From the NCBI GenBank assembly GCA_026003215.1, contig BPGV01000001.1, forward strand, positions 857,001 through 921,000: DNA of 64,000 bases, given 5' to 3'. A program made the position numbers and the translations under genes. The notes beneath the pieces are model-generated. The model was not told the origin of the DNA. It saw only the letters and a list, made by a program, of their open reading frames with translations, and searched no databases. Numbering within the stretch: position 1 is the first letter of the stretch; every line of letters begins with the position of its first letter. This document shows, piece by piece, positions 1 to 64,000 of this stretch. Source of the stretch: Bacteroidia bacterium. GTDB taxonomy: Bacteria > Bacteroidota > Bacteroidia > SpSt-205.

Positions 1-527
1 GAGACTTCACGCACGTATACCCCTATCTGGGTGGGGATGCCTACATTCCCCACGCAGAGCGTAGCAGGGGTAAGGCGTTTCAGCCACTGGGAGGCTTCCG
101 CTACGGTAGCTTCCTCCTCCGGCGTGCCTTCTCGCCAGAACTGCCCATACCACTGCCCCGGCCGACTCGCCCAAAAGGTAAAAACCAGCTGGGAGGGTTC
201 AGCTACGCTTTGGGCTATTTGCCATAAGACCCGCATAAGCGGCACCGGATAGACAGCCCAGCCCAAAGACAAAGCCCAAGCCTTCGCCGCTGCCAGGCCT
301 ATACGGAGCCCTGTATGCGAACCGGGCCCCTGATGATAGATAACCTGCCCAATCTCTCGCCACGTAAGGCCCGCTTGCTCCAAAACCTGCTGCACAAGCC
401 CAATCAGCCGCTCGGCATGCTGAAGAGACCAATCCCACCGGATCCCCCCTACGGGTTCTCCCTCCTTAAGGAGCCCCACTTGACAGCTCGGCCCCGCCGT
501 CTCCAATACGAGCGTCCAGCCCTTCAC
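1..527 (-). CDS. tsaB: tRNA threonylcarbamoyladenosine biosynthesis protein TsaB, 3' truncated by window edge
   Basis: Minus-strand translation from GTG at 527: VKGWTLVLETAGPSCQVGLLKEGEPVGG...GQVIYHQGPGSHTGLRIGLAAAKAWALSL; GPGSxTGLRIG motif of TsaB. Open at window edge, so absent from ORF track. Confidence 0.75.
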   Translation of the reverse strand, partial: MKGWTLVLETAGPSCQVGLLKEGEPVGGIRWDWSLQHAERLIGLVQQVLEQAGLTWREIGQVIYHQGPGSHTGLRIGLAAAKAWALSLGWAVYPVPLMRVLWQIAQSVAEPSQLVFTFWASRPGQWYGQFWREGTPEEEATVAEASQWLKRLTPATLCVGNVGIPTQIGVYVREV

Positions 528-732
528 GGTCTTTCATGCGTTTATACCAGAGCCAGCCCACGATACCCGCAGCCACATACGGCGCCGCAAACAGCACAAT
601 AATACCTACCCGCAGGCCTTTGGCCAGGCCCGGCGCGGCCGCCTCAGCATTCTTACGACACATGGCACACTGGGCCGCCCCCCACACAGGCAAGCCTAAT
701 AGCCCCAGCAGTACAACCTTCCGCCAATCCAT
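466..732 (-). CDS. conserved small membrane protein with CxxC motif (AQCAMCRKNAE) at the end of the cytochrome oxidase operon
   Basis: 88-aa ORF, signal/TM segment, CAMCRKNAE motif, two hydrophobic helices; follows DUF420 gene. Confidence 0.6.
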   Translation of the reverse strand: MDWRKVVLLGLLGLPVWGAAQCAMCRKNAEAAAPGLAKGLRVGIIVLFAAPYVAAGIVGWLWYKRMKDREGLDARIGDGGAELSSGAP

Positions 733-733
733 A

Positions 734-1267
734 TCAAGTAGGATAGTAGGGCGCTAAAAACACATACACCAGTACCCCTGTCACCGACACATAAAGCCAT
801 AGGGGAAAAGTCCAACGCGCCAGGCGCCGATGCTGCCTATAGCGCCCCAAAAGCGCTGGGTACAACGTAAATAACGCCAAAGGCACCACAAATACACTGA
901 GCCCGATATGCGTAATCAAGATAAAAAGATATACCGCCTTAATCCAGCCTGTACCCCCGAAGCGTACTTCCTCATGCGTGAGGTGATAGACCACATACGA
1001 GACCAAAAAGAGCACACTAAGTGCGAAAGCCGTAAGCATGACCTTGCGATGCTCCTGCCTTCGCCCCTTCCGAATAAGAAAATATCCTACGGTCAAAAGC
1101 CCCGTCACGGCACTATTGATAAGGGCATTTAGCCGAGGAATAAAACTCGTGTCTATACCTATATCTACCCGAGGCAGCTGTAGAAGAATAACCACAACCA
1201 GCGGTATAACTATAGAAATACCCCATATTAGGGAGCGCAGGGCTCCTTCGCTAAGGCTTAGGCGCAT
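734..1267 (-). CDS. DUF420-family membrane protein
   Basis: 177 aa, multiple TM helices with conserved histidines (HRKVM, HLTHEE, HIGLS, HRRLARWTFPLWLYVSVTGVLVY) typical of DUF420; next to SCO1. Confidence 0.8.
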   Translation of the reverse strand: MRLSLSEGALRSLIWGISIVIPLVVVILLQLPRVDIGIDTSFIPRLNALINSAVTGLLTVGYFLIRKGRRQEHRKVMLTAFALSVLFLVSYVVYHLTHEEVRFGGTGWIKAVYLFILITHIGLSVFVVPLALFTLYPALLGRYRQHRRLARWTFPLWLYVSVTGVLVYVFLAPYYPT

Positions 1268-1913
1268 ACTCTAACAACAACAGATTGAGGTCTTCGCGGA
1301 GTTTTTTACGCTGGAGGCTATCTAAGCCGCTATAAAATCCCCGTATGCGTAGCTCCGGGTCCACGAGCACCAGCATGTCGCTATGTACATAGCCGAGTTC
1401 GCCCTGGGTGGAGTCGGGCGCCTTATCTACGGGGAGGAGGTACCCCTTGATAGCGAGGCGATAGAGGGTAGTCTCGGGGCCGGTGACGAAAGTCCACCGA
1501 CTTAAGTCTGCCCCATATCGTGTAGCATATTCGCGCAAAACGGAAGGCGAATCGTGGGCCGGATCTATAGTATAGGATATCAAACGCACCTTCGCAGAGC
1601 TACCCTGCAAGTAGTCTTGCAGCTCGCGCATAGCTTCACTTAGCCGAGGGCAGATGCCAGGGCAGCGCGTAAAAAAGTAATCCGCCACATGAACCCACCC
1701 CCGCAGCGAGTCCTCCGTAAAAGGCACACTATCCTGCGTCAGGAGCCCAAACGCAGGCAAGGTATGCCAGACCGTATCGCCCACACCCCGCACCTCATAG
1801 GGACCCAACTTAGGTAGGGTTTTATAGCGATTACGCCCTTGGCTGAGAAACCACCACAAGAGTAGCGGGAAGAAAAAGACCAGTAGCACCACAAGAACCC
1901 GCACCCCGCGCAT
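1251..1913 (-). CDS. SCO1/SenC family copper chaperone
   Basis: FFTRCPGICPRLSEAM (CxxxC) and YTIDPAHDSP motifs; 220 aa. Confidence 0.9.
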   Translation of the reverse strand: MRGVRVLVVLLVFFFPLLLWWFLSQGRNRYKTLPKLGPYEVRGVGDTVWHTLPAFGLLTQDSVPFTEDSLRGWVHVADYFFTRCPGICPRLSEAMRELQDYLQGSSAKVRLISYTIDPAHDSPSVLREYATRYGADLSRWTFVTGPETTLYRLAIKGYLLPVDKAPDSTQGELGYVHSDMLVLVDPELRIRGFYSGLDSLQRKKLREDLNLLLLEYAPKP

Positions 1914-2257
1914 CAGCCAAAAAGCAACTGAAAGAGCTTTACCCCTTCATACCACAGCACCACCAGCAAAGCCATCAAAAGTATCATCGGCGATATAATA
2001 ACGAGAGCCAAACTCACCCGTTCATAGCGCATATGCATAAAGTACCCCGTGATATAAAACGCCTTAGCAATCGTCATCAGCACAAAAGTCAACGTTTTAG
2101 GCCCCCCCTTGGGCACGGTAAATGCCACCACAAACTCTAATACCGTGATTACAAAAAGAATGACAAAAGGAATCCACACTTTATCCCAGATGCTATGCCC
2201 TGAGGGCAGCAGAAGGCCCAAGAGGCCTCTCCTTTGAGGTATCGTATGCTCAGCCAT
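1913..2257 (-). CDS. cytochrome c oxidase subunit IV (prokaryotic type)
   Basis: 114 aa, three TM helices, YFMHMRYE motif; between CtaE-like and SCO1 genes. Confidence 0.8.
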   Translation of the reverse strand: MAEHTIPQRRGLLGLLLPSGHSIWDKVWIPFVILFVITVLEFVVAFTVPKGGPKTLTFVLMTIAKAFYITGYFMHMRYERVSLALVIISPMILLMALLVVLWYEGVKLFQLLFG

Positions 2258-2260
2258 AGG

Positions 2261-2923
2261 TCACAATAGGTAGAAAAAGGTAAATACAAAAACCCACACC
2301 AAATCTACGAAGTGCCAGTAGAGTCCGATATTTTCCACGCGGTTGTAGTTGTTGATACGGTCAAAGTCGCCGCGCAAAATCTGCACAAGTACCACGAGAT
2401 TGAGGATTACACCACTGGCTACATGAGAGCCATGAAAGCCGGTAATTAAGAAGAAAAACTGGCCAAACTGCGGTGCCCCGAAAGGATTGCCCGTGAGGGT
2501 AGTACCCCCTAAGATGAGGTGGGTCCATTCCCATGCCTGACACCCTAAGAAGGTCAGACCGCCGAGAATAGTGAGAAATAGAAACAGAGCGGCTTTCTTT
2601 CGGTCACGCTGATGCCCTGCTTCTACGGAGAGGACCATAGTCACACTACTCACAATCAAGATAAAGGTCATCAGCCCCACAAACACGAGCGGATATCCAT
2701 GCCCTAAAATAGGCGCAGCATCAAATACATGTTCCGGGTCAGGCCAGTTTGGAGCTTTAAAGCGAATAAAGCCATACGCTGTGAGAAAAGAGCCAAAAGT
2801 AAAAGCGTCTGACAAGAGAAAAACCCACATCATGAGCTTACCCCAACTGACGTTGCCAAAGGGCGAACGGCCCCCACTCCACGGTGAGGAGAGGTCTTGC
2901 GTTTGCGTCGCTACAGCTGCCAT
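2261..2923 (-). CDS. ctaE: cytochrome c oxidase subunit III
   Basis: ITGFHGSHV...GLYWHFVDLVWVFVFTFFYLL motif; start taken at MAAVATQTQD. Confidence 0.9.
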   Translation of the reverse strand: MAAVATQTQDLSSPWSGGRSPFGNVSWGKLMMWVFLLSDAFTFGSFLTAYGFIRFKAPNWPDPEHVFDAAPILGHGYPLVFVGLMTFILIVSSVTMVLSVEAGHQRDRKKAALFLFLTILGGLTFLGCQAWEWTHLILGGTTLTGNPFGAPQFGQFFFLITGFHGSHVASGVILNLVVLVQILRGDFDRINNYNRVENIGLYWHFVDLVWVFVFTFFYLL

Positions 2924-2925
2924 AG

Positions 2926-3501
2926 TTATAGGAGTTGATTTAGCTGCAAAAATACGACGAGATACACCCACAATACATCCAGGGCATGCCAGAAAAGCCC
3001 AGTCAAGCGCAATCCCAGTCTATCCTCCGGCCGCACCTTGTACAGAATAGCCCGAAAAGTCCAGTACCCCACCGCTACAAGCCCCGCCACAAGATGCACC
3101 GCATGTAGCCCTGTAAAAACGTAAAAATAACTGACAGCTTTGTGGTTACCCGTCAAAAATAGCCCTTCTCGTACGAGCATCTGCCAGCCTATTAGTTGCC
3201 CAAGCAAAAAAACTACCCCTAACCCGAAGGTTATCATGAGCCCTACTTGGAGCTGGCGGTAGTTCCCGAGGGCAAATCCCCGCTGCGCCCGATAATAAGC
3301 TATACTACTGGAGAGAAGTACAGCTGTATTAGCCCAAAATATCGGCGGTATAGTAAAAGTTTTCCAAAACTCATGGAAACGCTGAACTAAGTAGGCACTC
3401 GTAAACCCCATAAAGAGCATCCCCATGCTCACGAGGTAGAGCCACAGGAGAAACTCTTTTGGGTGGAGACGGGCTGGAGCCTGTGTCATAAGAGTAGCCA
3501 T
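2926..3501 (-). CDS. second cytochrome c oxidase subunit III-like protein
   Basis: FTGLHAVHLVAGLV...GLFWHALDVLWVYLVVFLQL; paralogous to the downstream gene. Confidence 0.85.
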   Translation of the reverse strand: MATLMTQAPARLHPKEFLLWLYLVSMGMLFMGFTSAYLVQRFHEFWKTFTIPPIFWANTAVLLSSSIAYYRAQRGFALGNYRQLQVGLMITFGLGVVFLLGQLIGWQMLVREGLFLTGNHKAVSYFYVFTGLHAVHLVAGLVAVGYWTFRAILYKVRPEDRLGLRLTGLFWHALDVLWVYLVVFLQLNQLL

Positions 3502-4355
3502 ATACCCAAATAAAGAAAAGTAAGGTACGCCGTAAGAGCTAAAAGAAGGTATCGCAAATTTTTAGGGTTGGTACCATATACCCATCCCCCGCTGAGGAAA
3601 GCCACCGGAAGACCTATGCTAAAACTCCAAAGGCCCACTTGCCAGGGGAGGAACGGCCACAACGCCAAAGCCGCCACAGGCAGCGCCCATACCGAAAGCC
3701 ATAAGGCTAAGCGATTAGCTTGTGCTTTTTCGGGGGAAAAAGGTAAAAGACGAAATCCAGCCCGAGCATAGTCCCCCTGCGCTAAAAGCGCTATTACCCA
3801 GAAATGCGGAAACTGCCATACAAACTGAAGGACAAAAAGCGCCACTAAGACAGGCGATACCTCTGGGCGCACAGCCCAGTAGCCAATCACTGGGGGTAAT
3901 GCCCCTGGAAATGCCCCTACCAATACAGCAATGGGACCGTGTTTCTTGAGGGGGGTATAGGCCAATACATACAACGCCCAGGCCACCCCGCCTAAGAGCG
4001 CTACTTCCCACCGAACCAGCGATAGCATCCCTATCCCCACAACGAAGAGGGTAAGCGCCACTATTACCCCCTCCACAGGCGAGAGCAGGCCTGCTGGAAG
4101 AGGGCGGCTGCGGGTGCGTTCCATGAGTGCATCAGAGTCACGCTCCCAGATTTGATTCGCGGCATTGGCAGCGCCGGTAATCGCATACCCACCTAACGCC
4201 AGCCATAAAAGAGACATACCCTCAGACAAGCCCGCCACCAGCGCCCCCATCATAGCCGAAAAAACCACGACTAAGCTAAGCCTGGGCTTCGTAAGCTGCC
4301 AGTATAGCCCTATCCTATGCAGAAAGCTGAGGGATAGACTGAGGAGCGCCGTCAT
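3486..4355 (-). CDS. ctaB: protoheme IX farnesyltransferase
   Basis: UbiA-family; YWQLTKPRLSLVVVFSAMMG, NAANQIWERDSDALMERTRSRPLPAG. Confidence 0.95.
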   Translation of the reverse strand: MTALLSLSLSFLHRIGLYWQLTKPRLSLVVVFSAMMGALVAGLSEGMSLLWLALGGYAITGAANAANQIWERDSDALMERTRSRPLPAGLLSPVEGVIVALTLFVVGIGMLSLVRWEVALLGGVAWALYVLAYTPLKKHGPIAVLVGAFPGALPPVIGYWAVRPEVSPVLVALFVLQFVWQFPHFWVIALLAQGDYARAGFRLLPFSPEKAQANRLALWLSVWALPVAALALWPFLPWQVGLWSFSIGLPVAFLSGGWVYGTNPKNLRYLLLALTAYLTFLYLGIWLLL

Positions 4356-5286
4356 ACCGCGTATGTCTCAAAAAATACAACGAGATAAAACCGCTATTTA
4401 GCGCAAAAAGAGCCACTACCAAGTGAAGGACTTGCAAGACAGGAGAGAAAGAAAGATAAGCCATAGCTGCACCCGACAAAACTTGTACGACTAACGCTAA
4501 AAGCGTCCATAAAGCCCATCGCCGAGCGAAAGGTTGCCTTACAGGGTCCCGGAACACTCGCCACTGGTAATAGGCCCATCCCCCCAGCACAAACCACGAA
4601 AAACTTCTATGTATCAGGAAAACGATTTGGTCTGAGAGTAAATCCACACCTTCACGGCTGACCACCGCCCGCACAGAAGCCCCCAAAAGCACTTGTCCTA
4701 AGAGAAGGATCCAACTACCCCAGCCTAAAAGCTCATATACCCGCCATTCCGCTGAGAGGGGTCTCTCCTGGAGCAAAAAACTACGCGCCCACGCCAAAAG
4801 CACCGCTATCGTAAGCAGTACGCTAAAAAGCATATGTATAGTAATCATGTGTTGAGCCAAGTAGGTAGCCACCACCCGCCACCCCAGCAAGGCTTGTATA
4901 AGTAGGAGTGCGGGCACAGCTATTACCCACCTGAGGATGTCGGGCCGTCCCCGAAGGTACACCCCTGCGTATCCTACCATAGCCACGACGCCTATGCCAG
5001 CCAGCACGCTAACCATGCGGTTGAGATATTCGGCCCAGGTTTTGCGGGGGTCAAAAGGTTCAGCAAGCCGGCCGGCTACGGCATACCGCTCACGATAATC
5101 TGGGGGTAGTTGCGATTCGTGGGTAGGGGGGATGAGCTGCCCATAGCAGGTAGGCCAATCGGGACAACCCATCCCCGCCCCCAGAACCCGCACCGTCACC
5201 CCAGCCACTATCACCAGAAAAAAGAGCCCAAATACCCCCAGCGCTAACCGACGGAAGCGGAGCAGATGTCTCTGCTCGGCCGTCAT
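4315..5286 (-). CDS. ctaA: heme A synthase (COX15/CtaA)
   Basis: VTVRVLGAGMGCPDWPTCYGQLIPP, EYLNRMVSVLAG; 323 aa. Confidence 0.95.
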   Translation of the reverse strand: MTAEQRHLLRFRRLALGVFGLFFLVIVAGVTVRVLGAGMGCPDWPTCYGQLIPPTHESQLPPDYRERYAVAGRLAEPFDPRKTWAEYLNRMVSVLAGIGVVAMVGYAGVYLRGRPDILRWVIAVPALLLIQALLGWRVVATYLAQHMITIHMLFSVLLTIAVLLAWARSFLLQERPLSAEWRVYELLGWGSWILLLGQVLLGASVRAVVSREGVDLLSDQIVFLIHRSFSWFVLGGWAYYQWRVFRDPVRQPFARRWALWTLLALVVQVLSGAAMAYLSFSPVLQVLHLVVALFALNSGFISLYFLRHTRYDGAPQSIPQLSA

Positions 5287-7229
5287 GCGGTAGGAGCGTC
5301 CGGCTTATGGTTGGGCGAAAGGGCCGGCACCGGCGTAGGCTCGGGCGAGACCTTCGCCGCTTCCCCCTCCGAAGGCTCCTCCCTATCAATCACACTGAGC
5401 GGCTCAAAGTCATCTTCCCACCAGCGCACGCCCCGAGCGATGTCCTCATCAGAGATATATTGCGGGATGAAGTCGGCGGGTGCGCCCGGCTTAGAATAAT
5501 CATACGGCCACCGATACACCACAGGCAGTTTGCCTGGCCAGTTCCCATGAATATGCTTGACAGGGGAGCTCCACTCCAGCGTCGTGGCTTTCCACGGGTT
5601 ACGCGGGGCCGGCTTACCCCAAAACATACTGTGGAAAAAGTTATACACAAACAAAAGCTGCCCCGCTATCGTAACAAGCGCCGCTATGGTGATAAATACA
5701 TTCAGGTCTTGCCAGCTCTTCGTAAAATCAAACTCCGTGAAGGCATAGTAACGCCGAGGCACCCCACCAAAGCCCATGTAATACATCGGGAAAAACACCA
5801 AGTTCGCCCCAATGAAGGTAAGCCAGAAGTGAATGTACCCTAAACGGTTATTCATCATGCGGCCCCACAGCCGCGGGAACCAGTGATACGTACCCCCAAA
5901 CATGGCAAATACCGCCGACACGCCCATCACGAGGTGGAAGTGCCCTACTACAAAGTAGGTATTATGCAAGGGGATATCCAGAGGTGCTACCCCCAAGAAA
6001 AACCCAGTAAGCCCTCCACTGATAAAGAACGAGACCGTCCCAATTGCAAAAAGCATCGGCACCGTAAGGTGTATCCGTCCCTTCCACAGGGTAAAGATGT
6101 AGTTGAAGATTTTCATCGCAGACGGAATAGCCACGAGAAGCGTAGTAGCGGTGAAGATAGAGCCTAAAAGGGGATTCATGCCCGAGACAAACATGTGGTG
6201 CGCCCATACAATAAAAGACACAAAGGCAATCCCCAAAATGGAATACACCATCACCTTGTACCCGAAGATAGGCTTGCGCGCATGCGTGCTTATCAGCTCA
6301 GAGGTGATACCCAGCGCCGGTAGGAGCACAATATACACCTCGGGATGCCCTAAAAACCAGAAGAGATGGAGATATAGGAGGGGATTTCCCCCTTGTTGAG
6401 GTAGCGCTTGGCCAGCAATATAAATGTCAGAGAGGTAGAAGCTTGTCCCCAAGCTATGGTCAAAAAGTAGGAGGATGAAAGCGGCTACGGCCGGCGGGAA
6501 GCTCAGAAGCCCCAGTATCGCCACCGTAAAGAGCGCCCATACCACGAGCGGCATACGCATGAGGGACATGCCCTTTGTGCGCATGTTGAGTACAGTGGTG
6601 ATATAGTTAAGACCACCCATGAGCACGCCGACTACAAAGAGCACCAGCGCAATAATCCACAACACCATACCCAAGCCTGAACCCGGCATGGCCTGAGGCA
6701 GCGCACTGAGGGGAGGGTATACCGTCCAGCCCGCCGCCGCTGGCCCCGTCTCCACAAAAAACGACGCAAAAAGCACCACCGTCCCCCAGAAGAAAAAGTG
6801 AAAAGAAAGCATATTTAAAAACGGCGACGCCATGTCTCGGGCGCCAATCTGTAGCGGTATGAGGAGGTTCGCAAAGGTGCCACTCAGGCCGCCCGTCAGC
6901 AGCCAAAAGACCAAGATAGTGCCGTGCATCGTCACCAGCGCCATGTAAAAGTTCGGGTCTAAGCGGCCCTCCGGCGCCCACTTCCCTAATATCGTCTCTA
7001 AAAACGGGAAGCTTTTATCCGGAAAAGCCAGCTGGAGACGGAATATCGCCGAAAGCAATATCCCTATGAACCCCGCTACAAAGCCGGTGATGAGAAACTG
7101 CTTAGCGATCGTTTTGTGGTCCTGGCTAAAAATGTACTTCGTCCAGAAGGTTTCTTTATGATGGCCGTGGTCATGCGCATGTTCGTCGGCATGAGCCACC
7201 GCCGCTACGGTCATTTCATGCGTGGCCAT
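5283..7229 (-). CDS. ctaD: cytochrome c oxidase subunit I
   Basis: 648 aa; FWFLGHPEVYIVLLPALGITSELI, VWAHHMFVSGMNP, NTYFVVGHFHLVMG. Confidence 0.98.
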   Translation of the reverse strand: MATHEMTVAAVAHADEHAHDHGHHKETFWTKYIFSQDHKTIAKQFLITGFVAGFIGILLSAIFRLQLAFPDKSFPFLETILGKWAPEGRLDPNFYMALVTMHGTILVFWLLTGGLSGTFANLLIPLQIGARDMASPFLNMLSFHFFFWGTVVLFASFFVETGPAAAGWTVYPPLSALPQAMPGSGLGMVLWIIALVLFVVGVLMGGLNYITTVLNMRTKGMSLMRMPLVVWALFTVAILGLLSFPPAVAAFILLLFDHSLGTSFYLSDIYIAGQALPQQGGNPLLYLHLFWFLGHPEVYIVLLPALGITSELISTHARKPIFGYKVMVYSILGIAFVSFIVWAHHMFVSGMNPLLGSIFTATTLLVAIPSAMKIFNYIFTLWKGRIHLTVPMLFAIGTVSFFISGGLTGFFLGVAPLDIPLHNTYFVVGHFHLVMGVSAVFAMFGGTYHWFPRLWGRMMNNRLGYIHFWLTFIGANLVFFPMYYMGFGGVPRRYYAFTEFDFTKSWQDLNVFITIAALVTIAGQLLFVYNFFHSMFWGKPAPRNPWKATTLEWSSPVKHIHGNWPGKLPVVYRWPYDYSKPGAPADFIPQYISDEDIARGVRWWEDDFEPLSVIDREEPSEGEAAKVSPEPTPVPALSPNHKPDAPTA

Positions 7230-7232
7230 AGG

Positions 7233-8384
7233 CTATAAGGTTTGAGAGGATTTTCGGATTTCGGTTACTTGCTCAGACGGCGCATGCGCGGGTTTTTGGG
7301 TAGAGAGCCACTGCTGATACTCCTCCCAGGTCTCCACGACAACCTTCATGCGCATGTTGTAGTGCGCGCCGCCGCACAGCTGATTACACGCCAGCTCAAA
7401 GTCAAAATCGGGCTTACCCAGCTTGCGCCGCATCTCCTTAGTCGTAATGGTGGGCACCAACATCACTTGGTTTTTCTGGCCCGGGACCGCATAAATGTGG
7501 GTCCGGAAGTGCGGCAAAAACAGCGAGTGCAGCACATCCTTAGAACGCACATGGATAGTCACCAGCGCGCCCACAGGGAGGTGGATTTCCTTTGCTGCAG
7601 GCAGGATATCATCTTGCGCCTTAGGGTCGGTAAAGTCTAACCCGAGCACATTCTCCCCGCCAATCAGCGTATAATGATAGCGCCCCAGTTTGTAGTCGGC
7701 CCCGGGATACCGCACCCGCCACTGAAACTGTTCGGCCACCAGCTCTATTTCCAGCGTCTTTTGCCCCTCCTGCGGCTTCTGCCCATGCACCGGCAAGCTC
7801 CATATGTATATACCCGCTATCGCTATGGCCACTACGGGAATAGAAATGGCAATAAGCGAAGCCCGCTCTAACCCATGATGCGTCTCCTCATATACAGCCT
7901 GTCGAACCTTGCCATTATAATAGCGCCAAATCATGTAAAAGAGCATAAGATGAACCAGAATAAACGCCGGGTAAGTAAAGGAGATGATTCCATCTCGCAA
8001 CCCATCTATGAGCTTGCCATGTTCAGAGGCGGAGGCAGGTAGGTAGAGGGGGGCGTATTTGAAGGTACCCCACACCGCAAAGAATAGCCCGCCTAAGCCT
8101 ACCAGCATCCACAGGCGCATATTGACTTTATCCCGGTCCCAGCGCGCAAAGGGGTCATAGCCCGTGTAGCGCACCACCAGCTGGATAAGCCGAAAGGCCA
8201 GAAACACTATTAGGAGAGTTTCTATCCAGACGAGCTTCCAGAGAAAGCCACTCCAATCAAAAGCAGCGGCTTGCTGGGCTTGTTCGAGGGCTATTTCGGC
8301 GGCACGGGCCTTGGCTGCAGCGCCAATCTGCGCCCACCCCAGCCCCAACAGGCCCACCGCGCTCATCCACCGCATACGACTCAT
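7233..8384 (-). CDS. ctaC: cytochrome c oxidase subunit II
   Basis: VLHSLFLPHFRTHIYAVPGQKN and CNQLCGGAHYNMRMKV CuA site. Start placed at MSRMRWM (8384); the ORF-track extension to 8690 runs antisense through the divergent gene, and a TACCTTTG box lies 7 nt upstream of 8384. Confidence 0.95.
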   Translation of the reverse strand: MSRMRWMSAVGLLGLGWAQIGAAAKARAAEIALEQAQQAAAFDWSGFLWKLVWIETLLIVFLAFRLIQLVVRYTGYDPFARWDRDKVNMRLWMLVGLGGLFFAVWGTFKYAPLYLPASASEHGKLIDGLRDGIISFTYPAFILVHLMLFYMIWRYYNGKVRQAVYEETHHGLERASLIAISIPVVAIAIAGIYIWSLPVHGQKPQEGQKTLEIELVAEQFQWRVRYPGADYKLGRYHYTLIGGENVLGLDFTDPKAQDDILPAAKEIHLPVGALVTIHVRSKDVLHSLFLPHFRTHIYAVPGQKNQVMLVPTITTKEMRRKLGKPDFDFELACNQLCGGAHYNMRMKVVVETWEEYQQWLSTQKPAHAPSEQVTEIRKSSQTL

Positions 8385-8391
8385 ATAACGA

Positions 8392-8399
8392 CAAAGGTA
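8392..8399 (-). promoter_or_regulatory. -7 element TACCTTTG of ctaC operon
   Basis: Minus-strand TACCTTTG, 7 nt to ATG 8384. Confidence 0.75.
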
Positions 8400-8526
8400 A
8401 GGGAGAAGTTTCATTCCAGAGTGACCCAAGGCCCCTTGCATCTCCACAAAGATACAACAAATGTTGCAAGTACAAACGTCCTTTTGCCCGCTCCCCTCCG
8501 CACACTTTTTCGTAACCTTGCCCAAG

Positions 8527-8922
8527 ATGGCTTTCCACCTCTCCTCTTCTATCCATACCCCAGAAGTGCTTGTAGATGAAGAAAAGTCCCTCTTCGTGCT
8601 GCGCGGGGCTTGTTTTCCAGAAGACAGCGTGGAGTTTTTCCAGCCTATCCGAGAGTTTTTTGCAGCACACATAGATAAGCTACGCACCACTCCCTTAGAA
8701 GTTCATATAGAACTCCAATACATCAACTCTTCCAGCCAACGCGAGCTCTACCGGCTTTTATATGAGTTTTTACAACAAAACGGTCAGACTCACTTGTACA
8801 TTTATCAAGGAGATGACGACCAAGAGCTTGAAGATCTACGGCATGTGGTTTTTGGACTGGAACAGCTCTCAGGTGTAAAGATTACTTACCGAGAAGGTTT
8901 TTACCATTCATCGGTGTCGTAA
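8527..8922 (+). CDS. SiaC/DUF1987-family regulatory protein
   Basis: MAFHLSSSIHTPEVLVDEEKSLFVLRGACFPEDSVEFFQPI...; start at 8527 supported by TAACCTTG 6 nt upstream. Confidence 0.7.
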   Translation: MAFHLSSSIHTPEVLVDEEKSLFVLRGACFPEDSVEFFQPIREFFAAHIDKLRTTPLEVHIELQYINSSSQRELYRLLYEFLQQNGQTHLYIYQGDDDQELEDLRHVVFGLEQLSGVKITYREGFYHSSVS

Positions 8923-10200
8923 GAAACGCTTCCATGTAAAAGGAAGGGAAGGCCGGCCCTTGTACAACCACCCTACGGAGGCCCCCTCTATGGTGACGCG
9001 TTCGTAAGGGGCCTGAGCGGGGAAGGGCTGGCCAGCCAGATAAGCGGGAAAAGCTTCTCGGGGAAGGGCACGCTCGGGAAAACCTACCAGAGGCCGGCTC
9101 AAAAGCGCTGCAGCCTGCGCGGGCCGACTATGCTCCCAGAGAGGATGGGCCTCCCAAGCTTCCTTCCAAAGGGGAGCCGGTACCAAAGCCGCCGCCCCTT
9201 CCATAAGCCCCTGTAGGCTTTCTCCGCGCTCTATGGCAATAAGCCCCTCGGGCAAGGGAATAGGTACCTTACCCGCCCGAGGAAACTCGCCTGTGGGCAC
9301 TTTCCGCTTAGCCCTGGCCAAGGCCCCCTCTCGGCGACGCCACGCCGACACAAAAAACCCTTCTCCCGGTCCCCGATGCGGATAAAAGTAATATCCCACC
9401 GCTGGCCCTTCTGTGGGGACGACCGCCGAAGGCAGCTCCCCCGGCCAAAGTACCGCCTCCCATGCGGGGTCAGCCGCTATCACGGCGAGGATATTCTCCT
9501 CATTTTCTGCAGGAGCGAAGGTACAGGTAGAATAGAGGAGCACCCCCCCCGGCGCCACTAAGGCCTTAGCTGCGTGGAGGAGGCTGCGTTGAAGGCGAGC
9601 CATACGCGTACTGAGGTCGGGGTGCCACTGGCAGGCGGCACGCGGGTCCTTTCGCCAAAGCCCCTCTCCCGAACAGGGCGCATCCAACACCACCACATCA
9701 AAAAGCCCCGGGAATCGCTCTGCCCACCAAGCCGGATGCCTACCCGTAACCAGGTAAGCGGGGATGCCCCAGCGAGCTAAGTTTTCTTTTAGCGCGGTTC
9801 GTCGGCGAGGGTCCGGGTCATTTGCAATCAGGAGGCCGCCTTCCCAGCCCAGCTCGCCTAAAAGGAGGGTGGCTTTGCCGCCCGGGGCTGCACTTAGGTC
9901 TATCACCCGCAGGGGCCGCCGCTCCGGCACAAACACCCGCAGGCTCATCCCCGAAGCCTCCTGCACATAGTAGGCCCCCGCATGCCAAAAGGGTTCCTGT
10001 TCAAAGTCCGGCCGCTCCGCCAGGAGCCGCCCCAGCGGATGCCAAACCACCCGCTCCGCTTCCGGAAAAAGCGCTCTCCCCTTTTCCGGGTGAAGCCGCA
10101 GCGCCGTACGTGAGGGCTGGCTTAGCGCTGCCAAAAAAGCTTCGGCCTCGGCCCCCAGCCGTGCCCGCATCCGCTCCACAAACGCCGGGGGCCACCTCAC
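8908..10200 (-). CDS. RsmF/NOL1-NOP2-sun family rRNA (cytosine-C5) methyltransferase
   Basis: VIDLSAAPGGKATLLLGEL, VVLDAPCSGEGLWRKDP, LLYSTCTFAPAENE motifs. Confidence 0.92.
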   Translation of the reverse strand: MRWPPAFVERMRARLGAEAEAFLAALSQPSRTALRLHPEKGRALFPEAERVVWHPLGRLLAERPDFEQEPFWHAGAYYVQEASGMSLRVFVPERRPLRVIDLSAAPGGKATLLLGELGWEGGLLIANDPDPRRRTALKENLARWGIPAYLVTGRHPAWWAERFPGLFDVVVLDAPCSGEGLWRKDPRAACQWHPDLSTRMARLQRSLLHAAKALVAPGGVLLYSTCTFAPAENEENILAVIAADPAWEAVLWPGELPSAVVPTEGPAVGYYFYPHRGPGEGFFVSAWRRREGALARAKRKVPTGEFPRAGKVPIPLPEGLIAIERGESLQGLMEGAAALVPAPLWKEAWEAHPLWEHSRPAQAAALLSRPLVGFPERALPREAFPAYLAGQPFPAQAPYERVTIEGASVGWLYKGRPSLPFTWKRFLRHR

Positions 10201-11621
10201 CGAAAGTCAAACGAAAAATAGCTTTGACGGCCCTGCGCATCCACCCCCTGGATTACGATACGTCCCCGCACACGCGTCAGCAGCTCCTCCAGCTCCTGCG
10301 GCGTCTCGGGTAGATAGTTATTGATGCTCAGGATGACAAAGCCCTCCGTGAGCCCCAAGCGGCTAAGCAGGCCTCCACCCCGCAGGTTCTGTACTCGGAA
10401 GCCCCGTTCTACCCCTAAGGTTTGCGCCTCGCGCGCAGAGAGCGGCACAATATCGGCGCCCAGTTTTTCAGAATGGTAGGTGGTACGGCGCAGAAGCACC
10501 GGCTCCCCTTCTTCGTTCGTGAGGGTAGCGGTGGTCTCGTAAATGCGGCCCGCGCGCTTGTAGGTAATCTTGACCTTGTCGCCGGGGCGATGCTGGGCCA
10601 GCCGCTCAAAGAGTTCGGCTTGCGTCTGCACCGGTATCCCGTCTATGGCTAAGAGGTGGTCCCCTGCTTTGAGGCCGGCCTTAGCGGCAGCCCCGCCCGG
10701 TATCACTCGTCCCACATACAACCCCTCCAGCTCCTCCGCCGAAAGCCCCGTATTCGGCTCCTCCGTAAAATCCGACACCTCCACATCTAAGAACGCCCGC
10801 TGCACCATCCCATACTGCCTCAGGTCCTCCACCACCTTCCGCACAATATTGACCGGTATCGCAAACCCATACCCCACATACGAACCCGTACGAGAGGCTA
10901 TCGCCGTATTGATGCCCACGAGCTGCCCTTTGAGATTGACCAACGCCCCCCCGCTATTGCCGGGATTGATAGCGGCGTCCGTCTGCAAAAACGACTCCAA
11001 GGGGAGCGGCCCTTGCATAAGATTAAGGTTACGGCCCCGCGCGCTGATAATCCCCGCCGTCACCGTGTAGGTGAGGTTGTACGGATTGCCAATAGCGAGC
11101 ACCCACTCGCCAATCTGCACTGAGTCGGAGTTAGCTAAGGGGAGCGGCGGAAGGCCTGTGGCTTTTACCTTGAGAAGGGCTATATCTACGCCGGCGTCGG
11201 CCCCCACCAGCTCCGCCGGTAAGGTGCGCTTGTCGGGAAAGGTCACTAAAATGCGGTTAGCGTCCCGCACCACATGAAAGTTGGTCACGATGTAGCCGTC
11301 GCTGCTCCACACCACGCCCGAACCCGCACTGTAGACGGGCTGGCTGCGGGGCATCCATAGCCCCCAGAAGCTCCAGAACTCATCGCCGGCGACCCTTTCA
11401 CCAAACGCCCGAATGAACACCACGGAAGGCGTGGCCTTGCGTGCCGCCTCCACAAACTCCGACGAAGCCGGCCCCCCCGGCCACCCTACCCCCCGCATCG
11501 GCACCAAAACCATTTGCGCAGAGGCAGAGCCCCCACCCCGCCCCATTACCCAATACCCCACCGCTCCCCCTAACCCCCCCGCCACAAACGTTAGGAGCAC
11601 CCACCAGAGGACCTTACGCAT
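10197..11621 (-). CDS. HtrA/DegP-like trypsin-like serine protease with PDZ domains
   Basis: SGVVWSSDGYIVTNFHVV, DIALLKV, TDAAINPGNSGGALVNLKGQLVGINTAIAS; two PDZ-like regions. Start revised to ATG 11621; the ORF-track start is the TTG inside the promoter box. Confidence 0.93.
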   Translation of the reverse strand: MRKVLWWVLLTFVAGGLGGAVGYWVMGRGGGSASAQMVLVPMRGVGWPGGPASSEFVEAARKATPSVVFIRAFGERVAGDEFWSFWGLWMPRSQPVYSAGSGVVWSSDGYIVTNFHVVRDANRILVTFPDKRTLPAELVGADAGVDIALLKVKATGLPPLPLANSDSVQIGEWVLAIGNPYNLTYTVTAGIISARGRNLNLMQGPLPLESFLQTDAAINPGNSGGALVNLKGQLVGINTAIASRTGSYVGYGFAIPVNIVRKVVEDLRQYGMVQRAFLDVEVSDFTEEPNTGLSAEELEGLYVGRVIPGGAAAKAGLKAGDHLLAIDGIPVQTQAELFERLAQHRPGDKVKITYKRAGRIYETTATLTNEEGEPVLLRRTTYHSEKLGADIVPLSAREAQTLGVERGFRVQNLRGGGLLSRLGLTEGFVILSINNYLPETPQELEELLTRVRGRIVIQGVDAQGRQSYFSFDFR

Positions 11622-11627
11622 GGCTCG

Positions 11628-11635
11628 CAAAGGTA
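11628..11635 (-). promoter_or_regulatory. -7 element TACCTTTG of htrA
   Basis: 6 nt to ATG 11621. Confidence 0.75.
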
Positions 11636-11682
11636 AAAAGTATCTCCCTTGGGTGGGAAACTCTCTCTACCTTCGTCTTACT

Positions 11683-13858
11683 ATGCGACGACCCATAATA
11701 CTCGCAGGTACCCTCCTCCTCGGAGGTCTTTGGCTTGAGGCCCAAAGCCTCGCCGCGCAGCAGTCCCTCGCCTTCATCCAAAACCGAGGCCAGTGGCACC
11801 CAGACGCCCTCTTCCTCGCTCGCCTCGGCGGCATCGACTGCTGGATCGCCCGAGACGGCCTCGTACTGGACTTCTTCCGCTTCAAAGACAAAGAGCCCCA
11901 AGTACCTGAGGCCTTCCCAGTCCCTGAACCGCTGCCTGACAAGCTCGGCCGAGCGCACAAGCCCCAAGTACGCTACGGCCATGTGGTGCGCCTGCGCCTC
12001 CTCGGCGCCAACATCCACGCTGAGCCCACCGGCCTACACCAGCTCCCGGGCTACTTCAACTACTTTCATCGGCAACGACCCCAGTCGGCACGCCGTCAAC
12101 GTGCCCCGCTTTGCTGAGGTGCGCCTCTCGAGCGTCTATCCCGGGATTGACCTCCGGTACTACTTTGACGGCGGGCAGCCGCGGTTTGACTTCATCGTCC
12201 AGCCGGGGGCTGACCCCAGTCAGATCCGTTTCTCCATGGAGGGCGCCGAGGCCGTGTATGTAAAGGAGGGGCAGACCTTGGCTTTCCGCACGCGGTTTGG
12301 GGAGGCGGTGCTGACCAAGCTCTATGCCTATCAGGGCAAGCGCTCTGTGGAGAGCCGCTTTGTAGCGGAGGGAGGCACCTACCGCATCGCCGTGGGCGCC
12401 TATGACCCCACCCAGCCTCTCATCATAGATCCGCTCGTGTGGAGTACCTTCCTCGGCGGAAGTGGCTCCGATGGGAACTTCTACCCAGATATCGCCATAG
12501 ATGGGAGCGGCAGTGCTTACATCACCGGCGACACAGGCTCCAACGACTTCCCCACGACCACCGGCGCCTACGACCAATCATTTAGTGGAGGCGATGCCTT
12601 TGTCACCAAGCTCTCCCCTAATGGCGATACCCTCGTCTATTCCACCTTCCTCGGCGGAAATGACAGCGAAGATGGCTACGACATCGCCGTAGATGCAAGC
12701 GGCAGTGCTTACATTACCGGCCGGACAGTCTCCACCGACTTTCCCACGACCTCAGGCGCCTATGACCAATCATATAATGATAATGGGCAATACGGCGATG
12801 TCTTTGTCACCAAGCTCTCCCCTAATGGCGATGCCCTCGTCTATTCCACCTTCCTCGGCGGAAATGACCGCGAAGATGGCTACGCCATCGCCATAGATGC
12901 CAGCAGCTGCGCTTACATCACCGGCATCACAAAATCCTCCGACTTCCCCACCACCCCCGGCGCCTACGACCCATCGCTTAATGGTGGATCCTGGGACGCC
13001 TTTGTCACCAAGCTCTCCCCCACCGGCAGTTCCCTTGTCTATTCCACCTTCCTCGGCGGAAGTAGTAATGATGTGGGTAGCGCCATCGCCATAGATGCCA
13101 GCGGCTGCGCTTACATCACCGGCGGGACAAGCTCCACCGATTTCCCCACGACCACCGGCGCCTACGACCAATCATTTAGTGGAGGCGATGCCTTTGTCAC
13201 CAAGCTCTCCCCTAATGGCGATGCCCTCGTCTATTCCACCTTCCTCGGCGGTAGTAGTAATGATTGGGGCTATGGCATCGCCGTAGATGCCAGCGGTTGT
13301 ACTTACATCACTGGCTGGACAGCCTCTACCGACTTCCCCACCACCTCCGGCGCCTACGACCCATCGTATAATGGTGGATCCTGGGACGCCTTTGTCACCA
13401 AGCTCTCCCCTAATGGCGATGCCCTCGTCTATTCCACCTTCCTCGGCGGTAGTAACGGGGATGGGGGCAACGCCATCGCCGTAGAGGGCAGCGGCAGCGC
13501 TTTCATCACCGGCTCCACATATTCCCCCAACTTCCCCACGACTCCCAGTGCCTACGACTCATCGCATAATGGAAGCGGCGATGTCTTTGTCGCCAAGCTC
13601 TCCACAGACCAGACCACCCCCATAGCTATCCCTCATAGCCCCACCCTCGTACTGCATCCCAATCCCACCCGAGGGGCCTTCACCATAGAGACGCCTACGG
13701 GCGGGACCTTCGAGCTGCTAAACACACAGGGGCAGCGCCTGCGCACCTACACCCTCCCCGCCGGCACCCATACCCTCCATGAGCCCCTCCCCGCCGGCAC
13801 CTACCTCCTCCACGAGACCCGCAGCGGCGCTACCTCCAAGCTCCTCATACAGCCGTAG
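11683..13858 (+). CDS. SBBP-repeat beta-propeller-like surface protein with T9SS C-terminal domain; reading frame interrupted by a single-base frameshift near 12064-12068
   Basis: Frame 1 (11683-12066): signal peptide + FIQNRGQWHPDALF...GYFNYF; frame 2 continues IGNDPSRHAVNVPRFAEVRLSSVYPGIDLRYY, then tandem LVYSTFLGG...DFPTT.GAYD repeats and NPTRGAFTIETPTGG...AGTYLLHE T9SS CTD. Confidence 0.85.
12434..13610 (+). repeat. Six tandem ~198-bp coding repeats (SBBP repeats), units 192/198/204 bp
   Basis: CTCGTsTdTTCCACCTTCCTCGGCGG-type block recurs at about 12434, 12632, 12836, 13034, 13226, 13424; near-identical TTTGTCACCAAGCTCTCCCCTAATGGCGATGCCCTCGTCTATTCCACCTTCCTCGGCGG. Confidence 0.9.
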
Positions 13859-13884
13859 CTACTACTACACAGCCCCAGGCCTGG

Positions 13885-13916
13885 AGCGGCCCCGGCCTCC
13901 CGGGGCCGCTTTTTTA
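13885..13916 (+). terminator. Rho-independent terminator of the SBBP gene
   Basis: AGCGGCCCCGG-cctc-CCGGGGCCGCT followed by TTTTTT. Confidence 0.9.
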
Positions 13917-14570
13917 TGGTCCTATCCATACCCGTGCCTGCCTAAATACCGCTATCCACTGCTCCCAGTGCAGGCGGCCGGTACGGGTGTTCTGCTGGCT
14001 GGGGTGATACGAGGCTAAGACCCGCACGCCCTGGGCCGTCCAGCTTATCCCATGGCCAAAGCGCGGGGCTTTTACACCCAGGAGGCGGGCCACCGCCACG
14101 TACGCTATCTGCCCTAAGGGAACGATAACCTGCACGGAAGGACGCAGTAAAGCCCATTCCGCCTCGAGGAAACGCCGGCAGGCCGCTATCTCTGAGGGGA
14201 GGGGACGGTTGGCTGGGGGGGCGCAGCGCACCACAGCCGAGATATAGACGCCGCGGAGGGTAAGGCCATCGCCTCGGTGGGTACTCTGGGGCTGGTTAGC
14301 CCAGCCGGTCTCGTAGAGGGCACGATAGAGCCAATCGCCCGAGCTATCGCCGGTAAACATGCGTCCGGTGCGGTTGGCGCCGTGGGCGGCAGGGGCTAAG
14401 CCCACTATCCAGAGGCGAGCCTGCGGGTCCCCAAAGCCCGGCACCCCCTTAGCCCAGTACGCCCACCCCGCAAAGCGCGGGGGCGGCTTGGCCGCGACAG
14501 CCTCCCGATGCGCTACCAAACGCGGACACAGCCGACAGGCCGCTATCTCCTCCGCTATCTCGGCCCACAT
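13914..14570 (-). CDS. type-5 uracil-DNA glycosylase (UdgB family)
   Basis: CRLCPRLVAHR, GLAPAAHGANRTGRMFTGDSSGDWLYRAL, VRCAPPANRPLPSE, ASYHPSQQNTRTGRL. Confidence 0.9.
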   Translation of the reverse strand: MWAEIAEEIAACRLCPRLVAHREAVAAKPPPRFAGWAYWAKGVPGFGDPQARLWIVGLAPAAHGANRTGRMFTGDSSGDWLYRALYETGWANQPQSTHRGDGLTLRGVYISAVVRCAPPANRPLPSEIAACRRFLEAEWALLRPSVQVIVPLGQIAYVAVARLLGVKAPRFGHGISWTAQGVRVLASYHPSQQNTRTGRLHWEQWIAVFRQARVWIGP

Positions 14571-14597
14571 GTCCCAAAGTACGGCATCTTTGTGGGG

Positions 14598-15485
14598 ATG
14601 GGGTGGCAGGATAGGCTCCTCTACCGCCTATTGGATAGCGTGCTGAAGGGATTTGGGCGGTTCTCGTGGCGGCAGCGGGATAGGGTAGCTGCGGCGTTGT
14701 ATCGTCTCCTATACCACACTTGGGGCTATCGGCGGTCCCTCGTAGCCCAGCACCTCGCCCAAGCCTTCCCCGACCAATCCCCCACCGAACGCACCAAAAT
14801 AGAAAAAGCCTTCTACCAGCTCTTCGCCGACTGGATGATGGAGGTATGCTTTATGCATGCGCACGGGTGGGAAGCGGTACGGGAGCGTTTCGAAATCAAG
14901 AAATTAGAACTTTTCCATGAGGCGCATGCGCGGGGGCAGTCGGTGATTGTAGCTATGGGCCACCAGTTCAACTGGGAGTGGGGCGGGTGGATAGTGCGCA
15001 AAGACACGCGGGCGCCTATCCTGTGCGTGTACCTACCCTTGAATAACCCCGCTGCAGATAAGTTTTTCTTAGACCTGCGGGGGCGCTATGGGAGTGAGAT
15101 GCTGCCTTTGGGACGGATGGGGATGCGCTTGGCTCGGATGCGTTCTGCTGTGCATACGCTTATCCTCATGGCGGACCAGAGCCCCAGCGACTTAGAACGG
15201 GCGTATTGGGTTCCCTTTCTGAATCGGGAGACGGCTTGGCATGGCGGCTTTGAACGAAGCGCCCGCTTAGGCAACTACCGCGTGCTTTTCGTGGAGATTG
15301 TGCAGGTGGAGCGGCACCGGTACGAAGCGTACCCGCAAGTGCTAACCGATGACCCGCGCAGCCTCGCCGAAGGCGAGCTTACCCGCATGTATGTACAAGC
15401 GCTGGAAGAGAGCCTCCGCCGCCATCCCCATAACTGGCTCTGGACCCACAACCGCTGGAAGCATAGCCCCCCACCTAACCGCTAA
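14598..15485 (+). CDS. LpxL/HtrB-like lysophospholipid (lauroyl) acyltransferase
   Basis: GQSVIVAMGHQFNWEWGG, ILMADQSPSDLERAYWVPFLNRETAWHGGFERSAR, NWLWTHNRWK; start 14598 supported by CATCTTTG 5 nt upstream. Confidence 0.85.
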   Translation: MGWQDRLLYRLLDSVLKGFGRFSWRQRDRVAAALYRLLYHTWGYRRSLVAQHLAQAFPDQSPTERTKIEKAFYQLFADWMMEVCFMHAHGWEAVRERFEIKKLELFHEAHARGQSVIVAMGHQFNWEWGGWIVRKDTRAPILCVYLPLNNPAADKFFLDLRGRYGSEMLPLGRMGMRLARMRSAVHTLILMADQSPSDLERAYWVPFLNRETAWHGGFERSARLGNYRVLFVEIVQVERHRYEAYPQVLTDDPRSLAEGELTRMYVQALEESLRRHPHNWLWTHNRWKHSPPPNR

Positions 15486-15489
15486 AAGA

Positions 15490-15497
15490 TACTTTTG
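15490..15497 (+). promoter_or_regulatory. -7 element TACTTTTG of pafA-like gene
   Basis: 4 nt to ATG 15502. Confidence 0.7.
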
Positions 15498-15501
15498 CGG
15501 G

Positions 15502-17112
15502 ATGCGTTGGCTATGCCTGCTGGCCCTGCTGTGGGGCCAGACCCGCCCCAAGCTCATCATAGGGATAGTGGTGGACCAGATGCGGGCGGATTACCTGCAC
15601 CGCATGGTCGCTAAGCGGAGCCGGGGCTTCGGCCTCCTCCTCCAAGAAGGGCTCGTGTATTGGAACTGCCACTACACCTATTCCCCCACCTATACGGGAC
15701 CCGGGCATGCGTCCATCTATACGGGCACCCCGCCGGCGTATCACGGGATAGTAGCGAATGACTGGTGGGAACGCCGTCTAAGTCAGGTGTGGTACTGCGT
15801 CACGGATACGACGGTGCGGCCGGTGGGCACGGACAGCCCCGTGGGGCAGCGTTCGCCTCGGGTGCTCTGGGCCTCTACAGTGACGGATGAGCTTCGGTAT
15901 GCGAGCGGTTTCCAGAGTAAGGTGATTGGGATAGCGCTGAAAGACCGTTCAGCGATTTTGCCGGCGGGGCGCAGCGGCACCTTAGCGCTGTGGTTTGACA
16001 GTAAGAAGGGCGTCTGGGTCACCAGCTCCTACTATACCGATACCCTACCGGGGTGGGTACAAGCCTTCAATGCCCGACACTACCCGGATAGCCTCTTGCG
16101 GGTGCCTTGGCAGCTCTCGGGGCGCTATGCCTGCGTAGACGACAGCCCCTACGAGGGGACGATGGGGCAGCCGCCTACCCGGACCTTCCCCCACCAGCCC
16201 GCCTCGTACGAAGAACTGCTTTGGACGACGGCCGGCCCCTGGCTCACCTTCGCCCTGGCCAAAGCCGCTATCGAAAGCGAGAAACTCGGCAAAGGCCCCT
16301 ATCCCGACTTTTTGGCGATTAGCTTATCCACGCCGGACCTGGCGGGGCATCGCTTTGGCACCGAGAGCTGCGAGCTCCAAGCCTTGTATGCAGAGCTGGA
16401 CCGGCAACTCGGAGACTTTTTGGCGTACCTGCTGCGGCGCTTCCGGAAAGAGGAGCTATGGCTCTTTCTCACCGCAGACCATGGCGCTGCCCCCACGCCC
16501 GAGGTCCTGGCTGAACAAAAACGTTCTGCCGGTCGGTACCCCGAAAAGGCCCTCGTAGCCGAAGCCCAAGCTTTCCTCCGGCAGCTTTTAGGGTGGCCGG
16601 ATACCGCTCAGCCCATCGCCGCTTTTCTGAACCAAAGTTTTTACCTCTCGGAGCGGCTCTCACGGGCGGAAAAGAGCCGGGCAGCTCACGCGCTCAAAGG
16701 GTGGCTGTTGGAGCGGCCGCTTATCCTCGCAGCCTATACCGCCGAGGAACTCACTGGCCCGGGAGGCAGTGCGTATCCTTTCCAGATGATACAAGCGGGG
16801 TTTGCGGCGCAGCGCAGCGGCGATGTGGTGGCGGTATATGCCCCGGGCTGGATAGAAGGGAGCTACACCCACGGCACGACGCACGGCTCCATATGGAGCT
16901 ACGACACGCATGTCCCCCTGATTTGGTGGGGAGGGGGCCTGCGCCCGAAGGCTGTGTACCGACGGGTGCCCATCACCGCCATAGCGCCAACCATAGCTTT
17001 GGGGTTAGGGATACCCCTACCAAATGCCTGTTTTACACCGCCGTTGGAAGAGGTAATAGAAGGGTGGCGTACTCCCTCTTTTGAATGGTGGGAGGGGCCG
17101 AGTGGTCCGTAA
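15502..17112 (+). CDS. PafA-like alkaline phosphatase family protein
   Basis: Signal peptide then PKLIIGIVVDQMRADYLHRM, YSPTYTGPGHASIYTGTPPAYHGIVANDWW, LFLTADHGAAPTPE. Start after TACTTTTG. Confidence 0.9.
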   Translation: MRWLCLLALLWGQTRPKLIIGIVVDQMRADYLHRMVAKRSRGFGLLLQEGLVYWNCHYTYSPTYTGPGHASIYTGTPPAYHGIVANDWWERRLSQVWYCVTDTTVRPVGTDSPVGQRSPRVLWASTVTDELRYASGFQSKVIGIALKDRSAILPAGRSGTLALWFDSKKGVWVTSSYYTDTLPGWVQAFNARHYPDSLLRVPWQLSGRYACVDDSPYEGTMGQPPTRTFPHQPASYEELLWTTAGPWLTFALAKAAIESEKLGKGPYPDFLAISLSTPDLAGHRFGTESCELQALYAELDRQLGDFLAYLLRRFRKEELWLFLTADHGAAPTPEVLAEQKRSAGRYPEKALVAEAQAFLRQLLGWPDTAQPIAAFLNQSFYLSERLSRAEKSRAAHALKGWLLERPLILAAYTAEELTGPGGSAYPFQMIQAGFAAQRSGDVVAVYAPGWIEGSYTHGTTHGSIWSYDTHVPLIWWGGGLRPKAVYRRVPITAIAPTIALGLGIPLPNACFTPPLEEVIEGWRTPSFEWWEGPSGP

Positions 17113-17115
17113 GGT

Positions 17116-19575
17116 TTACCACTCTTCGTCTGGGGTGGCGGCTGGCCCACGCCGTCGCCGCCAGAAGTTCTCCCCGGCTTTGGTGTGCTGGTATCGTACT
17201 TGTACCCCAAAGACCCGAAAAGGTATCCCCGTCACCGTCTCCTGTACAAACCCCGGACTGGAAAGCTTCGTAGTAAGGCGCAGGTATTGGTAGAAAGGAT
17301 TATACACAATGGCGCCTACTGACCACCTTCCTTCGGCAAAGGTCTTGCGCACCCCCGCCTCCTGGAACATAAATACCGGACGGGTGCCCTGGAGGGAGAT
17401 GCGTGGGGAGTTGTAGTTGCCAGACAGTTCTACGAACCAGGAGGGGGCGGGCCGCCACTGGATAGAACCCCGCACCGAGTACTGCCAGCCGCTATTGCGG
17501 AGGGTCCGCTGGCCAATATCTGCCTGTATATCTACCCACATCAGCTCGCCGTTGGCTTGGAAGGTGAGTTTATCCGAGAAAAAGCTCCTGCGGAAAAAGA
17601 GGTTAGCGCCGTAGGTGCCTTGCTGCCCTGCGTTCAGAAAGGTAGTATGGGTGATGCCCGCCGAATCCACGAAGGTGTAGGTTTGCACGGCATGGGTAGT
17701 ATAGCGCGCAAAAAGGGATATGAAGGGAAAAGCCGAAAGCTCCACCGCATGGGTAAGTTCTGGGCCGAGGTTAGGGTTGCCGTACTGGATATTGCGAGGG
17801 TCGGAGGCATCCACAAAGGGATTTAGCTCTTGGAGCCAGGGGCGCCGTATCCGCTGGCTGTAGCTGAGCTGAATGGGATACAAGCCTTTGACGCTATAGC
17901 TGACGAGGAGGTTCGGGAAGAAGTTCTGGTAGTGTTGGGTAAAGGGGAGTGTCCCCGCCAAGAAAAGCGCGTCGTTGTAGGTGTATTCGTAGCGAAGGCC
18001 CGCTTTGAGGAGCCAGCGGTCTCTGGCCCAGGCGAGGGAAGCATACGCTGCGGGAACCCACTGGGTGTAGGTGAGGGTGTCTTTCCGCCCAGGAAGGAGA
18101 TAAAACAGCTCGGTGGTACGGTCATACCGCTCGTAGGCGAAGCCCGTACCTAAGCCTCGTAGGTTGAGGCGCAGGCCGGTTTCGAGTTTCCAGCGCTGGC
18201 CCAGGGGTCGCGTATAGTCGGCTTGGAACTGCCCTTCCCACGAGGGGCCTTGGTTGGTGCTGCGCTCCCGCAAAAAGAAAGTATCTACGCTGGCCAGCTG
18301 GTCCAAGGTGTAGCGCTGCGTGCGCTGACCGTAGCCGCCTTGGATAGACAGAAAAAGCTCTTCGCCGGGCCGAGCTGAAGGCTTATAAGTGTAGTCCAGG
18401 TTGGCATTCAGACCCCAATCGGTCATAGGATAACGAGCCGAACGGGTATAAGCGAGGCCATTCCAGGGCCCTCCTTCCCAAGACACCCGCAGGTCATTCT
18501 GCCGGTCAAAGCGCAAGTCTCGGTAGGTTAGCCCCCAAGAGAAGGTTTGCTCGGCATTCTTGACAAAGTCCCCTCCATAAAAGACATTTGTAGCGAAGCG
18601 TCGCGGCAAAAAATCGCCTTCTTGGCGCAAGATGACCGGCCCGCTTGGGGTTTCTTGTAGGCGATAAAAGTCGGAGAAGCCCGTACCTGCATAGCGGTAG
18701 CGCCCGCCCAGGTTGAGGGTGTGGGACCAGCGAGCAATCTTAGCGCCGACGGTGAGGCTGGCGTTGGTCATCTGGTTGGTAATGCCCGCATTTGCGCTGA
18801 GGGTGAGCCCCTCCAAGCGATTGCGTTTCAGTACGATATTCAGGATGACGGCGCCTTCGGCCTCGTAGCGCGCCGAGGGATTGGTAATCAGCTCTATGCG
18901 TTCTATTTGGTCGGCGGGTACGGCCCGCAGGGCATCGGCCGGATTGTTTGCAAAGAGCAGCGAAGGCTTCCCATCCACATAGATGCGCACGGCTCCACTC
19001 CCCCGCACTTGGACATTGCCGTCCATATCTACATTTACGGCAGGAACCTTACGCAGCACATCCACAGCATCACCGCCTTGTACGGTAGCGTCCTTATCAG
19101 GGGTATAGACGATTTTCTCGGGCTGGTATTCAATCGGGCTGCGTTCAGCTTGGATTTCTACGGCTTGGAGCTGAACCCCCGTTTCGGTAAGGTAGAGGGT
19201 GCCCAGGTTGAGGTCTGGGCGGAGGGGGGTGGTTTCTACCATCTTTTCGGTGGGAGCATATCCTAAGGGTTGCACGCGAAGGCGGTACCGGCCCACCGGC
19301 ACCTCTTGGAGGGTAAAAGCGCCCTTGTCGTCCGAGAGCGCCCCTGTGATAAGTTTCTCCCCACGATACAGGGACACGCTCACATACGGAAGGGGTTCTT
19401 TGGTGAGGCTATCCCGTAAAATGCCCCGTATGGTCCCCTTGAGGGCCGCTTCGGAGCGGGGCGCTTGTACTTCTTCCGGGCGACCCATACCTCCAGGACG
19501 TTCCCGACCCGGGAAGCCCCCCGGCGGCTGGGCATATACCCATAACACACTTAGCAAAACGAACCAGCTTCTCAT
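17116..19575 (-). CDS. TonB-dependent outer membrane receptor with N-terminal carboxypeptidase-regulatory-like domain
   Basis: GTIRGILRDSLTKEPLPYVSVSLYRGEKLITGALSDDKGAFTLQEVPVGRYRLRV; plug VDVLRKVPAVNVDMDGNVQVRGSGAVRIYVDGKPS; long beta-barrel. Confidence 0.9.
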   Translation of the reverse strand: MRSWFVLLSVLWVYAQPPGGFPGRERPGGMGRPEEVQAPRSEAALKGTIRGILRDSLTKEPLPYVSVSLYRGEKLITGALSDDKGAFTLQEVPVGRYRLRVQPLGYAPTEKMVETTPLRPDLNLGTLYLTETGVQLQAVEIQAERSPIEYQPEKIVYTPDKDATVQGGDAVDVLRKVPAVNVDMDGNVQVRGSGAVRIYVDGKPSLLFANNPADALRAVPADQIERIELITNPSARYEAEGAVILNIVLKRNRLEGLTLSANAGITNQMTNASLTVGAKIARWSHTLNLGGRYRYAGTGFSDFYRLQETPSGPVILRQEGDFLPRRFATNVFYGGDFVKNAEQTFSWGLTYRDLRFDRQNDLRVSWEGGPWNGLAYTRSARYPMTDWGLNANLDYTYKPSARPGEELFLSIQGGYGQRTQRYTLDQLASVDTFFLRERSTNQGPSWEGQFQADYTRPLGQRWKLETGLRLNLRGLGTGFAYERYDRTTELFYLLPGRKDTLTYTQWVPAAYASLAWARDRWLLKAGLRYEYTYNDALFLAGTLPFTQHYQNFFPNLLVSYSVKGLYPIQLSYSQRIRRPWLQELNPFVDASDPRNIQYGNPNLGPELTHAVELSAFPFISLFARYTTHAVQTYTFVDSAGITHTTFLNAGQQGTYGANLFFRRSFFSDKLTFQANGELMWVDIQADIGQRTLRNSGWQYSVRGSIQWRPAPSWFVELSGNYNSPRISLQGTRPVFMFQEAGVRKTFAEGRWSVGAIVYNPFYQYLRLTTKLSSPGFVQETVTGIPFRVFGVQVRYQHTKAGENFWRRRRGPAATPDEEW

Positions 19576-19653
19576 CGGCTTGACTGGGACTGGTTGAGAT
19601 ATGAGAACAAAAACCTACTCCAAGTTTAATGCCTTTCGTACTCCGCCAAATAG

Positions 19654-19661
19654 TACCTTTG
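19654..19661 (+). promoter_or_regulatory. -7 element TACCTTTG upstream of leader ORF/methyltransferase
   Basis: 4 nt to ATG 19666; about 157 nt to the methyltransferase ATG. Confidence 0.65.
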
Positions 19662-19665
19662 TCTC

Positions 19666-19710
19666 ATGGGGCTACGGCAGATGAACCAACGGGCTTCGTA
19701 TTTTCAATAA
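19666..19710 (+). other. putative 14-aa leader ORF (MGLRQMNQRASYFQ) placed directly after a promoter box
   Basis: TACCTTTG at 19654-19661, 4 nt, then ATG...TAA (19666-19710); lies 108 nt upstream of the methyltransferase start. Confidence 0.3.
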
Positions 19711-19818
19711 CCACATGCATCGCCAGGAAGGGAAACCCCAAAAAGTTATAAGGCTGCATCCTATAAGGTGCCTCCCCCCCCCAACCCAAGGAAGGAATTT
19801 TTATGGCGGTAGCGTACC

Positions 19819-20637
19819 ATGAATGAACTCGCCCTCACGCCCTACTTAGACAAAGTCATTTGCGGGGATGCTTTACAAGTTTTGAGCGAGCTGCCGGACG
19901 AATGCATCGACTTAGGCATTACCTCGCCGCCGTACAATAAAAAACACAAGCATGGCGGTTGGCTTGTGCCCAAAGTGGTGTATAAAGGAGCCACCGACGT
20001 CCTGCCCGAAGAAGCCTACCAAGCCTGGCAAATCCAAGTGCTCAACGAACTCTACCGCATTACAAAAGAAGGAGGCAGCTTTTTTTACAACCACAAAGTG
20101 CGCTACGAAAACGGAAAAATGTTCCACCCCATAGAGTGGCTCCTGAAAACTAAGTGGACCGTATGGCAAGAGATTATATGGCATAGGCGTATTGCGGGCA
20201 ATATCCGGGGGTGGCGCTTTTGGCAGGTAGAAGAGCGCATCTACTGGCTGGTCAAGGGCAAACCCACAGAACTCAAGCCCCAACACGCCAAGCTCACTTC
20301 GGTATGGGAGATACGTCCCGAGCGTGCCCACAAGGACCATCCGGCGGTCTTTCCCCTTGAGCTACCTACTCGTATCATCTACGCTATCCTGGAAGACAGG
20401 CCGGGCACCGTGATAGACCCTTTTTGCGGGACAGGCACCACGCTCGTGGCCGCTAAACTCTTAGACAAAAACTATGTAGGCATAGAGATTTCGCCCGAGT
20501 ATGTCGCATACGCTGAGCAAAGGCTCGCCCAAGCCCACACCGAAAAAGCCACGGTACACAAAGAGATAGCCCTGCACAGCGTAGAACTTACCTTTCGAGA
20601 GAGAAAGGCCCGCGGCTATTGGGCAGAAAAAAGGTAG
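19819..20637 (+). CDS. site-specific DNA methyltransferase (N4-cytosine/N6-adenine class), apparently orphan
   Basis: Motif IV TSPPYN, motif I DPFCGTGTTLVAAKLLDKNYVGIEISPEYVAYAEQRL; no restriction endonuclease-like ORF adjacent. Confidence 0.92.
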   Translation: MNELALTPYLDKVICGDALQVLSELPDECIDLGITSPPYNKKHKHGGWLVPKVVYKGATDVLPEEAYQAWQIQVLNELYRITKEGGSFFYNHKVRYENGKMFHPIEWLLKTKWTVWQEIIWHRRIAGNIRGWRFWQVEERIYWLVKGKPTELKPQHAKLTSVWEIRPERAHKDHPAVFPLELPTRIIYAILEDRPGTVIDPFCGTGTTLVAAKLLDKNYVGIEISPEYVAYAEQRLAQAHTEKATVHKEIALHSVELTFRERKARGYWAEKR

Positions 20638-20657
20638 GCTTTTTGAGACAGAAAGCC

Positions 20658-20665
20658 TATCTTTG
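20658..20665 (+). promoter_or_regulatory. -7 element TATCTTTG of phoD-T9SS gene
   Basis: 4 nt to ATG 20670. Confidence 0.65.
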
Positions 20666-20669
20666 GCAC

Positions 20670-22442
20670 ATGCACCGTTATTTAGTAGGGATAGGGCTTG
20701 TCTGGGCCCAAGGCTTACAAAGTGCCTTTGTTGGAGGCGTAACCGCTACCACAGCTCGCCTACAAATCCTTGGCCCCGCTAACGCCTCCGTACAAGTGGA
20801 GCTTAGCCCCACGCCTTCTTTTGCAGGGGCCTCTACGCAAACGGTCACGTTAGGTACAGCGGGCTTCGGCCGAGCTAACTTTTCGGGCCTCCAAGCCTAC
20901 ACCCGCTACTACTGGCGCGTCTATCGCCCCGGTATAGACACCCTCACAGGCAGCTTCCGTACCCTACCGCCCGACACCTTCAAAGGCTACCTGAAGTTTG
21001 CCTTTGGCTCCTGCCAAGCATTTGGCTACACGCCCCCCACAGCTGAACCCATTTTCCGGGTCATGGCCCAAGATACCCCGCTGCTTTTTCTGCAATGCGG
21101 AGACTGGGGCTACCCCGATTTGCGTTATGAGCGCCTACCGCAGGATAGTGTCGCTTTCGCCCAGTGGTGGGATACTATCGCAGCCGCTTACACGGCTCGG
21201 TATAGCAGCTCAGACATACGGCGCGTATTTCAAGTTTCGGCCGTGGATTATGTCTATGATGACCACGACTACATAGCCGACAATGCTTCTGGCTCTACGA
21301 TGCCCTATATCAGTGACACGTTGATACGGGAGTTTCGGTTTGTCCCCTACGCCCGCCGCAATATCATTGCGGCGTATGACAGCCTTTTCCCCCACTATCC
21401 ACTCGTAGATACCACCCAAGGGATATATCACCGCATTCGGTTTGCCAATGTGGAGATTTTTGTGTGCGATAATCGTTCCAGCCGTTCGCCGAGTCTAAAT
21501 GCGCTTCAGTGGCGAGGCGATACCGCCTTTGTGGTGTATCCGCCTGCGCACTCTATGTTGGGGAGCGCACAACTGCAGTGGCTTTTGGATGGCCTGCGCA
21601 CCTCCACTGCCACCTGGAAGTTTGTTATTACAGGGGTAGCTTTCAATAAAGGCTATCGCCAGGTGCTCCAAGCTCTGTCGGGCAACTATACCTTGCAACA
21701 GTGTAGGCTGCCCGGCTTAGGTGACGGCGCTATGCTATTAGCCGGCTTATTAGACACTTGGGCAGGATATGCACCTGAGCAAGATTCTATCTTGGCTTTT
21801 TGTCAGCGCCACGGCATTCAAAATGTGATATGGCTTTCCAGCGATTCCCATACTTCGGCCATGGATGATGGCACCAACGCCGGCTTTCCAGAGATTATGG
21901 CAGGGAACCTTCGCCAGCAAAACTCCCAGCTGGCCTGGCTCATGGCCAACGCCGACCAGCTCCTCCCCGCCATCTGCCCCCAAGCCAACTTCAGCCAGAA
22001 CTTCTCCGTATGGAACGCTGGGGGACAGGGCCTTGGCAATAGCAACTTCAACGACGCCTACGGACGCATAGAGGTCTTTGGCGATGACTCTGTACGCCTC
22101 TCGCTTGTGGATGCAAATGGCCAAGGGATTGCCTCGCTGACCTTACGCCCAGGAGGAGCTGCAGGGCTTATCCGTACCCATCCCCTCCCCTCCGACCGCT
22201 TCCGCATAGGCCCCTCACCCACCCGCAGCACACTCAACGTCTTTATTGATCCTACCCTCCTCCCCGAACCTGCCGAACTCTACCTCACCAACCTCATGGG
22301 ACAGGTCATAGAAAAACGCATTGTCTCCGCCCAAGAAAAAAATCCCCTTCTCTTGCGGGGAGACTCGCTCTCCCCCGGCTTGTACTTCGTGGTGCTCTAT
22401 ACCCACCAAGGGCCCTTTGTACGCAGCTTTGTAAAAGAGTAG
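20670..22442 (+). CDS. PhoD-like alkaline phosphatase/phosphodiesterase with T9SS C-terminal sorting domain
   Basis: FGSCQAFGY, DYVYDDHDYIADNASG, IWLSSDSHTSAMDD; C-term FRIGPSPTRSTLNVFIDP...LSPGLYFVVLYT. Start 20670 after TATCTTTG. Confidence 0.88.
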   Translation: MHRYLVGIGLVWAQGLQSAFVGGVTATTARLQILGPANASVQVELSPTPSFAGASTQTVTLGTAGFGRANFSGLQAYTRYYWRVYRPGIDTLTGSFRTLPPDTFKGYLKFAFGSCQAFGYTPPTAEPIFRVMAQDTPLLFLQCGDWGYPDLRYERLPQDSVAFAQWWDTIAAAYTARYSSSDIRRVFQVSAVDYVYDDHDYIADNASGSTMPYISDTLIREFRFVPYARRNIIAAYDSLFPHYPLVDTTQGIYHRIRFANVEIFVCDNRSSRSPSLNALQWRGDTAFVVYPPAHSMLGSAQLQWLLDGLRTSTATWKFVITGVAFNKGYRQVLQALSGNYTLQQCRLPGLGDGAMLLAGLLDTWAGYAPEQDSILAFCQRHGIQNVIWLSSDSHTSAMDDGTNAGFPEIMAGNLRQQNSQLAWLMANADQLLPAICPQANFSQNFSVWNAGGQGLGNSNFNDAYGRIEVFGDDSVRLSLVDANGQGIASLTLRPGGAAGLIRTHPLPSDRFRIGPSPTRSTLNVFIDPTLLPEPAELYLTNLMGQVIEKRIVSAQEKNPLLLRGDSLSPGLYFVVLYTHQGPFVRSFVKE

Positions 22443-22483
22443 GGAAACGATGTTTCCCAAAATACTGTTACCTTAGTGCCAAT

Positions 22484-22915
22484 ATGAGTACCTGGCGCAA
22501 CTGGTTGCGTACCCTCCTGCCTTGGGCAGAAAAGTCTGCTACGCAGCCAACTTTTTCTTCTTCTCCTACCAGAGGAGACTCTGGGATTACGGGGCCAGCC
22601 GTTATGGAGCCCGCGTACCCCTCCTCCGAAGCCCTTTGGAATACCTTACCGCCCCAAATACCCCTCTTGCCCATCAAGCAGTGGACTATACAAAATATCT
22701 CCCCTTATGCGTGGGACCGGGCGATGATTCGCACCATTACTTTACTTCAAAAGGAAAAAATAGCGCTTCCGGAGGTCCTCCAGCCTTCGCCGCAAACTCG
22801 CGTGCCGGCCTCGGTAGCTAAGGCTATCCTTCTGGCCCTCAAGGACATGTACGGAATAGAACCAGCCGCTATCCTTCAGACTATTCGCACCGCCATACCT
22901 ACAAACTTCTTCTAA
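22484..22915 (+). CDS. uncharacterised 143-aa protein, first gene of V4R cassette
   Basis: Intact ORF, TACCTTAG box 7 nt upstream, 3 nt from next gene; no family recognised. Confidence 0.65.
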   Translation: MSTWRNWLRTLLPWAEKSATQPTFSSSPTRGDSGITGPAVMEPAYPSSEALWNTLPPQIPLLPIKQWTIQNISPYAWDRAMIRTITLLQKEKIALPEVLQPSPQTRVPASVAKAILLALKDMYGIEPAAILQTIRTAIPTNFF

Positions 22916-22918
22916 GCT

Positions 22919-24181
22919 ATGGTTCAGCAGATAGCCGTCGCTTTTCAACCGAATCTGCGTCGGGGTTCAGTAGTCTTGGGCGGTGAGCCGCATGTGGTGC
23001 ACTGCCACTATTACAACCACTTCTTGCAAACCAGTATTGAAGACGCCGAGAGCCTTTATCCCGTTGAAGAGGTGCTGGTATGGACGGCCCAGGAGATTGG
23101 GCATAGTCTTTTTCGGCGCCTTTTTGCCGAGCAAGGGGTACATACCGCCGAGCAGCGCAAGGCCTGGGTTGAAGCTGTGTACAGCACCTGCGGGTTTGGC
23201 AAGGTGAGCCTACAAAACCTCTCGGCAGAAGGCGGAGAGGTACGCACGCCGTACGAGCATTACGCCTACACGTATGCGGCGACCTTCCCCCCTCGGCCTA
23301 AGGGCAAAAGGGGGGTAGCGTACTTCTCCCAGGGCTACTTGGCGGGGGCCATAGAGGCGATTTACGACCTTCCGCTGGGGAGTATCGGGAGCGAGCAGAT
23401 CGCTTGCCTCACCCAGGGCGACCCCGAAGTAGCCTGGCGCTTCTATCGGCTCAGTACGCCTTTGCCCCTCCAACCCTCCGTAGGAGAAGGGCAACCCGAA
23501 GAAGGCGACCTCTTCCAACCCCCTAATACGCGGGTTCCCATGGCCCAGATACGCGACGCTGTATTGGGCCTACCCCTTACCCCAGATCCTGAGACCGGCC
23601 TCATAGAAGCGTTTGGCGTAGTGCTGACCCGCCTGCCAGGGAACTATTACAGCCTCATCTCTGAAAGGCACCTCGCCCGCATGGAGGCCTTGATTGGCCC
23701 TGAAGCGCGCCTCCTCGTGCTCGACATGCTGATTGAGTCCGGCCATGTATGCGCCTTCAACACCTTAGGGGGCATTATGCAAAGTGCCGAGTGGGATGCG
23801 GTGGTTCGCCCCTACTTGGATACGCCGGAGGATTGGATCTACGGTATAGCGGCTTGCTTGCCCGCTATCGGCTGGGGCCTCGTGCAGTGCACCCATACCC
23901 CTTCCCCACAAGCTTGCCAAGTCACCCTTACAAACTGGTACGAAAGCACCGCCATTGCTGCCCTCCGATCCCACACGCTGGACCACTCGCCTTTCGCTCG
24001 GGGGCTCTTCGCCGGGGTTCTGGCGCTGATTTATACTGCGGGCATACATAAAGAACGTTTGACCTTTGATGGGCAGCTGTACCGAAAGCTCTTTCAAGAA
24101 AAGCGCACCTACACCGGGGAGTTTATCCAAAGCCGCCTACGAGGAGAAGCCTCAGATACCGTACGCATGCAGGCCGCCTGA
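22919..24181 (+). CDS. tandem V4R-domain (4-vinyl-reductase/hydrocarbon-binding-like) protein without DNA-binding domain
   Basis: Domain 1: GFGKVSLQNLSAEGGEVRTPYEHYAY...YFSQGYLAGAIEAIYDLPLGSIGSEQIACLTQGDPEVAWRFY matches the V4R pattern (GyLaG...EtkClakGdpyCeF); domain 2: IGWGLVQCTHTPSPQACQVTLTNWYES...FARGLFAGVLALIY. Confidence 0.7.
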   Translation: MVQQIAVAFQPNLRRGSVVLGGEPHVVHCHYYNHFLQTSIEDAESLYPVEEVLVWTAQEIGHSLFRRLFAEQGVHTAEQRKAWVEAVYSTCGFGKVSLQNLSAEGGEVRTPYEHYAYTYAATFPPRPKGKRGVAYFSQGYLAGAIEAIYDLPLGSIGSEQIACLTQGDPEVAWRFYRLSTPLPLQPSVGEGQPEEGDLFQPPNTRVPMAQIRDAVLGLPLTPDPETGLIEAFGVVLTRLPGNYYSLISERHLARMEALIGPEARLLVLDMLIESGHVCAFNTLGGIMQSAEWDAVVRPYLDTPEDWIYGIAACLPAIGWGLVQCTHTPSPQACQVTLTNWYESTAIAALRSHTLDHSPFARGLFAGVLALIYTAGIHKERLTFDGQLYRKLFQEKRTYTGEFIQSRLRGEASDTVRMQAA

Positions 24182-24183
24182 GT

Positions 24184-24483
24184 ATGGCCGAGCCGCCCCT
24201 GCACATCCAGCAGCTCCAGGTCTGCGCCTGGCGCATCAAGTACCTTGTGGCGCTCCCCACCCCCCTCGAAAGCCAAGAATGGCAAAGGCTCCAAGGGGCT
24301 TGGCCGGGCAGCCGATTGGACATTATACCCGTAGGAGAGGGCCTCTTGTATAAGCTGACCCTCCCCGAACGCTTAGGCACCATCACAGGCAGCACCGCTT
24401 CGGCGGAGCTCTACGCCGTACTCGCCCGACAAGAAGCCCGACAGCTCTTAACCCAACTCCAAGAGGTCCTACACCATCTATAA
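24184..24483 (+). CDS. uncharacterised 99-aa protein, third gene of V4R cassette
   Basis: Intact ORF 2 nt after V4R gene stop; same strand; no family recognised. Confidence 0.6.
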   Translation: MAEPPLHIQQLQVCAWRIKYLVALPTPLESQEWQRLQGAWPGSRLDIIPVGEGLLYKLTLPERLGTITGSTASAELYAVLARQEARQLLTQLQEVLHHL

Positions 24484-24510
24484 AAAAACGGGGGCTCTCT
24501 GTGAGCCCCC
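24482..24510 (-). terminator. Rho-independent terminator for the minus-strand T9SS gene
   Basis: On minus strand GGGGGCTC-acaga-GAGCCCCC then gTTTTTTT; 32 nt past the stop at 24542. Confidence 0.85.
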
Positions 24511-24541
24511 AGGTAGAAACCGACCTTCCTCTCCGCGTAGG

Positions 24542-25444
24542 TTACTCTACTATGACGAGCTTGTGGCTGAGGCGCCCCTCCGCGCTCTCGGCTATGACGG
24601 TGTATAAGCCTGCCGGCAGGCGCAAGAGGTGGCGATACTCCCCAGCAGCGTAGGTAGCGCTATGACGATACGCTTCCCGGCCGTCGGCCGTCATCACCCG
24701 CAGGGTGAGCGTAGTAGCCTGCACCAACCGGAAGGACACCGCCGCCTCTCCATACGCGGGATTAGGCGCTATGGTAAAGCTCGCTACTGAAGGCAGCACC
24801 GAGGCAATGCCTGTGGCGGGAGGATTATTGGTCACCACCACTACATATCTGAAGACAGTATCTAACCACGCATTTTGCCCCAAGAGCTGCGGCGTAAGGT
24901 TAGTCGTGTCTTTATTGGGGCCATCCCCTAAGCCAGGAATAAAAGCACGTACTTTTACCCTGAGCGTATCGGACCCTTCAGTCGCCCCCGCCTTAATACA
25001 CACACGAGCACAACCTATCGGTGATGTAGCTCCTTGGGTACCCCCAGGGTTTTGATATACAACAAAGTTAGCTTTCCTATTTGGGTCGGTGGGATCGTAC
25101 TGCTTGTAGCGATGCATTTGGTCAAAGTGAATAGCCCCCTGAGTGGGATCGGTGGTGTTATAGGCAAACGGTTGACCATTTTGTTGGGTAATCCGGCCAC
25201 TATCCAGCCTGAGGCTATCTACCCAAATGGCATAGTTGGGACTAAGCAGAAAACCTCCCTGGCGTACCGTATCCGGGAAAGTAAAATAGATCACCAACGA
25301 AGTATCTACCCCAGGACGGACATACAAAATCGCCGGATTGAACCCATAAGGGGTCGGACTTTGATTAGCATTGGGTGTACACTGTGTACACTGGGCATAA
25401 AGAGAAACGCCCCAAACCGCTGTGAGCAATACTACGTACCGCAT
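24542..25444 (-). CDS. secreted protein with T9SS C-terminal sorting domain
   Basis: Signal peptide MRYVVLLTAVWGVSLYAQ; C-term FTIAPNPAYGEAAVSFRLVQ...LLRLPAGLYTVIAESAEGRLSHKLVIVE; start after TATATTTG. Confidence 0.8.
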   Translation of the reverse strand: MRYVVLLTAVWGVSLYAQCTQCTPNANQSPTPYGFNPAILYVRPGVDTSLVIYFTFPDTVRQGGFLLSPNYAIWVDSLRLDSGRITQQNGQPFAYNTTDPTQGAIHFDQMHRYKQYDPTDPNRKANFVVYQNPGGTQGATSPIGCARVCIKAGATEGSDTLRVKVRAFIPGLGDGPNKDTTNLTPQLLGQNAWLDTVFRYVVVVTNNPPATGIASVLPSVASFTIAPNPAYGEAAVSFRLVQATTLTLRVMTADGREAYRHSATYAAGEYRHLLRLPAGLYTVIAESAEGRLSHKLVIVE

Positions 25445-25451
25445 ATCCAGA

Positions 25452-25459
25452 CAAATATA
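25452..25459 (-). promoter_or_regulatory. -7 element TATATTTG of T9SS gene
   Basis: 7 nt to ATG 25444. Confidence 0.7.
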
Positions 25460-25491
25460 CAACCCTTTAGGCAAATGCAAGGGGAGCGTAG

Positions 25492-25499
25492 TACCTTTG
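25492..25499 (+). promoter_or_regulatory. -7 element TACCTTTG of OlsF-like gene
   Basis: 5 nt to ATG 25505. Confidence 0.75.
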
Positions 25500-25504
25500 G
25501 GTAG

Positions 25505-27337
25505 ATGGTTCGGTATAGGCGGCCCTTAGTAGAGCTGAAAGAACTCCTTCAGACGCCTTGGCAGCGGGTCATCTATACCCTTACGGGCCCATGGGTGGAA
25601 AAGGCCTTAGGGATTGAAAAGCTCAACCGCTTTTATGAGCTGTGCGAGGAGAGCGGCCGTACCCCCGGCGAGTTTGCCCACCGAGTGCTGGAGCTGATTG
25701 GCGTGCAGTATGTCCTTCCCACGCCGGCCGAGCTGGAGTCCCTCCGCCAATACACTGGGCCCATGGTCGTCGTATGTAACCATCCCTTCGGCGGTATAGA
25801 AGCTATATTTTTGGTACGCTTTTTGAGCGAGATACGAAAAGATTTTCGTATTATCGCAAACTTCTTTTTGGAACGGGTGGAGGAGGTACGGGAAACCCTG
25901 CTTTTAGTGGACCCGTTTGGGGGGAATGCCGCTCGGCAGTTTAATCTCCAGCCTATCAAGCAGGCCATCCAATATCTCAAAGAAGGGGGGCTTCTGGGGA
26001 TTTTTCCCTCAGGCGAAGTAGCCAGCCTGAACCTACGCACAGGACAAATCCGAGAACCCGACTGGAACCCCCTCGTGGGTCGGCTTATCCTACAAAGCGG
26101 GGCCGCAGCGCTCCCGCTGTACTTCCATGGGACCAATAGCTTACTTTTCCATCTGGCGGGCTTGGTTAACCCGCGTCTGCGTACCAGTCTCCTCATCCGA
26201 GAGTTTGTCAGCCCGAATGCTCGGAAAGTGCATTACCGCATGGGTAAGCTCATCCCCTTTGAAAAACTAAAAAGTTTAGGCACCGCTGAAAAAATCACCG
26301 CCTACCTGCGCAGTAAAACGTATCTTTTGGGCGAGAGCGTAGAAAGCCGTTATAAGCGCTTGCGTCTGCGTCGGCATCGGGCCCTGCGGGTAGACTCACC
26401 TCCCACCCCTGAGCCGATAGCCCCCCCTATTTCGCCCGAGCTCATCCAAAAGCAGTTAGAGACTCTGCCGGCGTCCCAACACCTACTTACCCAGGGCGAG
26501 TGGAAGGTGTACTTTTTCCGAGGCAGCCAGCAGCCCCTACTGCTGGAGGAAATCGGCCGACTGCGGGAAATCACCTTCCGCCAAGTAGGCGAAGGCACCG
26601 GCAAAAGCCGCGACTTAGACCCTTACGACCAGTGGTACGACCACCTCATCTTATACAATCAACAAGATCACTCCATAGCAGGGGCTTACCGTATTGGACG
26701 ATGTGATGAAATTTTACGCACACGGGGGCTGCGTGGCCTGTATACCTACTCGCTTTTCCACATGAAACGCAAGCTTTTTACCGAAATCCACCCTGCTCTG
26801 GAACTGGGCCGCGCCTTTATCTTGGACAAATACCAGCGTTCGTATGCGCCGCTGTATCTCTTATGGCGAGGCATTGGCGCCTATATCCTGCAATACCCCC
26901 ACTACCGCTTCTTGCTTGGACCTGTAAGCATAAGCGCGCAGTTTCCCGACCTTTCTAAGGCGCTATTGGTAGCTTTCCTCGCAGACAAATACGGCGAACC
27001 CCACCTCATGGAGGAAATCCGCGGCCGAACCCCTTATATGCCCCCCGCCAAGTATCGCGAACACTACTACACCATCTCCGTAGAAAGTCTCCAAGATGTA
27101 CAAGAGATTATAGAAGAGCTGGAAGGCAGCCATATAAAAATCCCCATTCTCATCAAGCATTACTTACGCATGGGAGCCCGCATTTTGGCTTTCAATATTG
27201 ACCGTTCCTTCAGTGATGCACTGGATATCTTGATGGTAACCGATCTTTTGAAGGCCGACCCTGACCAAATGCGCCGCTACATGGGCGAAAACGGCTATAC
27301 CCAGTACTTAGCTTATCACCAAGTGCGAGCGAACTAA
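25505..27337 (+). CDS. two-domain acyltransferase: N-terminal PlsC-like O-acyltransferase + C-terminal OlsB-like GNAT N-acyltransferase (OlsF-like)
   Basis: VVVCNHPFGGIEAIFL, GIFPSGEVASLN; C-term AGAYRIGRCDEIL...ALELGRAFILDKYQRSYAPLYLLWRGIGAYI. Confidence 0.85.
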   Translation: MVRYRRPLVELKELLQTPWQRVIYTLTGPWVEKALGIEKLNRFYELCEESGRTPGEFAHRVLELIGVQYVLPTPAELESLRQYTGPMVVVCNHPFGGIEAIFLVRFLSEIRKDFRIIANFFLERVEEVRETLLLVDPFGGNAARQFNLQPIKQAIQYLKEGGLLGIFPSGEVASLNLRTGQIREPDWNPLVGRLILQSGAAALPLYFHGTNSLLFHLAGLVNPRLRTSLLIREFVSPNARKVHYRMGKLIPFEKLKSLGTAEKITAYLRSKTYLLGESVESRYKRLRLRRHRALRVDSPPTPEPIAPPISPELIQKQLETLPASQHLLTQGEWKVYFFRGSQQPLLLEEIGRLREITFRQVGEGTGKSRDLDPYDQWYDHLILYNQQDHSIAGAYRIGRCDEILRTRGLRGLYTYSLFHMKRKLFTEIHPALELGRAFILDKYQRSYAPLYLLWRGIGAYILQYPHYRFLLGPVSISAQFPDLSKALLVAFLADKYGEPHLMEEIRGRTPYMPPAKYREHYYTISVESLQDVQEIIEELEGSHIKIPILIKHYLRMGARILAFNIDRSFSDALDILMVTDLLKADPDQMRRYMGENGYTQYLAYHQVRAN

Positions 27338-27366
27338 AAAAGAAGGTTTTGCGTATATTGCAGAAA

Positions 27367-27885
27367 ATGCGCTACTTGCTGAGCCTCATCAGTGGGGTAA
27401 GCCTATACGCACAGGGAAGTGTATCTGTGTATTTAGGTAGTGAGTTTATGTTGCTGCGCTTCCACAGGGGGTATGTGCCACCGGTGTTAGCTTCGGGGGC
27501 GGTGCTCGGCGGAACTTATGCGATAGTACGCTCGGGGGTCTCCCATACTGTGCAGGCTTGGGGAGAAGGGCGGGTAGCTTATATCATAGGGGGAGCTCTC
27601 CCCCCTATTTTTGGGGGAGGAAGTGCCGGAGTAGCTTGGCGCCTCGGTCTGCCAGACCCTACCCGGTACTACGCTCAAGCCGCCGTCGGCATAGATGCCT
27701 ATGCCCTCCGTGTGAGCGATAAAGGAGGTACTCCCCTTCGAGACACCCAAATACGCCCCATCCTCAGCATAGAAGTAGGGGCATTCACCTTTGCCGAGCC
27801 GCTTTTCCTGCGATACAGCTTCTATCCCCTCCCCGGCTCCACCAGTAAGTTTGTCTTGACCATAGGCACCTACTTAGACGGGTAG
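27367..27885 (+). CDS. hypothetical exported protein
   Basis: Signal peptide MRYLLSLISGVSLYAQ; outer-membrane-like beta segments. Confidence 0.6.
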   Translation: MRYLLSLISGVSLYAQGSVSVYLGSEFMLLRFHRGYVPPVLASGAVLGGTYAIVRSGVSHTVQAWGEGRVAYIIGGALPPIFGGGSAGVAWRLGLPDPTRYYAQAAVGIDAYALRVSDKGGTPLRDTQIRPILSIEVGAFTFAEPLFLRYSFYPLPGSTSKFVLTIGTYLDG

Positions 27886-27946
27886 CGGAGCTGCCCGCTC
27901 AGTTTTTGCCTGATACAAAAAACTTTTTGTAAGCAAAATAATCCCG

Positions 27947-27954
27947 TACCTTTG
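27947..27954 (+). promoter_or_regulatory. -7 element TACCTTTG of NRAMP gene, with TTTTTG at 27924-27929
   Basis: 5 nt to ATG 27960; 17-nt spacer to a TTTTTG -33-like box. Confidence 0.75.
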
Positions 27955-27959
27955 TAGGC

Positions 27960-29150
27960 ATGCGACGGTGGGTAGGGCCAGGATTGCTCGTAGCTGTGGG
28001 CTACATGGACCCGGGCAACTGGGCCACAGGTATTGAAGCGGGTAGCGGCTATGGGTATAGCTTGGCTTGGGTTATCCTTTTTTCGAGTGTAGCAGCCATT
28101 CTTTTGCAGATTGTAGCTGCACGTTTGGGCTTATATGGAAAAGCTGATCTAATAGGGCTGGGGTATCGTTTTTTGGGGCGGAAGGTAGGGCATTTCCTCA
28201 CGGCTACGGCTTTTATGGCGGTAGTAGCCACCGACCTGGCGGAGGTTTTAGGTTTTGCATTGGCCCTTAGGCTTTTGATAGGTCTCCCCATGGCCATAGG
28301 GGCTGTACTGGCCTTCGTAGAAGTACTGGTTGTCCTCTACTGGAGTGCGCGTCGTCCTCACGCCCTGGAAATGCTGGTAGGCGCACTGACCTTGGGGATT
28401 GTGGGCATTTTTGGGTACGAGCTGTGGCTATTGCGTCCTTCTTGGGGAGCAGTACAGAGCGGATTTATCCCCTCCATAGCCACCCTACATCAGCCCGGAG
28501 CGCTTTATTTGGCGCTGGGGCTCATCGGTGCCACTATCATGCCCCATAACCTATATCTTCATAGCGCTTGGATACAAAAGCGGTTTTCTGGGGACCTAAC
28601 TACCCAAACGCGCACCATGGAAAGGGACACCATCCTAAGTTTGTCGCTGGCATTCTTTGTGAACATAGCGCTTTTGATAGTAGCTGCCTCTCTAACAGGG
28701 GATACCCCCCCTCCCCAGCGCTGGGGCATAGAGGAAGCCTATCGCCTCTTTGCACCTTCCTTGGGCGCAGGGGCGATGGTGGCTTTTGGCGTAGCACTCC
28801 TCCTCTCGGGTCATAACGCCACACTCACCAGCACCCTCACCGGCCAATACGTATTAGAATATCTCCTACCTCGGCGGCTCTCTCCTACCCTGCGGAGCCT
28901 GGCTCTGCGCACCCTGAGCCTCCTGCCTGCCTTGATAGCGCTGATGGTATGGGGCGAAACTTACGTCAGTGACCTCCTCGTACTCTCCCAAGTCATCCTT
29001 TCCCTCCAACTGCCTTTTGTACTCCTGCCGATGTTGTACTTCCTCTGGAAGCTCCCTAAGGCACGTCCCCATCCCATAGCCCTCACTTTGGTTTATGGGA
29101 TTAGCCTCTGCGTAACGGGTCTCAACCTCTATTTACTGACCACGCTCTAA
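27960..29150 (+). CDS. NRAMP-family divalent metal transporter
   Basis: GYMDPGNWATGIEAGSGYGY, GATIMPHNLYLHSAW; about 11 TM helices. Confidence 0.95.
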   Translation: MRRWVGPGLLVAVGYMDPGNWATGIEAGSGYGYSLAWVILFSSVAAILLQIVAARLGLYGKADLIGLGYRFLGRKVGHFLTATAFMAVVATDLAEVLGFALALRLLIGLPMAIGAVLAFVEVLVVLYWSARRPHALEMLVGALTLGIVGIFGYELWLLRPSWGAVQSGFIPSIATLHQPGALYLALGLIGATIMPHNLYLHSAWIQKRFSGDLTTQTRTMERDTILSLSLAFFVNIALLIVAASLTGDTPPPQRWGIEEAYRLFAPSLGAGAMVAFGVALLLSGHNATLTSTLTGQYVLEYLLPRRLSPTLRSLALRTLSLLPALIALMVWGETYVSDLLVLSQVILSLQLPFVLLPMLYFLWKLPKARPHPIALTLVYGISLCVTGLNLYLLTTL

Positions 29151-29156
29151 GGCGCG

Positions 29157-29164
29157 TATTTTTG
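29157..29164 (+). promoter_or_regulatory. -7 element TATTTTTG of sod
   Basis: 6 nt to ATG 29171. Confidence 0.55.
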
Positions 29165-29170
29165 TCCAGT

Positions 29171-29896
29171 ATGGACCGCAGAACCTTCTTAGCTGCCTTA
29201 GGCGCCATAGCGCTCAAGGCATGGCGCTGGAAAGCCCCAGAAACAGAACCGTTTTTCTTAGCAGCGCCTACCCTCACCGGCAGTTATCCTTATGAGCTAC
29301 CCGCCCTGCCTTATCCGTATGAGGCCTTAGAACCCGCCATAGACACCCAAACCATGAAAGTGCATCACCAAGGTCATCATGCCGCCTATGTCAATACCCT
29401 CAACAAAGCCTTGGCTGACCTCCCTGCCTTCCAAAGCCTCTCCTTAGAAGAGCTTCTGGCTAATCTGGAAAAAATCCCTCAAACACACCGTACGACTATT
29501 CGAAACCATGGAGGGGGCCATTGGAACCATAGCTTTTTCTGGCCTATCCTTACCCCCAAGCCGCAAGAACCTTCGCTGGCGCTGCAAAAACGGATTAGTG
29601 CGGAGTTTGGCAGTTGGGCCGCGTTTCGGGGGCAGTTTTTAGACGCAGCTGCTCGGCTCTTTGGCTCCGGCTGGGTCTGGCTGGTCAAGACTCCCAGTGG
29701 GAAACTCCAAATCACCACTACCCCTAACCAAGACAATCCCCTCATGCCTTACGCCGAGATACGCGGTACGCCGGTGTTGGGCATAGATGTCTGGGAACAT
29801 GCCTACTACCTCAAGTACCAAAATCGTCGCGTAGAGTACCTCAGCGCCGTTTGGAACCTCCTCAACTGGGAAAGAGTAGAAACGCTTTTAGGCTAA
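29171..29896 (+). CDS. Fe/Mn superoxide dismutase with Tat-like export signal
   Basis: MKVHHQGHHAAYVNTLN, NHGGGHWNHSFFW, DVWEHAYYLKYQNRR; N-term MDRRTFLAALGAIAL twin-arginine motif; start 29171 after TATTTTTG. Confidence 0.95.
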   Translation: MDRRTFLAALGAIALKAWRWKAPETEPFFLAAPTLTGSYPYELPALPYPYEALEPAIDTQTMKVHHQGHHAAYVNTLNKALADLPAFQSLSLEELLANLEKIPQTHRTTIRNHGGGHWNHSFFWPILTPKPQEPSLALQKRISAEFGSWAAFRGQFLDAAARLFGSGWVWLVKTPSGKLQITTTPNQDNPLMPYAEIRGTPVLGIDVWEHAYYLKYQNRRVEYLSAVWNLLNWERVETLLG

Positions 29897-29897
29897 G

Positions 29898-31709
29898 GTG
29901 CGTCGTCTCGTCGCTTGGGGGGCCCTGGTCATCCTTATTCTGGGGGGGATATGGGGATATAGGTACTTTACGCGTCCTGCGCGCCAACCGGCCCTCTGGC
30001 AAAACCTACCGCAGGGATTTTATGGCGTAGTATATGTGCCTTCGTTTGCCCAATCATGGAAAACTTTCCGCCACAGCCCCCTGTGGTACATCCTCAGAAA
30101 AAGTCCCCACCTCAGCGACCTCATAGCCGAAGGACAAGCGTGGGATTCGCTCCTACGCCAGTATCCCCAGCTTTTTGAGTGGCTGGGAAGCCGCGCTATC
30201 CTCATCAGCTGGTACCCCGAAGGGCCCCTGTATCTCATAGAAGCGCCTTTCTTAGCCAAAATAGGCGATTGGCGGGGCACCATGCAAAAACTGGCCGAGA
30301 TCAACCGCTGGCCCATCCAACTCATAGAAAAAGAAGGGTATCCGCTCTGGCAACTCCCTACCGGCTATTTAGCCCCCGCAGGAGCAATCTTAGTATATGC
30401 CGAAAATCCCGCCCTGGTTATCCGGTTCCTTCGCGGAGAGGGTATGGCCACGCCTACTTGGGCCTGGGATACACCGGAAACCCTGCCGTGGTTGATTATA
30501 GGCTGGCGCGGGCCTGACCTCCGAGCCGCTCTACAGCATCCCGCCTTAGGCTTCTTAGACTCGCTGGAGTGGTGTGACCTCCACCTTTACTTAGACGAAG
30601 AGAGCCTCACCGCCCAAGGGACATGGACCTTCCACCAAGGAGTATGGACCTATGTCTCGCCCACCAGCCTCAGCATCGCTGAACTCTGCCCACCTACTAC
30701 CCAGCTGCTCCTTACTTTCCGCCTTACAGACCCTCCGACTTTTTACCGCAAGCATATCCGCCCCTTATACGAAAAAGAAATCGCCCTCGCCGAAAAATGG
30801 CTGGGACTGTCTTTTGAATCCCTTTTCTTTGAGCCGCTCTCCGGTGAAATAGCGTTAGCCCAAGCTCGGGAGCCTTTCTTACTTTTTCGCCTCAAAGATC
30901 CAGAAACATTCCGCAGAAGCCTTGAAAAAGCTGAAAAAAAGTTGATAAGGCGTACTATACTCAAAAATCGTCACATCCCTTATCGGGGTTATACCTTGTA
31001 CCATATAGAAGTGAAGGGGCTTTTTCGATGGCTTTTAGGTAAAGCTTTTACCGGCTGGGAGGCCCCGTACTTCACTCAGGTAGGCGAATGGCTCGCCATC
31101 GCTCAAAAACCTACCCCCCTTTACCAGTGGATAGACGCGTATCTTGCTCGCCAAACCTTATATGAAAAAAACGACTTCCTAAAAGCTTTCACACAGCCGA
31201 CCTCTCACATAGTGTTTCTGACCTATATACAGCCCAATCCTTCCGAATGGCTAAAATTCTGGCTTACACCAGCCCAGCTCCCCCGCTGGCAAGAAGAAGT
31301 GGCCCCTTGGCAAGTAGCGACTTTCTCTCTGAGTGAAGCGCAGGCCGATAGGCTTACAGCTTCATTTCAGCTTACCTGGGAAACGACAGGTCCGCTCTCA
31401 CAGGAAACCCCCATTCCTTCTGAGAGCCTCATCAAGATTCCCATCAGCCGAGATAGCCTTTTAGAGGGTCCCCAAGAAGAATATTACCCTAATGGCGTGC
31501 TTAAGCGGCGCCTTACCTATGTAGAAGGTCTGTTGGAAGGCGAATACTGGGAATATTACCCCAACGGCATAGTGAAGGTACAGGGTTTTTATGAGCAAGG
31601 CCAAAAAGTAGGGCGTTGGCGCTATTACTCGTCTAAGGGGGAGCTCCTACGAGAGGAAAACTGGGGCGGCGAGATAGAACCCCTTACGGGCACCGATACT
31701 GTTCCCTAA
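29898..31709 (+). CDS. large membrane-anchored protein with C-terminal MORN-like (YwqK-type) repeats
   Basis: GTG start, N-terminal TM; C-term EEYYPNGVLKRRLTYVEGLLEGEYWEYYPNGIVKVQGFYEQGQKVGRWRYYSSKGE. Confidence 0.7.
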   Translation: MRRLVAWGALVILILGGIWGYRYFTRPARQPALWQNLPQGFYGVVYVPSFAQSWKTFRHSPLWYILRKSPHLSDLIAEGQAWDSLLRQYPQLFEWLGSRAILISWYPEGPLYLIEAPFLAKIGDWRGTMQKLAEINRWPIQLIEKEGYPLWQLPTGYLAPAGAILVYAENPALVIRFLRGEGMATPTWAWDTPETLPWLIIGWRGPDLRAALQHPALGFLDSLEWCDLHLYLDEESLTAQGTWTFHQGVWTYVSPTSLSIAELCPPTTQLLLTFRLTDPPTFYRKHIRPLYEKEIALAEKWLGLSFESLFFEPLSGEIALAQAREPFLLFRLKDPETFRRSLEKAEKKLIRRTILKNRHIPYRGYTLYHIEVKGLFRWLLGKAFTGWEAPYFTQVGEWLAIAQKPTPLYQWIDAYLARQTLYEKNDFLKAFTQPTSHIVFLTYIQPNPSEWLKFWLTPAQLPRWQEEVAPWQVATFSLSEAQADRLTASFQLTWETTGPLSQETPIPSESLIKIPISRDSLLEGPQEEYYPNGVLKRRLTYVEGLLEGEYWEYYPNGIVKVQGFYEQGQKVGRWRYYSSKGELLREENWGGEIEPLTGTDTVP

Positions 31710-32250
31710 GGTGCTTTTGGTAAATCACTGCCCCTGGGGGCAAGGCCGCCGTAGAGGCCGCTTGTAACCACACACAAGCTGACTCAGGCACGACCTGAGT
31801 CAAAAACAGATAAGCGGGCCCACAGGCACTGTCACGCTGAATAGCCTCATGCAGGTAGGCCCGAGCTTTTTCTTTTTGGCCGGTATGCCAAGCTAACCGT
31901 CCTAAGTAAGCTACTACCCACGGGTCTGCCCGCAGCTGCTGGAGCCGCTGCACATAGAGCATGGGCGGCGCCGAAAGATTATCTGCATATAGGAGGGTAT
32001 AAGTGACTGCCAAAGCATACAGCCGAGGCAAAGAGTCGGTTATCTGATTGAGGATGCGCTCCACCTGCGCACGCTCTGTAGGGGAAGGCGTAAGTCCCGC
32101 CTCAGCTTTCCAGAAAGCTTCAGAAAGCCTTTCTTCGGAAAAGGTCTCTTCTCTTGGGAGCCCCTTACGTCCTAAACCCACCAGCCCTACGACAGCACCT
32201 ACCCCTGTAAGCCCCCAAAAAAGCCAGCGTAGCCACTCACTCTTTCGCAA
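31684..32250 (-). CDS. TPR-like membrane-anchored protein
   Basis: N-terminal TM; helical repeats WVVAYLGRLAWHTGQKEKARAYLHEAIQRDSACGPAYLFL. Confidence 0.6.
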   Translation of the reverse strand: MRKSEWLRWLFWGLTGVGAVVGLVGLGRKGLPREETFSEERLSEAFWKAEAGLTPSPTERAQVERILNQITDSLPRLYALAVTYTLLYADNLSAPPMLYVQRLQQLRADPWVVAYLGRLAWHTGQKEKARAYLHEAIQRDSACGPAYLFLTQVVPESACVWLQAASTAALPPGAVIYQKHLREQYRCP

Positions 32251-32545
32251 AGCGCTTCAAAAGCGAAGGATTGCCCGCTACTTTTTCAGAGAGGTGGCGA
32301 GCCGGCTGGAAGCTTAGGCGCACTCGGGCGGGAATCTGTATCTCTTTCCCCGTACGGATAATACGGCCTTTTCGCGGACGCTGGTATTTAAGACGGAAAG
32401 TGCCAAAGTTGCGTAGCGTAACTGTTTCTCCTTGTAAAAGGGCCTTTTTCATTACCTCTATGAAAGCCTCTACGGCTGCGGCCGCGTCCGTGCGCGTCAG
32501 ACCGGTTTGCTCACTTACGGCTCGTACAAGCTCCTGTCGTGTCAT
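32237..32545 (-). CDS. HU/IHF-family DNA-binding protein
   Basis: MTRQELVRAVSEQTGLTRTDAAAAVEAFIEVMKKALLQGETVTLRNFGTFRLKYQRPRKGR. Confidence 0.9.
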   Translation of the reverse strand: MTRQELVRAVSEQTGLTRTDAAAAVEAFIEVMKKALLQGETVTLRNFGTFRLKYQRPRKGRIIRTGKEIQIPARVRLSFQPARHLSEKVAGNPSLLKRFAKE

Positions 32546-33335
32546 ACTTCGCAGCAAAGCTACAATACCTCGCCCATACTTGCTCCAACACTTGCACGGG
32601 TATGGCAAAGGTTATGCCTTCATAGAGCCCGGAAGCCGAAGCAATTTCGGAGACCATGCCGATGACCTGTCCTCGTTTGTTGAAGACCGGGCTACCGGAG
32701 CTGCCTGGCTGAGCCGGTAGGGATAGCTGGAGGAAAGGGAGCTTTTCGCCGGTCTCCCCAGCCAAGTACCGTTCCTCGCCTGAAATGAATCCTTCTTGGA
32801 GGGTACCTGCCAGGCCCCAAGGCGCACCCAGGGTCCATATGGGCGTTCCTATGCGGGGCAAGGGGGCGCCCGTTGCCCGGCCAAGGCCCTCCCCTATCAA
32901 GTCTGCGCTGTGTAAAAACGCTACATCGGCCACCGTGTCCCGCCATATAAGATGGGCCGCGTGACACCTCCCCTGAGCATCCCAAAGCTCCACTTCCAGC
33001 CGAGGCGCCGCCGGAAAAAGATGCCGACACGTTGCCACCACCCCGCCTGCCCAAAGCCAAGCTGTCCCCTTATACCGCTCAGTGGTATAGCGATAACGCC
33101 CCGTAACCTCTAACCGATACACCCGCCCCCCCATCCGACGCACTTGTTCTTGGTACCACGCTTCCTTTTGCTGTAAAACCGTCTCCCAAAGGTCTTCGTG
33201 GGTGGCTTGCGGGGGTTGGCCCACCGAGGCAGAAGGACCCCTCGGCGCCGGGCCTCGAGAGATACACGCCCCCAGCAGCAGGCTGAGCAGGCTCCCCTCA
33301 CAGAAGCGTCTCGGCCAGTTTCTGAGCCAGCTCAT
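32511..33335 (-). CDS. trypsin-like serine protease, predicted lipoprotein
   Basis: Lipobox LLLGAC; CRHLFPA (His), DVAFL (Asp), QPGSSGSPVFNKRGQVIGMVSE (Ser). Confidence 0.85.
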   Translation of the reverse strand: MSWLRNWPRRFCEGSLLSLLLGACISRGPAPRGPSASVGQPPQATHEDLWETVLQQKEAWYQEQVRRMGGRVYRLEVTGRYRYTTERYKGTAWLWAGGVVATCRHLFPAAPRLEVELWDAQGRCHAAHLIWRDTVADVAFLHSADLIGEGLGRATGAPLPRIGTPIWTLGAPWGLAGTLQEGFISGEERYLAGETGEKLPFLQLSLPAQPGSSGSPVFNKRGQVIGMVSEIASASGLYEGITFAIPVQVLEQVWARYCSFAAKYDTTGACTSRK

Positions 33336-34038
33336 AGTCCTCCGGCGTGTCTATGGCGACACTCCGATGCGCAGTCTCCCGAACCCATATCGCATATCCG
33401 TGGTAGAGCCATCGCAGCTGCTCAAGTTGCTCCGCCTCCTCAATCGGCGCCGACGAGAGCGCTACCAGCTCCATGAGCACCGACCGATGATACCCATACA
33501 GCCCCACATGCCGAAAATAGCGAAAACGCGCCAAAGCCTCCGCACTCGTAAGAGGAACTTCTCTGGGATGGGGTATCAAAGAACGCGAAAAATACAACGC
33601 ACGCCCTTCTTTATCGGTCACGACCTTGACCACCGAAGGCGAGAGTAGCTCCTCCATCTGATGAATGCGATGCATGAGCGTCACCAGTGGGTGGCGCTCG
33701 AGGGCTGATAGAAGCAAACGCAGTTGCTCGGCTTCCAAAAAGGGTTCATCCGCTTGAATATTCACATACGCGTCATATATCAGCCGTTCGGCCACCTCGC
33801 CTATGCGTTCTGTCCCGGAGGTGTGCGTAGTACGGGTCATGAGAGCCTGTCCGCCAAAAGCCTCCACGGCTTCTACGACCCGCATGTCATCGGTGGCTAC
33901 AATCAAGTGCTCACCAAACACAGTTTGAGCCCGTTCATATACATGTTGCACCATAGGCTTGCCGCGCAGCGGCAAAAGGACCTTTCCGGGCAAGCGCTGC
34001 GAATGATACCGTGCCGGAATCACCCCCAAAACTCGCAT
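33298..34038 (-). CDS. kdsB: 3-deoxy-manno-octulosonate cytidylyltransferase
   Basis: VIPARYHSQRLPGKVLLPLRGKPMVQHVYERA, NIQADEPFLE, IDTPEDYELA. Confidence 0.95.
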   Translation of the reverse strand: MRVLGVIPARYHSQRLPGKVLLPLRGKPMVQHVYERAQTVFGEHLIVATDDMRVVEAVEAFGGQALMTRTTHTSGTERIGEVAERLIYDAYVNIQADEPFLEAEQLRLLLSALERHPLVTLMHRIHQMEELLSPSVVKVVTDKEGRALYFSRSLIPHPREVPLTSAEALARFRYFRHVGLYGYHRSVLMELVALSSAPIEEAEQLEQLRWLYHGYAIWVRETAHRSVAIDTPEDYELAQKLAETLL

Positions 34039-34073
34039 ACGATAGTTCCTGCAAACCTAATACCGAAGCGTCA

Positions 34074-34081
34074 TATCTTTG
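34074..34081 (+). promoter_or_regulatory. -7 element TATCTTTG of radical SAM gene
   Basis: 5 nt to ATG 34087. Confidence 0.7.
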
Positions 34082-34086
34082 TAGAA

Positions 34087-35415
34087 ATGCAACTAATGTG
34101 GGCCGACGAGGCAGGGCAGCTCTACGATGCACCGGATTGGCAAGTCGTGGGACGCAGCGCGTTTTGGTACTACCCCTGGCAGGCCTACGGCCGATGGATA
34201 CCCCTCCCAGAAGGAAGTACGCTTTTTCATTTGCCGGGACGGCGACCCATAGGGATAGACCCGCAAGGTCGCATCCGCCCGTATCCTAAGGGGTGGGCGG
34301 TGGCGGCTTTCGTGGCGCCAGCCCATACCCAGCTCGCCTTGAGTGCCTACGGAAAAAACCCCGGCGCCCCCACGCTCCCCCTGTATGCTTACACCGCTGT
34401 AGGCTGGAAAGATGGCCGCTTCTGGGTGCCGGCCGTGCGGATTGACCCTCTCCCCCGCCAAGATGCCTCCCAGTTTCACCCCCCAGCGATTGCCCGAGGG
34501 GTACAAACCCTGCGTAAACGCTTCCCCCATAACCGTCTGGTGCAGCACCTCATGGATAACTGCGTAGAGCGCTACTGCTGTCCAGCTGCCCGTAACTTCG
34601 CCTTAGGCCGCTGGGAAGCCCCCCTCCCCACCTCCCCCGCCTGTAACGCCGCCTGCATCGGCTGCATCTCCCTCCAAGAACCCCACGAGTCCCCCATCCC
34701 CAGCGCCCAAGAACGCCTCTCCTTCCTCCCTACCCCCGAAGAAATCGCCGAAATAGCCATCTACCACTTAGAGCATGCGCCCCTTCCTATCGTCAGCTTC
34801 GGCCAAGGCTGCGAAGGCGAACCCCTCCTCGCCTGGCGCATCATAGAAAAAGCCGTACAACTGATCCGCCAAAAAACCGCCAAGGGCATCCTCAACCTGA
34901 ACACCAACGGCGCTTGGCCCGCTGTTATAGAACGGCTCGCCCGGGCCGGCATAGACAGCTTCCGCATCAGCCTCAATAGCGCCCAGCCTGAGTGGTACGA
35001 GCGCTACTATCGCCCCCGCAACTACTCCTTCGCCATGGTCAAAGAGTCCATGCAGCGCCTGGTACGGCTGGGCAAATGGGTCTCTATCAACTACTTCACC
35101 TTGCCGGGCTTTACCGATCAGCCCGCGGAATACGCCGCTCTCCAACAGCTCATCCAAGACACCGGCCTGCATATGATCCAGTGGCGCAACTTCAACATTG
35201 ACCCCGACTGGTACATAGAACGCATGGGATTTGACCGGGAGGCTTTCGAGGGTCCCCTCGGTGTGCGCTTCCTACTTGATGACCTAAAAAGGCGCTTCCC
35301 ACACCTTACCTACGGCTACTTCAATCCGACAGGGCCTTTTATCCGGCGGCACTTGGGCAAGACCGTCCTCAGTCTTCCTCTACAAAGTCCAACGACGCCC
35401 CAAACGTCTCTCTAA
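34087..35415 (+). CDS. uncharacterised radical SAM protein with Cys-rich pre-domain
   Basis: CVERYCCPAARNFALGRWEAPLPTSPACNAACIGCIS (CxxxCxxC), NLNTNGAWPAVIERLARAGIDSFRISLNSA; start 34087 after TATCTTTG. Confidence 0.85.
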   Translation: MQLMWADEAGQLYDAPDWQVVGRSAFWYYPWQAYGRWIPLPEGSTLFHLPGRRPIGIDPQGRIRPYPKGWAVAAFVAPAHTQLALSAYGKNPGAPTLPLYAYTAVGWKDGRFWVPAVRIDPLPRQDASQFHPPAIARGVQTLRKRFPHNRLVQHLMDNCVERYCCPAARNFALGRWEAPLPTSPACNAACIGCISLQEPHESPIPSAQERLSFLPTPEEIAEIAIYHLEHAPLPIVSFGQGCEGEPLLAWRIIEKAVQLIRQKTAKGILNLNTNGAWPAVIERLARAGIDSFRISLNSAQPEWYERYYRPRNYSFAMVKESMQRLVRLGKWVSINYFTLPGFTDQPAEYAALQQLIQDTGLHMIQWRNFNIDPDWYIERMGFDREAFEGPLGVRFLLDDLKRRFPHLTYGYFNPTGPFIRRHLGKTVLSLPLQSPTTPQTSL

Positions 35416-36584
35416 GCTGTAGCGCCGAGAAAAGCGCTATGCCATAGAGCACAATCCCCGTTACCAAAGCACTGGTGCGCAAGGGCAGGAAAGCTTGGAA
35501 GCCCTGCCACAAAAGTGTACTCAGCACCAGCGAACCCCGTATCCAGTTAGGGACGCTGGTGGCGACGGTAGCGCGCAGGTTGGTGCCGAACTGCTCGGCG
35601 GCGCTGGTGATAAGCACCGCCCAATACCCCGAAAACATCCCCAAGAAGAGACAAAAGAGATAGATAGCCCCCGCATGAGAAAAAGGCCAGAGGTTATACA
35701 CCACGGCCAGGGTAAAGGCTATGGCTATCCACAAGAGCACAGGCTTTTTCCGGCTGCGGAGGAGCTGGCTGAGTACCCCTGCGCCTAAATCTCCCACGGA
35801 AAGCCCGATATAGGCATACATCACCGCTTGCGAAGCTTTCACGGGCTCGGAGAGGCCAGTACCCCCGGAAAAGGTCCGGCGCAAAAGTCACGAGTATGCC
35901 CACGACATACCATATCGGCACCCCAGCTAAGATAGCATAGAGATAGCGCAGGAAGCGGTCTTTTTTTCGGAAAATCTGAAAGAAATCGCCCATAGGCACA
36001 TGCGCCTGGGCCCGCAGTTGGGCAAAAAGTCCGGACTCGCCCACACCTATCCGCAAGAGGAGGAGGGCTATCCCCATCCCTCCCCCTAAGAAGTAAGCCG
36101 TGCGCCAGGGGAAAAACTCTCCTACGAGGCTGGCTACCACCGCGCCGAGGATGCCTACGGTAGCGATAATAGTGGTACCCCAGCCGCGCAGGTGTGCGGG
36201 CATGAGTTCGGCTACGAGGGTGACGCCGGCGCCCAGCTCTCCTGCCAGGCCGATACCCGCTATTACCCGCCACAGGCTATACCCGTAGATGGTATCCACG
36301 AGGCCATTAGCGAAGTTGGCGATGGAGTAGGTGAGGATAGAAGCAAAAAGGACGGAGAGGCGTCCCCGCCGATCCGCTAAGATACCCCACAGGAGGCCCC
36401 CTACCAGCATGCCTATCATCTGGAGGTCAATCAGCAGCACACCATAGCGCAGCCGCTCCTCTGGCGTGTACCCTAAGTCGGTCAGGCTGGCCTCCCGCAC
36501 CACCGAGAAAAGGATGAGGTCATAGATATCCACAAAATAACCAAGGGTGGCTACAAGTACGGCGAGCCAAGCAGAACGCGTCAT
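35369..36584 (-). CDS. MFS transporter, reading frame broken by a 1-nt shift near 35862-35866 (G5 run on coding strand)
   Basis: N-part MTRSAWLAVLVATLGYFVDIYDLILFSVVR...GILVTFAPDLFRG; C-part TGLSEPVKASQAVMYAYIGLSVGDLGAGVLSQLLRSRKKP... in another frame. Confidence 0.85.
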
Positions 36585-36597
36585 GCGCAGCGAAGGT

Positions 36598-36633
36598 AAA
36601 AAAGAAAGGGGCGGGCCGCAAAGACCCACCCCC
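36598..36633 (-). terminator. possible terminator of the downstream-facing T9SS gene
   Basis: Minus strand GGGTGGGtctttgcggcCCGCCCC followed by TTTCTTTTTT; one stem mismatch. Confidence 0.4.
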
Positions 36634-36653
36634 TTGTAGAGACTACGTCGAGC

Positions 36654-38303
36654 TTAGCGTAGGATGTTGATCCAGTAGCTGGCCATCCCGCCTAAGCCCG
36701 TCCGCACCACTAAGAGATACGAACCGGCCTGCAGGTGCCCCACATCTACGCTCAGCTCATGCGTACCAGCGGACACTTTGCGTTCTGCAGCATGGACCAT
36801 GCGGCCGCTTACATCATACACGAGAAAGTCCACGCTTGTAGCTGCGGGTACCGTCGCTGTGAGTTTCACGCAGTCCGTCGCAGGATTGGGATACGGTAAG
36901 GAGAAGCTCTCAGCTCCATGGTGTACCACCGGCTTAGAAGCCGAAGTAGTAGGCAGTCCAGTAGCTATTATCGGGAAAATAGGAAAGTCTAACAGATAGC
37001 CTTCCCGGTCGCTCCACATCGTGCGTTCAGGCAGGAAATATACGGCCTGCCACGAGCCGTCAGCCGTATTGTACTCCCCAAATACCCGCATCGTACGGCC
37101 TAAGTTGAGATAGTACAGCGTATCATGGAGGCAATCTCCTGAAGCGAGGTAGCCAAAGGGTCCTATACCTGTAAAGAGCGTGTCCAGCCAGCCACCCGTA
37201 GGAGGGCTCGTCGGGTCCTCAGGCCTTTCCCACAGAAACCCTACGTAATACATGCTATCTGGATTAGAGTTACTTCCAAATACCTGATTAGGACCTACAC
37301 GGACAGGTGTAGAAAACTTCACATAATGCAGACGCTCAAATAGTCTATAATGCCACTTGCCAAAATAGGGGGAGGCTGCATCAGTAGGATCTATTTGCGG
37401 CTGCACGCACTGCCCCGTGGCAGAGTTGAGAGATCCCAAGCGTAGCTCCGAGTACGGGACAGTATCAGAAGCCAGAATGTTCGATACATAAGTACCCAGC
37501 CCAAAGCTTGACCCATAAGTAGCTGTATCTGCTCGCGCCACGAAGAATACTGCCTCAGGTGTGCTATTTCCATCCCAGTCAGGGAAGGTAGGGGTTTGGA
37601 TTACACACCGATTCGCATCAGTGCCTCCGCCGAGGTATCTATTCTTTAAAACCCATACGCCTACCCCTTGAATATAAAGGTCATTCAAGCCCGTAAAATC
37701 GAACCAGTACCGTTGGGCGGCTCCTCCGCCGTGATAGTACGCCGTATCGGCATCAGTTGCCCAGTTATCCAAAATAGAGCCTGTCAGATACACGAATGCA
37801 CCATTCGGTATGCCGCCGCTCCCATCTGATATATACCCGCCTAAGTACGCGCCCTTCGCTCCCAAACTGTCAAAGAACGTATAGTCACAAGCACTGCTAT
37901 TATTCGGATTCAAGTCACTGGCGGCGCCACTTCCAATGAGAGTATCCCCGGCTACCACAAAGCCAGCCGTTGCTTGTCCGCCCACAAAGGGATTGGTATT
38001 ATTGGTCGTGGGGACCGTATCGGCATCTTGATGGAGGCGGAGCCATGTCAGCCCTAATACATTACTTGTAGTACGCAGATGACTGCTACTGGAAGGAGTA
38101 GAAGGCACCACGCCATACAATTCCTCAGGAGATAGGGGGATGAGCACGTGTTGGATCCCTTTCTGCTGCATCATGTTTCGGATTTTAGCGACTTTCTCAG
38201 GCGTCGGCTTGACGAGTAGTTCATTTAGTGGCTTACGCCGAGCCTGCGCCCAGCCTGTGCTTAGAAGCACAGCCGCTCCGAGAGTTAGGTGTAGGTATCG
38301 CAT
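36654..38303 (-). CDS. secreted protein with T9SS C-terminal sorting domain
   Basis: Signal peptide MRYLHLTLGAAVLLSTGWAQ; C-term SFSLPYPNPATDCVKLTATVPAATSVDFLVYDVSGRMVHAAERKVSAGTHELSVDVGHLQAGSYLLVV. Confidence 0.85.
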   Translation of the reverse strand: MRYLHLTLGAAVLLSTGWAQARRKPLNELLVKPTPEKVAKIRNMMQQKGIQHVLIPLSPEELYGVVPSTPSSSSHLRTTSNVLGLTWLRLHQDADTVPTTNNTNPFVGGQATAGFVVAGDTLIGSGAASDLNPNNSSACDYTFFDSLGAKGAYLGGYISDGSGGIPNGAFVYLTGSILDNWATDADTAYYHGGGAAQRYWFDFTGLNDLYIQGVGVWVLKNRYLGGGTDANRCVIQTPTFPDWDGNSTPEAVFFVARADTATYGSSFGLGTYVSNILASDTVPYSELRLGSLNSATGQCVQPQIDPTDAASPYFGKWHYRLFERLHYVKFSTPVRVGPNQVFGSNSNPDSMYYVGFLWERPEDPTSPPTGGWLDTLFTGIGPFGYLASGDCLHDTLYYLNLGRTMRVFGEYNTADGSWQAVYFLPERTMWSDREGYLLDFPIFPIIATGLPTTSASKPVVHHGAESFSLPYPNPATDCVKLTATVPAATSVDFLVYDVSGRMVHAAERKVSAGTHELSVDVGHLQAGSYLLVVRTGLGGMASYWINILR

Positions 38304-38311
38304 AGCAAAAG

Positions 38312-38319
38312 CAAAGGTA
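38312..38319 (-). promoter_or_regulatory. -7 element TACCTTTG of T9SS gene
   Basis: 8 nt to ATG 38303. Confidence 0.7.
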
Positions 38320-38459
38320 AAGCTTTTTTGCATATGTCAAGAGGCCTATCGCCCATATAGCCCCCTGCATCCAGAGAAAAAATCTGGTAGCGAGCACTTT
38401 ACACACAAAGCCAAAAATAAGCAAGGATTTTTTTGGAGGGGGGGTTGTACATTCGTAGG

Positions 38460-38909
38460 GTGGCTGCTCCCGAGATTCGCAACCGTAAGGCCCTCCACGA
38501 CTATGATATCTTAGAGCGCTATACGGCGGGGCTCGTGCTGGCAGGCCCCGAGGTCAAATCTCTACGTGCAGGCGGAGGCCAGCTCCAAGACGCCTTCTGC
38601 GCGTTCAAAGACGGCGAGCTGTACCTCCTCAACTTGTACATTCCGCCCTATAAGCAAGCGGGGTACGTCCGCACGCCTGAACGCCGCCCCCGCAAGCTCC
38701 TCCTCCACAAAGACGAGCTTAAACGGCTCCAAGGACGACTGACCCAAAAAGGACTCACCCTCATCCCGCTGCGGCTTTTCTTTAATGAAAAGGGGTGGGC
38801 CAAGGTGGAGATAGCTCTGGCCCAAGGGCGCCGCAAATACGACAAACGGCAGGCTATCCGCGCCCGAGAAGAACGCCGTACAATGGAAAGGCTCCAAAAA
38901 CGCTATTAG
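38460..38909 (+). CDS. smpB: SsrA-binding protein SmpB
   Basis: IRNRKALHDYDILERYTAGLVLAGPEVKSLRAGGGQLQDAFC...ALAQGRRKYDKRQAIRARE; start revised to GTG 38460, 4 nt after TACATTCG. Confidence 0.93.
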   Translation: MAAPEIRNRKALHDYDILERYTAGLVLAGPEVKSLRAGGGQLQDAFCAFKDGELYLLNLYIPPYKQAGYVRTPERRPRKLLLHKDELKRLQGRLTQKGLTLIPLRLFFNEKGWAKVEIALAQGRRKYDKRQAIRAREERRTMERLQKRY

Positions 38910-38922
38910 CTGCCCAGCGTGG

Positions 38923-38930
38923 TACCTTTG
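38923..38930 (+). promoter_or_regulatory. -7 element TACCTTTG of PCD gene
   Basis: 4 nt to ATG 38935. Confidence 0.75.
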
Positions 38931-38934
38931 TCGT

Positions 38935-39240
38935 ATGACCCCGTATGCCCCGGAAGAGGTGCGCCAGCGCCTCACTTTCTTCCCAGAATGGGAGTATCGT
39001 CAGGGAAGCCTCACGCGCGAATACGTCTTTGAAGACTTCGTGGAAGCGTGGGGGTTCCTGAGTCAGGTAGCGCTCTTGGCCGAGCGGCATAACCACCATC
39101 CCGAGATGTGGAATGTCTATAACCGCGTACGCCTGAGCTGGAGCACGCACGAGGCAGGCGGTATCACAGAAAGGGACTTCACTTTGGTAGAGGAGGTAGA
39201 TAGGGTATATGCAGCGGTTGCGCGTGCGCGTACGAAATGA
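38935..39240 (+). CDS. 4a-hydroxytetrahydrobiopterin dehydratase (pterin-4-alpha-carbinolamine dehydratase)
   Basis: [45 protein letters not shown] pattern. Confidence 0.88.
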
Positions 39241-39649
39241 GTCGGGCCTCCCTTTGCCGGCCTATCAGACGCCGGGGGCAGCGGGAATGGACCTGCTTGC
39301 GGCCCTTGCGGAACCCATCACCTTAGCGCCGGGGGAGTGGCAAGCTATTCCCACAGGGCTGTATATTGAGCTGCCCGAAGGCTACGAAGCCCAGGTGCGC
39401 CCTCGCAGCGGCTTGGCCTTGCACCACGGCGTCACCCTCCTCAATAGCCCCGGCACGATTGACGCCGACTACCGGGGAGAAATCCGCGTCCTCCTCATCA
39501 ACCTCGGCCGAGAACCCTTTGCCGTAACCCCGGGCATGCGGATAGCGCAGCTCGTCGTAGCACCGGTAGTACAAGTCGAATGGGTTCCCACCCCTACGCT
39601 CTCCCCTACCCCCCGCGGCGAAGGCGGATTTGGCCATACGGGTACTTAA
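39209..39649 (+). CDS. dut: dUTP diphosphatase
   Basis: [47 protein letters not shown]. Confidence 0.95.
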
Positions 39650-39652
39650 CGC

Positions 39653-41773
39653 ATGCGGCGAGTTATTGCCTTTCTCCTCGCAAGTCTTAGCGATCTCTTC
39701 CGATTTTATCCACTTCAACTGCCTTTTTTTCAACTACGTAGACATTTTTTGCTTACTTTACTTTGGCTGACGCTGTGGGCTATCGCCTTAGGCCAAGTCG
39801 GCCAAGGCTTAGGCGTGCCGGATATCTTTTATAACAACGGCCCCCCAGCTACCTGGGGTAGGACATTCGCGTGGGGGGTGGCATTTGCGCTCTTTGTGAT
39901 AGCGCATCACTTGACTACTTTTTTATTAGATGGGCACCATGCGGGGTTTCTTTTGCGCGAAAGATACCCTTTTTTTCAATATGCGCTCAATAATAGCCTA
40001 CTTCCGTTGCTTTTTTGGGGTTATTATCTCCACCGTTACACGCAGCAGCATGTAGAAGACCCCAATCTGCTCTGGCAGCTTTTTGGCCATGCGGTAGGCA
40101 CCATAGGGGTGACCAGCGTGGCCCTTGTATTTTTATCGGTTACAGGCCAGGATATATTTGGGCTACGGAAAGCCGGGCTACTTTCCACCCAAGCCGTATA
40201 TCATCAAGTTCTGCAAGCTCAAGCCACCCCTCCTACCGTACGCTACTATCTGGCTTGGTCCAAGTGGATTGTAGAAACCACCCAGGGGATTACCTTAGAC
40301 CGGAAAACCTTAGCTAAGCTCCTCTTCCAGCAGCACCGAAACGCCTTTTTATTGGAAGTAGTGCTGCTGGTAAGCATAGCTTGCTGGGGCTATGCGCAGC
40401 AAAAGGTGGAAGTGTATTTACCGGCGGGAGCGGCCTTTTTGGTGCTGTGGGCGATTTTGTACATGCTGATTGGGGCGGTGAGTTTTTGGGTGCGGCAATG
40501 GGGCGGGTGGGCCTTGATAGCGCTTTTGGTTATTGGGATAGGGATACTGCGGTCCTCTTGGCTGCGTGGCACCAGCCCGGCGTATGGCCTTTCAGACAAG
40601 GGACTGCTCCAGCAGGACGCAACACCAGACTACACAGCCGACTCCCTTGCCTTAGTACAGTGTCTGGAAGGATGGAGCCACCGACAGGAAAAAAAAGCTC
40701 CGCTGGTGTGGATCCAAGTCTCGGGGGGCGGCTGGCGTTCGGCTTTTTGGAGCCTCAGTAATTTGCAGCTGATTGATAGCCTGAGCGGCGGGAAGCTCTG
40801 GCAGCGCACCTTTGGGATCTCGGGGGCGTCCGGCGGGCTGATTGGGGCAGCGCTGTGGCGTGAGCTTGGGCTCTATTACCCGCATCGCCGCTGGGACCTA
40901 CACGAACCTTTTCAACTCACGCAGGATGCCTTAGACCCTATCCTCTCCACCGGCTTGGTAGGCCTCCTCAGCCCAACGCCCACCTTTTACGACAGTATCG
41001 CACATACTACTTATCCCCAAGGGCGAGGCTATGCATTTGAGCAGGCCTTAGTACGAAACGCTCGGGCTTTTTACAACCGTAGCCTCTTCTCGTACGCGGA
41101 GCCAGAAAGGATAGGTAAGTGCCCTTTGCTTTTTATCACCCCGGCGCTACTGCCCTCAGCCCGCTTACTTCTGGTGAGTAGCCAGCCTTGTAGCCCGCTC
41201 ACCCGCCGCGGTCTCCTCGTAGAACTGCGCCAGCTGGTGCCTGACGCAGAAAACCTCTACTTGTGCACGGCCCTCCGGATGAACGCCTCCTTCCCGTTTG
41301 TCCTGCCCTCCGTAAGCCTGCCCACCACGCCCCCCATGGAAGCTATAGACGCCGGCGCCATAGACAACTACGGCGAACTGATAGCGCTACAGTTTCTCTG
41401 GGAGATGCGGGAAGCCCTCGCACGCCACGCCTCCAAAGTGATTGTGATTGAAATACGCGACCTCCCAGAAGGGCTTAACCACAGCACAGAAAGGCCTACT
41501 TCAGCGCTAAGCGAGACCTTTCAACGGATTAGTGGCTTATACGCTTCGTTTGCAGGGGCACGCCAGCTTTTTACACGAATCACCTATGAAGTCCTTAGCC
41601 ACGCTTACCCTATCCCCATAGAAAAATATACCTTGGCGTTTACCCCTCCAAAAGGACGCATTCCTCCGCTGGGATTCACCCTTCGGGCGGCGGACCAGGC
41701 TTACCTTTTAGAAGCGCTTCTTTCCCCCACGCATCAAAAGAAACTGGCGCCTCTTTTAGATGCCCTGAAATAG
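39653..41773 (+). CDS. multi-TM protein with C-terminal patatin-like phospholipase domain
   Basis: Hydrophobic N-terminal ~300 aa; VSGGGWRSAFWSLSNLQLI...TFGISGASGGLIGAALW (oxyanion loop and GxSGxSGG); EAIDAGAIDNYGE catalytic DxG-type. Confidence 0.75.
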   Translation: MRRVIAFLLASLSDLFRFYPLQLPFFQLRRHFLLTLLWLTLWAIALGQVGQGLGVPDIFYNNGPPATWGRTFAWGVAFALFVIAHHLTTFLLDGHHAGFLLRERYPFFQYALNNSLLPLLFWGYYLHRYTQQHVEDPNLLWQLFGHAVGTIGVTSVALVFLSVTGQDIFGLRKAGLLSTQAVYHQVLQAQATPPTVRYYLAWSKWIVETTQGITLDRKTLAKLLFQQHRNAFLLEVVLLVSIACWGYAQQKVEVYLPAGAAFLVLWAILYMLIGAVSFWVRQWGGWALIALLVIGIGILRSSWLRGTSPAYGLSDKGLLQQDATPDYTADSLALVQCLEGWSHRQEKKAPLVWIQVSGGGWRSAFWSLSNLQLIDSLSGGKLWQRTFGISGASGGLIGAALWRELGLYYPHRRWDLHEPFQLTQDALDPILSTGLVGLLSPTPTFYDSIAHTTYPQGRGYAFEQALVRNARAFYNRSLFSYAEPERIGKCPLLFITPALLPSARLLLVSSQPCSPLTRRGLLVELRQLVPDAENLYLCTALRMNASFPFVLPSVSLPTTPPMEAIDAGAIDNYGELIALQFLWEMREALARHASKVIVIEIRDLPEGLNHSTERPTSALSETFQRISGLYASFAGARQLFTRITYEVLSHAYPIPIEKYTLAFTPPKGRIPPLGFTLRAADQAYLLEALLSPTHQKKLAPLLDALK

Positions 41774-41774
41774 C

Positions 41775-41782
41775 TACCTTTG
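41775..41782 (+). promoter_or_regulatory. -7 element TACCTTTG of YHS lipoprotein gene
   Basis: 5 nt to GTG 41788. Confidence 0.75.
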
Positions 41783-41787
41783 CTTTT

Positions 41788-42051
41788 GTGCGTCTGTTAC
41801 CTGTGTTCGTCTTAGGCCTTGCAGCCATAGCTTGTCAGAAAGGCCCTACTTCTACTCACACAGACCCTACGCAGCCGACCAACGGAGCTATTGCCTTCCC
41901 CGTAGAAAGCTTAGCAGTGCCTTACTGCCCTGAATGTGAAATGTCCTTCCATAAGTTCCCCATTAGAGATACTTTGCATTATGACGGTAAGATATATGGT
42001 TTTTGCAGCAAGGAATGTAAAGAAGCTTTTCAGAAAGGTAGCAGTTCTTAG
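41788..42051 (+). CDS. small lipoprotein with YHS/TRASH-like metal-binding domain
   Basis: Lipobox GLAAIAC; VPYCPECEMSFHKFPIRDTLHYDGKIYGFCSKECKEAFQK. Confidence 0.75.
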   Translation: MRLLPVFVLGLAAIACQKGPTSTHTDPTQPTNGAIAFPVESLAVPYCPECEMSFHKFPIRDTLHYDGKIYGFCSKECKEAFQKGSSS

Positions 42052-42904
42052 TGTGTTATTTTTGTGGAGCTGCCGCTCCGGCGAAACACACACGGGGGAA
42101 GACCGTCATGCCGCAGACACGGTGTATGTTCTCCCCTGGGAACAGCTGGAAGTATATATGAATGCAGCGCCCTCCCCGGTACAAGTGGCTACTTGGCTGC
42201 GCCAAGAGCGGGTGCCCTTTTACAAAGATATGCTACATGACCCGACCCTGGCTGGCCGCTACAGCGGCCTCCAAGGCGCAGCCAACTTAGGTATCTACCT
42301 CACCGACATGGCCTACGCCCATGCCACCAATCATTATCAGGAGGCCTATGAATACCTCTCAGCCGTTAATCGCCTCGCTACGCTTTATGGATTAGGCGAT
42401 ATTTTCTCCTTAGAACGGATAAAAAGCTTAGATAAGCTCCAAGACAATCCGGATAGCATGCAGAAACTTTTGACCCAATATTATAGTGAAGTTCAAACGC
42501 GCCTTAGTGAGACTGGTCAGCAACCTATGCTCCGCCACATGATCTTGGGGGGGTGGACGGAAAGTCTGCATATTATCCTCGCCCTATTAGAGAAAAATGC
42601 AAGCAATCAGCCTCTTGCAGAAATGATTTTACTTCAAAAAGGCCTAACTCCCCTACTTATCAAGCTTTACAGTGCAGACACGAGTCTTTCTCCCGTTTCC
42701 CATCAGATTGTGACACAGTTAGAGGATATGCAGGAAGAGCTCAATGCCCTGCCTATTGGGGAGGGAAGCCCGGTTCCTTCTACGCAAGTCAATAAAGGAG
42801 TCATACAGATGAAGTTTCAACAGAAAACCTCCCTAACGCCGGAACAAATCAAACGGCTAAAAGAGCGTCTTACCTCCTTACGCCATTTTATCATGAAAGT
42901 ATGA
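41996..42904 (+). CDS. predicted lipoprotein, helical, function unknown
   Basis: MVFAARNVKKLFRKVAVLSVLFLWSC lipobox; overlaps upstream gene by 56 nt in another frame. Confidence 0.65.
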   Translation: MVFAARNVKKLFRKVAVLSVLFLWSCRSGETHTGEDRHAADTVYVLPWEQLEVYMNAAPSPVQVATWLRQERVPFYKDMLHDPTLAGRYSGLQGAANLGIYLTDMAYAHATNHYQEAYEYLSAVNRLATLYGLGDIFSLERIKSLDKLQDNPDSMQKLLTQYYSEVQTRLSETGQQPMLRHMILGGWTESLHIILALLEKNASNQPLAEMILLQKGLTPLLIKLYSADTSLSPVSHQIVTQLEDMQEELNALPIGEGSPVPSTQVNKGVIQMKFQQKTSLTPEQIKRLKERLTSLRHFIMKV

Positions 42905-43332
42905 AACCTTTGGGCTATTACCTAGTATTAGCAGGCATAGTATGGGCGCAAAGCACTTGCCGGCAGATTGTACCCATCTGCCGGGAGAAGTACATGGAGG
43001 ACTTTAGCTGGGATGGACGATATTGGAAAGCTGAGTTGTATAATGGTGAGACGACAGAGATCTATTACACCTTCTTTAGGGGATTACGGTACAGACTTAT
43101 TCCTTGTGGGCGTTCTACCACCCAGGCCTTTCCCCATCTGCGTATCTATAACGCTAATCGAGCGTTGGTGTTAGATACTCGTCAGCAAGGAGACCGTAGC
43201 TACTGGGATTTAGAACTAAGCAATACCCAGCTGCTCATTATAGAACTCTACTATCCCACAGGGGAGGGGTGTGCAGCCCTCCTAATAGGCCACCGCAGCG
43301 GCGAGACCCCAGAAGGGTGGAGCGCCCGTTAA
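42901..43332 (+). CDS. hypothetical secreted protein
   Basis: Signal peptide MKPLGYYLVLAGIVWAQ; ATGA overlap with preceding gene; four Cys. Confidence 0.6.
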   Translation: MKPLGYYLVLAGIVWAQSTCRQIVPICREKYMEDFSWDGRYWKAELYNGETTEIYYTFFRGLRYRLIPCGRSTTQAFPHLRIYNANRALVLDTRQQGDRSYWDLELSNTQLLIIELYYPTGEGCAALLIGHRSGETPEGWSAR

Positions 43333-43336
43333 GGCG

Positions 43337-43344
43337 TACCTTTG
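43337..43344 (+). promoter_or_regulatory. -7 element TACCTTTG of nuoM-like gene
   Basis: 4 nt to GTG 43349. Confidence 0.75.
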
Positions 43345-43348
43345 TGCG

Positions 43349-44863
43349 GTGATTGCCTGGTGGATAGCTATACCTTTTCTTGGGGCCCTGATAGCAGGTA
43401 TATGGCCTCACCGTTGGACATGGCGCACCGTGGCCCTGCTCCAAACCAGCATAGGCTTATGGCTCACCTCCCTATACTTTCAACACGGCCTCTTAGAAGT
43501 TAACTATACCTACCATGCGTTGTCTTTTTCCCTGCCGTGGTGGGGCTTTCCGACCCCCGAAGGCTGGAATAGCCGTTATCATATTGCGCTATTCTTTGCT
43601 ACCGACGGCACCAGCCTATGGCTGGCTCACGCTATCACTATCGTAGGACTTATTTTGAGTTTTTGGTCCGAATGGCGCTTCTCCCAGGCTCGTCTGCAGA
43701 TTCCGGCTATCCTACTGGTGCAGGGGTTTGCTTTATGGACCATTTTTTCGTATGACCTGATAGCCTTTTATGTAGGCTTTGAAGCGGTGCTTTTCCCGAT
43801 GTACTACCTCATCCTCAGCCTTTCCCCGCCAGGTGAAGAAAGCCGCCGTACAGCGGCAGAGTTTTTGCTCTATACGCTCGTAGGGTCTATACCTATGCTG
43901 GCGGGCATCCTATATGGGGCCAGTGAGATGAGCCGTATGCACGGGATACCCTTCACCACAAACCTTATAGAATGGCTCAAATATCCCCTCCCCCCAGAGA
44001 CGCAGCTATGGGTATATGGGAGCTTTATCCTGGCCTTTTGGGTGAAGATAGGCCTTTTCCCGCTGCACGGGTGGGTGCTCAGTCTGTATAAGCATGTGCC
44101 TTTGCCGGTGGTGGTGCTATCCTCGGCCATCCTCACCAAGTTAGGAGGGATGGGGTGGCTGCGAGTCATGGGGGCCTTTCCGCAGGGGCACTTTCAGGTA
44201 GCCCCGTATGTGGGCGCCCTGGCTGTAATTTCTCTTTTAGGTGCAGGATTAGGGGCTTACTTCCAAAAGAGCTTGCGCACATGGCTAAGCTACAGCACCA
44301 TATCGCACTTGAGTCTTGTGGGCTTAGGCGTGGCGGCAACCAGCGCGCCCGGCGTAAGTGGCGCCGCATGGTATATGACTAATCATAGCCTCCTGGCCGC
44401 AGCGCATCTCCTCATCGTCAGCACCGTAATACGTACTACACAGACCGATGAAATCGCTGGGTTAGGCGGGCTCGCTCGAAGCATGCCTCAGCTCACCGCC
44501 CTATGGGTCTTAGTAGCGCTGGCCTCGGTAGGCCTGCCAGGACTAAGCCAGTTTCCTGGAGAACTGCTTGTCTTTACAGGAAGTTATGTTTCTTACATGC
44601 TACGCCGTGCGGTGTTCATTGCCGCTATCTTCAGTGTAGTGGTATCGGCGGCTTATACCCTGCCGGTGCTGCGGAAAGTACTCTTTGGGCCCTCAGAGAA
44701 AAACTACCCCGACCTTGCCCTTAGGGAAGTAGCCCCCCTGTGGTTCCTTGGAGGACTAATGATAGGGACAGGATTTATGGCCGCCCCTTTCCTTGAGGAG
44801 ATTCAACGCACCACGACGCCAATAGTGGAGGCTATCTTGTACCAGACGCTGGGGATACGCTAA
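43349..44863 (+). CDS. NADH-quinone oxidoreductase subunit M-like (NuoM/MrpD family) protein
   Basis: 504 aa; IAFYVGFEAVLFPMYYLI, FPLHGWVLSLYKHVPLPVVVLSSAILTKLGGMGWLRV, YSTISHLSLVGLG; GTG start 4 nt after TACCTTTG. Confidence 0.9.
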   Translation: MIAWWIAIPFLGALIAGIWPHRWTWRTVALLQTSIGLWLTSLYFQHGLLEVNYTYHALSFSLPWWGFPTPEGWNSRYHIALFFATDGTSLWLAHAITIVGLILSFWSEWRFSQARLQIPAILLVQGFALWTIFSYDLIAFYVGFEAVLFPMYYLILSLSPPGEESRRTAAEFLLYTLVGSIPMLAGILYGASEMSRMHGIPFTTNLIEWLKYPLPPETQLWVYGSFILAFWVKIGLFPLHGWVLSLYKHVPLPVVVLSSAILTKLGGMGWLRVMGAFPQGHFQVAPYVGALAVISLLGAGLGAYFQKSLRTWLSYSTISHLSLVGLGVAATSAPGVSGAAWYMTNHSLLAAAHLLIVSTVIRTTQTDEIAGLGGLARSMPQLTALWVLVALASVGLPGLSQFPGELLVFTGSYVSYMLRRAVFIAAIFSVVVSAAYTLPVLRKVLFGPSEKNYPDLALREVAPLWFLGGLMIGTGFMAAPFLEEIQRTTTPIVEAILYQTLGIR

Positions 44864-44910
44864 AAACAGACGCTGTATTTCCGTTTCCTTCCCCCCCCTA
44901 AGCATATATT

Positions 44911-44929
44911 CGGAAAGCTTTGCTTTCCG
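44911..44929. terminator. perfect hairpin between convergent genes, possible bidirectional terminator without U-tract
   Basis: CGGAAAGC-ttt-GCTTTCCG between stop 44863 (+) and stop 44956 (-). Confidence 0.45.
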
Positions 44930-44955
44930 CAGGGTAGTTAGCGGGGAAGACTTCT

Positions 44956-45657
44956 TTAGCGGCGCAAAAAGGGCATTTTTCTACTGAGGCCTATCAAAAG
45001 CTGGAAAGCAAACGGGGAGTTATGATTGAAAGCCAGGTCTATGGCGGTGCGCTGGGTCGGGCCCAGTCGGAGCTGTCCCCCAGCTCCCCACCCATAGCGG
45101 GGCTGCCTAACCTCTACTGAAGCAGGCGCATACAGAAACACCTCACCCCAGACACTGGCCCGCTTCCCTACCGCATGGGTATAGAAAACGGTACTGAAGA
45201 CTTGCCGGTAGGCGGAAAAATAACTGCCCACGAGGTTCAGAGTAAGGATACCCCGCCGAGTGATGCTATACTCCCCTAAAAGCCAAAGTTGCCCGCCGCC
45301 GGCGACCCCTTGGAGGGGAAGGTACCCCCAGGCAGCCCAGCCTAAGAAGAGCTTCTCGGTGTGGTAGGAGAGATGCTTGACAGAGAGAGCCAGAGTCGTC
45401 AGTGCGGGTGAAAAACCCAGGGTACCGAAGGCTTCCCACTGGGGGGTAAGACCCAGACGCGCTTGGACTACCATTTCTGGGGCGAAGTGGCTCGTCCAGA
45501 TAGGCTGGAAGCCACTTTCAACTTGAAGGGCGCCAGCTTCTACTACGACGGGACCGATGCCTTGCGTCGGACGATGGGTAGCAATCGGCGTAAGGTTCTG
45601 GGCATACAGCCCACTCATCCCTAAAAATAGATACAGCCATATCCACCGGTGTGTCAT
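44956..45657 (-). CDS. outer membrane beta-barrel-like protein (transporter-type)
   Basis: Signal peptide ...LYAQ; THRPTQGIGPVVVEAGALQVESGFQ start motif; alternating beta pattern. Confidence 0.6.
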   Translation of the reverse strand: MTHRWIWLYLFLGMSGLYAQNLTPIATHRPTQGIGPVVVEAGALQVESGFQPIWTSHFAPEMVVQARLGLTPQWEAFGTLGFSPALTTLALSVKHLSYHTEKLFLGWAAWGYLPLQGVAGGGQLWLLGEYSITRRGILTLNLVGSYFSAYRQVFSTVFYTHAVGKRASVWGEVFLYAPASVEVRQPRYGWGAGGQLRLGPTQRTAIDLAFNHNSPFAFQLLIGLSRKMPFLRR

Positions 45658-46361
45658 AGTATAAGCCCCACTATTCCTTGGGCTATGAGGAGGAGGTCAT
45701 ACCCTATCACAGCGGTTTGACTGAAGAAAAAAGGCCAATAGCTCATAAATAGCCCTAAGGCAGCAGTAGCCCCCCCTACCGTTCTTAAAGGAAAAGGGGC
45801 GCCCCCAGCTACCACCGCATACACCCCAAGGCCCACCCGCATAAGCTTCACGGCAAAGGCACGCCCATACACGCGAGGAAGGGTAGGCAGCGTTTCGGTG
45901 TCCATAGAACTTACGTCAAATGGTAAAGTAAGCAAAGCCAAAAGGAGGCCTTGCATGCCATACAGCAGGGGGTCAGTTTTACCCGTGAAAGCGTACAGGC
46001 CTAAAAGCCAAGCGCCGCTGATGCTGAGCGGCTTGAGCCAGGGAGCAGGACGCAGATAGAAGGGGTAAGCAGCCGCTACCCCCGCAGCTATAAGGGCTGC
46101 CCAAGGTAGCCGCAAGCTTCCCTTTTGCCAAAGAAAGAAGCCCAGGCTGGCACACACAAGCGCACTCAATCCCTTAGCTGCACCTTCTGGTGCCCGAAGC
46201 GTAAAATACACCGCTGTCCCCACCAAGCCTACGAGCCCTAAGTCTGCCCCCTGCCAAGCTACCCCTAACAAACGGTGAAAAAATCCTACTTGGGCAGCAA
46301 AAGCTGCCCCGGAAATGAGGCTAAGGCCGAAGGCTTTTACCACAGCTTTACCCAAGACCAT
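45654..46361 (-). CDS. UbiA-superfamily-like integral membrane protein
   Basis: About 8 TM helices; PFDVSSMDTETLPTLPRVYG resembles the second Asp-rich motif of UbiA; first Asp motif not obvious. Confidence 0.55.
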   Translation of the reverse strand: MVLGKAVVKAFGLSLISGAAFAAQVGFFHRLLGVAWQGADLGLVGLVGTAVYFTLRAPEGAAKGLSALVCASLGFFLWQKGSLRLPWAALIAAGVAAAYPFYLRPAPWLKPLSISGAWLLGLYAFTGKTDPLLYGMQGLLLALLTLPFDVSSMDTETLPTLPRVYGRAFAVKLMRVGLGVYAVVAGGAPFPLRTVGGATAALGLFMSYWPFFFSQTAVIGYDLLLIAQGIVGLIL

Positions 46362-49300
46362 AGGCGCTCTTCGGTATAGGGGTCCCACGCATAGGCCCGC
46401 AAAGCATAATGATAGACCCCAGGCTCAGGAAGGATAACCTCAGCTTTGTAGCGATACCCTCCTACGGGCTGGAGAGGGAAACGCTCTACCTGCTCGCCGG
46501 CCCTTTCAAAGACCACCTCTACCTGCAGAGCTTCTGGGGGAAGGTCATCGGCAATGAGTTCTACCTCTATGCTAAAAGGCGCTCCGGCAAGGTACGAACG
46601 CTCTGCAAAAGGCGGAAGCTTGGCCTCTCGAAGCGTTAGCGAAGGCCAGCTTTGGGCTATCTTTTCTAATAAGGCCTGGCGCTTTTTACGTACTTCGGGT
46701 GAGAGGCGCTGGTAGCGTTGCCAGAGGGGGAGGTAGAGTTTTTCGCTATACTCGGTCAGCATGCGAGCAAGGGAGAAATGCGCTTGCACAAAAGTTTGGG
46801 CTTTTTGCATGCGAGCTATCCACTCGGTAGGCAATCCTTCGGGGTCACGGTGCAAATAACTGGGGAGCACTTCTTCTTGGAGGAGGTAGGTGAGCTGGAC
46901 AGCTTCCCAGGTATCGCGGATAGAGGGGTCATCGGACTGGCAGAGCGGCAAGGCCCATCCGCCGGCAGCTTCAGGAGCCACCTCCGCCCACCATCCATCT
47001 GGCACACTCACATGGAGCACACCATTGAGGCAGGCCTTCATACCACTGGTGCCACTGGCTTCCTGTCCAAATACAGGGAGATTGAGCCACACATCTACCC
47101 CTTGCACGAGGAGGCGCGCCAGCTGCATCTCGTACTCTGTCAGAAAAAGTACCCGTCCTCGATAGGGCGGTTCTAAGGCTTTTTGCCAGAGCATACGCAA
47201 AGCGGCTTTGCCGGCCTCATCGTTGGGGTGGGCCTTACCGGCTATGAGGAGGCGCACTGGAGCCTTATCTAAAAGCTCCCCTAACCCTTCGTAAGCCCAG
47301 AAAAGCGTGTGCCGCTTATATGTAGCGACACGCCGTGCAAACCCCAGGAGTAAAGTATCCTCATCCGTAGAAGCCAAAAACTCTTGGAAGGCACGTAGAT
47401 ACGCTACCGGCCAAGGTTGCCCACTTAGACGCCGCCGTAGATAGAGTAGAAGGTTTTTTTTGAGTAGCTGGTGGGTCTCCCAGAGTCGCTTCGCGCGGCT
47501 CCACTCGGGGGCTTGCCAGGTAGCTACATGCACACCGTTTGTGACCCCTTCTATGGGTACCTCAGGGGGAAGGTAGCCCGAATACAACGGAGCAAACATT
47601 TTTTGAGAGACCCGCTTATGGAGCTGGCTCACAGCGTTGGCACGAGCGCTGAAACGCAGGGCAAAGGCCGTAAGCGAAAACTTACCGGGGTCAGTGGGCA
47701 TTTCTCCCCACTGGAGGAAAGATTCCCAAGCGAGACGAAGTTCCTGTGTGACGATAGGACCTAAGTAAGGCCGCATAAGTTCAGGGGTAAAAGCATCATG
47801 CCCTGCTGGCACAGGGGTATGTGTCGTGAAAAGCGTCCGTGCGCGTACTTCTTCTATGGCGTCTGTAAGAGGATAGCCTGCTTGGCACAGCTTACGCAGG
47901 TGCGCCACGATATGAAAGGCGGGATGCCCCTCGTTGTAGTGGAAGAGCTCTACGGGTAGGGCCAAAGCCTCTATCAAGGCTTGGGCCCCAAAGCCTAATA
48001 ACAGTTCTTGTTTGAGGCGCAGCTCAGGCTCACCGGGATAAAGACGCTCCGTGAGGAGACGGACTTCAGGGGGATTTTCGACGAGGTCTGCATCTAAGAG
48101 GTAGAGGGGCACGCGTCCTACGTGGATACGCCATACTTTGAGATATACGGAGAGTTCGCCTATCTCTAAGTGGAGGCGGAGCCAACGGCCATCAGCTTGG
48201 CGCACCGGTTCTAAGGGGAGATCTGTGAAGCGTACGGGCACCCACTCAGCTATTTGTTCTCCTTCGGGACTGATTCGCTGGACAAAGTAGCCTCTGCGAT
48301 ATAAAAGCCCCATCCCGATGAGGGGATAGCCTTGGTCACTGGCCTCTTTGAGATAGTCGCCGGCCAATACCCCTAAACCGCCCGAGTAAAAAGGCAAACA
48401 CTTGGCCAGGCCGTATTCCATGCAGAGGTAAGCCACTCGGGGCACATCGGAGCGGGGGGACTGGGCCATATATGCTTGGAAGCGCTGAAGGGTCTGTCGT
48501 AGCCGTTGGAGGAAGCTGTCATCCGAAAGGAGGCGCTGGGTAGTCTCCGCCGAGAGACGATTGAGCAGCCAAACGGGGTTTTCGTGGGCTTCCCATCCCT
48601 CAGGGTCTATGGCCGCAAAAAGCTGTTGCACCTCCGGCGTCCAGCTCCACCAGAGGTTGTAAGCGAGCGTACGAAGCGGCCGAAGGGCCTCCGGCAGGTT
48701 GGGCGAGAAAAAGGCTCTATGCCAGACAAAAGGTTTAGGTGTCTCCGAAGGGGGCAAAGGCTGTCGATGCCAGAGACGGTTGTGGGCTTTGAGTCGGGCC
48801 AGTTCATACGCTTGCCCGTAAAAAGGCAGGAAGTGATGCCAGCGTGTTTTTTCCCCGAGGCGCAAGGCTTGCTGAGCGAGCGTAGCCCGCTCCACCGGCG
48901 TATAGCCCAACAAACGATGAAGCCACCGGTGGATGAATCTAACTGCCGTCGCTTCCGAGGGGTCTACGAGCGTGAGGGACTCCGGCAGCGGAGCCATGTG
49001 GGCCTGCATCCACGCCCCAAAACCCGAGCGCACCGAGGCTAAGGTCGGCACACCTAAGCCCAGGCTTTCTTGGGGAGTATAGCCCCAAGGCTCATACCGC
49101 GAAGGGAAGGCCGAAGCCTCCATCGCTGCCAACAGCGCATAATAGGGCACATTCAAGTGGCCATCCCGCCCTTCTAAATACACAGGGAGATAAGCGATAC
49201 GCAACGGCTCTTCCGGCCGGAGGTCCAACGCACGCAGAAGCTGGAGTAAGGGGTCTGAGTCGGGTAAAGCATGGCTTACCCATACGGAGGCAGAGTCAAG

Positions 49301-50317
49301 AGGGAGAGGGGCCCCCGCTTCGGCGGGCAAAGCCAGAATCACTTGCAGACGTTTCCCCCTAAAAGGATGCTGACGATATAAGCGAAGGGCCTCCAGGAGG
49401 AGGCGCGTGCCTTTATTTTCCAGCTCGGGACGGCCAGCATGGATGAGCCAGAAAGGCTCTTCTTCGGGGCCCCAGGCTTCATGCAGCTGACGAAGCCACG
49501 CCCGGGCGGCCTGCACAGGCAGATCTCGGGGCGGATCCCAGCCATTCGGGGTAAGGATATCTGCGGGATGCCCCAGATAATGGGCGGCTTCTCGGGAGGT
49601 AACCTCGCTTACGGTGGTGGTGGCGTCCGCATTTTGCCAAGCGGCCCGTTCCAAAGAGTGCTTCGCTGTGAGGCCTCGGCTTTTCAGCCACGCAGGGAGC
49701 TCTTCCAAAGGAATCAACTCACCCCCAGCGGCCCGCCCCGCTACCGTCGCATGCGTCGTAAAAAGCGTCGCCACCCTCGGTGCATGGTGCCGCAGGTACA
49801 AAACCCCTGCGCCTGTGAGCCACTCATGAAAGTGCGCTATGCCTTCCGTCTCTGCGCCGTAGTAAAAGTCCAGAAAACTCACCACTACCTGACCAGCCGC
49901 ATAGCCGAAAATAGCGGGCTCTATATAATCCCATTCTCCAAAAAGCGAGTCTACTCCGTACTGTTCCCACAACTCGGCGAATATTTGATTCTTTTGGGAG
50001 ATGAGCGGGTAAAAATCTACAAGGAGGGTAGGGATGCGCGCTTCCCTTATGTACCAATAACCGGCGTGGATGGTATAGCCATATTTTCGGTAGAAGTAGG
50101 TACGCCATTCAGAAAAGAGAGGGGGCGATTCTTCCCAAGTATCGGCGCGCTGAGGAAGGTACGGCCCTACGCAAAAGTAAGTGGGCCCTCCTTGTTGCTG
50201 AAGAAGAGGCGCTTTGCCTGTGAGCACGGTATGGATACCTCCCACTTTATGGGCTACCTCCCAGCTAATCTCAAAGAGAAGGTACGGCTGAGCTCGGCCC
50301 GAAGGAGAGACCTTCAT
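46337..50317 (-). CDS. fusion protein: GT3-type glycogen synthase + DUF3417/GT35 alpha-glucan phosphorylase
   Basis: N-half LLFEISWEVAHKVGGIHTVLTGKAP, FTTHATVAGR, HSLERAAWQNADATTTVSEVTSREAAHYL..DILTPNGWD (GT3-like); C-half LAYNLWWSWTPEVQQLF, VAYLCMEYGLAKCLPFYSGGLGVLAGDYLKEASD, NEGHPAF, GVTNGVHVATW, EASGTSGMKACLNGVL. Confidence 0.88.
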   Translation of the reverse strand: MKVSPSGRAQPYLLFEISWEVAHKVGGIHTVLTGKAPLLQQQGGPTYFCVGPYLPQRADTWEESPPLFSEWRTYFYRKYGYTIHAGYWYIREARIPTLLVDFYPLISQKNQIFAELWEQYGVDSLFGEWDYIEPAIFGYAAGQVVVSFLDFYYGAETEGIAHFHEWLTGAGVLYLRHHAPRVATLFTTHATVAGRAAGGELIPLEELPAWLKSRGLTAKHSLERAAWQNADATTTVSEVTSREAAHYLGHPADILTPNGWDPPRDLPVQAARAWLRQLHEAWGPEEEPFWLIHAGRPELENKGTRLLLEALRLYRQHPFRGKRLQVILALPAEAGAPLPLDSASVWVSHALPDSDPLLQLLRALDLRPEEPLRIAYLPVYLEGRDGHLNVPYYALLAAMEASAFPSRYEPWGYTPQESLGLGVPTLASVRSGFGAWMQAHMAPLPESLTLVDPSEATAVRFIHRWLHRLLGYTPVERATLAQQALRLGEKTRWHHFLPFYGQAYELARLKAHNRLWHRQPLPPSETPKPFVWHRAFFSPNLPEALRPLRTLAYNLWWSWTPEVQQLFAAIDPEGWEAHENPVWLLNRLSAETTQRLLSDDSFLQRLRQTLQRFQAYMAQSPRSDVPRVAYLCMEYGLAKCLPFYSGGLGVLAGDYLKEASDQGYPLIGMGLLYRRGYFVQRISPEGEQIAEWVPVRFTDLPLEPVRQADGRWLRLHLEIGELSVYLKVWRIHVGRVPLYLLDADLVENPPEVRLLTERLYPGEPELRLKQELLLGFGAQALIEALALPVELFHYNEGHPAFHIVAHLRKLCQAGYPLTDAIEEVRARTLFTTHTPVPAGHDAFTPELMRPYLGPIVTQELRLAWESFLQWGEMPTDPGKFSLTAFALRFSARANAVSQLHKRVSQKMFAPLYSGYLPPEVPIEGVTNGVHVATWQAPEWSRAKRLWETHQLLKKNLLLYLRRRLSGQPWPVAYLRAFQEFLASTDEDTLLLGFARRVATYKRHTLFWAYEGLGELLDKAPVRLLIAGKAHPNDEAGKAALRMLWQKALEPPYRGRVLFLTEYEMQLARLLVQGVDVWLNLPVFGQEASGTSGMKACLNGVLHVSVPDGWWAEVAPEAAGGWALPLCQSDDPSIRDTWEAVQLTYLLQEEVLPSYLHRDPEGLPTEWIARMQKAQTFVQAHFSLARMLTEYSEKLYLPLWQRYQRLSPEVRKKRQALLEKIAQSWPSLTLREAKLPPFAERSYLAGAPFSIEVELIADDLPPEALQVEVVFERAGEQVERFPLQPVGGYRYKAEVILPEPGVYHYALRAYAWDPYTEERLWSWVKLW

Positions 50318-51030
50318 GGAGCAAAGGTAGGGGAAGCCCCATCCCCGAAGCACCGGTAGAGGCGCATCCACCATGCTACGCTTCTGTGGCCGAGGTAGTA
50401 GCGCAGACCCCGCCAGTACTCAAGCACCGCTTCGGGGGGAAAGCCATACCGGGTAGCGGCTTCATGGACCCAGCTCGTGGGAAAGGACCGTTTGTGCCAT
50501 AGCCGCAGTAGGCGCGTGCGCACCTTTGGCGAAGCGGCCCACCATACGGCATACACCACCGGCGAATAGCCCCCCTTCTGCAAAAGCTCTCCTACATCTA
50601 TGACATAAGGGAAAGCTTTGCGCAGCCGAAGCGCTTCATCCCCAATCACCAAGCGAGCCGAGTACGGGGTAAGGGCCCGAGAAAGAAGGGGCCGCGTGGG
50701 TAAAAGCCCCTTATACATAGCCCAGCGCAGCAGAACCACCGACGCCCGAGAACGCGGGTCAGTCTCTATGACTTGCCACATCGTAGGGGGACAACCGCTC
50801 ACCAATAAGACGCTTTGTACAGGTCCAGCACTGCCTATGCCCCAAGGCATAAGGTAGCCCGAAGCCTCAGCAGCTGCAGGCCCCGGCAGGAGTGCGGCGG
50901 CTACGCCCCCTCGCGTCCAGGCTTTCACCACCGCTGTCGGCTCCGCCAATACGACAAACCTATACCCTGCCTCCGCCAAAAGCCGCTGATAGGGATACGC
51001 ATTCAAAAAGTCAAAAAGGAGTATGGACAT
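50314..51030 (-). CDS. mqnA: chorismate dehydratase MqnA (futalosine menaquinone pathway)
   Basis: FDFLNAYPYQRLL, PVQSVLLVSGCPP, RSRASVVLLRWAM, LVIGDEALRLRKAFPYVIDVGELL. Confidence 0.8.
   Translation of the reverse strand: MSILLFDFLNAYPYQRLLAEAGYRFVVLAEPTAVVKAWTRGGVAAALLPGPAAAEASGYLMPWGIGSAGPVQSVLLVSGCPPTMWQVIETDPRSRASVVLLRWAMYKGLLPTRPLLSRALTPYSARLVIGDEALRLRKAFPYVIDVGELLQKGGYSPVVYAVWWAASPKVRTRLLRLWHKRSFPTSWVHEAATRYGFPPEAVLEYWRGLRYYLGHRSVAWWMRLYRCFGDGASPTFAP
50322..50329 (-). promoter_or_regulatory. -7 element TACCTTTG of GT3-GT35 gene, inside mqnA 3' end
   Basis: 4 nt to ATG 50317. Confidence 0.7.
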
Positions 51031-51619
51031 CGGCCCCTAAAACGCGCAGATAAAAAACACCTATCGGCAAGCGCACAAGCCAAGAAAGCTGCCCCCTTTT
51101 GTGATGAAAGCGACGGCTCTCGGCGGGAGGATACCCAAAAAGCGCACAAAAAAGCGTACGCAAAAGCTGCCCATGCGTGATAATCAGAAGGTTACCCGTA
51201 GGATAGAGTGTCGTAATCAAGCGCAGGCCCTCTTGGGCGCGCTGTAGGAGGTCGTTCCAGCTTTCGCCGCCGGGGGCCGCATAGCTGAGATCCCCTTGGG
51301 CCCAAGCTTCCTGTTGTGCATGAATGTAGGGCTCGGCTGTCTTGTAGGGTAGGCCTTCCCACTGGCCCCAGCCTATCTCATGGAAGTGGGGCAGCTGGAG
51401 GCAAGGCATGCCCTGCCGCTGGAAGGGTTCGGCGGTCTGGCGGGCCCGCAGCGCCGTACTGGTCACAATCGCCTGAAAGGGAATCTCCCGCAAACGCGCT
51501 GCCCAAGCCCTGGCCTGCGCCCACCCCTCCTCCGATAAACCTGTATCTACCCCCTGACCCAGGAGCCTCTCCCGCTCAGCTACTTCCCCGTGACGCAAAA
51601 AGAAAAGAAACTGACACAT
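51011..51619 (-). CDS. histidine phosphatase (phosphoglycerate mutase-like) family protein
   Basis: FFLRHGEVAERERLLGQGVDTGLSEEGWAQARAWA; ITHGQLLRTLF. Confidence 0.88.
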   Translation of the reverse strand: MCQFLFFLRHGEVAERERLLGQGVDTGLSEEGWAQARAWAARLREIPFQAIVTSTALRARQTAEPFQRQGMPCLQLPHFHEIGWGQWEGLPYKTAEPYIHAQQEAWAQGDLSYAAPGGESWNDLLQRAQEGLRLITTLYPTGNLLIITHGQLLRTLFCALFGYPPAESRRFHHKRGQLSWLVRLPIGVFYLRVLGADVHTPF

Positions 51620-52741
51620 CTAAGCCGTAGCGCTGGCTCGCATTATCGGCCGATACCGCGAGTCGCGTTCCACCGGCTCATAGCCGGCCGATTGGATAAG
51701 ATGCTCCAACTCTTCCGTACTCATGGCCGGATGCTCCTCGCCTCCAGCCATGCTATAAATCTTGGTGGTATCGTCTATTGTGCCATCCAAATCATCTACC
51801 CCAAAAGCCAAACTCATCTGCGCCGCGACCCGGCCAATCATCGGCCAATAAGCCTTTAGATGGGGAATATTGTGCAGGTAAAGCCGGCTCACCGCGTAGT
51901 TTTTAAGGTCTTCTATGAGAGATACTTCGCCGATATGGGAGAGCGCGTTATTTTCATGGCGGTATTTGAGGGGTATAAAGCAGTTGAATCCGCCTGTCTC
52001 GGCTTGCAGCTCGCGCAGGAGGCGCATGTGATGCACCCGGTGCTCATACCGCTCTATATGGCCATAGAGCATAGTAGCATTAGAAGGAATGCCCAGCTCG
52101 TGGGCTGTGCGATGGATTTCTAACCATTCTTCGGTAGAAGCCTTGGTAGCACAGATTTGCTTGCGTATGTCGGGATGAAAAATCTCTGCGCCTCCGCCGG
52201 GGATAGAGTCTAAGCCTGCGTCTTTCAGCGCCAGAAGCCCCTCCCGATAACTCAGGCGGGAGCGCGCACACATCACTTTGAGCTCTACTGCAGTAAAAGC
52301 CTTTACATGGATATCGGGCAAAATGCGCTTGATGCGTCGGATAATATCCGCATAGTATTCAATCCCTCGCTTGGGATGCACCCCCCCCACAATATGCACT
52401 TCGGTTACGCCGGTGCCTACGTACCGCTGGGCTATCGCTTCTATTTCTTCGGGGGTATATTCCCAGCCGCCAGGCTCGCCGGGCTTGCGCGCAAAAGAGC
52501 AAAAAGCACACTCGTAAACGCAAATATTTGTCGGCTCTATGTGGAAGTTTCGGTTGTAGTAGGCTTTTTTCCCGTGAAGCCTTTCTCGCACCAACGTAGC
52601 CAAAGCCGCTAAATAACCCAAGTTATCGCAGGTATACAGAAAAAGGGCCTCTTCGTCGGAGAGGGGATGACCCTCGGCGACTTTTTCCCACAAGGCTATT
52701 TCCTGACGAGAAAGGCCCGGTAGAGGCGCAATACTATCCAT
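51620..52741 (-). CDS. mqnE: aminofutalosine synthase MqnE (radical SAM)
   Basis: NICVYECAFCSFARKPGEPGGWEYTPEEI; GVTEVHIVGGVHPKRGIEYYADIIRRIK; start MDSIAPL. Confidence 0.92.
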   Translation of the reverse strand: MDSIAPLPGLSRQEIALWEKVAEGHPLSDEEALFLYTCDNLGYLAALATLVRERLHGKKAYYNRNFHIEPTNICVYECAFCSFARKPGEPGGWEYTPEEIEAIAQRYVGTGVTEVHIVGGVHPKRGIEYYADIIRRIKRILPDIHVKAFTAVELKVMCARSRLSYREGLLALKDAGLDSIPGGGAEIFHPDIRKQICATKASTEEWLEIHRTAHELGIPSNATMLYGHIERYEHRVHHMRLLRELQAETGGFNCFIPLKYRHENNALSHIGEVSLIEDLKNYAVSRLYLHNIPHLKAYWPMIGRVAAQMSLAFGVDDLDGTIDDTTKIYSMAGGEEHPAMSTEELEHLIQSAGYEPVERDSRYRPIMRASATA

Positions 52742-52841
52742 ACCCAGCAAAGTACAACAAAAACGGGAAGACGAACGAGTACTTTCTCGTAAGCACCCAG
52801 AAGGTAGCAAAGTTGGCGGGGAGTTTGTACTTTCGCCCCCC

Positions 52842-55634
52842 ATGTCCTTCGCTGCGCTGGATAAGAAGTGGCAAGCCCGATGGGAAAAAGAAGGTATCTA
52901 CGAAGTGGGCGAAGACCCCACCCGGCCCAAGTATTATGTGTTGGACATGTTCCCTTATCCCTCGGGAGCCGGTCTACATGTAGGACATCCCCTCGGGTAC
53001 ATAGCCACCGACATTATCGCTCGCTACAAGCGTCACCAGGGCTATGCGGTACTTCACCCCATGGGCTTTGATTCCTTTGGGCTGCCGGCCGAACAGTATG
53101 CCCTACGCACCGGCATACCTCCCGCCCTCACCACCGAAAAAAACATCCAGCGCTATACCGAGCAGCTCAAACGAATTGGATTAGGCTACCCGTGGTCGCG
53201 TGCCGTACGCACCAGCGACCCCAAATACTACCGATGGACCCAGTGGATATTCTTACAGCTTTTTTCGCATTGGTATGACAAAAAAGCACAAAAAGCTCGC
53301 CCCATCTCAGAGTTGGAAGCCATTTTTGCTCAAGAAGGGAACCTCCGCGCAGAAGCAGCTACAGATTTCGAAGATCGCTTTACCGCGGAGGAGTGGAACA
53401 GCTGGCCAGAGCGTAAGCGCTACGAAATCCTCCTTCACTATCGTTTAGCCTATCCCCAAGAGGCCTTAGTCAACTGGTGCCCGGCCTTGGGTACTGTCTT
53501 AGCCAATGAAGAAGTCAAAGACGGCCTTTCGGAGCGTGGCGGCCATCCGGTCTATCGCGTGCCCATGCGCCAGTGGTTTTTGCGGATTACGGCTTATGCC
53601 GACCGGCTCTTAGACGGGCTCCAAGAGCTGGATTGGCCCGAAGCCATCAAAGAGCAACAAACCCACTGGATAGGCCGCTCCGAAGGCGCTTACATAGATT
53701 TCATGGCAGAGGCCCCCACAGGCGAAAAAGTATCCCTTCGAGTCTTTTCTACTCGCCCAGACACCCTTTGGGGTGCTACTTTTTTGGTATTAGCCCCAGA
53801 GCATCCGCTGGTAGAGAAGCTCACAGCCCCAGACAAACAAAGCGAAGTACAGGCTTACCAGACTCAGGCTCGTAACCGCACCGAACGCGACCGCTTGATT
53901 GGCGGGGGCACCCCCACAGGGGTATTTTTAGGCAGTTACGCGCGCCATCCCTACACCCAGGAGAAGCTGCCGATATACATCAGCGACTACGTGCTCATGG
54001 GCTACGGCACAGGGGCCATCATGGCGGTGCCCGCTCACGATGCGCGCGACTGGGCCTTTGCCAAGCACTTCAGCTTGCCTATACGCTCTATCATAGCGGG
54101 CATCTCCGCCGACGAGGCTCCCTACGAAGCCAAAGAAGGACGCCTTATAAACTCCGACTTCCTGACGGGGCTCTCGGTGCCCGAGGCTATCCGCACCATC
54201 CGCCAAAAACTCTCAGAAGACGGAAATGGGGCCCCCACCGTGCAATATCGCCTGCGGGACGTGGTGTTTTCACGCCAGCGCTACTGGGGTGAACCCTTCC
54301 CGATTGTATGGTGGGACGGCCTCCCTTACCCCCTCCCCGAAGAAGAACTCCCCGTAGCCCTCCCCCCCATAGACAAGTACGAACCCACCGGCGATGGACG
54401 CTCCCCCTTAACTCGCCTCACGGAGTGGATTGCCCACCCCAGCGGCGGCACCCGCGAAACCGACACCATGCCCGGCTGGGCCGGCTCCAGCTGGTATTTC
54501 CTCCGCTATGCTGACCCCCACAACGACAAGGCTTTGGCCACCCCCGAGAAACTCCACTATTGGCTCCCCGTAGACCTTTACGTGGGCGGGGCCGAGCACG
54601 CCGTCGGCCACCTCCTCTACGCTCGCTTCTGGACGCACTTCCTCTATGATATCGGCATCAGCCCCGTCAAGGAACCCTTCCGCAAGCTCGTCAATCAAGG
54701 CATGATCTTAGGCCGCTCCATGCTCATTTATAAGCGGAAGGACGCTCCAGTCTTTGTCTCCGCCGACACAATCCCCCCCGAAGAAAAAGCGAACTACCTC
54801 CCTGTACGGGTAGATATTTCCCTCACCGACGATACCCGCATAGATATAGAAGGCTTCCGCCGCTGGATGCCCGAATACGCCGAAGCTACCTTCCTCCCTA
54901 ACCCCCAGGGCGCGTTTCATGGGGAGCCCCTGATTGAAAAAATGTCCAAATCCTTCCACAACGTGGTGACCCCCGATGAGCTGTGCGAACGCTACGGCGC
55001 CGATGCCTTCAGACTCTACGAGATGTTTCTGGGACCGCTTACCCAAACCAAGCCCTGGGACCCCCGCGGCATACAAGGCACCTACCAGTTCGTGCGGCGG
55101 CTGTGGCGCTTCCTCACCGGAATCGACGCCGTAGAACCCACCCAAGCGCTCTTTACCGATGAAGAACCCTCCTTTGAAGAGCTCCACCTCCTCCATGCCA
55201 CCCTCAAACGCGTGACAGAGGATATAGAACGGCTCAGCCTCAATACCTGCGTCTCCCACTTTATGATATTTCTCAACGAAATGCAGCAGCTATCGTGTAG
55301 AAAGAAAGCGATATGGCGTCCCTTCTTGGTTATTTTGGAACCTTTCGCACCTCATATTGCCTCGGAACTGTGGGAACGTCTCGGGGAAACACAGCCTATA
55401 TACACCGCCCCTTGGCCCCAGCCCGAAGAAAAGTACCTCGCCGTAGCTGAAATCGAGTATCCTATCTCGGTGAATGGAAAGCTGCGGTTTCATCTGCGGC
55501 TACCCGCTGAGGCTTCCCCCGAAGAAATAGAAACCCGCGTACGCCAAGACGAGCGCCTACCCCGCTACCTCAACGGTAAAACTATCAAACGAGTCGTGGT
55601 GGTGCCCGGGAAAATCGTCAATATTGTGGTCTGA
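52842..55634 (+). CDS. leuS: leucyl-tRNA synthetase
   Basis: MFPYPSGAGLHVGHPLGYIATDI; MSKSFHNVVTPDELCERYGADAFRLYEMF; 930 aa. Confidence 0.98.
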   Translation: MSFAALDKKWQARWEKEGIYEVGEDPTRPKYYVLDMFPYPSGAGLHVGHPLGYIATDIIARYKRHQGYAVLHPMGFDSFGLPAEQYALRTGIPPALTTEKNIQRYTEQLKRIGLGYPWSRAVRTSDPKYYRWTQWIFLQLFSHWYDKKAQKARPISELEAIFAQEGNLRAEAATDFEDRFTAEEWNSWPERKRYEILLHYRLAYPQEALVNWCPALGTVLANEEVKDGLSERGGHPVYRVPMRQWFLRITAYADRLLDGLQELDWPEAIKEQQTHWIGRSEGAYIDFMAEAPTGEKVSLRVFSTRPDTLWGATFLVLAPEHPLVEKLTAPDKQSEVQAYQTQARNRTERDRLIGGGTPTGVFLGSYARHPYTQEKLPIYISDYVLMGYGTGAIMAVPAHDARDWAFAKHFSLPIRSIIAGISADEAPYEAKEGRLINSDFLTGLSVPEAIRTIRQKLSEDGNGAPTVQYRLRDVVFSRQRYWGEPFPIVWWDGLPYPLPEEELPVALPPIDKYEPTGDGRSPLTRLTEWIAHPSGGTRETDTMPGWAGSSWYFLRYADPHNDKALATPEKLHYWLPVDLYVGGAEHAVGHLLYARFWTHFLYDIGISPVKEPFRKLVNQGMILGRSMLIYKRKDAPVFVSADTIPPEEKANYLPVRVDISLTDDTRIDIEGFRRWMPEYAEATFLPNPQGAFHGEPLIEKMSKSFHNVVTPDELCERYGADAFRLYEMFLGPLTQTKPWDPRGIQGTYQFVRRLWRFLTGIDAVEPTQALFTDEEPSFEELHLLHATLKRVTEDIERLSLNTCVSHFMIFLNEMQQLSCRKKAIWRPFLVILEPFAPHIASELWERLGETQPIYTAPWPQPEEKYLAVAEIEYPISVNGKLRFHLRLPAEASPEEIETRVRQDERLPRYLNGKTIKRVVVVPGKIVNIVV

Positions 55635-56560
55635 TGCGTCTCGTCTTTATGGGTAATGGGGCCTTCGGGATACCGACACTCCATCACTTAGTGGCCTCCC
55701 CACATAAGATTATGACTGTAATAACCAACCCCGATAAGCCCGCTGGCCGAGGACACAAGCCCACCCCTACCCCTATCAAACAGGCCGCACAGGCCCTCAA
55801 CCTTCCCGTTTGGGAAGTAGAAAGCCCCAAAGACCCGCATCTACCCGAACGCTTAGCGGCTTTACAAGCCCACGCTTTTGTCGTAGTGGCCTACCGCATC
55901 CTGCCAGAAGTTATCTGGAAGATTCCACCATTCGGGGCTATCAACATTCATCCCTCGCTCTTGCCAGACTACCGAGGCCCCGCACCTATCCCGTGGACCA
56001 TCATCTGCGGAGAAACCTATACCGGCGTCACTACCTTCCGCATACAAGCCGGGGTAGACACCGGGGAAATCCTCCTCCAGCGCAAGTATCCTTTGCCAGA
56101 AACTTGGGATGCCGGCCAGTTAGAACGGTTCCTTGCAGAAATGGGGGCCAGCCTTCTCTTAGAAACGCTGGAGGGTTTGGCCTTAGGTACGCTTACGCCC
56201 CAGCCCCAACCCGAAAAACCCAACGCCCCCTATGCCCCTAAGCTCACCGCCCAGAATACCCGCATCTTTTGGAACCAGCCCGCCGAAAAGGTGTATAACT
56301 TCATTCGGGGGCTTGCCCCTTCGCCGCGAGCTTGGACCCTCTTTCAAGGGAAGCGGCTCCAAATCCTCCGGGCTGAAAAAGTGCCTCGGCACACCCACCA
56401 CCCGCCCGGCACCCTCTGGCAGGAAGGAAACGACCTCTTAGTCGCCTGTCAAGAGGCCCCCCTCCGCCTCTTAGAAGTCCAACTGGAAGGACGCAAGGCT
56501 ATCACAGGAGCCGAGTTTGCCCGAGGATTTGTCAAAAATCACTTTCTCGCCGTGGAATGA
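55634..56560 (+). CDS. fmt: methionyl-tRNA formyltransferase
   Basis: FMGNGAFGIPTLHHL; AINIHPSLLPDYRGPAPIPWTIICGE; GVTTFRIQAGVDTGEILLQ. Confidence 0.97.
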   Translation: MRLVFMGNGAFGIPTLHHLVASPHKIMTVITNPDKPAGRGHKPTPTPIKQAAQALNLPVWEVESPKDPHLPERLAALQAHAFVVVAYRILPEVIWKIPPFGAINIHPSLLPDYRGPAPIPWTIICGETYTGVTTFRIQAGVDTGEILLQRKYPLPETWDAGQLERFLAEMGASLLLETLEGLALGTLTPQPQPEKPNAPYAPKLTAQNTRIFWNQPAEKVYNFIRGLAPSPRAWTLFQGKRLQILRAEKVPRHTHHPPGTLWQEGNDLLVACQEAPLRLLEVQLEGRKAITGAEFARGFVKNHFLAVE

Positions 56561-57138
56561 CCCACATAGAACAAATAGCTGCAGCCGTGGAAAGGCTCGC
56601 CCATCTCTTCAAAGCCATAGAATGGGATGTAGCCTTCCCCAACAAGCTGACGCCGCTCCAGCGCCAAATCTTGTGGTTTGTGCATACCTTCCCCCATCGG
56701 GCACGAGCCACATACATGGCCCAGTACTTTGGTGTGCGCAAGCCAACCATCAGCATCGCTATCAGCCTTCTGGTCAAAAAAGGCCTCCTCACCCGCCACG
56801 AAGACCCCCATAACCGCCGTAGCGATATTTTACACCTCACCGACAAAGCCCAGACACTCCTCGAAAACCTCCACCTAACTGCCTTGCAGGAACCCCTCCA
56901 AAAACTCACCCCCGATGAACAACAGAAGATCCGTTCTGCCCTCTACCTTCTCTTAGAACGCTACTTGGAGACTGGCTTGGTAGAAGAAGTATATATGTGC
57001 CGTACTTGCGGGCACTATCAACATGAACCGCCTTATTGTCTCCTGTTGCGAAAGTCGCTTCCGCTGGAGGAGCGGCGCACACTTTGCCCGGAACATACCC
57101 TCCTCCAAGGATCCCCCCCTAAGAAGGCTTCTCGTTAG
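56557..57138 (+). CDS. MarR-family transcriptional regulator with Cys-rich C-terminal tail
   Basis: Winged-helix: TPLQRQILWFVHTFPHRARATYMAQYFGVRKPTISIAISLLVKKGLLTRHEDPHNRRSDILHLTDKA; tail CRTCGHYQHEPPYCLLL...LCPEH. Confidence 0.82.
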   Translation: MTHIEQIAAAVERLAHLFKAIEWDVAFPNKLTPLQRQILWFVHTFPHRARATYMAQYFGVRKPTISIAISLLVKKGLLTRHEDPHNRRSDILHLTDKAQTLLENLHLTALQEPLQKLTPDEQQKIRSALYLLLERYLETGLVEEVYMCRTCGHYQHEPPYCLLLRKSLPLEERRTLCPEHTLLQGSPPKKASR

Positions 57139-57649
57139 AGGAGGCTAACAAGCGGCGTTCTACCCATCCCAGCAAAGTGGCCTCGGGCAATTGCTCCACA
57201 GGCCAGTGTAGGTCTGCTGCCCGATAGTAATGCCGCCGCACTAAAAAAAGCCGCACCCAGGCAAGAGGAGGCCTCTGTAGGAGTAATGGACGACTCCCCG
57301 CCTCCCGCTCAAGCCGTTCCATAAGCAAAGGCACTGGCAAGTCTACCCATACGACATATCCGTGCCGACGCAAATACTCTACCCGTCCTGGCGCAGCGGG
57401 ATACCCCCCGCCGATAGCCCATATCCCCCTGTGCCCTTCCTGTAAGAGCGTATCTATGGTTTGGGCTTCTATGTTTCGGAAGGTCCTTTCCCCCTCGGCA
57501 AACCACTCAGATATGCTGCGTCCTGTGCGCCGGACAATCTCTTCATCTGTATCTACATACGACACCCGTAAAAGCGTGGCCCATTTACGGGCATAAGTAC
57601 TCTTTCCTACGCCCGGCAGCCCTATCAGAAAAACGCGCGGCGGCCTCAA
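57119..57649 (-). CDS. aroK: shikimate kinase
   Basis: FLIGLPGVGKSTYARKWATLLRVSYVDTDEEIVRRTGRSISEWFAEGERTFRNIEAQTI. Confidence 0.92.
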   Translation of the reverse strand: MRPPRVFLIGLPGVGKSTYARKWATLLRVSYVDTDEEIVRRTGRSISEWFAEGERTFRNIEAQTIDTLLQEGHRGIWAIGGGYPAAPGRVEYLRRHGYVVWVDLPVPLLMERLEREAGSRPLLLQRPPLAWVRLFLVRRHYYRAADLHWPVEQLPEATLLGWVERRLLASSNEKPS

Positions 57650-58536
57650 GGCCCTTCCTCCTGCAGAAGGTTTTCATACACACTCAGGTTATTGGGATCT
57701 AAAAGCTTCATCGCCGCTACGAAACGCTGCTTCTGCTCGGGAAGCGACTTACGAAATATCTGCATAAGCTCCGTCCCCTTCGTATCTACAAAAAGCCGTA
57801 TGAGCGTACTGTTAGGATTTTCTTGGCTAAACTTCACCATATCCTGCAAAACTTGCAGAAGTACTTCCCGGGCCGCCGCGGGATCTTTATGCATCTTGTC
57901 CAATCCCTCCCGATGATAGCGATAAATGAACGAATGAAAATTTTTGTAGCTGGTATTTAATAGGTTTTCCAATACCCAGTAGCGGGACCGAAGGAAGTTG
58001 CCGGCCGGCTGCCAGCCGGGCTCAGCCGTGTTGGCTGCCGCCAAGTTGAGCATTTGCTGCGCCTTCTGGAAAAAAGGCAGGCCCGCCTCCGGCCCAAAAC
58101 TGTCATAATCCATACCTAAAATCATGTACGCATAAAAGTTCAGCAGGGCAGTAAGGTTGCTTACAAAAGTATTTTCGGAAAACTGGAGCGTTTGGGTGGG
58201 ATTATAGTCTATTTTGAAGTCCGGGTCGTTGAAGTTGAAAGTAAGCGTCTCATAGGTACTCCCATACACGGGCCGAATAGCCTGCACCTGCATCGTCCCC
58301 TCAAAGCGCGTGGGATTAGGCAGGGCTGTAATCACAATATTGAAAAGGCACTTAATGCGCTCGTTGGGGGCGAAAACATCCTCAGAAAAGCGGTTAGTGC
58401 TCAGATACTGCGTAATATCCTGTTGGAGCTGCTGCAGGACGGTCCGGTCTATCCCCTGAATGCCCGGGGCCTGGATATTGACCACGGGTAAGAGTTCCTG
58501 CGCCCAGAGCAGGCTAAGGCTGACCAGCACTCGCAT
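57646..58536 (-). CDS. DUF4835/PorD-family protein (T9SS-associated)
   Basis: Conserved DUF4835 pattern: NRFSEDVFAPNERIKCLFNIVITA...GMDYDSFGPEAGLPFFQKAQQMLNLA...SRYWVLENLLNTSYKNFHSFIYRYHREGLD. Confidence 0.85.
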   Translation of the reverse strand: MRVLVSLSLLWAQELLPVVNIQAPGIQGIDRTVLQQLQQDITQYLSTNRFSEDVFAPNERIKCLFNIVITALPNPTRFEGTMQVQAIRPVYGSTYETLTFNFNDPDFKIDYNPTQTLQFSENTFVSNLTALLNFYAYMILGMDYDSFGPEAGLPFFQKAQQMLNLAAANTAEPGWQPAGNFLRSRYWVLENLLNTSYKNFHSFIYRYHREGLDKMHKDPAAAREVLLQVLQDMVKFSQENPNSTLIRLFVDTKGTELMQIFRKSLPEQKQRFVAAMKLLDPNNLSVYENLLQEEGP

Positions 58537-59728
58537 GCGCTATAAAAGTAAGCATTTCGCGGGCGAGCTGCCCCTTAGGCGCCAAGGGTAGCTCCCGACG
58601 CTCCCCCCTCGGCCCTAAGAGCACCAGCACATTCGTAGGCGAACCCATGCCGGTCCGCGGCGTAATAGGATTGAACGCTATCCAGTCGGCTTTCTTTCTG
58701 CGGCGCTTTTCTTCGGCCAAAGCCTCTTGGCCCGCCTCCTCCAACGCAAAACCTATAAGGAGCTGATGCGGTTTTTTATGCTCGCCTGCCCAAGCCAAAA
58801 TATCGGGCGTAGGCACCAAAGCAAGAGAAAGCCCTTCGGAAGTTTTTTTATGCTTACCGGGCCAACTTTCAGCAAAGGTATAATCACTTACAGCCGCCGC
58901 AAAAATTAGCCAGTCATATTCGGCATAATATGCCTGGAAAGCTTCAAATAGCGCCTGCGCCGTAGGGGCAAAAGTCACTTGAAAAAGCCCTTTATGAAAA
59001 CGTACTTCTGTGTAAGCGGAGAGGACATGCACTGTTTCGGCTCCTAAGATATAGGCGGCTTCGGCCAGGGCGCGGGCCATCTGACCGGTAGAACCGTTGG
59101 AGAGAAAGCGCACCGCATCCCAGGGCTCTCGGGTTGCCCCAGCCGTAAGGAGGACTTTTTTGCCCTTGAGGAGGGGCTCCGCTACGGCGCTTTCTACCGC
59201 CAAACGTATCCGATAGAGGGAAGCTAATCGGCCTACCCCTTCGCTGCCGCTGGCTAAAAAGCCCTTCCCGGGCGGAATAATCGTCACATGGGGGAGCCTA
59301 CGCAAGCGCTCGAGGTTCGCTTGGGTGGCCGGGTGTCGGTACATTTCGGTCTCCATGGCTGGGGCAATAAGGACGGGCTTCCGCGTGGCTAAAAAAATAG
59401 CGGAGAGGAGGTCATCACAGAAACCCTGCGCCAAGCGCGCAAGCGTATGGGCCGTGGCCGGCGCTATCAAAAGCACATCGGCACGTTTGGCTAAGGCGAT
59501 GTGCTGGGTCCATTCCCCCGGCGAAGCGCCGCTCTCCGGCGTAGTCCATATCTCTCGTAGTACAGGCCGCCGCGTAAGCACCTCAAGCGTAAGTGGAGCG
59601 ACAAACTCCGCCGCCGCTCGGGTTAGTATCACGGTCACCTCATGGCCCGCCTTCTGAAGTGCACGCACCAGCAGCGGGGCCTTATAGGCCGCTATGCTGC
59701 CCGTAACCCCTAAAAGAACATGCGCCAA
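58514..59728 (-). CDS. coaBC: phosphopantothenoylcysteine decarboxylase / phosphopantothenate-cysteine ligase
   Basis: VLLGVTGSIAAYKAPLLVRALQKAGHEVTVILTRAA; VLLTAGATREPWDAVRFLSNGSTGQMARALAEAA. Confidence 0.96.
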   Translation of the reverse strand: MAHVLLGVTGSIAAYKAPLLVRALQKAGHEVTVILTRAAAEFVAPLTLEVLTRRPVLREIWTTPESGASPGEWTQHIALAKRADVLLIAPATAHTLARLAQGFCDDLLSAIFLATRKPVLIAPAMETEMYRHPATQANLERLRRLPHVTIIPPGKGFLASGSEGVGRLASLYRIRLAVESAVAEPLLKGKKVLLTAGATREPWDAVRFLSNGSTGQMARALAEAAYILGAETVHVLSAYTEVRFHKGLFQVTFAPTAQALFEAFQAYYAEYDWLIFAAAVSDYTFAESWPGKHKKTSEGLSLALVPTPDILAWAGEHKKPHQLLIGFALEEAGQEALAEEKRRRKKADWIAFNPITPRTGMGSPTNVLVLLGPRGERRELPLAPKGQLAREMLTFIAHASAGQP

Positions 59729-59731
59729 GTT

Positions 59732-60100
59732 TTAGGCCGATTCAGACGATTGTGCCGGCGGATCGTTCTTAAGCTTCTCCCAGATGGCAATGAGGGTAGG
59801 CTTAGGGAGCGCCCGGTAAATCTCTACCCATTGCCGTATCTCGGCTTGTAGCTCACGCATCGCCTCCTCATCGCGCAGCGCAATATCCTCTTGCGTATCT
59901 AACTCCCGTAGCTTCTCTCGCAGCTCCTCCGTAAGCTCCGATAAAATTTGTTCTGAACGCCGACTGATATCCACTACGACCTCATAGATATTCCCCCGCG
60001 GCGAGTGCCGCAAAAGCTTATCTATCGGAACCGCCTCTATCTCATGCGGCACGCCCAACGCCTCAGCGAGGGACTTGTAATACTCTCTGCGTGTGCTCAT
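59732..60100 (-). CDS. RNA polymerase omega/Rpb6-like small protein
   Basis: Position between BamD and CoaBC matches the usual Bacteroidota omega-subunit locus; NIYEVVVDISRRSEQI. Confidence 0.55.
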   Translation of the reverse strand: MSTRREYYKSLAEALGVPHEIEAVPIDKLLRHSPRGNIYEVVVDISRRSEQILSELTEELREKLRELDTQEDIALRDEEAMRELQAEIRQWVEIYRALPKPTLIAIWEKLKNDPPAQSSESA

Positions 60101-60869
60101 ATTGGCTTTGTAAAGAAGGCAGAAACCGACTGGACGGATATTCCCGTACAAAGGTACGATAAAACTCTTCTGCCTCGCGAAAACGCGGAAGCTGTTTCTC
60201 CTGCACGCTATGTTCGGCCATCAAGAAAGCCGCCATAGCTCGCTTATACGCGGCTTCCTCCCGCAGATCCGCCTGCGTACCATACGTCAAAAAATCGCCA
60301 TACAATACGGCAGCCGCCCGATACCGCCCAATTTTATAAAATACCTCCGCCGCATGAAAGGCCTTAAGCTCAAGCTTGCGTTCCAGCTCCCGAAGCATGC
60401 TCTCCGCTTCTTCTACATGCTTCCCCTGGGGATAGAGGGTAAGGTACACTTGGAGCTGGTCAATCGCTTTTTTGGTCTCCCGCTGGTCGAAGTCGTAGTC
60501 ATTAGAAAGGCGATAGTTCATGAGGGCTTGCATGAAAAGAGCTTCTTCGGCGCGAGGGCTGAGGGGATATTCTTCTACCAGCTGGCCAAAGTATCTTTCT
60601 GCCGCGTAGTAGTCTTTGAGGTGCATGCGCGCCAGTGCCAGGTGATACAAGACCTCAGCGCCGCGCAAGCTCCCTCGGTACAAGCCCACCAGCTCTTCCA
60701 TCAGCTGCGAGGCCGACTCGTACTGCTTACGGCGGAAGTACCCAAAAGCCGCCGAGTCCCTATCCGCCAAACTCTTGCTTTTAGCCAATCGCCGATACGG
60801 GTCGCACCCACTGACCCACCATAGCCCCTCCCCCACCAAGAACCACAGCAGTAGCGTTTGGATTCTCAT
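60063..60869 (-). CDS. bamD: outer membrane assembly lipoprotein BamD
   Basis: VSGC lipobox; TPR: FRRKQYESASQLMEELVGLYRGSLRGAEVLYHLALARMHLKDYYAAERYFGQLVEEYPLSPRAEEALFMQAL. Confidence 0.9.
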   Translation of the reverse strand: MRIQTLLLWFLVGEGLWWVSGCDPYRRLAKSKSLADRDSAAFGYFRRKQYESASQLMEELVGLYRGSLRGAEVLYHLALARMHLKDYYAAERYFGQLVEEYPLSPRAEEALFMQALMNYRLSNDYDFDQRETKKAIDQLQVYLTLYPQGKHVEEAESMLRELERKLELKAFHAAEVFYKIGRYRAAAVLYGDFLTYGTQADLREEAAYKRAMAAFLMAEHSVQEKQLPRFREAEEFYRTFVREYPSSRFLPSLQSQYEHTQRVLQVPR

Positions 60870-62245
60870 ACTTCTTTTAGGGCCTGTGTAAGCGTCTCCA
60901 AGCTCGCCCGCGCATCCCCAAAGAGCATGTAGGTATTGGGCTGGTAGAACAGCTCGTTTTCTACCCCCGCAAAGCCCGGATTCATAGAGCGCTTGAGCAC
61001 GACCACCGTCTTGGCCTTATCCACATCTAAGATAGGCATGCCATAAAGGGGGCTCTGGGGATCTTTGCGGGCTGCGGGATTGACCACATCGTTCGCGCCA
61101 ATCACCAAGACCACATCCACCTGCGGAAAGTCTGCATTGATGCGCTCCATTTCGTAAAGCTTTTCATACGGCACATCGGCCTCCGCTAAAAGGACATTCA
61201 TGTGGCCGGGCATACGACCTGCCACGGGATGAATAGCAAAGCGCACCTCCACGCCCTTTTCCGCTAAGGCATCCATGAGCTTTTTGACGGCATGCTGGGC
61301 CTGAGCTACCGCCATCCCATAACCGGGTACGATTACCACCTCCTTGGCATAAGCGAGCATCAGGGCCACATCTTCGGCCGTAGTAGAACGCACAGTGCGA
61401 TCGCCTACGGTGCCCGTGGGTCCACCCATCCCTACCGCGCTAAAAAACACATTCCACAGAGAGCGGTTCATCGCCTTGGACATGATTTGCGTGAGGATAA
61501 GCCCCGAGGCCCCCACTAAGGTACCTGCTATAATCAAGAGGTAGTTATTTAGCACGAAACCCGTAGCAGCTGCCGCCAGCCCCGAAAGCGAATTAAGAAA
61601 AGACACTATCACCGGCATATCTGCTCCGCCAATAGGAAGGGTTATCCACACTCCCAAGAGCGTAGCCGCTATCCCTACTCCATATAAGGGCAACAGGGCC
61701 CTTTCCCCAACAAATCCCACCGTAGCGCCTATGCTCACCAAAAGCAGCAGTAGGCTCTGATAATGATGCGCCGGCAAAAGAAAAGGCCTCCCCGAGATAA
61801 GCTCTTGCAGCTTGGCAAAAGCTACCAAGCTCCCCGAAAAAGTCACCGCGCCAATCAGCACACTTAGGGCGATAGTCGTCAGTGCAAAGGGTGTAGTTTG
61901 GGGAAGGGTATTTTCTATCCAGGCTTTGCCGGCCTCGGCAGCAGCCACCAAAGCCGAAGCAGCCCCCCCAAAACCATTCAGTAGCGCCACCATTTGCGGC
62001 ATCGCCGTCATCTTGACCGTCAGCGCCAGCCAAGCCCCTATCACCGTCCCCACCAAGAACCCCACGGCTATCCACTCATACCGAACTATCCCCTTGTAAA
62101 ACAGCGTAGCTACGCCCCCTATCAGCATCCCTACCGCCCCAATAAGATTGCCTACACGGGCCGTTCGCGGCGAACCCAACAGTTTTATCGCCACAATAAA
62201 AGAGACCGACGCTATGAGGTACGCTACCTGAATGAAGCCTTCCAT
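60866..62245 (-). CDS. pntB: NAD(P) transhydrogenase subunit beta
   Basis: VIVPGYGMAVAQAQHAVKKLMDALAEKGVEVRFAIHPVAGRMPGHMNVLLAEADVPY; VLVIGANDVVNPAA; KRSMNPGFAGVENELF. Confidence 0.97.
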   Translation of the reverse strand: MEGFIQVAYLIASVSFIVAIKLLGSPRTARVGNLIGAVGMLIGGVATLFYKGIVRYEWIAVGFLVGTVIGAWLALTVKMTAMPQMVALLNGFGGAASALVAAAEAGKAWIENTLPQTTPFALTTIALSVLIGAVTFSGSLVAFAKLQELISGRPFLLPAHHYQSLLLLLVSIGATVGFVGERALLPLYGVGIAATLLGVWITLPIGGADMPVIVSFLNSLSGLAAAATGFVLNNYLLIIAGTLVGASGLILTQIMSKAMNRSLWNVFFSAVGMGGPTGTVGDRTVRSTTAEDVALMLAYAKEVVIVPGYGMAVAQAQHAVKKLMDALAEKGVEVRFAIHPVAGRMPGHMNVLLAEADVPYEKLYEMERINADFPQVDVVLVIGANDVVNPAARKDPQSPLYGMPILDVDKAKTVVVLKRSMNPGFAGVENELFYQPNTYMLFGDARASLETLTQALKEV

Positions 62246-62246
62246 C

Positions 62247-62525
62247 TTATCGCCGTTTGAACATCCTCAGCATTCTATCCGTTACCCAAAAGCCCCCCAC
62301 TACATTCAGCGTAGCGAGTACCACCGCCGCAGTGCCCAAAACTGCAAGGGTAGGCGTGCTCATTTCTCCCGCTATCACAATAGCCCCGATCAAAGTCACA
62401 CCCGAAATCGCATTAGAGCCCGACATAAGCGGCGTATGCAAAGTGGGAGGTACCTTACTGATAAGCTCAAACCCTAAAAAGGCAGAGAGCGTAAAAACAA
62501 ACACAGCAAAAAGGAGTTCTGTCAT
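62247..62525 (-). CDS. NAD(P) transhydrogenase alpha, transmembrane part
   Basis: FLGFELISKVPPTLHTPLMSGSNAISGVTLIGAI. Confidence 0.93.
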   Translation of the reverse strand: MTELLFAVFVFTLSAFLGFELISKVPPTLHTPLMSGSNAISGVTLIGAIVIAGEMSTPTLAVLGTAAVVLATLNVVGGFWVTDRMLRMFKRR

Positions 62526-62527
62526 AG

Positions 62528-63643
62528 TTATGCGGGTTGTAGGGTAGATTGTCCTTGCCAGAGGATACAAGTGACGCGTAGGATCTCATCCTCGGTGTGG
62601 AGACGAGGCGCCTCGGCCTTACGACCAAAAAGCCCCAGAAACTCAGTGAAGTTTCGGCTCAGCATCTGAGAAGCATGGACGGGCAAAGTAGCGGGCAGAT
62701 TGAGCGGGGCAATCAGGGTGACGCCCTCTAAAGTCTGGGTTTCGCCCGGACGGGTTTCCTCGCAGTTTCCGCCGGTTTCGGCGGCTAAATCCACAATCAC
62801 GGAGCCGGGTTTCATGGCTTTGCGCATGTCAGCGGTGATAAGCTTAGGTGCAGGACGCCCTGGCACCGCCGCCGTGGTAATCACGATATCGGCTCGAGCC
62901 ACATACGCCGCTAAGGCCTCGCGTTGGCGGGCCTGTTCCTCAGGGGTAAGCTCGCGGGCATAGCCGCCGGCCCCTTCCCCCCTCCCATCCAACGTCAGGG
63001 GAAGAAACTTAGCGCCGAGGCTTTCCACCTGTTCCTTGGCGGCGGGACGAATGTCGTAGCCTTCTACTTGGGCTCCTAAGCGCCGCGCCGTGGCAATAGC
63101 TTGGAGGCCCGCCACCCCAGCCCCGATAACCAGCACCCGAGCCGGGGTAAGGGTACCCGCCGCCGTGGTCAGCATAGGAAAAACCCGCACAAAATGGTTG
63201 GCCGCCAGAAGCACTGCCTTATACCCCGCTAAAGCCGCCATAGAGGAGAGCACATCCATGCTTTGGGCGCGGGTGATGCGTGGAAGGCGCTCTAAAGCAT
63301 ATACGGTCCAGCCCTTTTGCGCAAGCACCTCCACCGCACGAGGAAACCGCCACGCTTGCAGTATTCCTACGAGCGCTTTCTGCTGCGGCCACTGGGCCAG
63401 CTCAGCCTCCGAGGGCATATGGAGGGTCAGGACTATATCCACCGCAGCCAGCACCTCTTGCGCAGTAGCGCGAAGGGTAGCCCCCGCCTCTTCATACGCT
63501 TTATCGGGGGTGAAGCTCCCCAGCCCGGCTCCAGCCTCCACTACTACCGTAAAACCCCGCTCTTGGAGCCGCTTCACTCCCTCAGGGAGAAGAGCTACCC
63601 GCTGCTCGCCCGGCACCCGCTCCCGAAGCACACCGACTTTCAT
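62528..63643 (-). CDS. pntA: NAD(P) transhydrogenase alpha, NAD-binding part
   Basis: MKVGVLRERVPGEQRVALLPEGVKRLQERGFTVVVEAGAG; VLVIGAGVAGLQAIATARRLGAQVEGYDIRPAAKEQVESLGAKFL. Confidence 0.96.
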   Translation of the reverse strand: MKVGVLRERVPGEQRVALLPEGVKRLQERGFTVVVEAGAGLGSFTPDKAYEEAGATLRATAQEVLAAVDIVLTLHMPSEAELAQWPQQKALVGILQAWRFPRAVEVLAQKGWTVYALERLPRITRAQSMDVLSSMAALAGYKAVLLAANHFVRVFPMLTTAAGTLTPARVLVIGAGVAGLQAIATARRLGAQVEGYDIRPAAKEQVESLGAKFLPLTLDGRGEGAGGYARELTPEEQARQREALAAYVARADIVITTAAVPGRPAPKLITADMRKAMKPGSVIVDLAAETGGNCEETRPGETQTLEGVTLIAPLNLPATLPVHASQMLSRNFTEFLGLFGRKAEAPRLHTEDEILRVTCILWQGQSTLQPA

Positions 63644-63650
63644 GCCACCG

Positions 63651-63658
63651 CAAATATA
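63651..63658 (-). promoter_or_regulatory. -7 element TATATTTG of pnt operon
   Basis: 7 nt to ATG 63643. Confidence 0.7.
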
Positions 63659-63675
63659 AGGCACCCGCCAAAGCG

Positions 63676-63683
63676 TACTTTTG
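63676..63683 (+). promoter_or_regulatory. -7 element TACTTTTG of glycosyltransferase gene
   Basis: 6 nt to GTG 63690. Confidence 0.7.
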
Positions 63684-63689
63684 CCGCCG

Positions 63690-64000
63690 TGGCTCTTATC
63701 CGAGTATTGCACCTAGCCCGCGTCATCAACCGCTATGACTTTATAGACACGATTGTCCGACACCTCCCCCGCGACCGCTTCGCCCCAGAGGTAGCTACCT
63801 TGGAGCCCCAAGCCAATATCCAAGAGCCCCAGTACGCAGAAATAGGCCTCCCGCACCACCTCATCCCCGTGCCCGGGTATAAAGCCTATCCCGCCTACCT
63901 TAGAGCGGCTTGGCAGCTTAGCCGCCTCCTGCGCAAAAGGCAAACACACATCCTCCACACGCACCACTATTGGGAAGGCTTCGTAGGGGCCCTGGCCAAA
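63690..64000 (+). CDS. GT4-type glycosyltransferase N-terminus, truncated by window edge
   Basis: GTG start 6 nt after TACTTTTG: VALIRVLHLARVINRYDFIDTIVRHLPRDRFAPEVATLEPQ...THILHTHHYWEGFVGALAK. Open at edge, absent from ORF track. Confidence 0.75.

Follow-up and report, generated by a model that had tools for sequence, protein, structure and literature searches.

A cassette of a tandem V4R protein and two small partners probably encodes an undescribed, widely shared sensor-type complex

Results

A compact three-gene cassette in a Bacteroidia genome

We analysed a 64,000-nucleotide stretch of DNA (hereafter the window) from a Bacteroidia bacterium whose genome consists of one 2.27-Mb contig. 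Its named genus relatives are SKY*/SKW*/KatS3mg metagenome genomes, whose names suggest hot-spring samples, so that the host is probably a hot-spring bacterium. An earlier note on this DNA had described a compact same-strand cassette of three genes behind a promoter-like box, and the coordinates of the open reading frames (ORFs) agree with that description:

22469-22476, plus strand: promoter box TACCTTAG, of the Bacteroidota type TAnnTTTG, 7 nt upstream of the gene-1 start
22484-22915, plus strand: gene 1, 143 aa (ORF list)
22919-24181, plus strand: gene 2, 420 aa, predicted tandem V4R/Bet3-fold protein (ORF list)
24184-24483, plus strand: gene 3, 99 aa (ORF list)

The intergenic gaps measure 3 nt (GCT, genes 1 and 2) and 2 nt (GT, genes 2 and 3). 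A TAnnTTnG box stands 4-7 nt 5' of the gene-1 start codon in nine of the ten genus loci (the exception is L016). This conserved placement, and not the number of boxes, which is at chance level in the window (106 versus 111 expected), supports the promoter reading of TACCTTAG; a sigma-70 promoter scan gave no match. With the box so near the start codon in these nine loci, the cassette mRNA is likely to be leaderless or to carry a short leader.

Between the window and genus locus L015, dN was 0.50, 0.18 and 0.42 for genes 1, 2 and 3, respectively, with dS near saturation (1.8-2.3); all three genes are conserved in the genus and, by this comparison, evolve under purifying selection. Pfam and NCBIfam searches with the three window proteins returned zero matches even at E = 1.

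Other features of the window were recorded. A perfect inverted repeat, GGGAAAC/GTTTCCC (22442-22458), directly follows the stop codon of the upstream gene, ahead of the promoter box, and was not seen in the other genus loci compared. Directly 3' of gene 3, a terminator-like hairpin with a minus-strand T-run (24489-24511) would more plausibly terminate the convergent minus-strand gene at 24542-25480 than the cassette. A 272-aa ORF at 19819-20637, with a TSPPYN motif, is probably a DNA methyltransferase, as judged by eye.

Gene 2 is predicted to hold two V4R/Bet3-fold domains

The AlphaFold model of gene 2, built with 46 homologues (pLDDT 96.9, pTM 0.94), was compared with the PDB using Foldseek. 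It matched TRAPPC3/Bet3, MopR, PoxR, MJ1460, Bet3-Trs33 and H-NOX, nearly all with a probability of 1.00, and the TM-score against MopR was 0.74 by target length. At the sequence level, a 46-sequence profile of the family found MJ1460 among the PDB sequences (E = 3.6e-5), where an earlier profile of 14 sequences had returned only noise. The Pfam V4R model is matched by 23 of the 46 family members at E = 0.1 or better, one cyanobacterial member exceeding the curated cut-off; the window protein has no match at E = 1. The model thus depicts gene 2 as two V4R/Bet3-fold domains in tandem, the fold on which the earlier note had staked its reading. Aligned with each other by hhalign (probability 97.2, E = 2.8e-11, 165 columns), the two halves are, as judged from their profiles, homologous:

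22946-23458, plus strand: V4R half 1, approximately residues 10-180, with invariant H28-C29, Y32-N33 and H114-Y115 and near-invariant C163
23540-24178, plus strand: V4R half 2, approximately residues 208-420, with invariant C278 and near-invariant H276, the classical V4R Cys being lost

Residues conserved in all 46 sequences include, besides these, G92, G94 and G139 in half 1 and T282, S289, W292, G320 and G362 in half 2, while C163 is found in 44 and H276 in 43. The earlier note had called the second half degenerate and devoid of the Cys. The Cys of the V4R 'C..GD' motif is indeed replaced there (SRLRGEASD), but the half has its own Cys, C278, invariant in 46 out of 46 sequences. The window's genus has lost the second of the classical V4R cysteines in half 1 as well as the one in half 2. 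The V4R metal-site pattern E-x2-C-x7-C, which lies at the C-terminus of the domain and is complete in the cyanobacterial half 1, is incomplete in the window protein, where half 1 retains one Cys of the pattern (Q160, C163) and half 2 none.

The 420-aa protein is V4R throughout. No AAA+ or DNA-binding domain was found in its model, nor in genes 1 and 3 by Pfam and NCBIfam, and the earlier observation that the V4R protein has no DNA-binding or reductase partner held when tested. A BchJ-type 4-vinyl reductase identity was considered and dropped, since the pathway context is absent at the locus.

Two small gene families accompany the V4R gene across phyla

Of 59 related genomes, 13 carry gene 2, and precisely these 13 also carry gene 3, one copy each. 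As the gene-3 profile was trained partly on these genomes, what is informative is that gene 3 is missing from the remaining 46, and the 13 carriers, falling in only 4 genera, are not independent. The survey across phyla covered 74 V4R loci in which the V4R gene is flanked on either side by at least 900 nt, and partners were counted within 1.6 kb on the same strand. A gene-3-type gene was found in 60, a gene-1-type gene in 58 and both in 52, many of the profiles having been trained on loci counted among the 74. Loci outside the training set match as well (L056, L057, L060, L063, L064 and L069; E < 1e-17 with a model made from four other loci), and a gene-3-like ORF with the Cys motif lies below threshold in several of the misses (L149, L151, L161, L166, L167 and L213). 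Within these data sets, gene 3 and the core domain of gene 1 co-occur with gene 2 across phyla, and the two small genes, left unassigned in the earlier note, are conserved partners of the V4R gene. Neither outcome that the note had named as refuting its reading, a predicted fold other than V4R/Bet3 or V4R homologues that never adjoin the two small genes, occurred.

Homologues were detected in Bacteroidota, Cyanobacteria, Gammaproteobacteria (Thiotrichaceae, Chromatiales and Sedimenticola), Myxococcota, Acidobacteria, Calditrichota and Asgard archaea. Apart from Calditrichota, each of these groups also contains the three-gene set. The gene-2 family itself is rare: at most some per cent of the genomes sampled in each phylum carry it, and the weaker matches in the tally belong to other V4R proteins.

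Halves 1 and 2 are encoded by separate adjacent genes in Asgard archaea, and so they are in some members of the cyanobacteria, myxobacteria, acidobacteria, Bacteroidota and Gammaproteobacteria. Gene 2 is therefore the single-chain equivalent of a V4R heterodimer. Five Asgard contigs (L208-L212) carry the V4R pair together with gene 3 and a protein of about 450 aa; gene 1 immediately precedes V4R1 in L209-L212, and L208 has a gene-1 profile match. The gene-2 tree places the window protein within a supported Bacteroidota clade (100/99) and the five Asgard pairs in a clade of their own; L043 and L213 are long branches. It settles neither the deep order nor the number of fusions (3 label changes).

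Some genomes hold more than one form. A gammaproteobacterial locus (L154, genome G989) has a split V4R pair at 5862-6972 with an MglB-like protein and, about 2.5 kb away in the opposite orientation, a tandem V4R cassette at 8662-10727; genomes G450 and G926 likewise hold both forms. A member of the window's genus (L024, genome G008) has a second tandem-V4R copy with gene 1, for which no gene 3 was found in 783 nt of downstream sequence.

Gene 3 is a small protein with a single invariant cysteine

The AlphaFold model of gene 3 (pLDDT 96.0, pTM 0.87) has the order strand-strand-helix-four strands-helix and gave no significant match to PDB folds (best E = 0.07). Its sole invariant column is Cys14 (codon 24223-24225), found in 37 of 37 sequences from several phyla. 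The lineage-specific gene-3 families are related when compared with column-permuted controls (z of 7-12 for the main pairs and 3.3 for one pair), and the Asgard and split-type members match the Bacteroidota family with 97% probability (E = 5e-11).

Gene 1 is a candidate adaptor

Gene 1 consists of an N-terminal amphipathic helix, a loose linker and a C-terminal core domain of about 70 residues:

22487-22525, plus strand: amphipathic basic helix STWRNWLRTLLPW at the N-terminus of gene 1 (hydrophobic moment)
22664-22873, plus strand: gene 1 core domain, approximately residues 61-130, homologous to the C-terminal domain of cyanobacterial and myxobacterial proteins in the gene-1 slot

Across ten genus members, the mean hydrophobic moment of the helix is 0.60, compared with 0.31 for permuted columns (p = 0.02). 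A basic amphipathic helix is also present, at the C-terminus instead, in the gene-1 proteins of Gammaproteobacteria (p = 0.0075) and of Asgard archaea (p = 0.02). The gammaproteobacterial helices, such as GFLGKIKSLFGG, resemble the membrane-targeting helix of MinD. In four other Bacteroidia the helix was not significant by column permutation (p = 0.32). Significance was taken from this permutation instead of a general lipid-helix factor, which did not discriminate the gene-1 helix from ordinary protein ends.

With hhalign, the core of gene 1 scored above permuted columns against both the cyanobacterial/myxobacterial (z = 5.1) and the gammaproteobacterial (z = 4.7) gene-1-slot proteins. The Asgard members act as a bridge: for the Asgard and split-type gene 1, the match to the cyanobacterial/myxobacterial core has 94.6% probability (E = 7e-8), and that to Bacteroidota gene 1 is weaker (z = 4.0). 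The tie of Bacteroidota gene 1 to the other gene-1 families is thus the weakest, with short alignments, and is supported by operon position. Together, these features suggest that gene 1 may act as an adaptor or membrane tether.

The gene-1 slot varies among relatives. In a Synechococcus MAG (L034), a roadblock-type gene-1 protein is tandemly duplicated (3127-3738 and 4267-4878, 84% identical) upstream of the V4R gene. In two Bacteroidota loci (L166:7327-7941, minus strand, and L167:695-1390) the slot is occupied by a 204-231-aa protein with an N-terminus that looks, by eye, like a winged helix and a C-terminal part whose relationship to gene 1 is tentative.

Tandem and split forms keep different company

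The neighbours of tandem-type loci, within the operon or beside it, are mostly signalling genes: PAS-SpoIIE (L035 and related loci), REC-LytTR (L040), REC with a weak roadblock match and an ODP diiron domain (L043), Crp (L046), kinase/receiver hybrids (L063, L158, L162 and L163), ParA with DUF4388 (L057) and REC-DUF4388 (L061). These operon neighbours vary between lineages, some loci having none; no signalling gene adjoins the cassette in the window, and the window's genus has no attached output gene. The earlier note had proposed a sensory or trafficking module, and the sensory half of that proposal, which we favour, fits the operon neighbours of the relatives.

In a Calditrichota locus (L043:2118-6179), a REC protein, a weak Roadblock match, an ODP diiron beta-lactamase-fold protein and a tandem V4R protein form a tight run in which neither gene 1 nor gene 3 was found.

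The neighbours of the split-type loci are the reason why a role in sulfur or Fe-S chemistry is the main rival to the sensor-type complex, although we regard it as rather unlikely. The V4R pair and the gene-3 Cys protein would take sulfur or electrons from a cysteine desulfurase and a ferredoxin to build or load a cofactor, and the tandem form would be the same machine without a dedicated desulfurase. Consistent with this, a cysteine desulfurase gene is adjacent to split loci of cyanobacterial (L148), myxobacterial (L150) and acidobacterial (L214) origin, and the Hermodarchaeota contig L213 has one on its opposite strand; in L148 and L213, gene 3 forms a fusion with two [4Fe-4S] motifs; and gene 3 has its invariant Cys and gene 2 its conserved His and Cys residues. 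However, neither desulfurase nor ferredoxin was found beside the tandem-type loci examined, the window's included; tandem loci have signalling genes as neighbours, and the desulfurases are of different classes (IscS-like in L148, TIGR01977-like in L150), which speaks against one fixed pathway.

The Hermodarchaeota contig has a further peculiarity: a third V4R-like protein of 153 aa (L213:3840-4301, minus strand; by eye, with a weak MetOD1 Pfam match) stands before gene 1 and the V4R pair, and the divergent desulfurase and the gene-3/ferredoxin fusion occupy the other strand.

Roadblock-type domains occur in some relatives

In cyanobacteria, myxobacteria and acidobacteria, the protein in the gene-1 slot has an N-terminal domain whose best four matches among 177,635 PDB sequences were MglB/MglC (E = 0.011-0.2). 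Roadblock proteins were also the top match of the N-terminal part of the Asgard protein of about 450 aa (E = 0.015), and the MglB-like protein of L154 lies beside the split pair. Such matches, individually weak, count by their ranking and recurrence. A roadblock relation of the myxobacterial F11 protein was not supported, the best matches of the PDB profile being ribosomal protein S6.

With gene 2 having TRAPPC3/Bet3 among its closest folds, these domains would accord with a TRAPP-like platform, in which a V4R heterodimer and a roadblock/longin-type subunit regulate an MglA/Ras-like GTPase in polarity or trafficking. The window genome, however, gave no Roadblock/LC7 (Robl_LC7) match at E = 1 and no Arf/MglA-type GTPase above the cut-off (best Arf-family score 14.6 bits versus 22.3), and the neighbour families that the locus scans listed, in one scan the 25 commonest, did not include a named GTPase. 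For want of both a roadblock protein and a small GTPase in the genome, a GTPase role is unlikely in this organism, and the trafficking half of the earlier proposal is not supported for it; such a role fits relatives with roadblock-type domains, and overall we give it little credence.

Discussion

We propose, with middling confidence, that the cassette encodes a sensor-type protein complex of a V4R pseudo-heterodimer, a Cys subunit and an adaptor. The best reading is a membrane-associated ligand- or redox-sensing scaffold, for which we infer the ligand, complex formation, membrane binding and the direction of signalling. The pseudo-heterodimer would hold a hydrophobic or redox-active ligand in a V4R pocket; a metal, thiol or redox site may be formed or protected by H28-C29 in half 1 and H276/C278 in half 2 together with the gene-3 Cys; and gene 1 would use its amphipathic end helix to anchor the complex to the membrane and would pass on the state of the complex. 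The recipient would be a signalling protein, for which the relatives offer same-operon candidates: a PAS-SpoIIE phosphatase, a histidine kinase/receiver, a LytTR or Crp regulator, or ParA with DUF4388. Since no output gene is attached in the window's genus, the output there would have to be elsewhere in the genome.

This proposal builds on the V4R fold, the homologous halves, the split pairs and the co-occurrence of the partners, on the variety of signalling genes adjoining in independent lineages, and on a basic amphipathic end helix of gene 1 in three lineages. Known V4R domains, such as those of MopR and PoxR, act as ligand sensors (PMC10933270). Against the proposal stand the window locus without a signalling neighbour, operon neighbours that differ between lineages, split-type loci in the company of cysteine desulfurase and ferredoxin rather than of signalling proteins, and a helix that is non-significant in four other Bacteroidia and by the lipid-helix factor.

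The V4R family PF02830, which comprises the aromatic sensors MopR, PoxR and DmpR as well as MJ1460, shares the fold and a sequence relation with the gene-2 family. Unlike these proteins, the V4R units described here are in tandem or paired, lack a DNA-binding or AAA+ domain and have two small dedicated partners; the Zn-type E-x2-C-x7-C site of PF02830 is incomplete in the window protein. The TRAPP core (Bet3/TRAPPC3 with Trs31/Trs33 and longin-type subunits) shares the V4R/Bet3 fold and the obligate pairing of different V4R units, which appears here as a tandem fusion and, in Asgard archaea and some bacteria, as separate adjacent genes. A TRAPP-like roadblock/longin-type partner is found in only some relatives, whereas in the window genome neither a roadblock/longin protein nor a small GTPase was found. 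We know of no TRAPP counterpart of gene 1 or gene 3. Because defining features of both classes were tested and not found, we place the module among the V4R systems as a form of its own, outside both TRAPP and the MopR class. MglB/conservon-type modules resemble some relatives in having a roadblock-type domain beside signalling proteins, but the module described here has a V4R core, and no GTPase was found in the window genome.

The Slr0144/Slr0147 and BBAG systems also encode two V4R proteins together (PMC10151467, PMC13326532). That the cassette is a tetrapyrrole- or bilin-handling V4R pair of this kind is very improbable: those clusters, too, combine the pair with an Fe-S protein (PMC10151467), as does the split cyanobacterial locus L148 with its [4Fe-4S] protein, but the other V4R proteins of the cyanobacterial and gammaproteobacterial carrier genomes L077, L079 and L084 score at most 21 bits with the half profiles, against which the split pairs reach 84-283, which marks the families as distinct, and no globin or bilin reductase was found among the neighbours scanned. 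By profile score, the V4R clades thus differ; genes 1 and 3 are not reported in the Slr0144/BBAG clusters, none of the globin, Fe-S protein and bilin reductase of those clusters is among the window's three genes, and an Fe-S protein stands near one split-type locus here.

An Asgard TRAPPC3 has already been described (PMC10933270). For the module itself, searches combining V4R with roadblock, ParA/DUF4388, longin, cysteine desulfurase or Asgard found no published description, within a literature from which subscription papers were mostly absent. We consider the set probably an undescribed, widely shared sensor-type complex.

Two families without a Pfam or NCBIfam match accompany a tandem V4R protein through several bacterial phyla and Asgard archaea, and the module bears on a question in the origin of TRAPP, namely how V4R dimers came to work together with roadblock/longin proteins in the first place. 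The small, probably thermostable bacterial versions lend themselves to direct tests of ligand, metal content and partner binding. It is conceivable, though we rate it as improbable, that the module descends from an ancient prokaryotic TRAPP-like assembly of Asgard archaea and bacteria, with an obligate V4R heterodimer (fused here), two small new subunits and often a roadblock/longin-type partner. If so, the V4R and roadblock combination of TRAPP would have existed outside eukaryotes as a signalling or redox-sensing machine.
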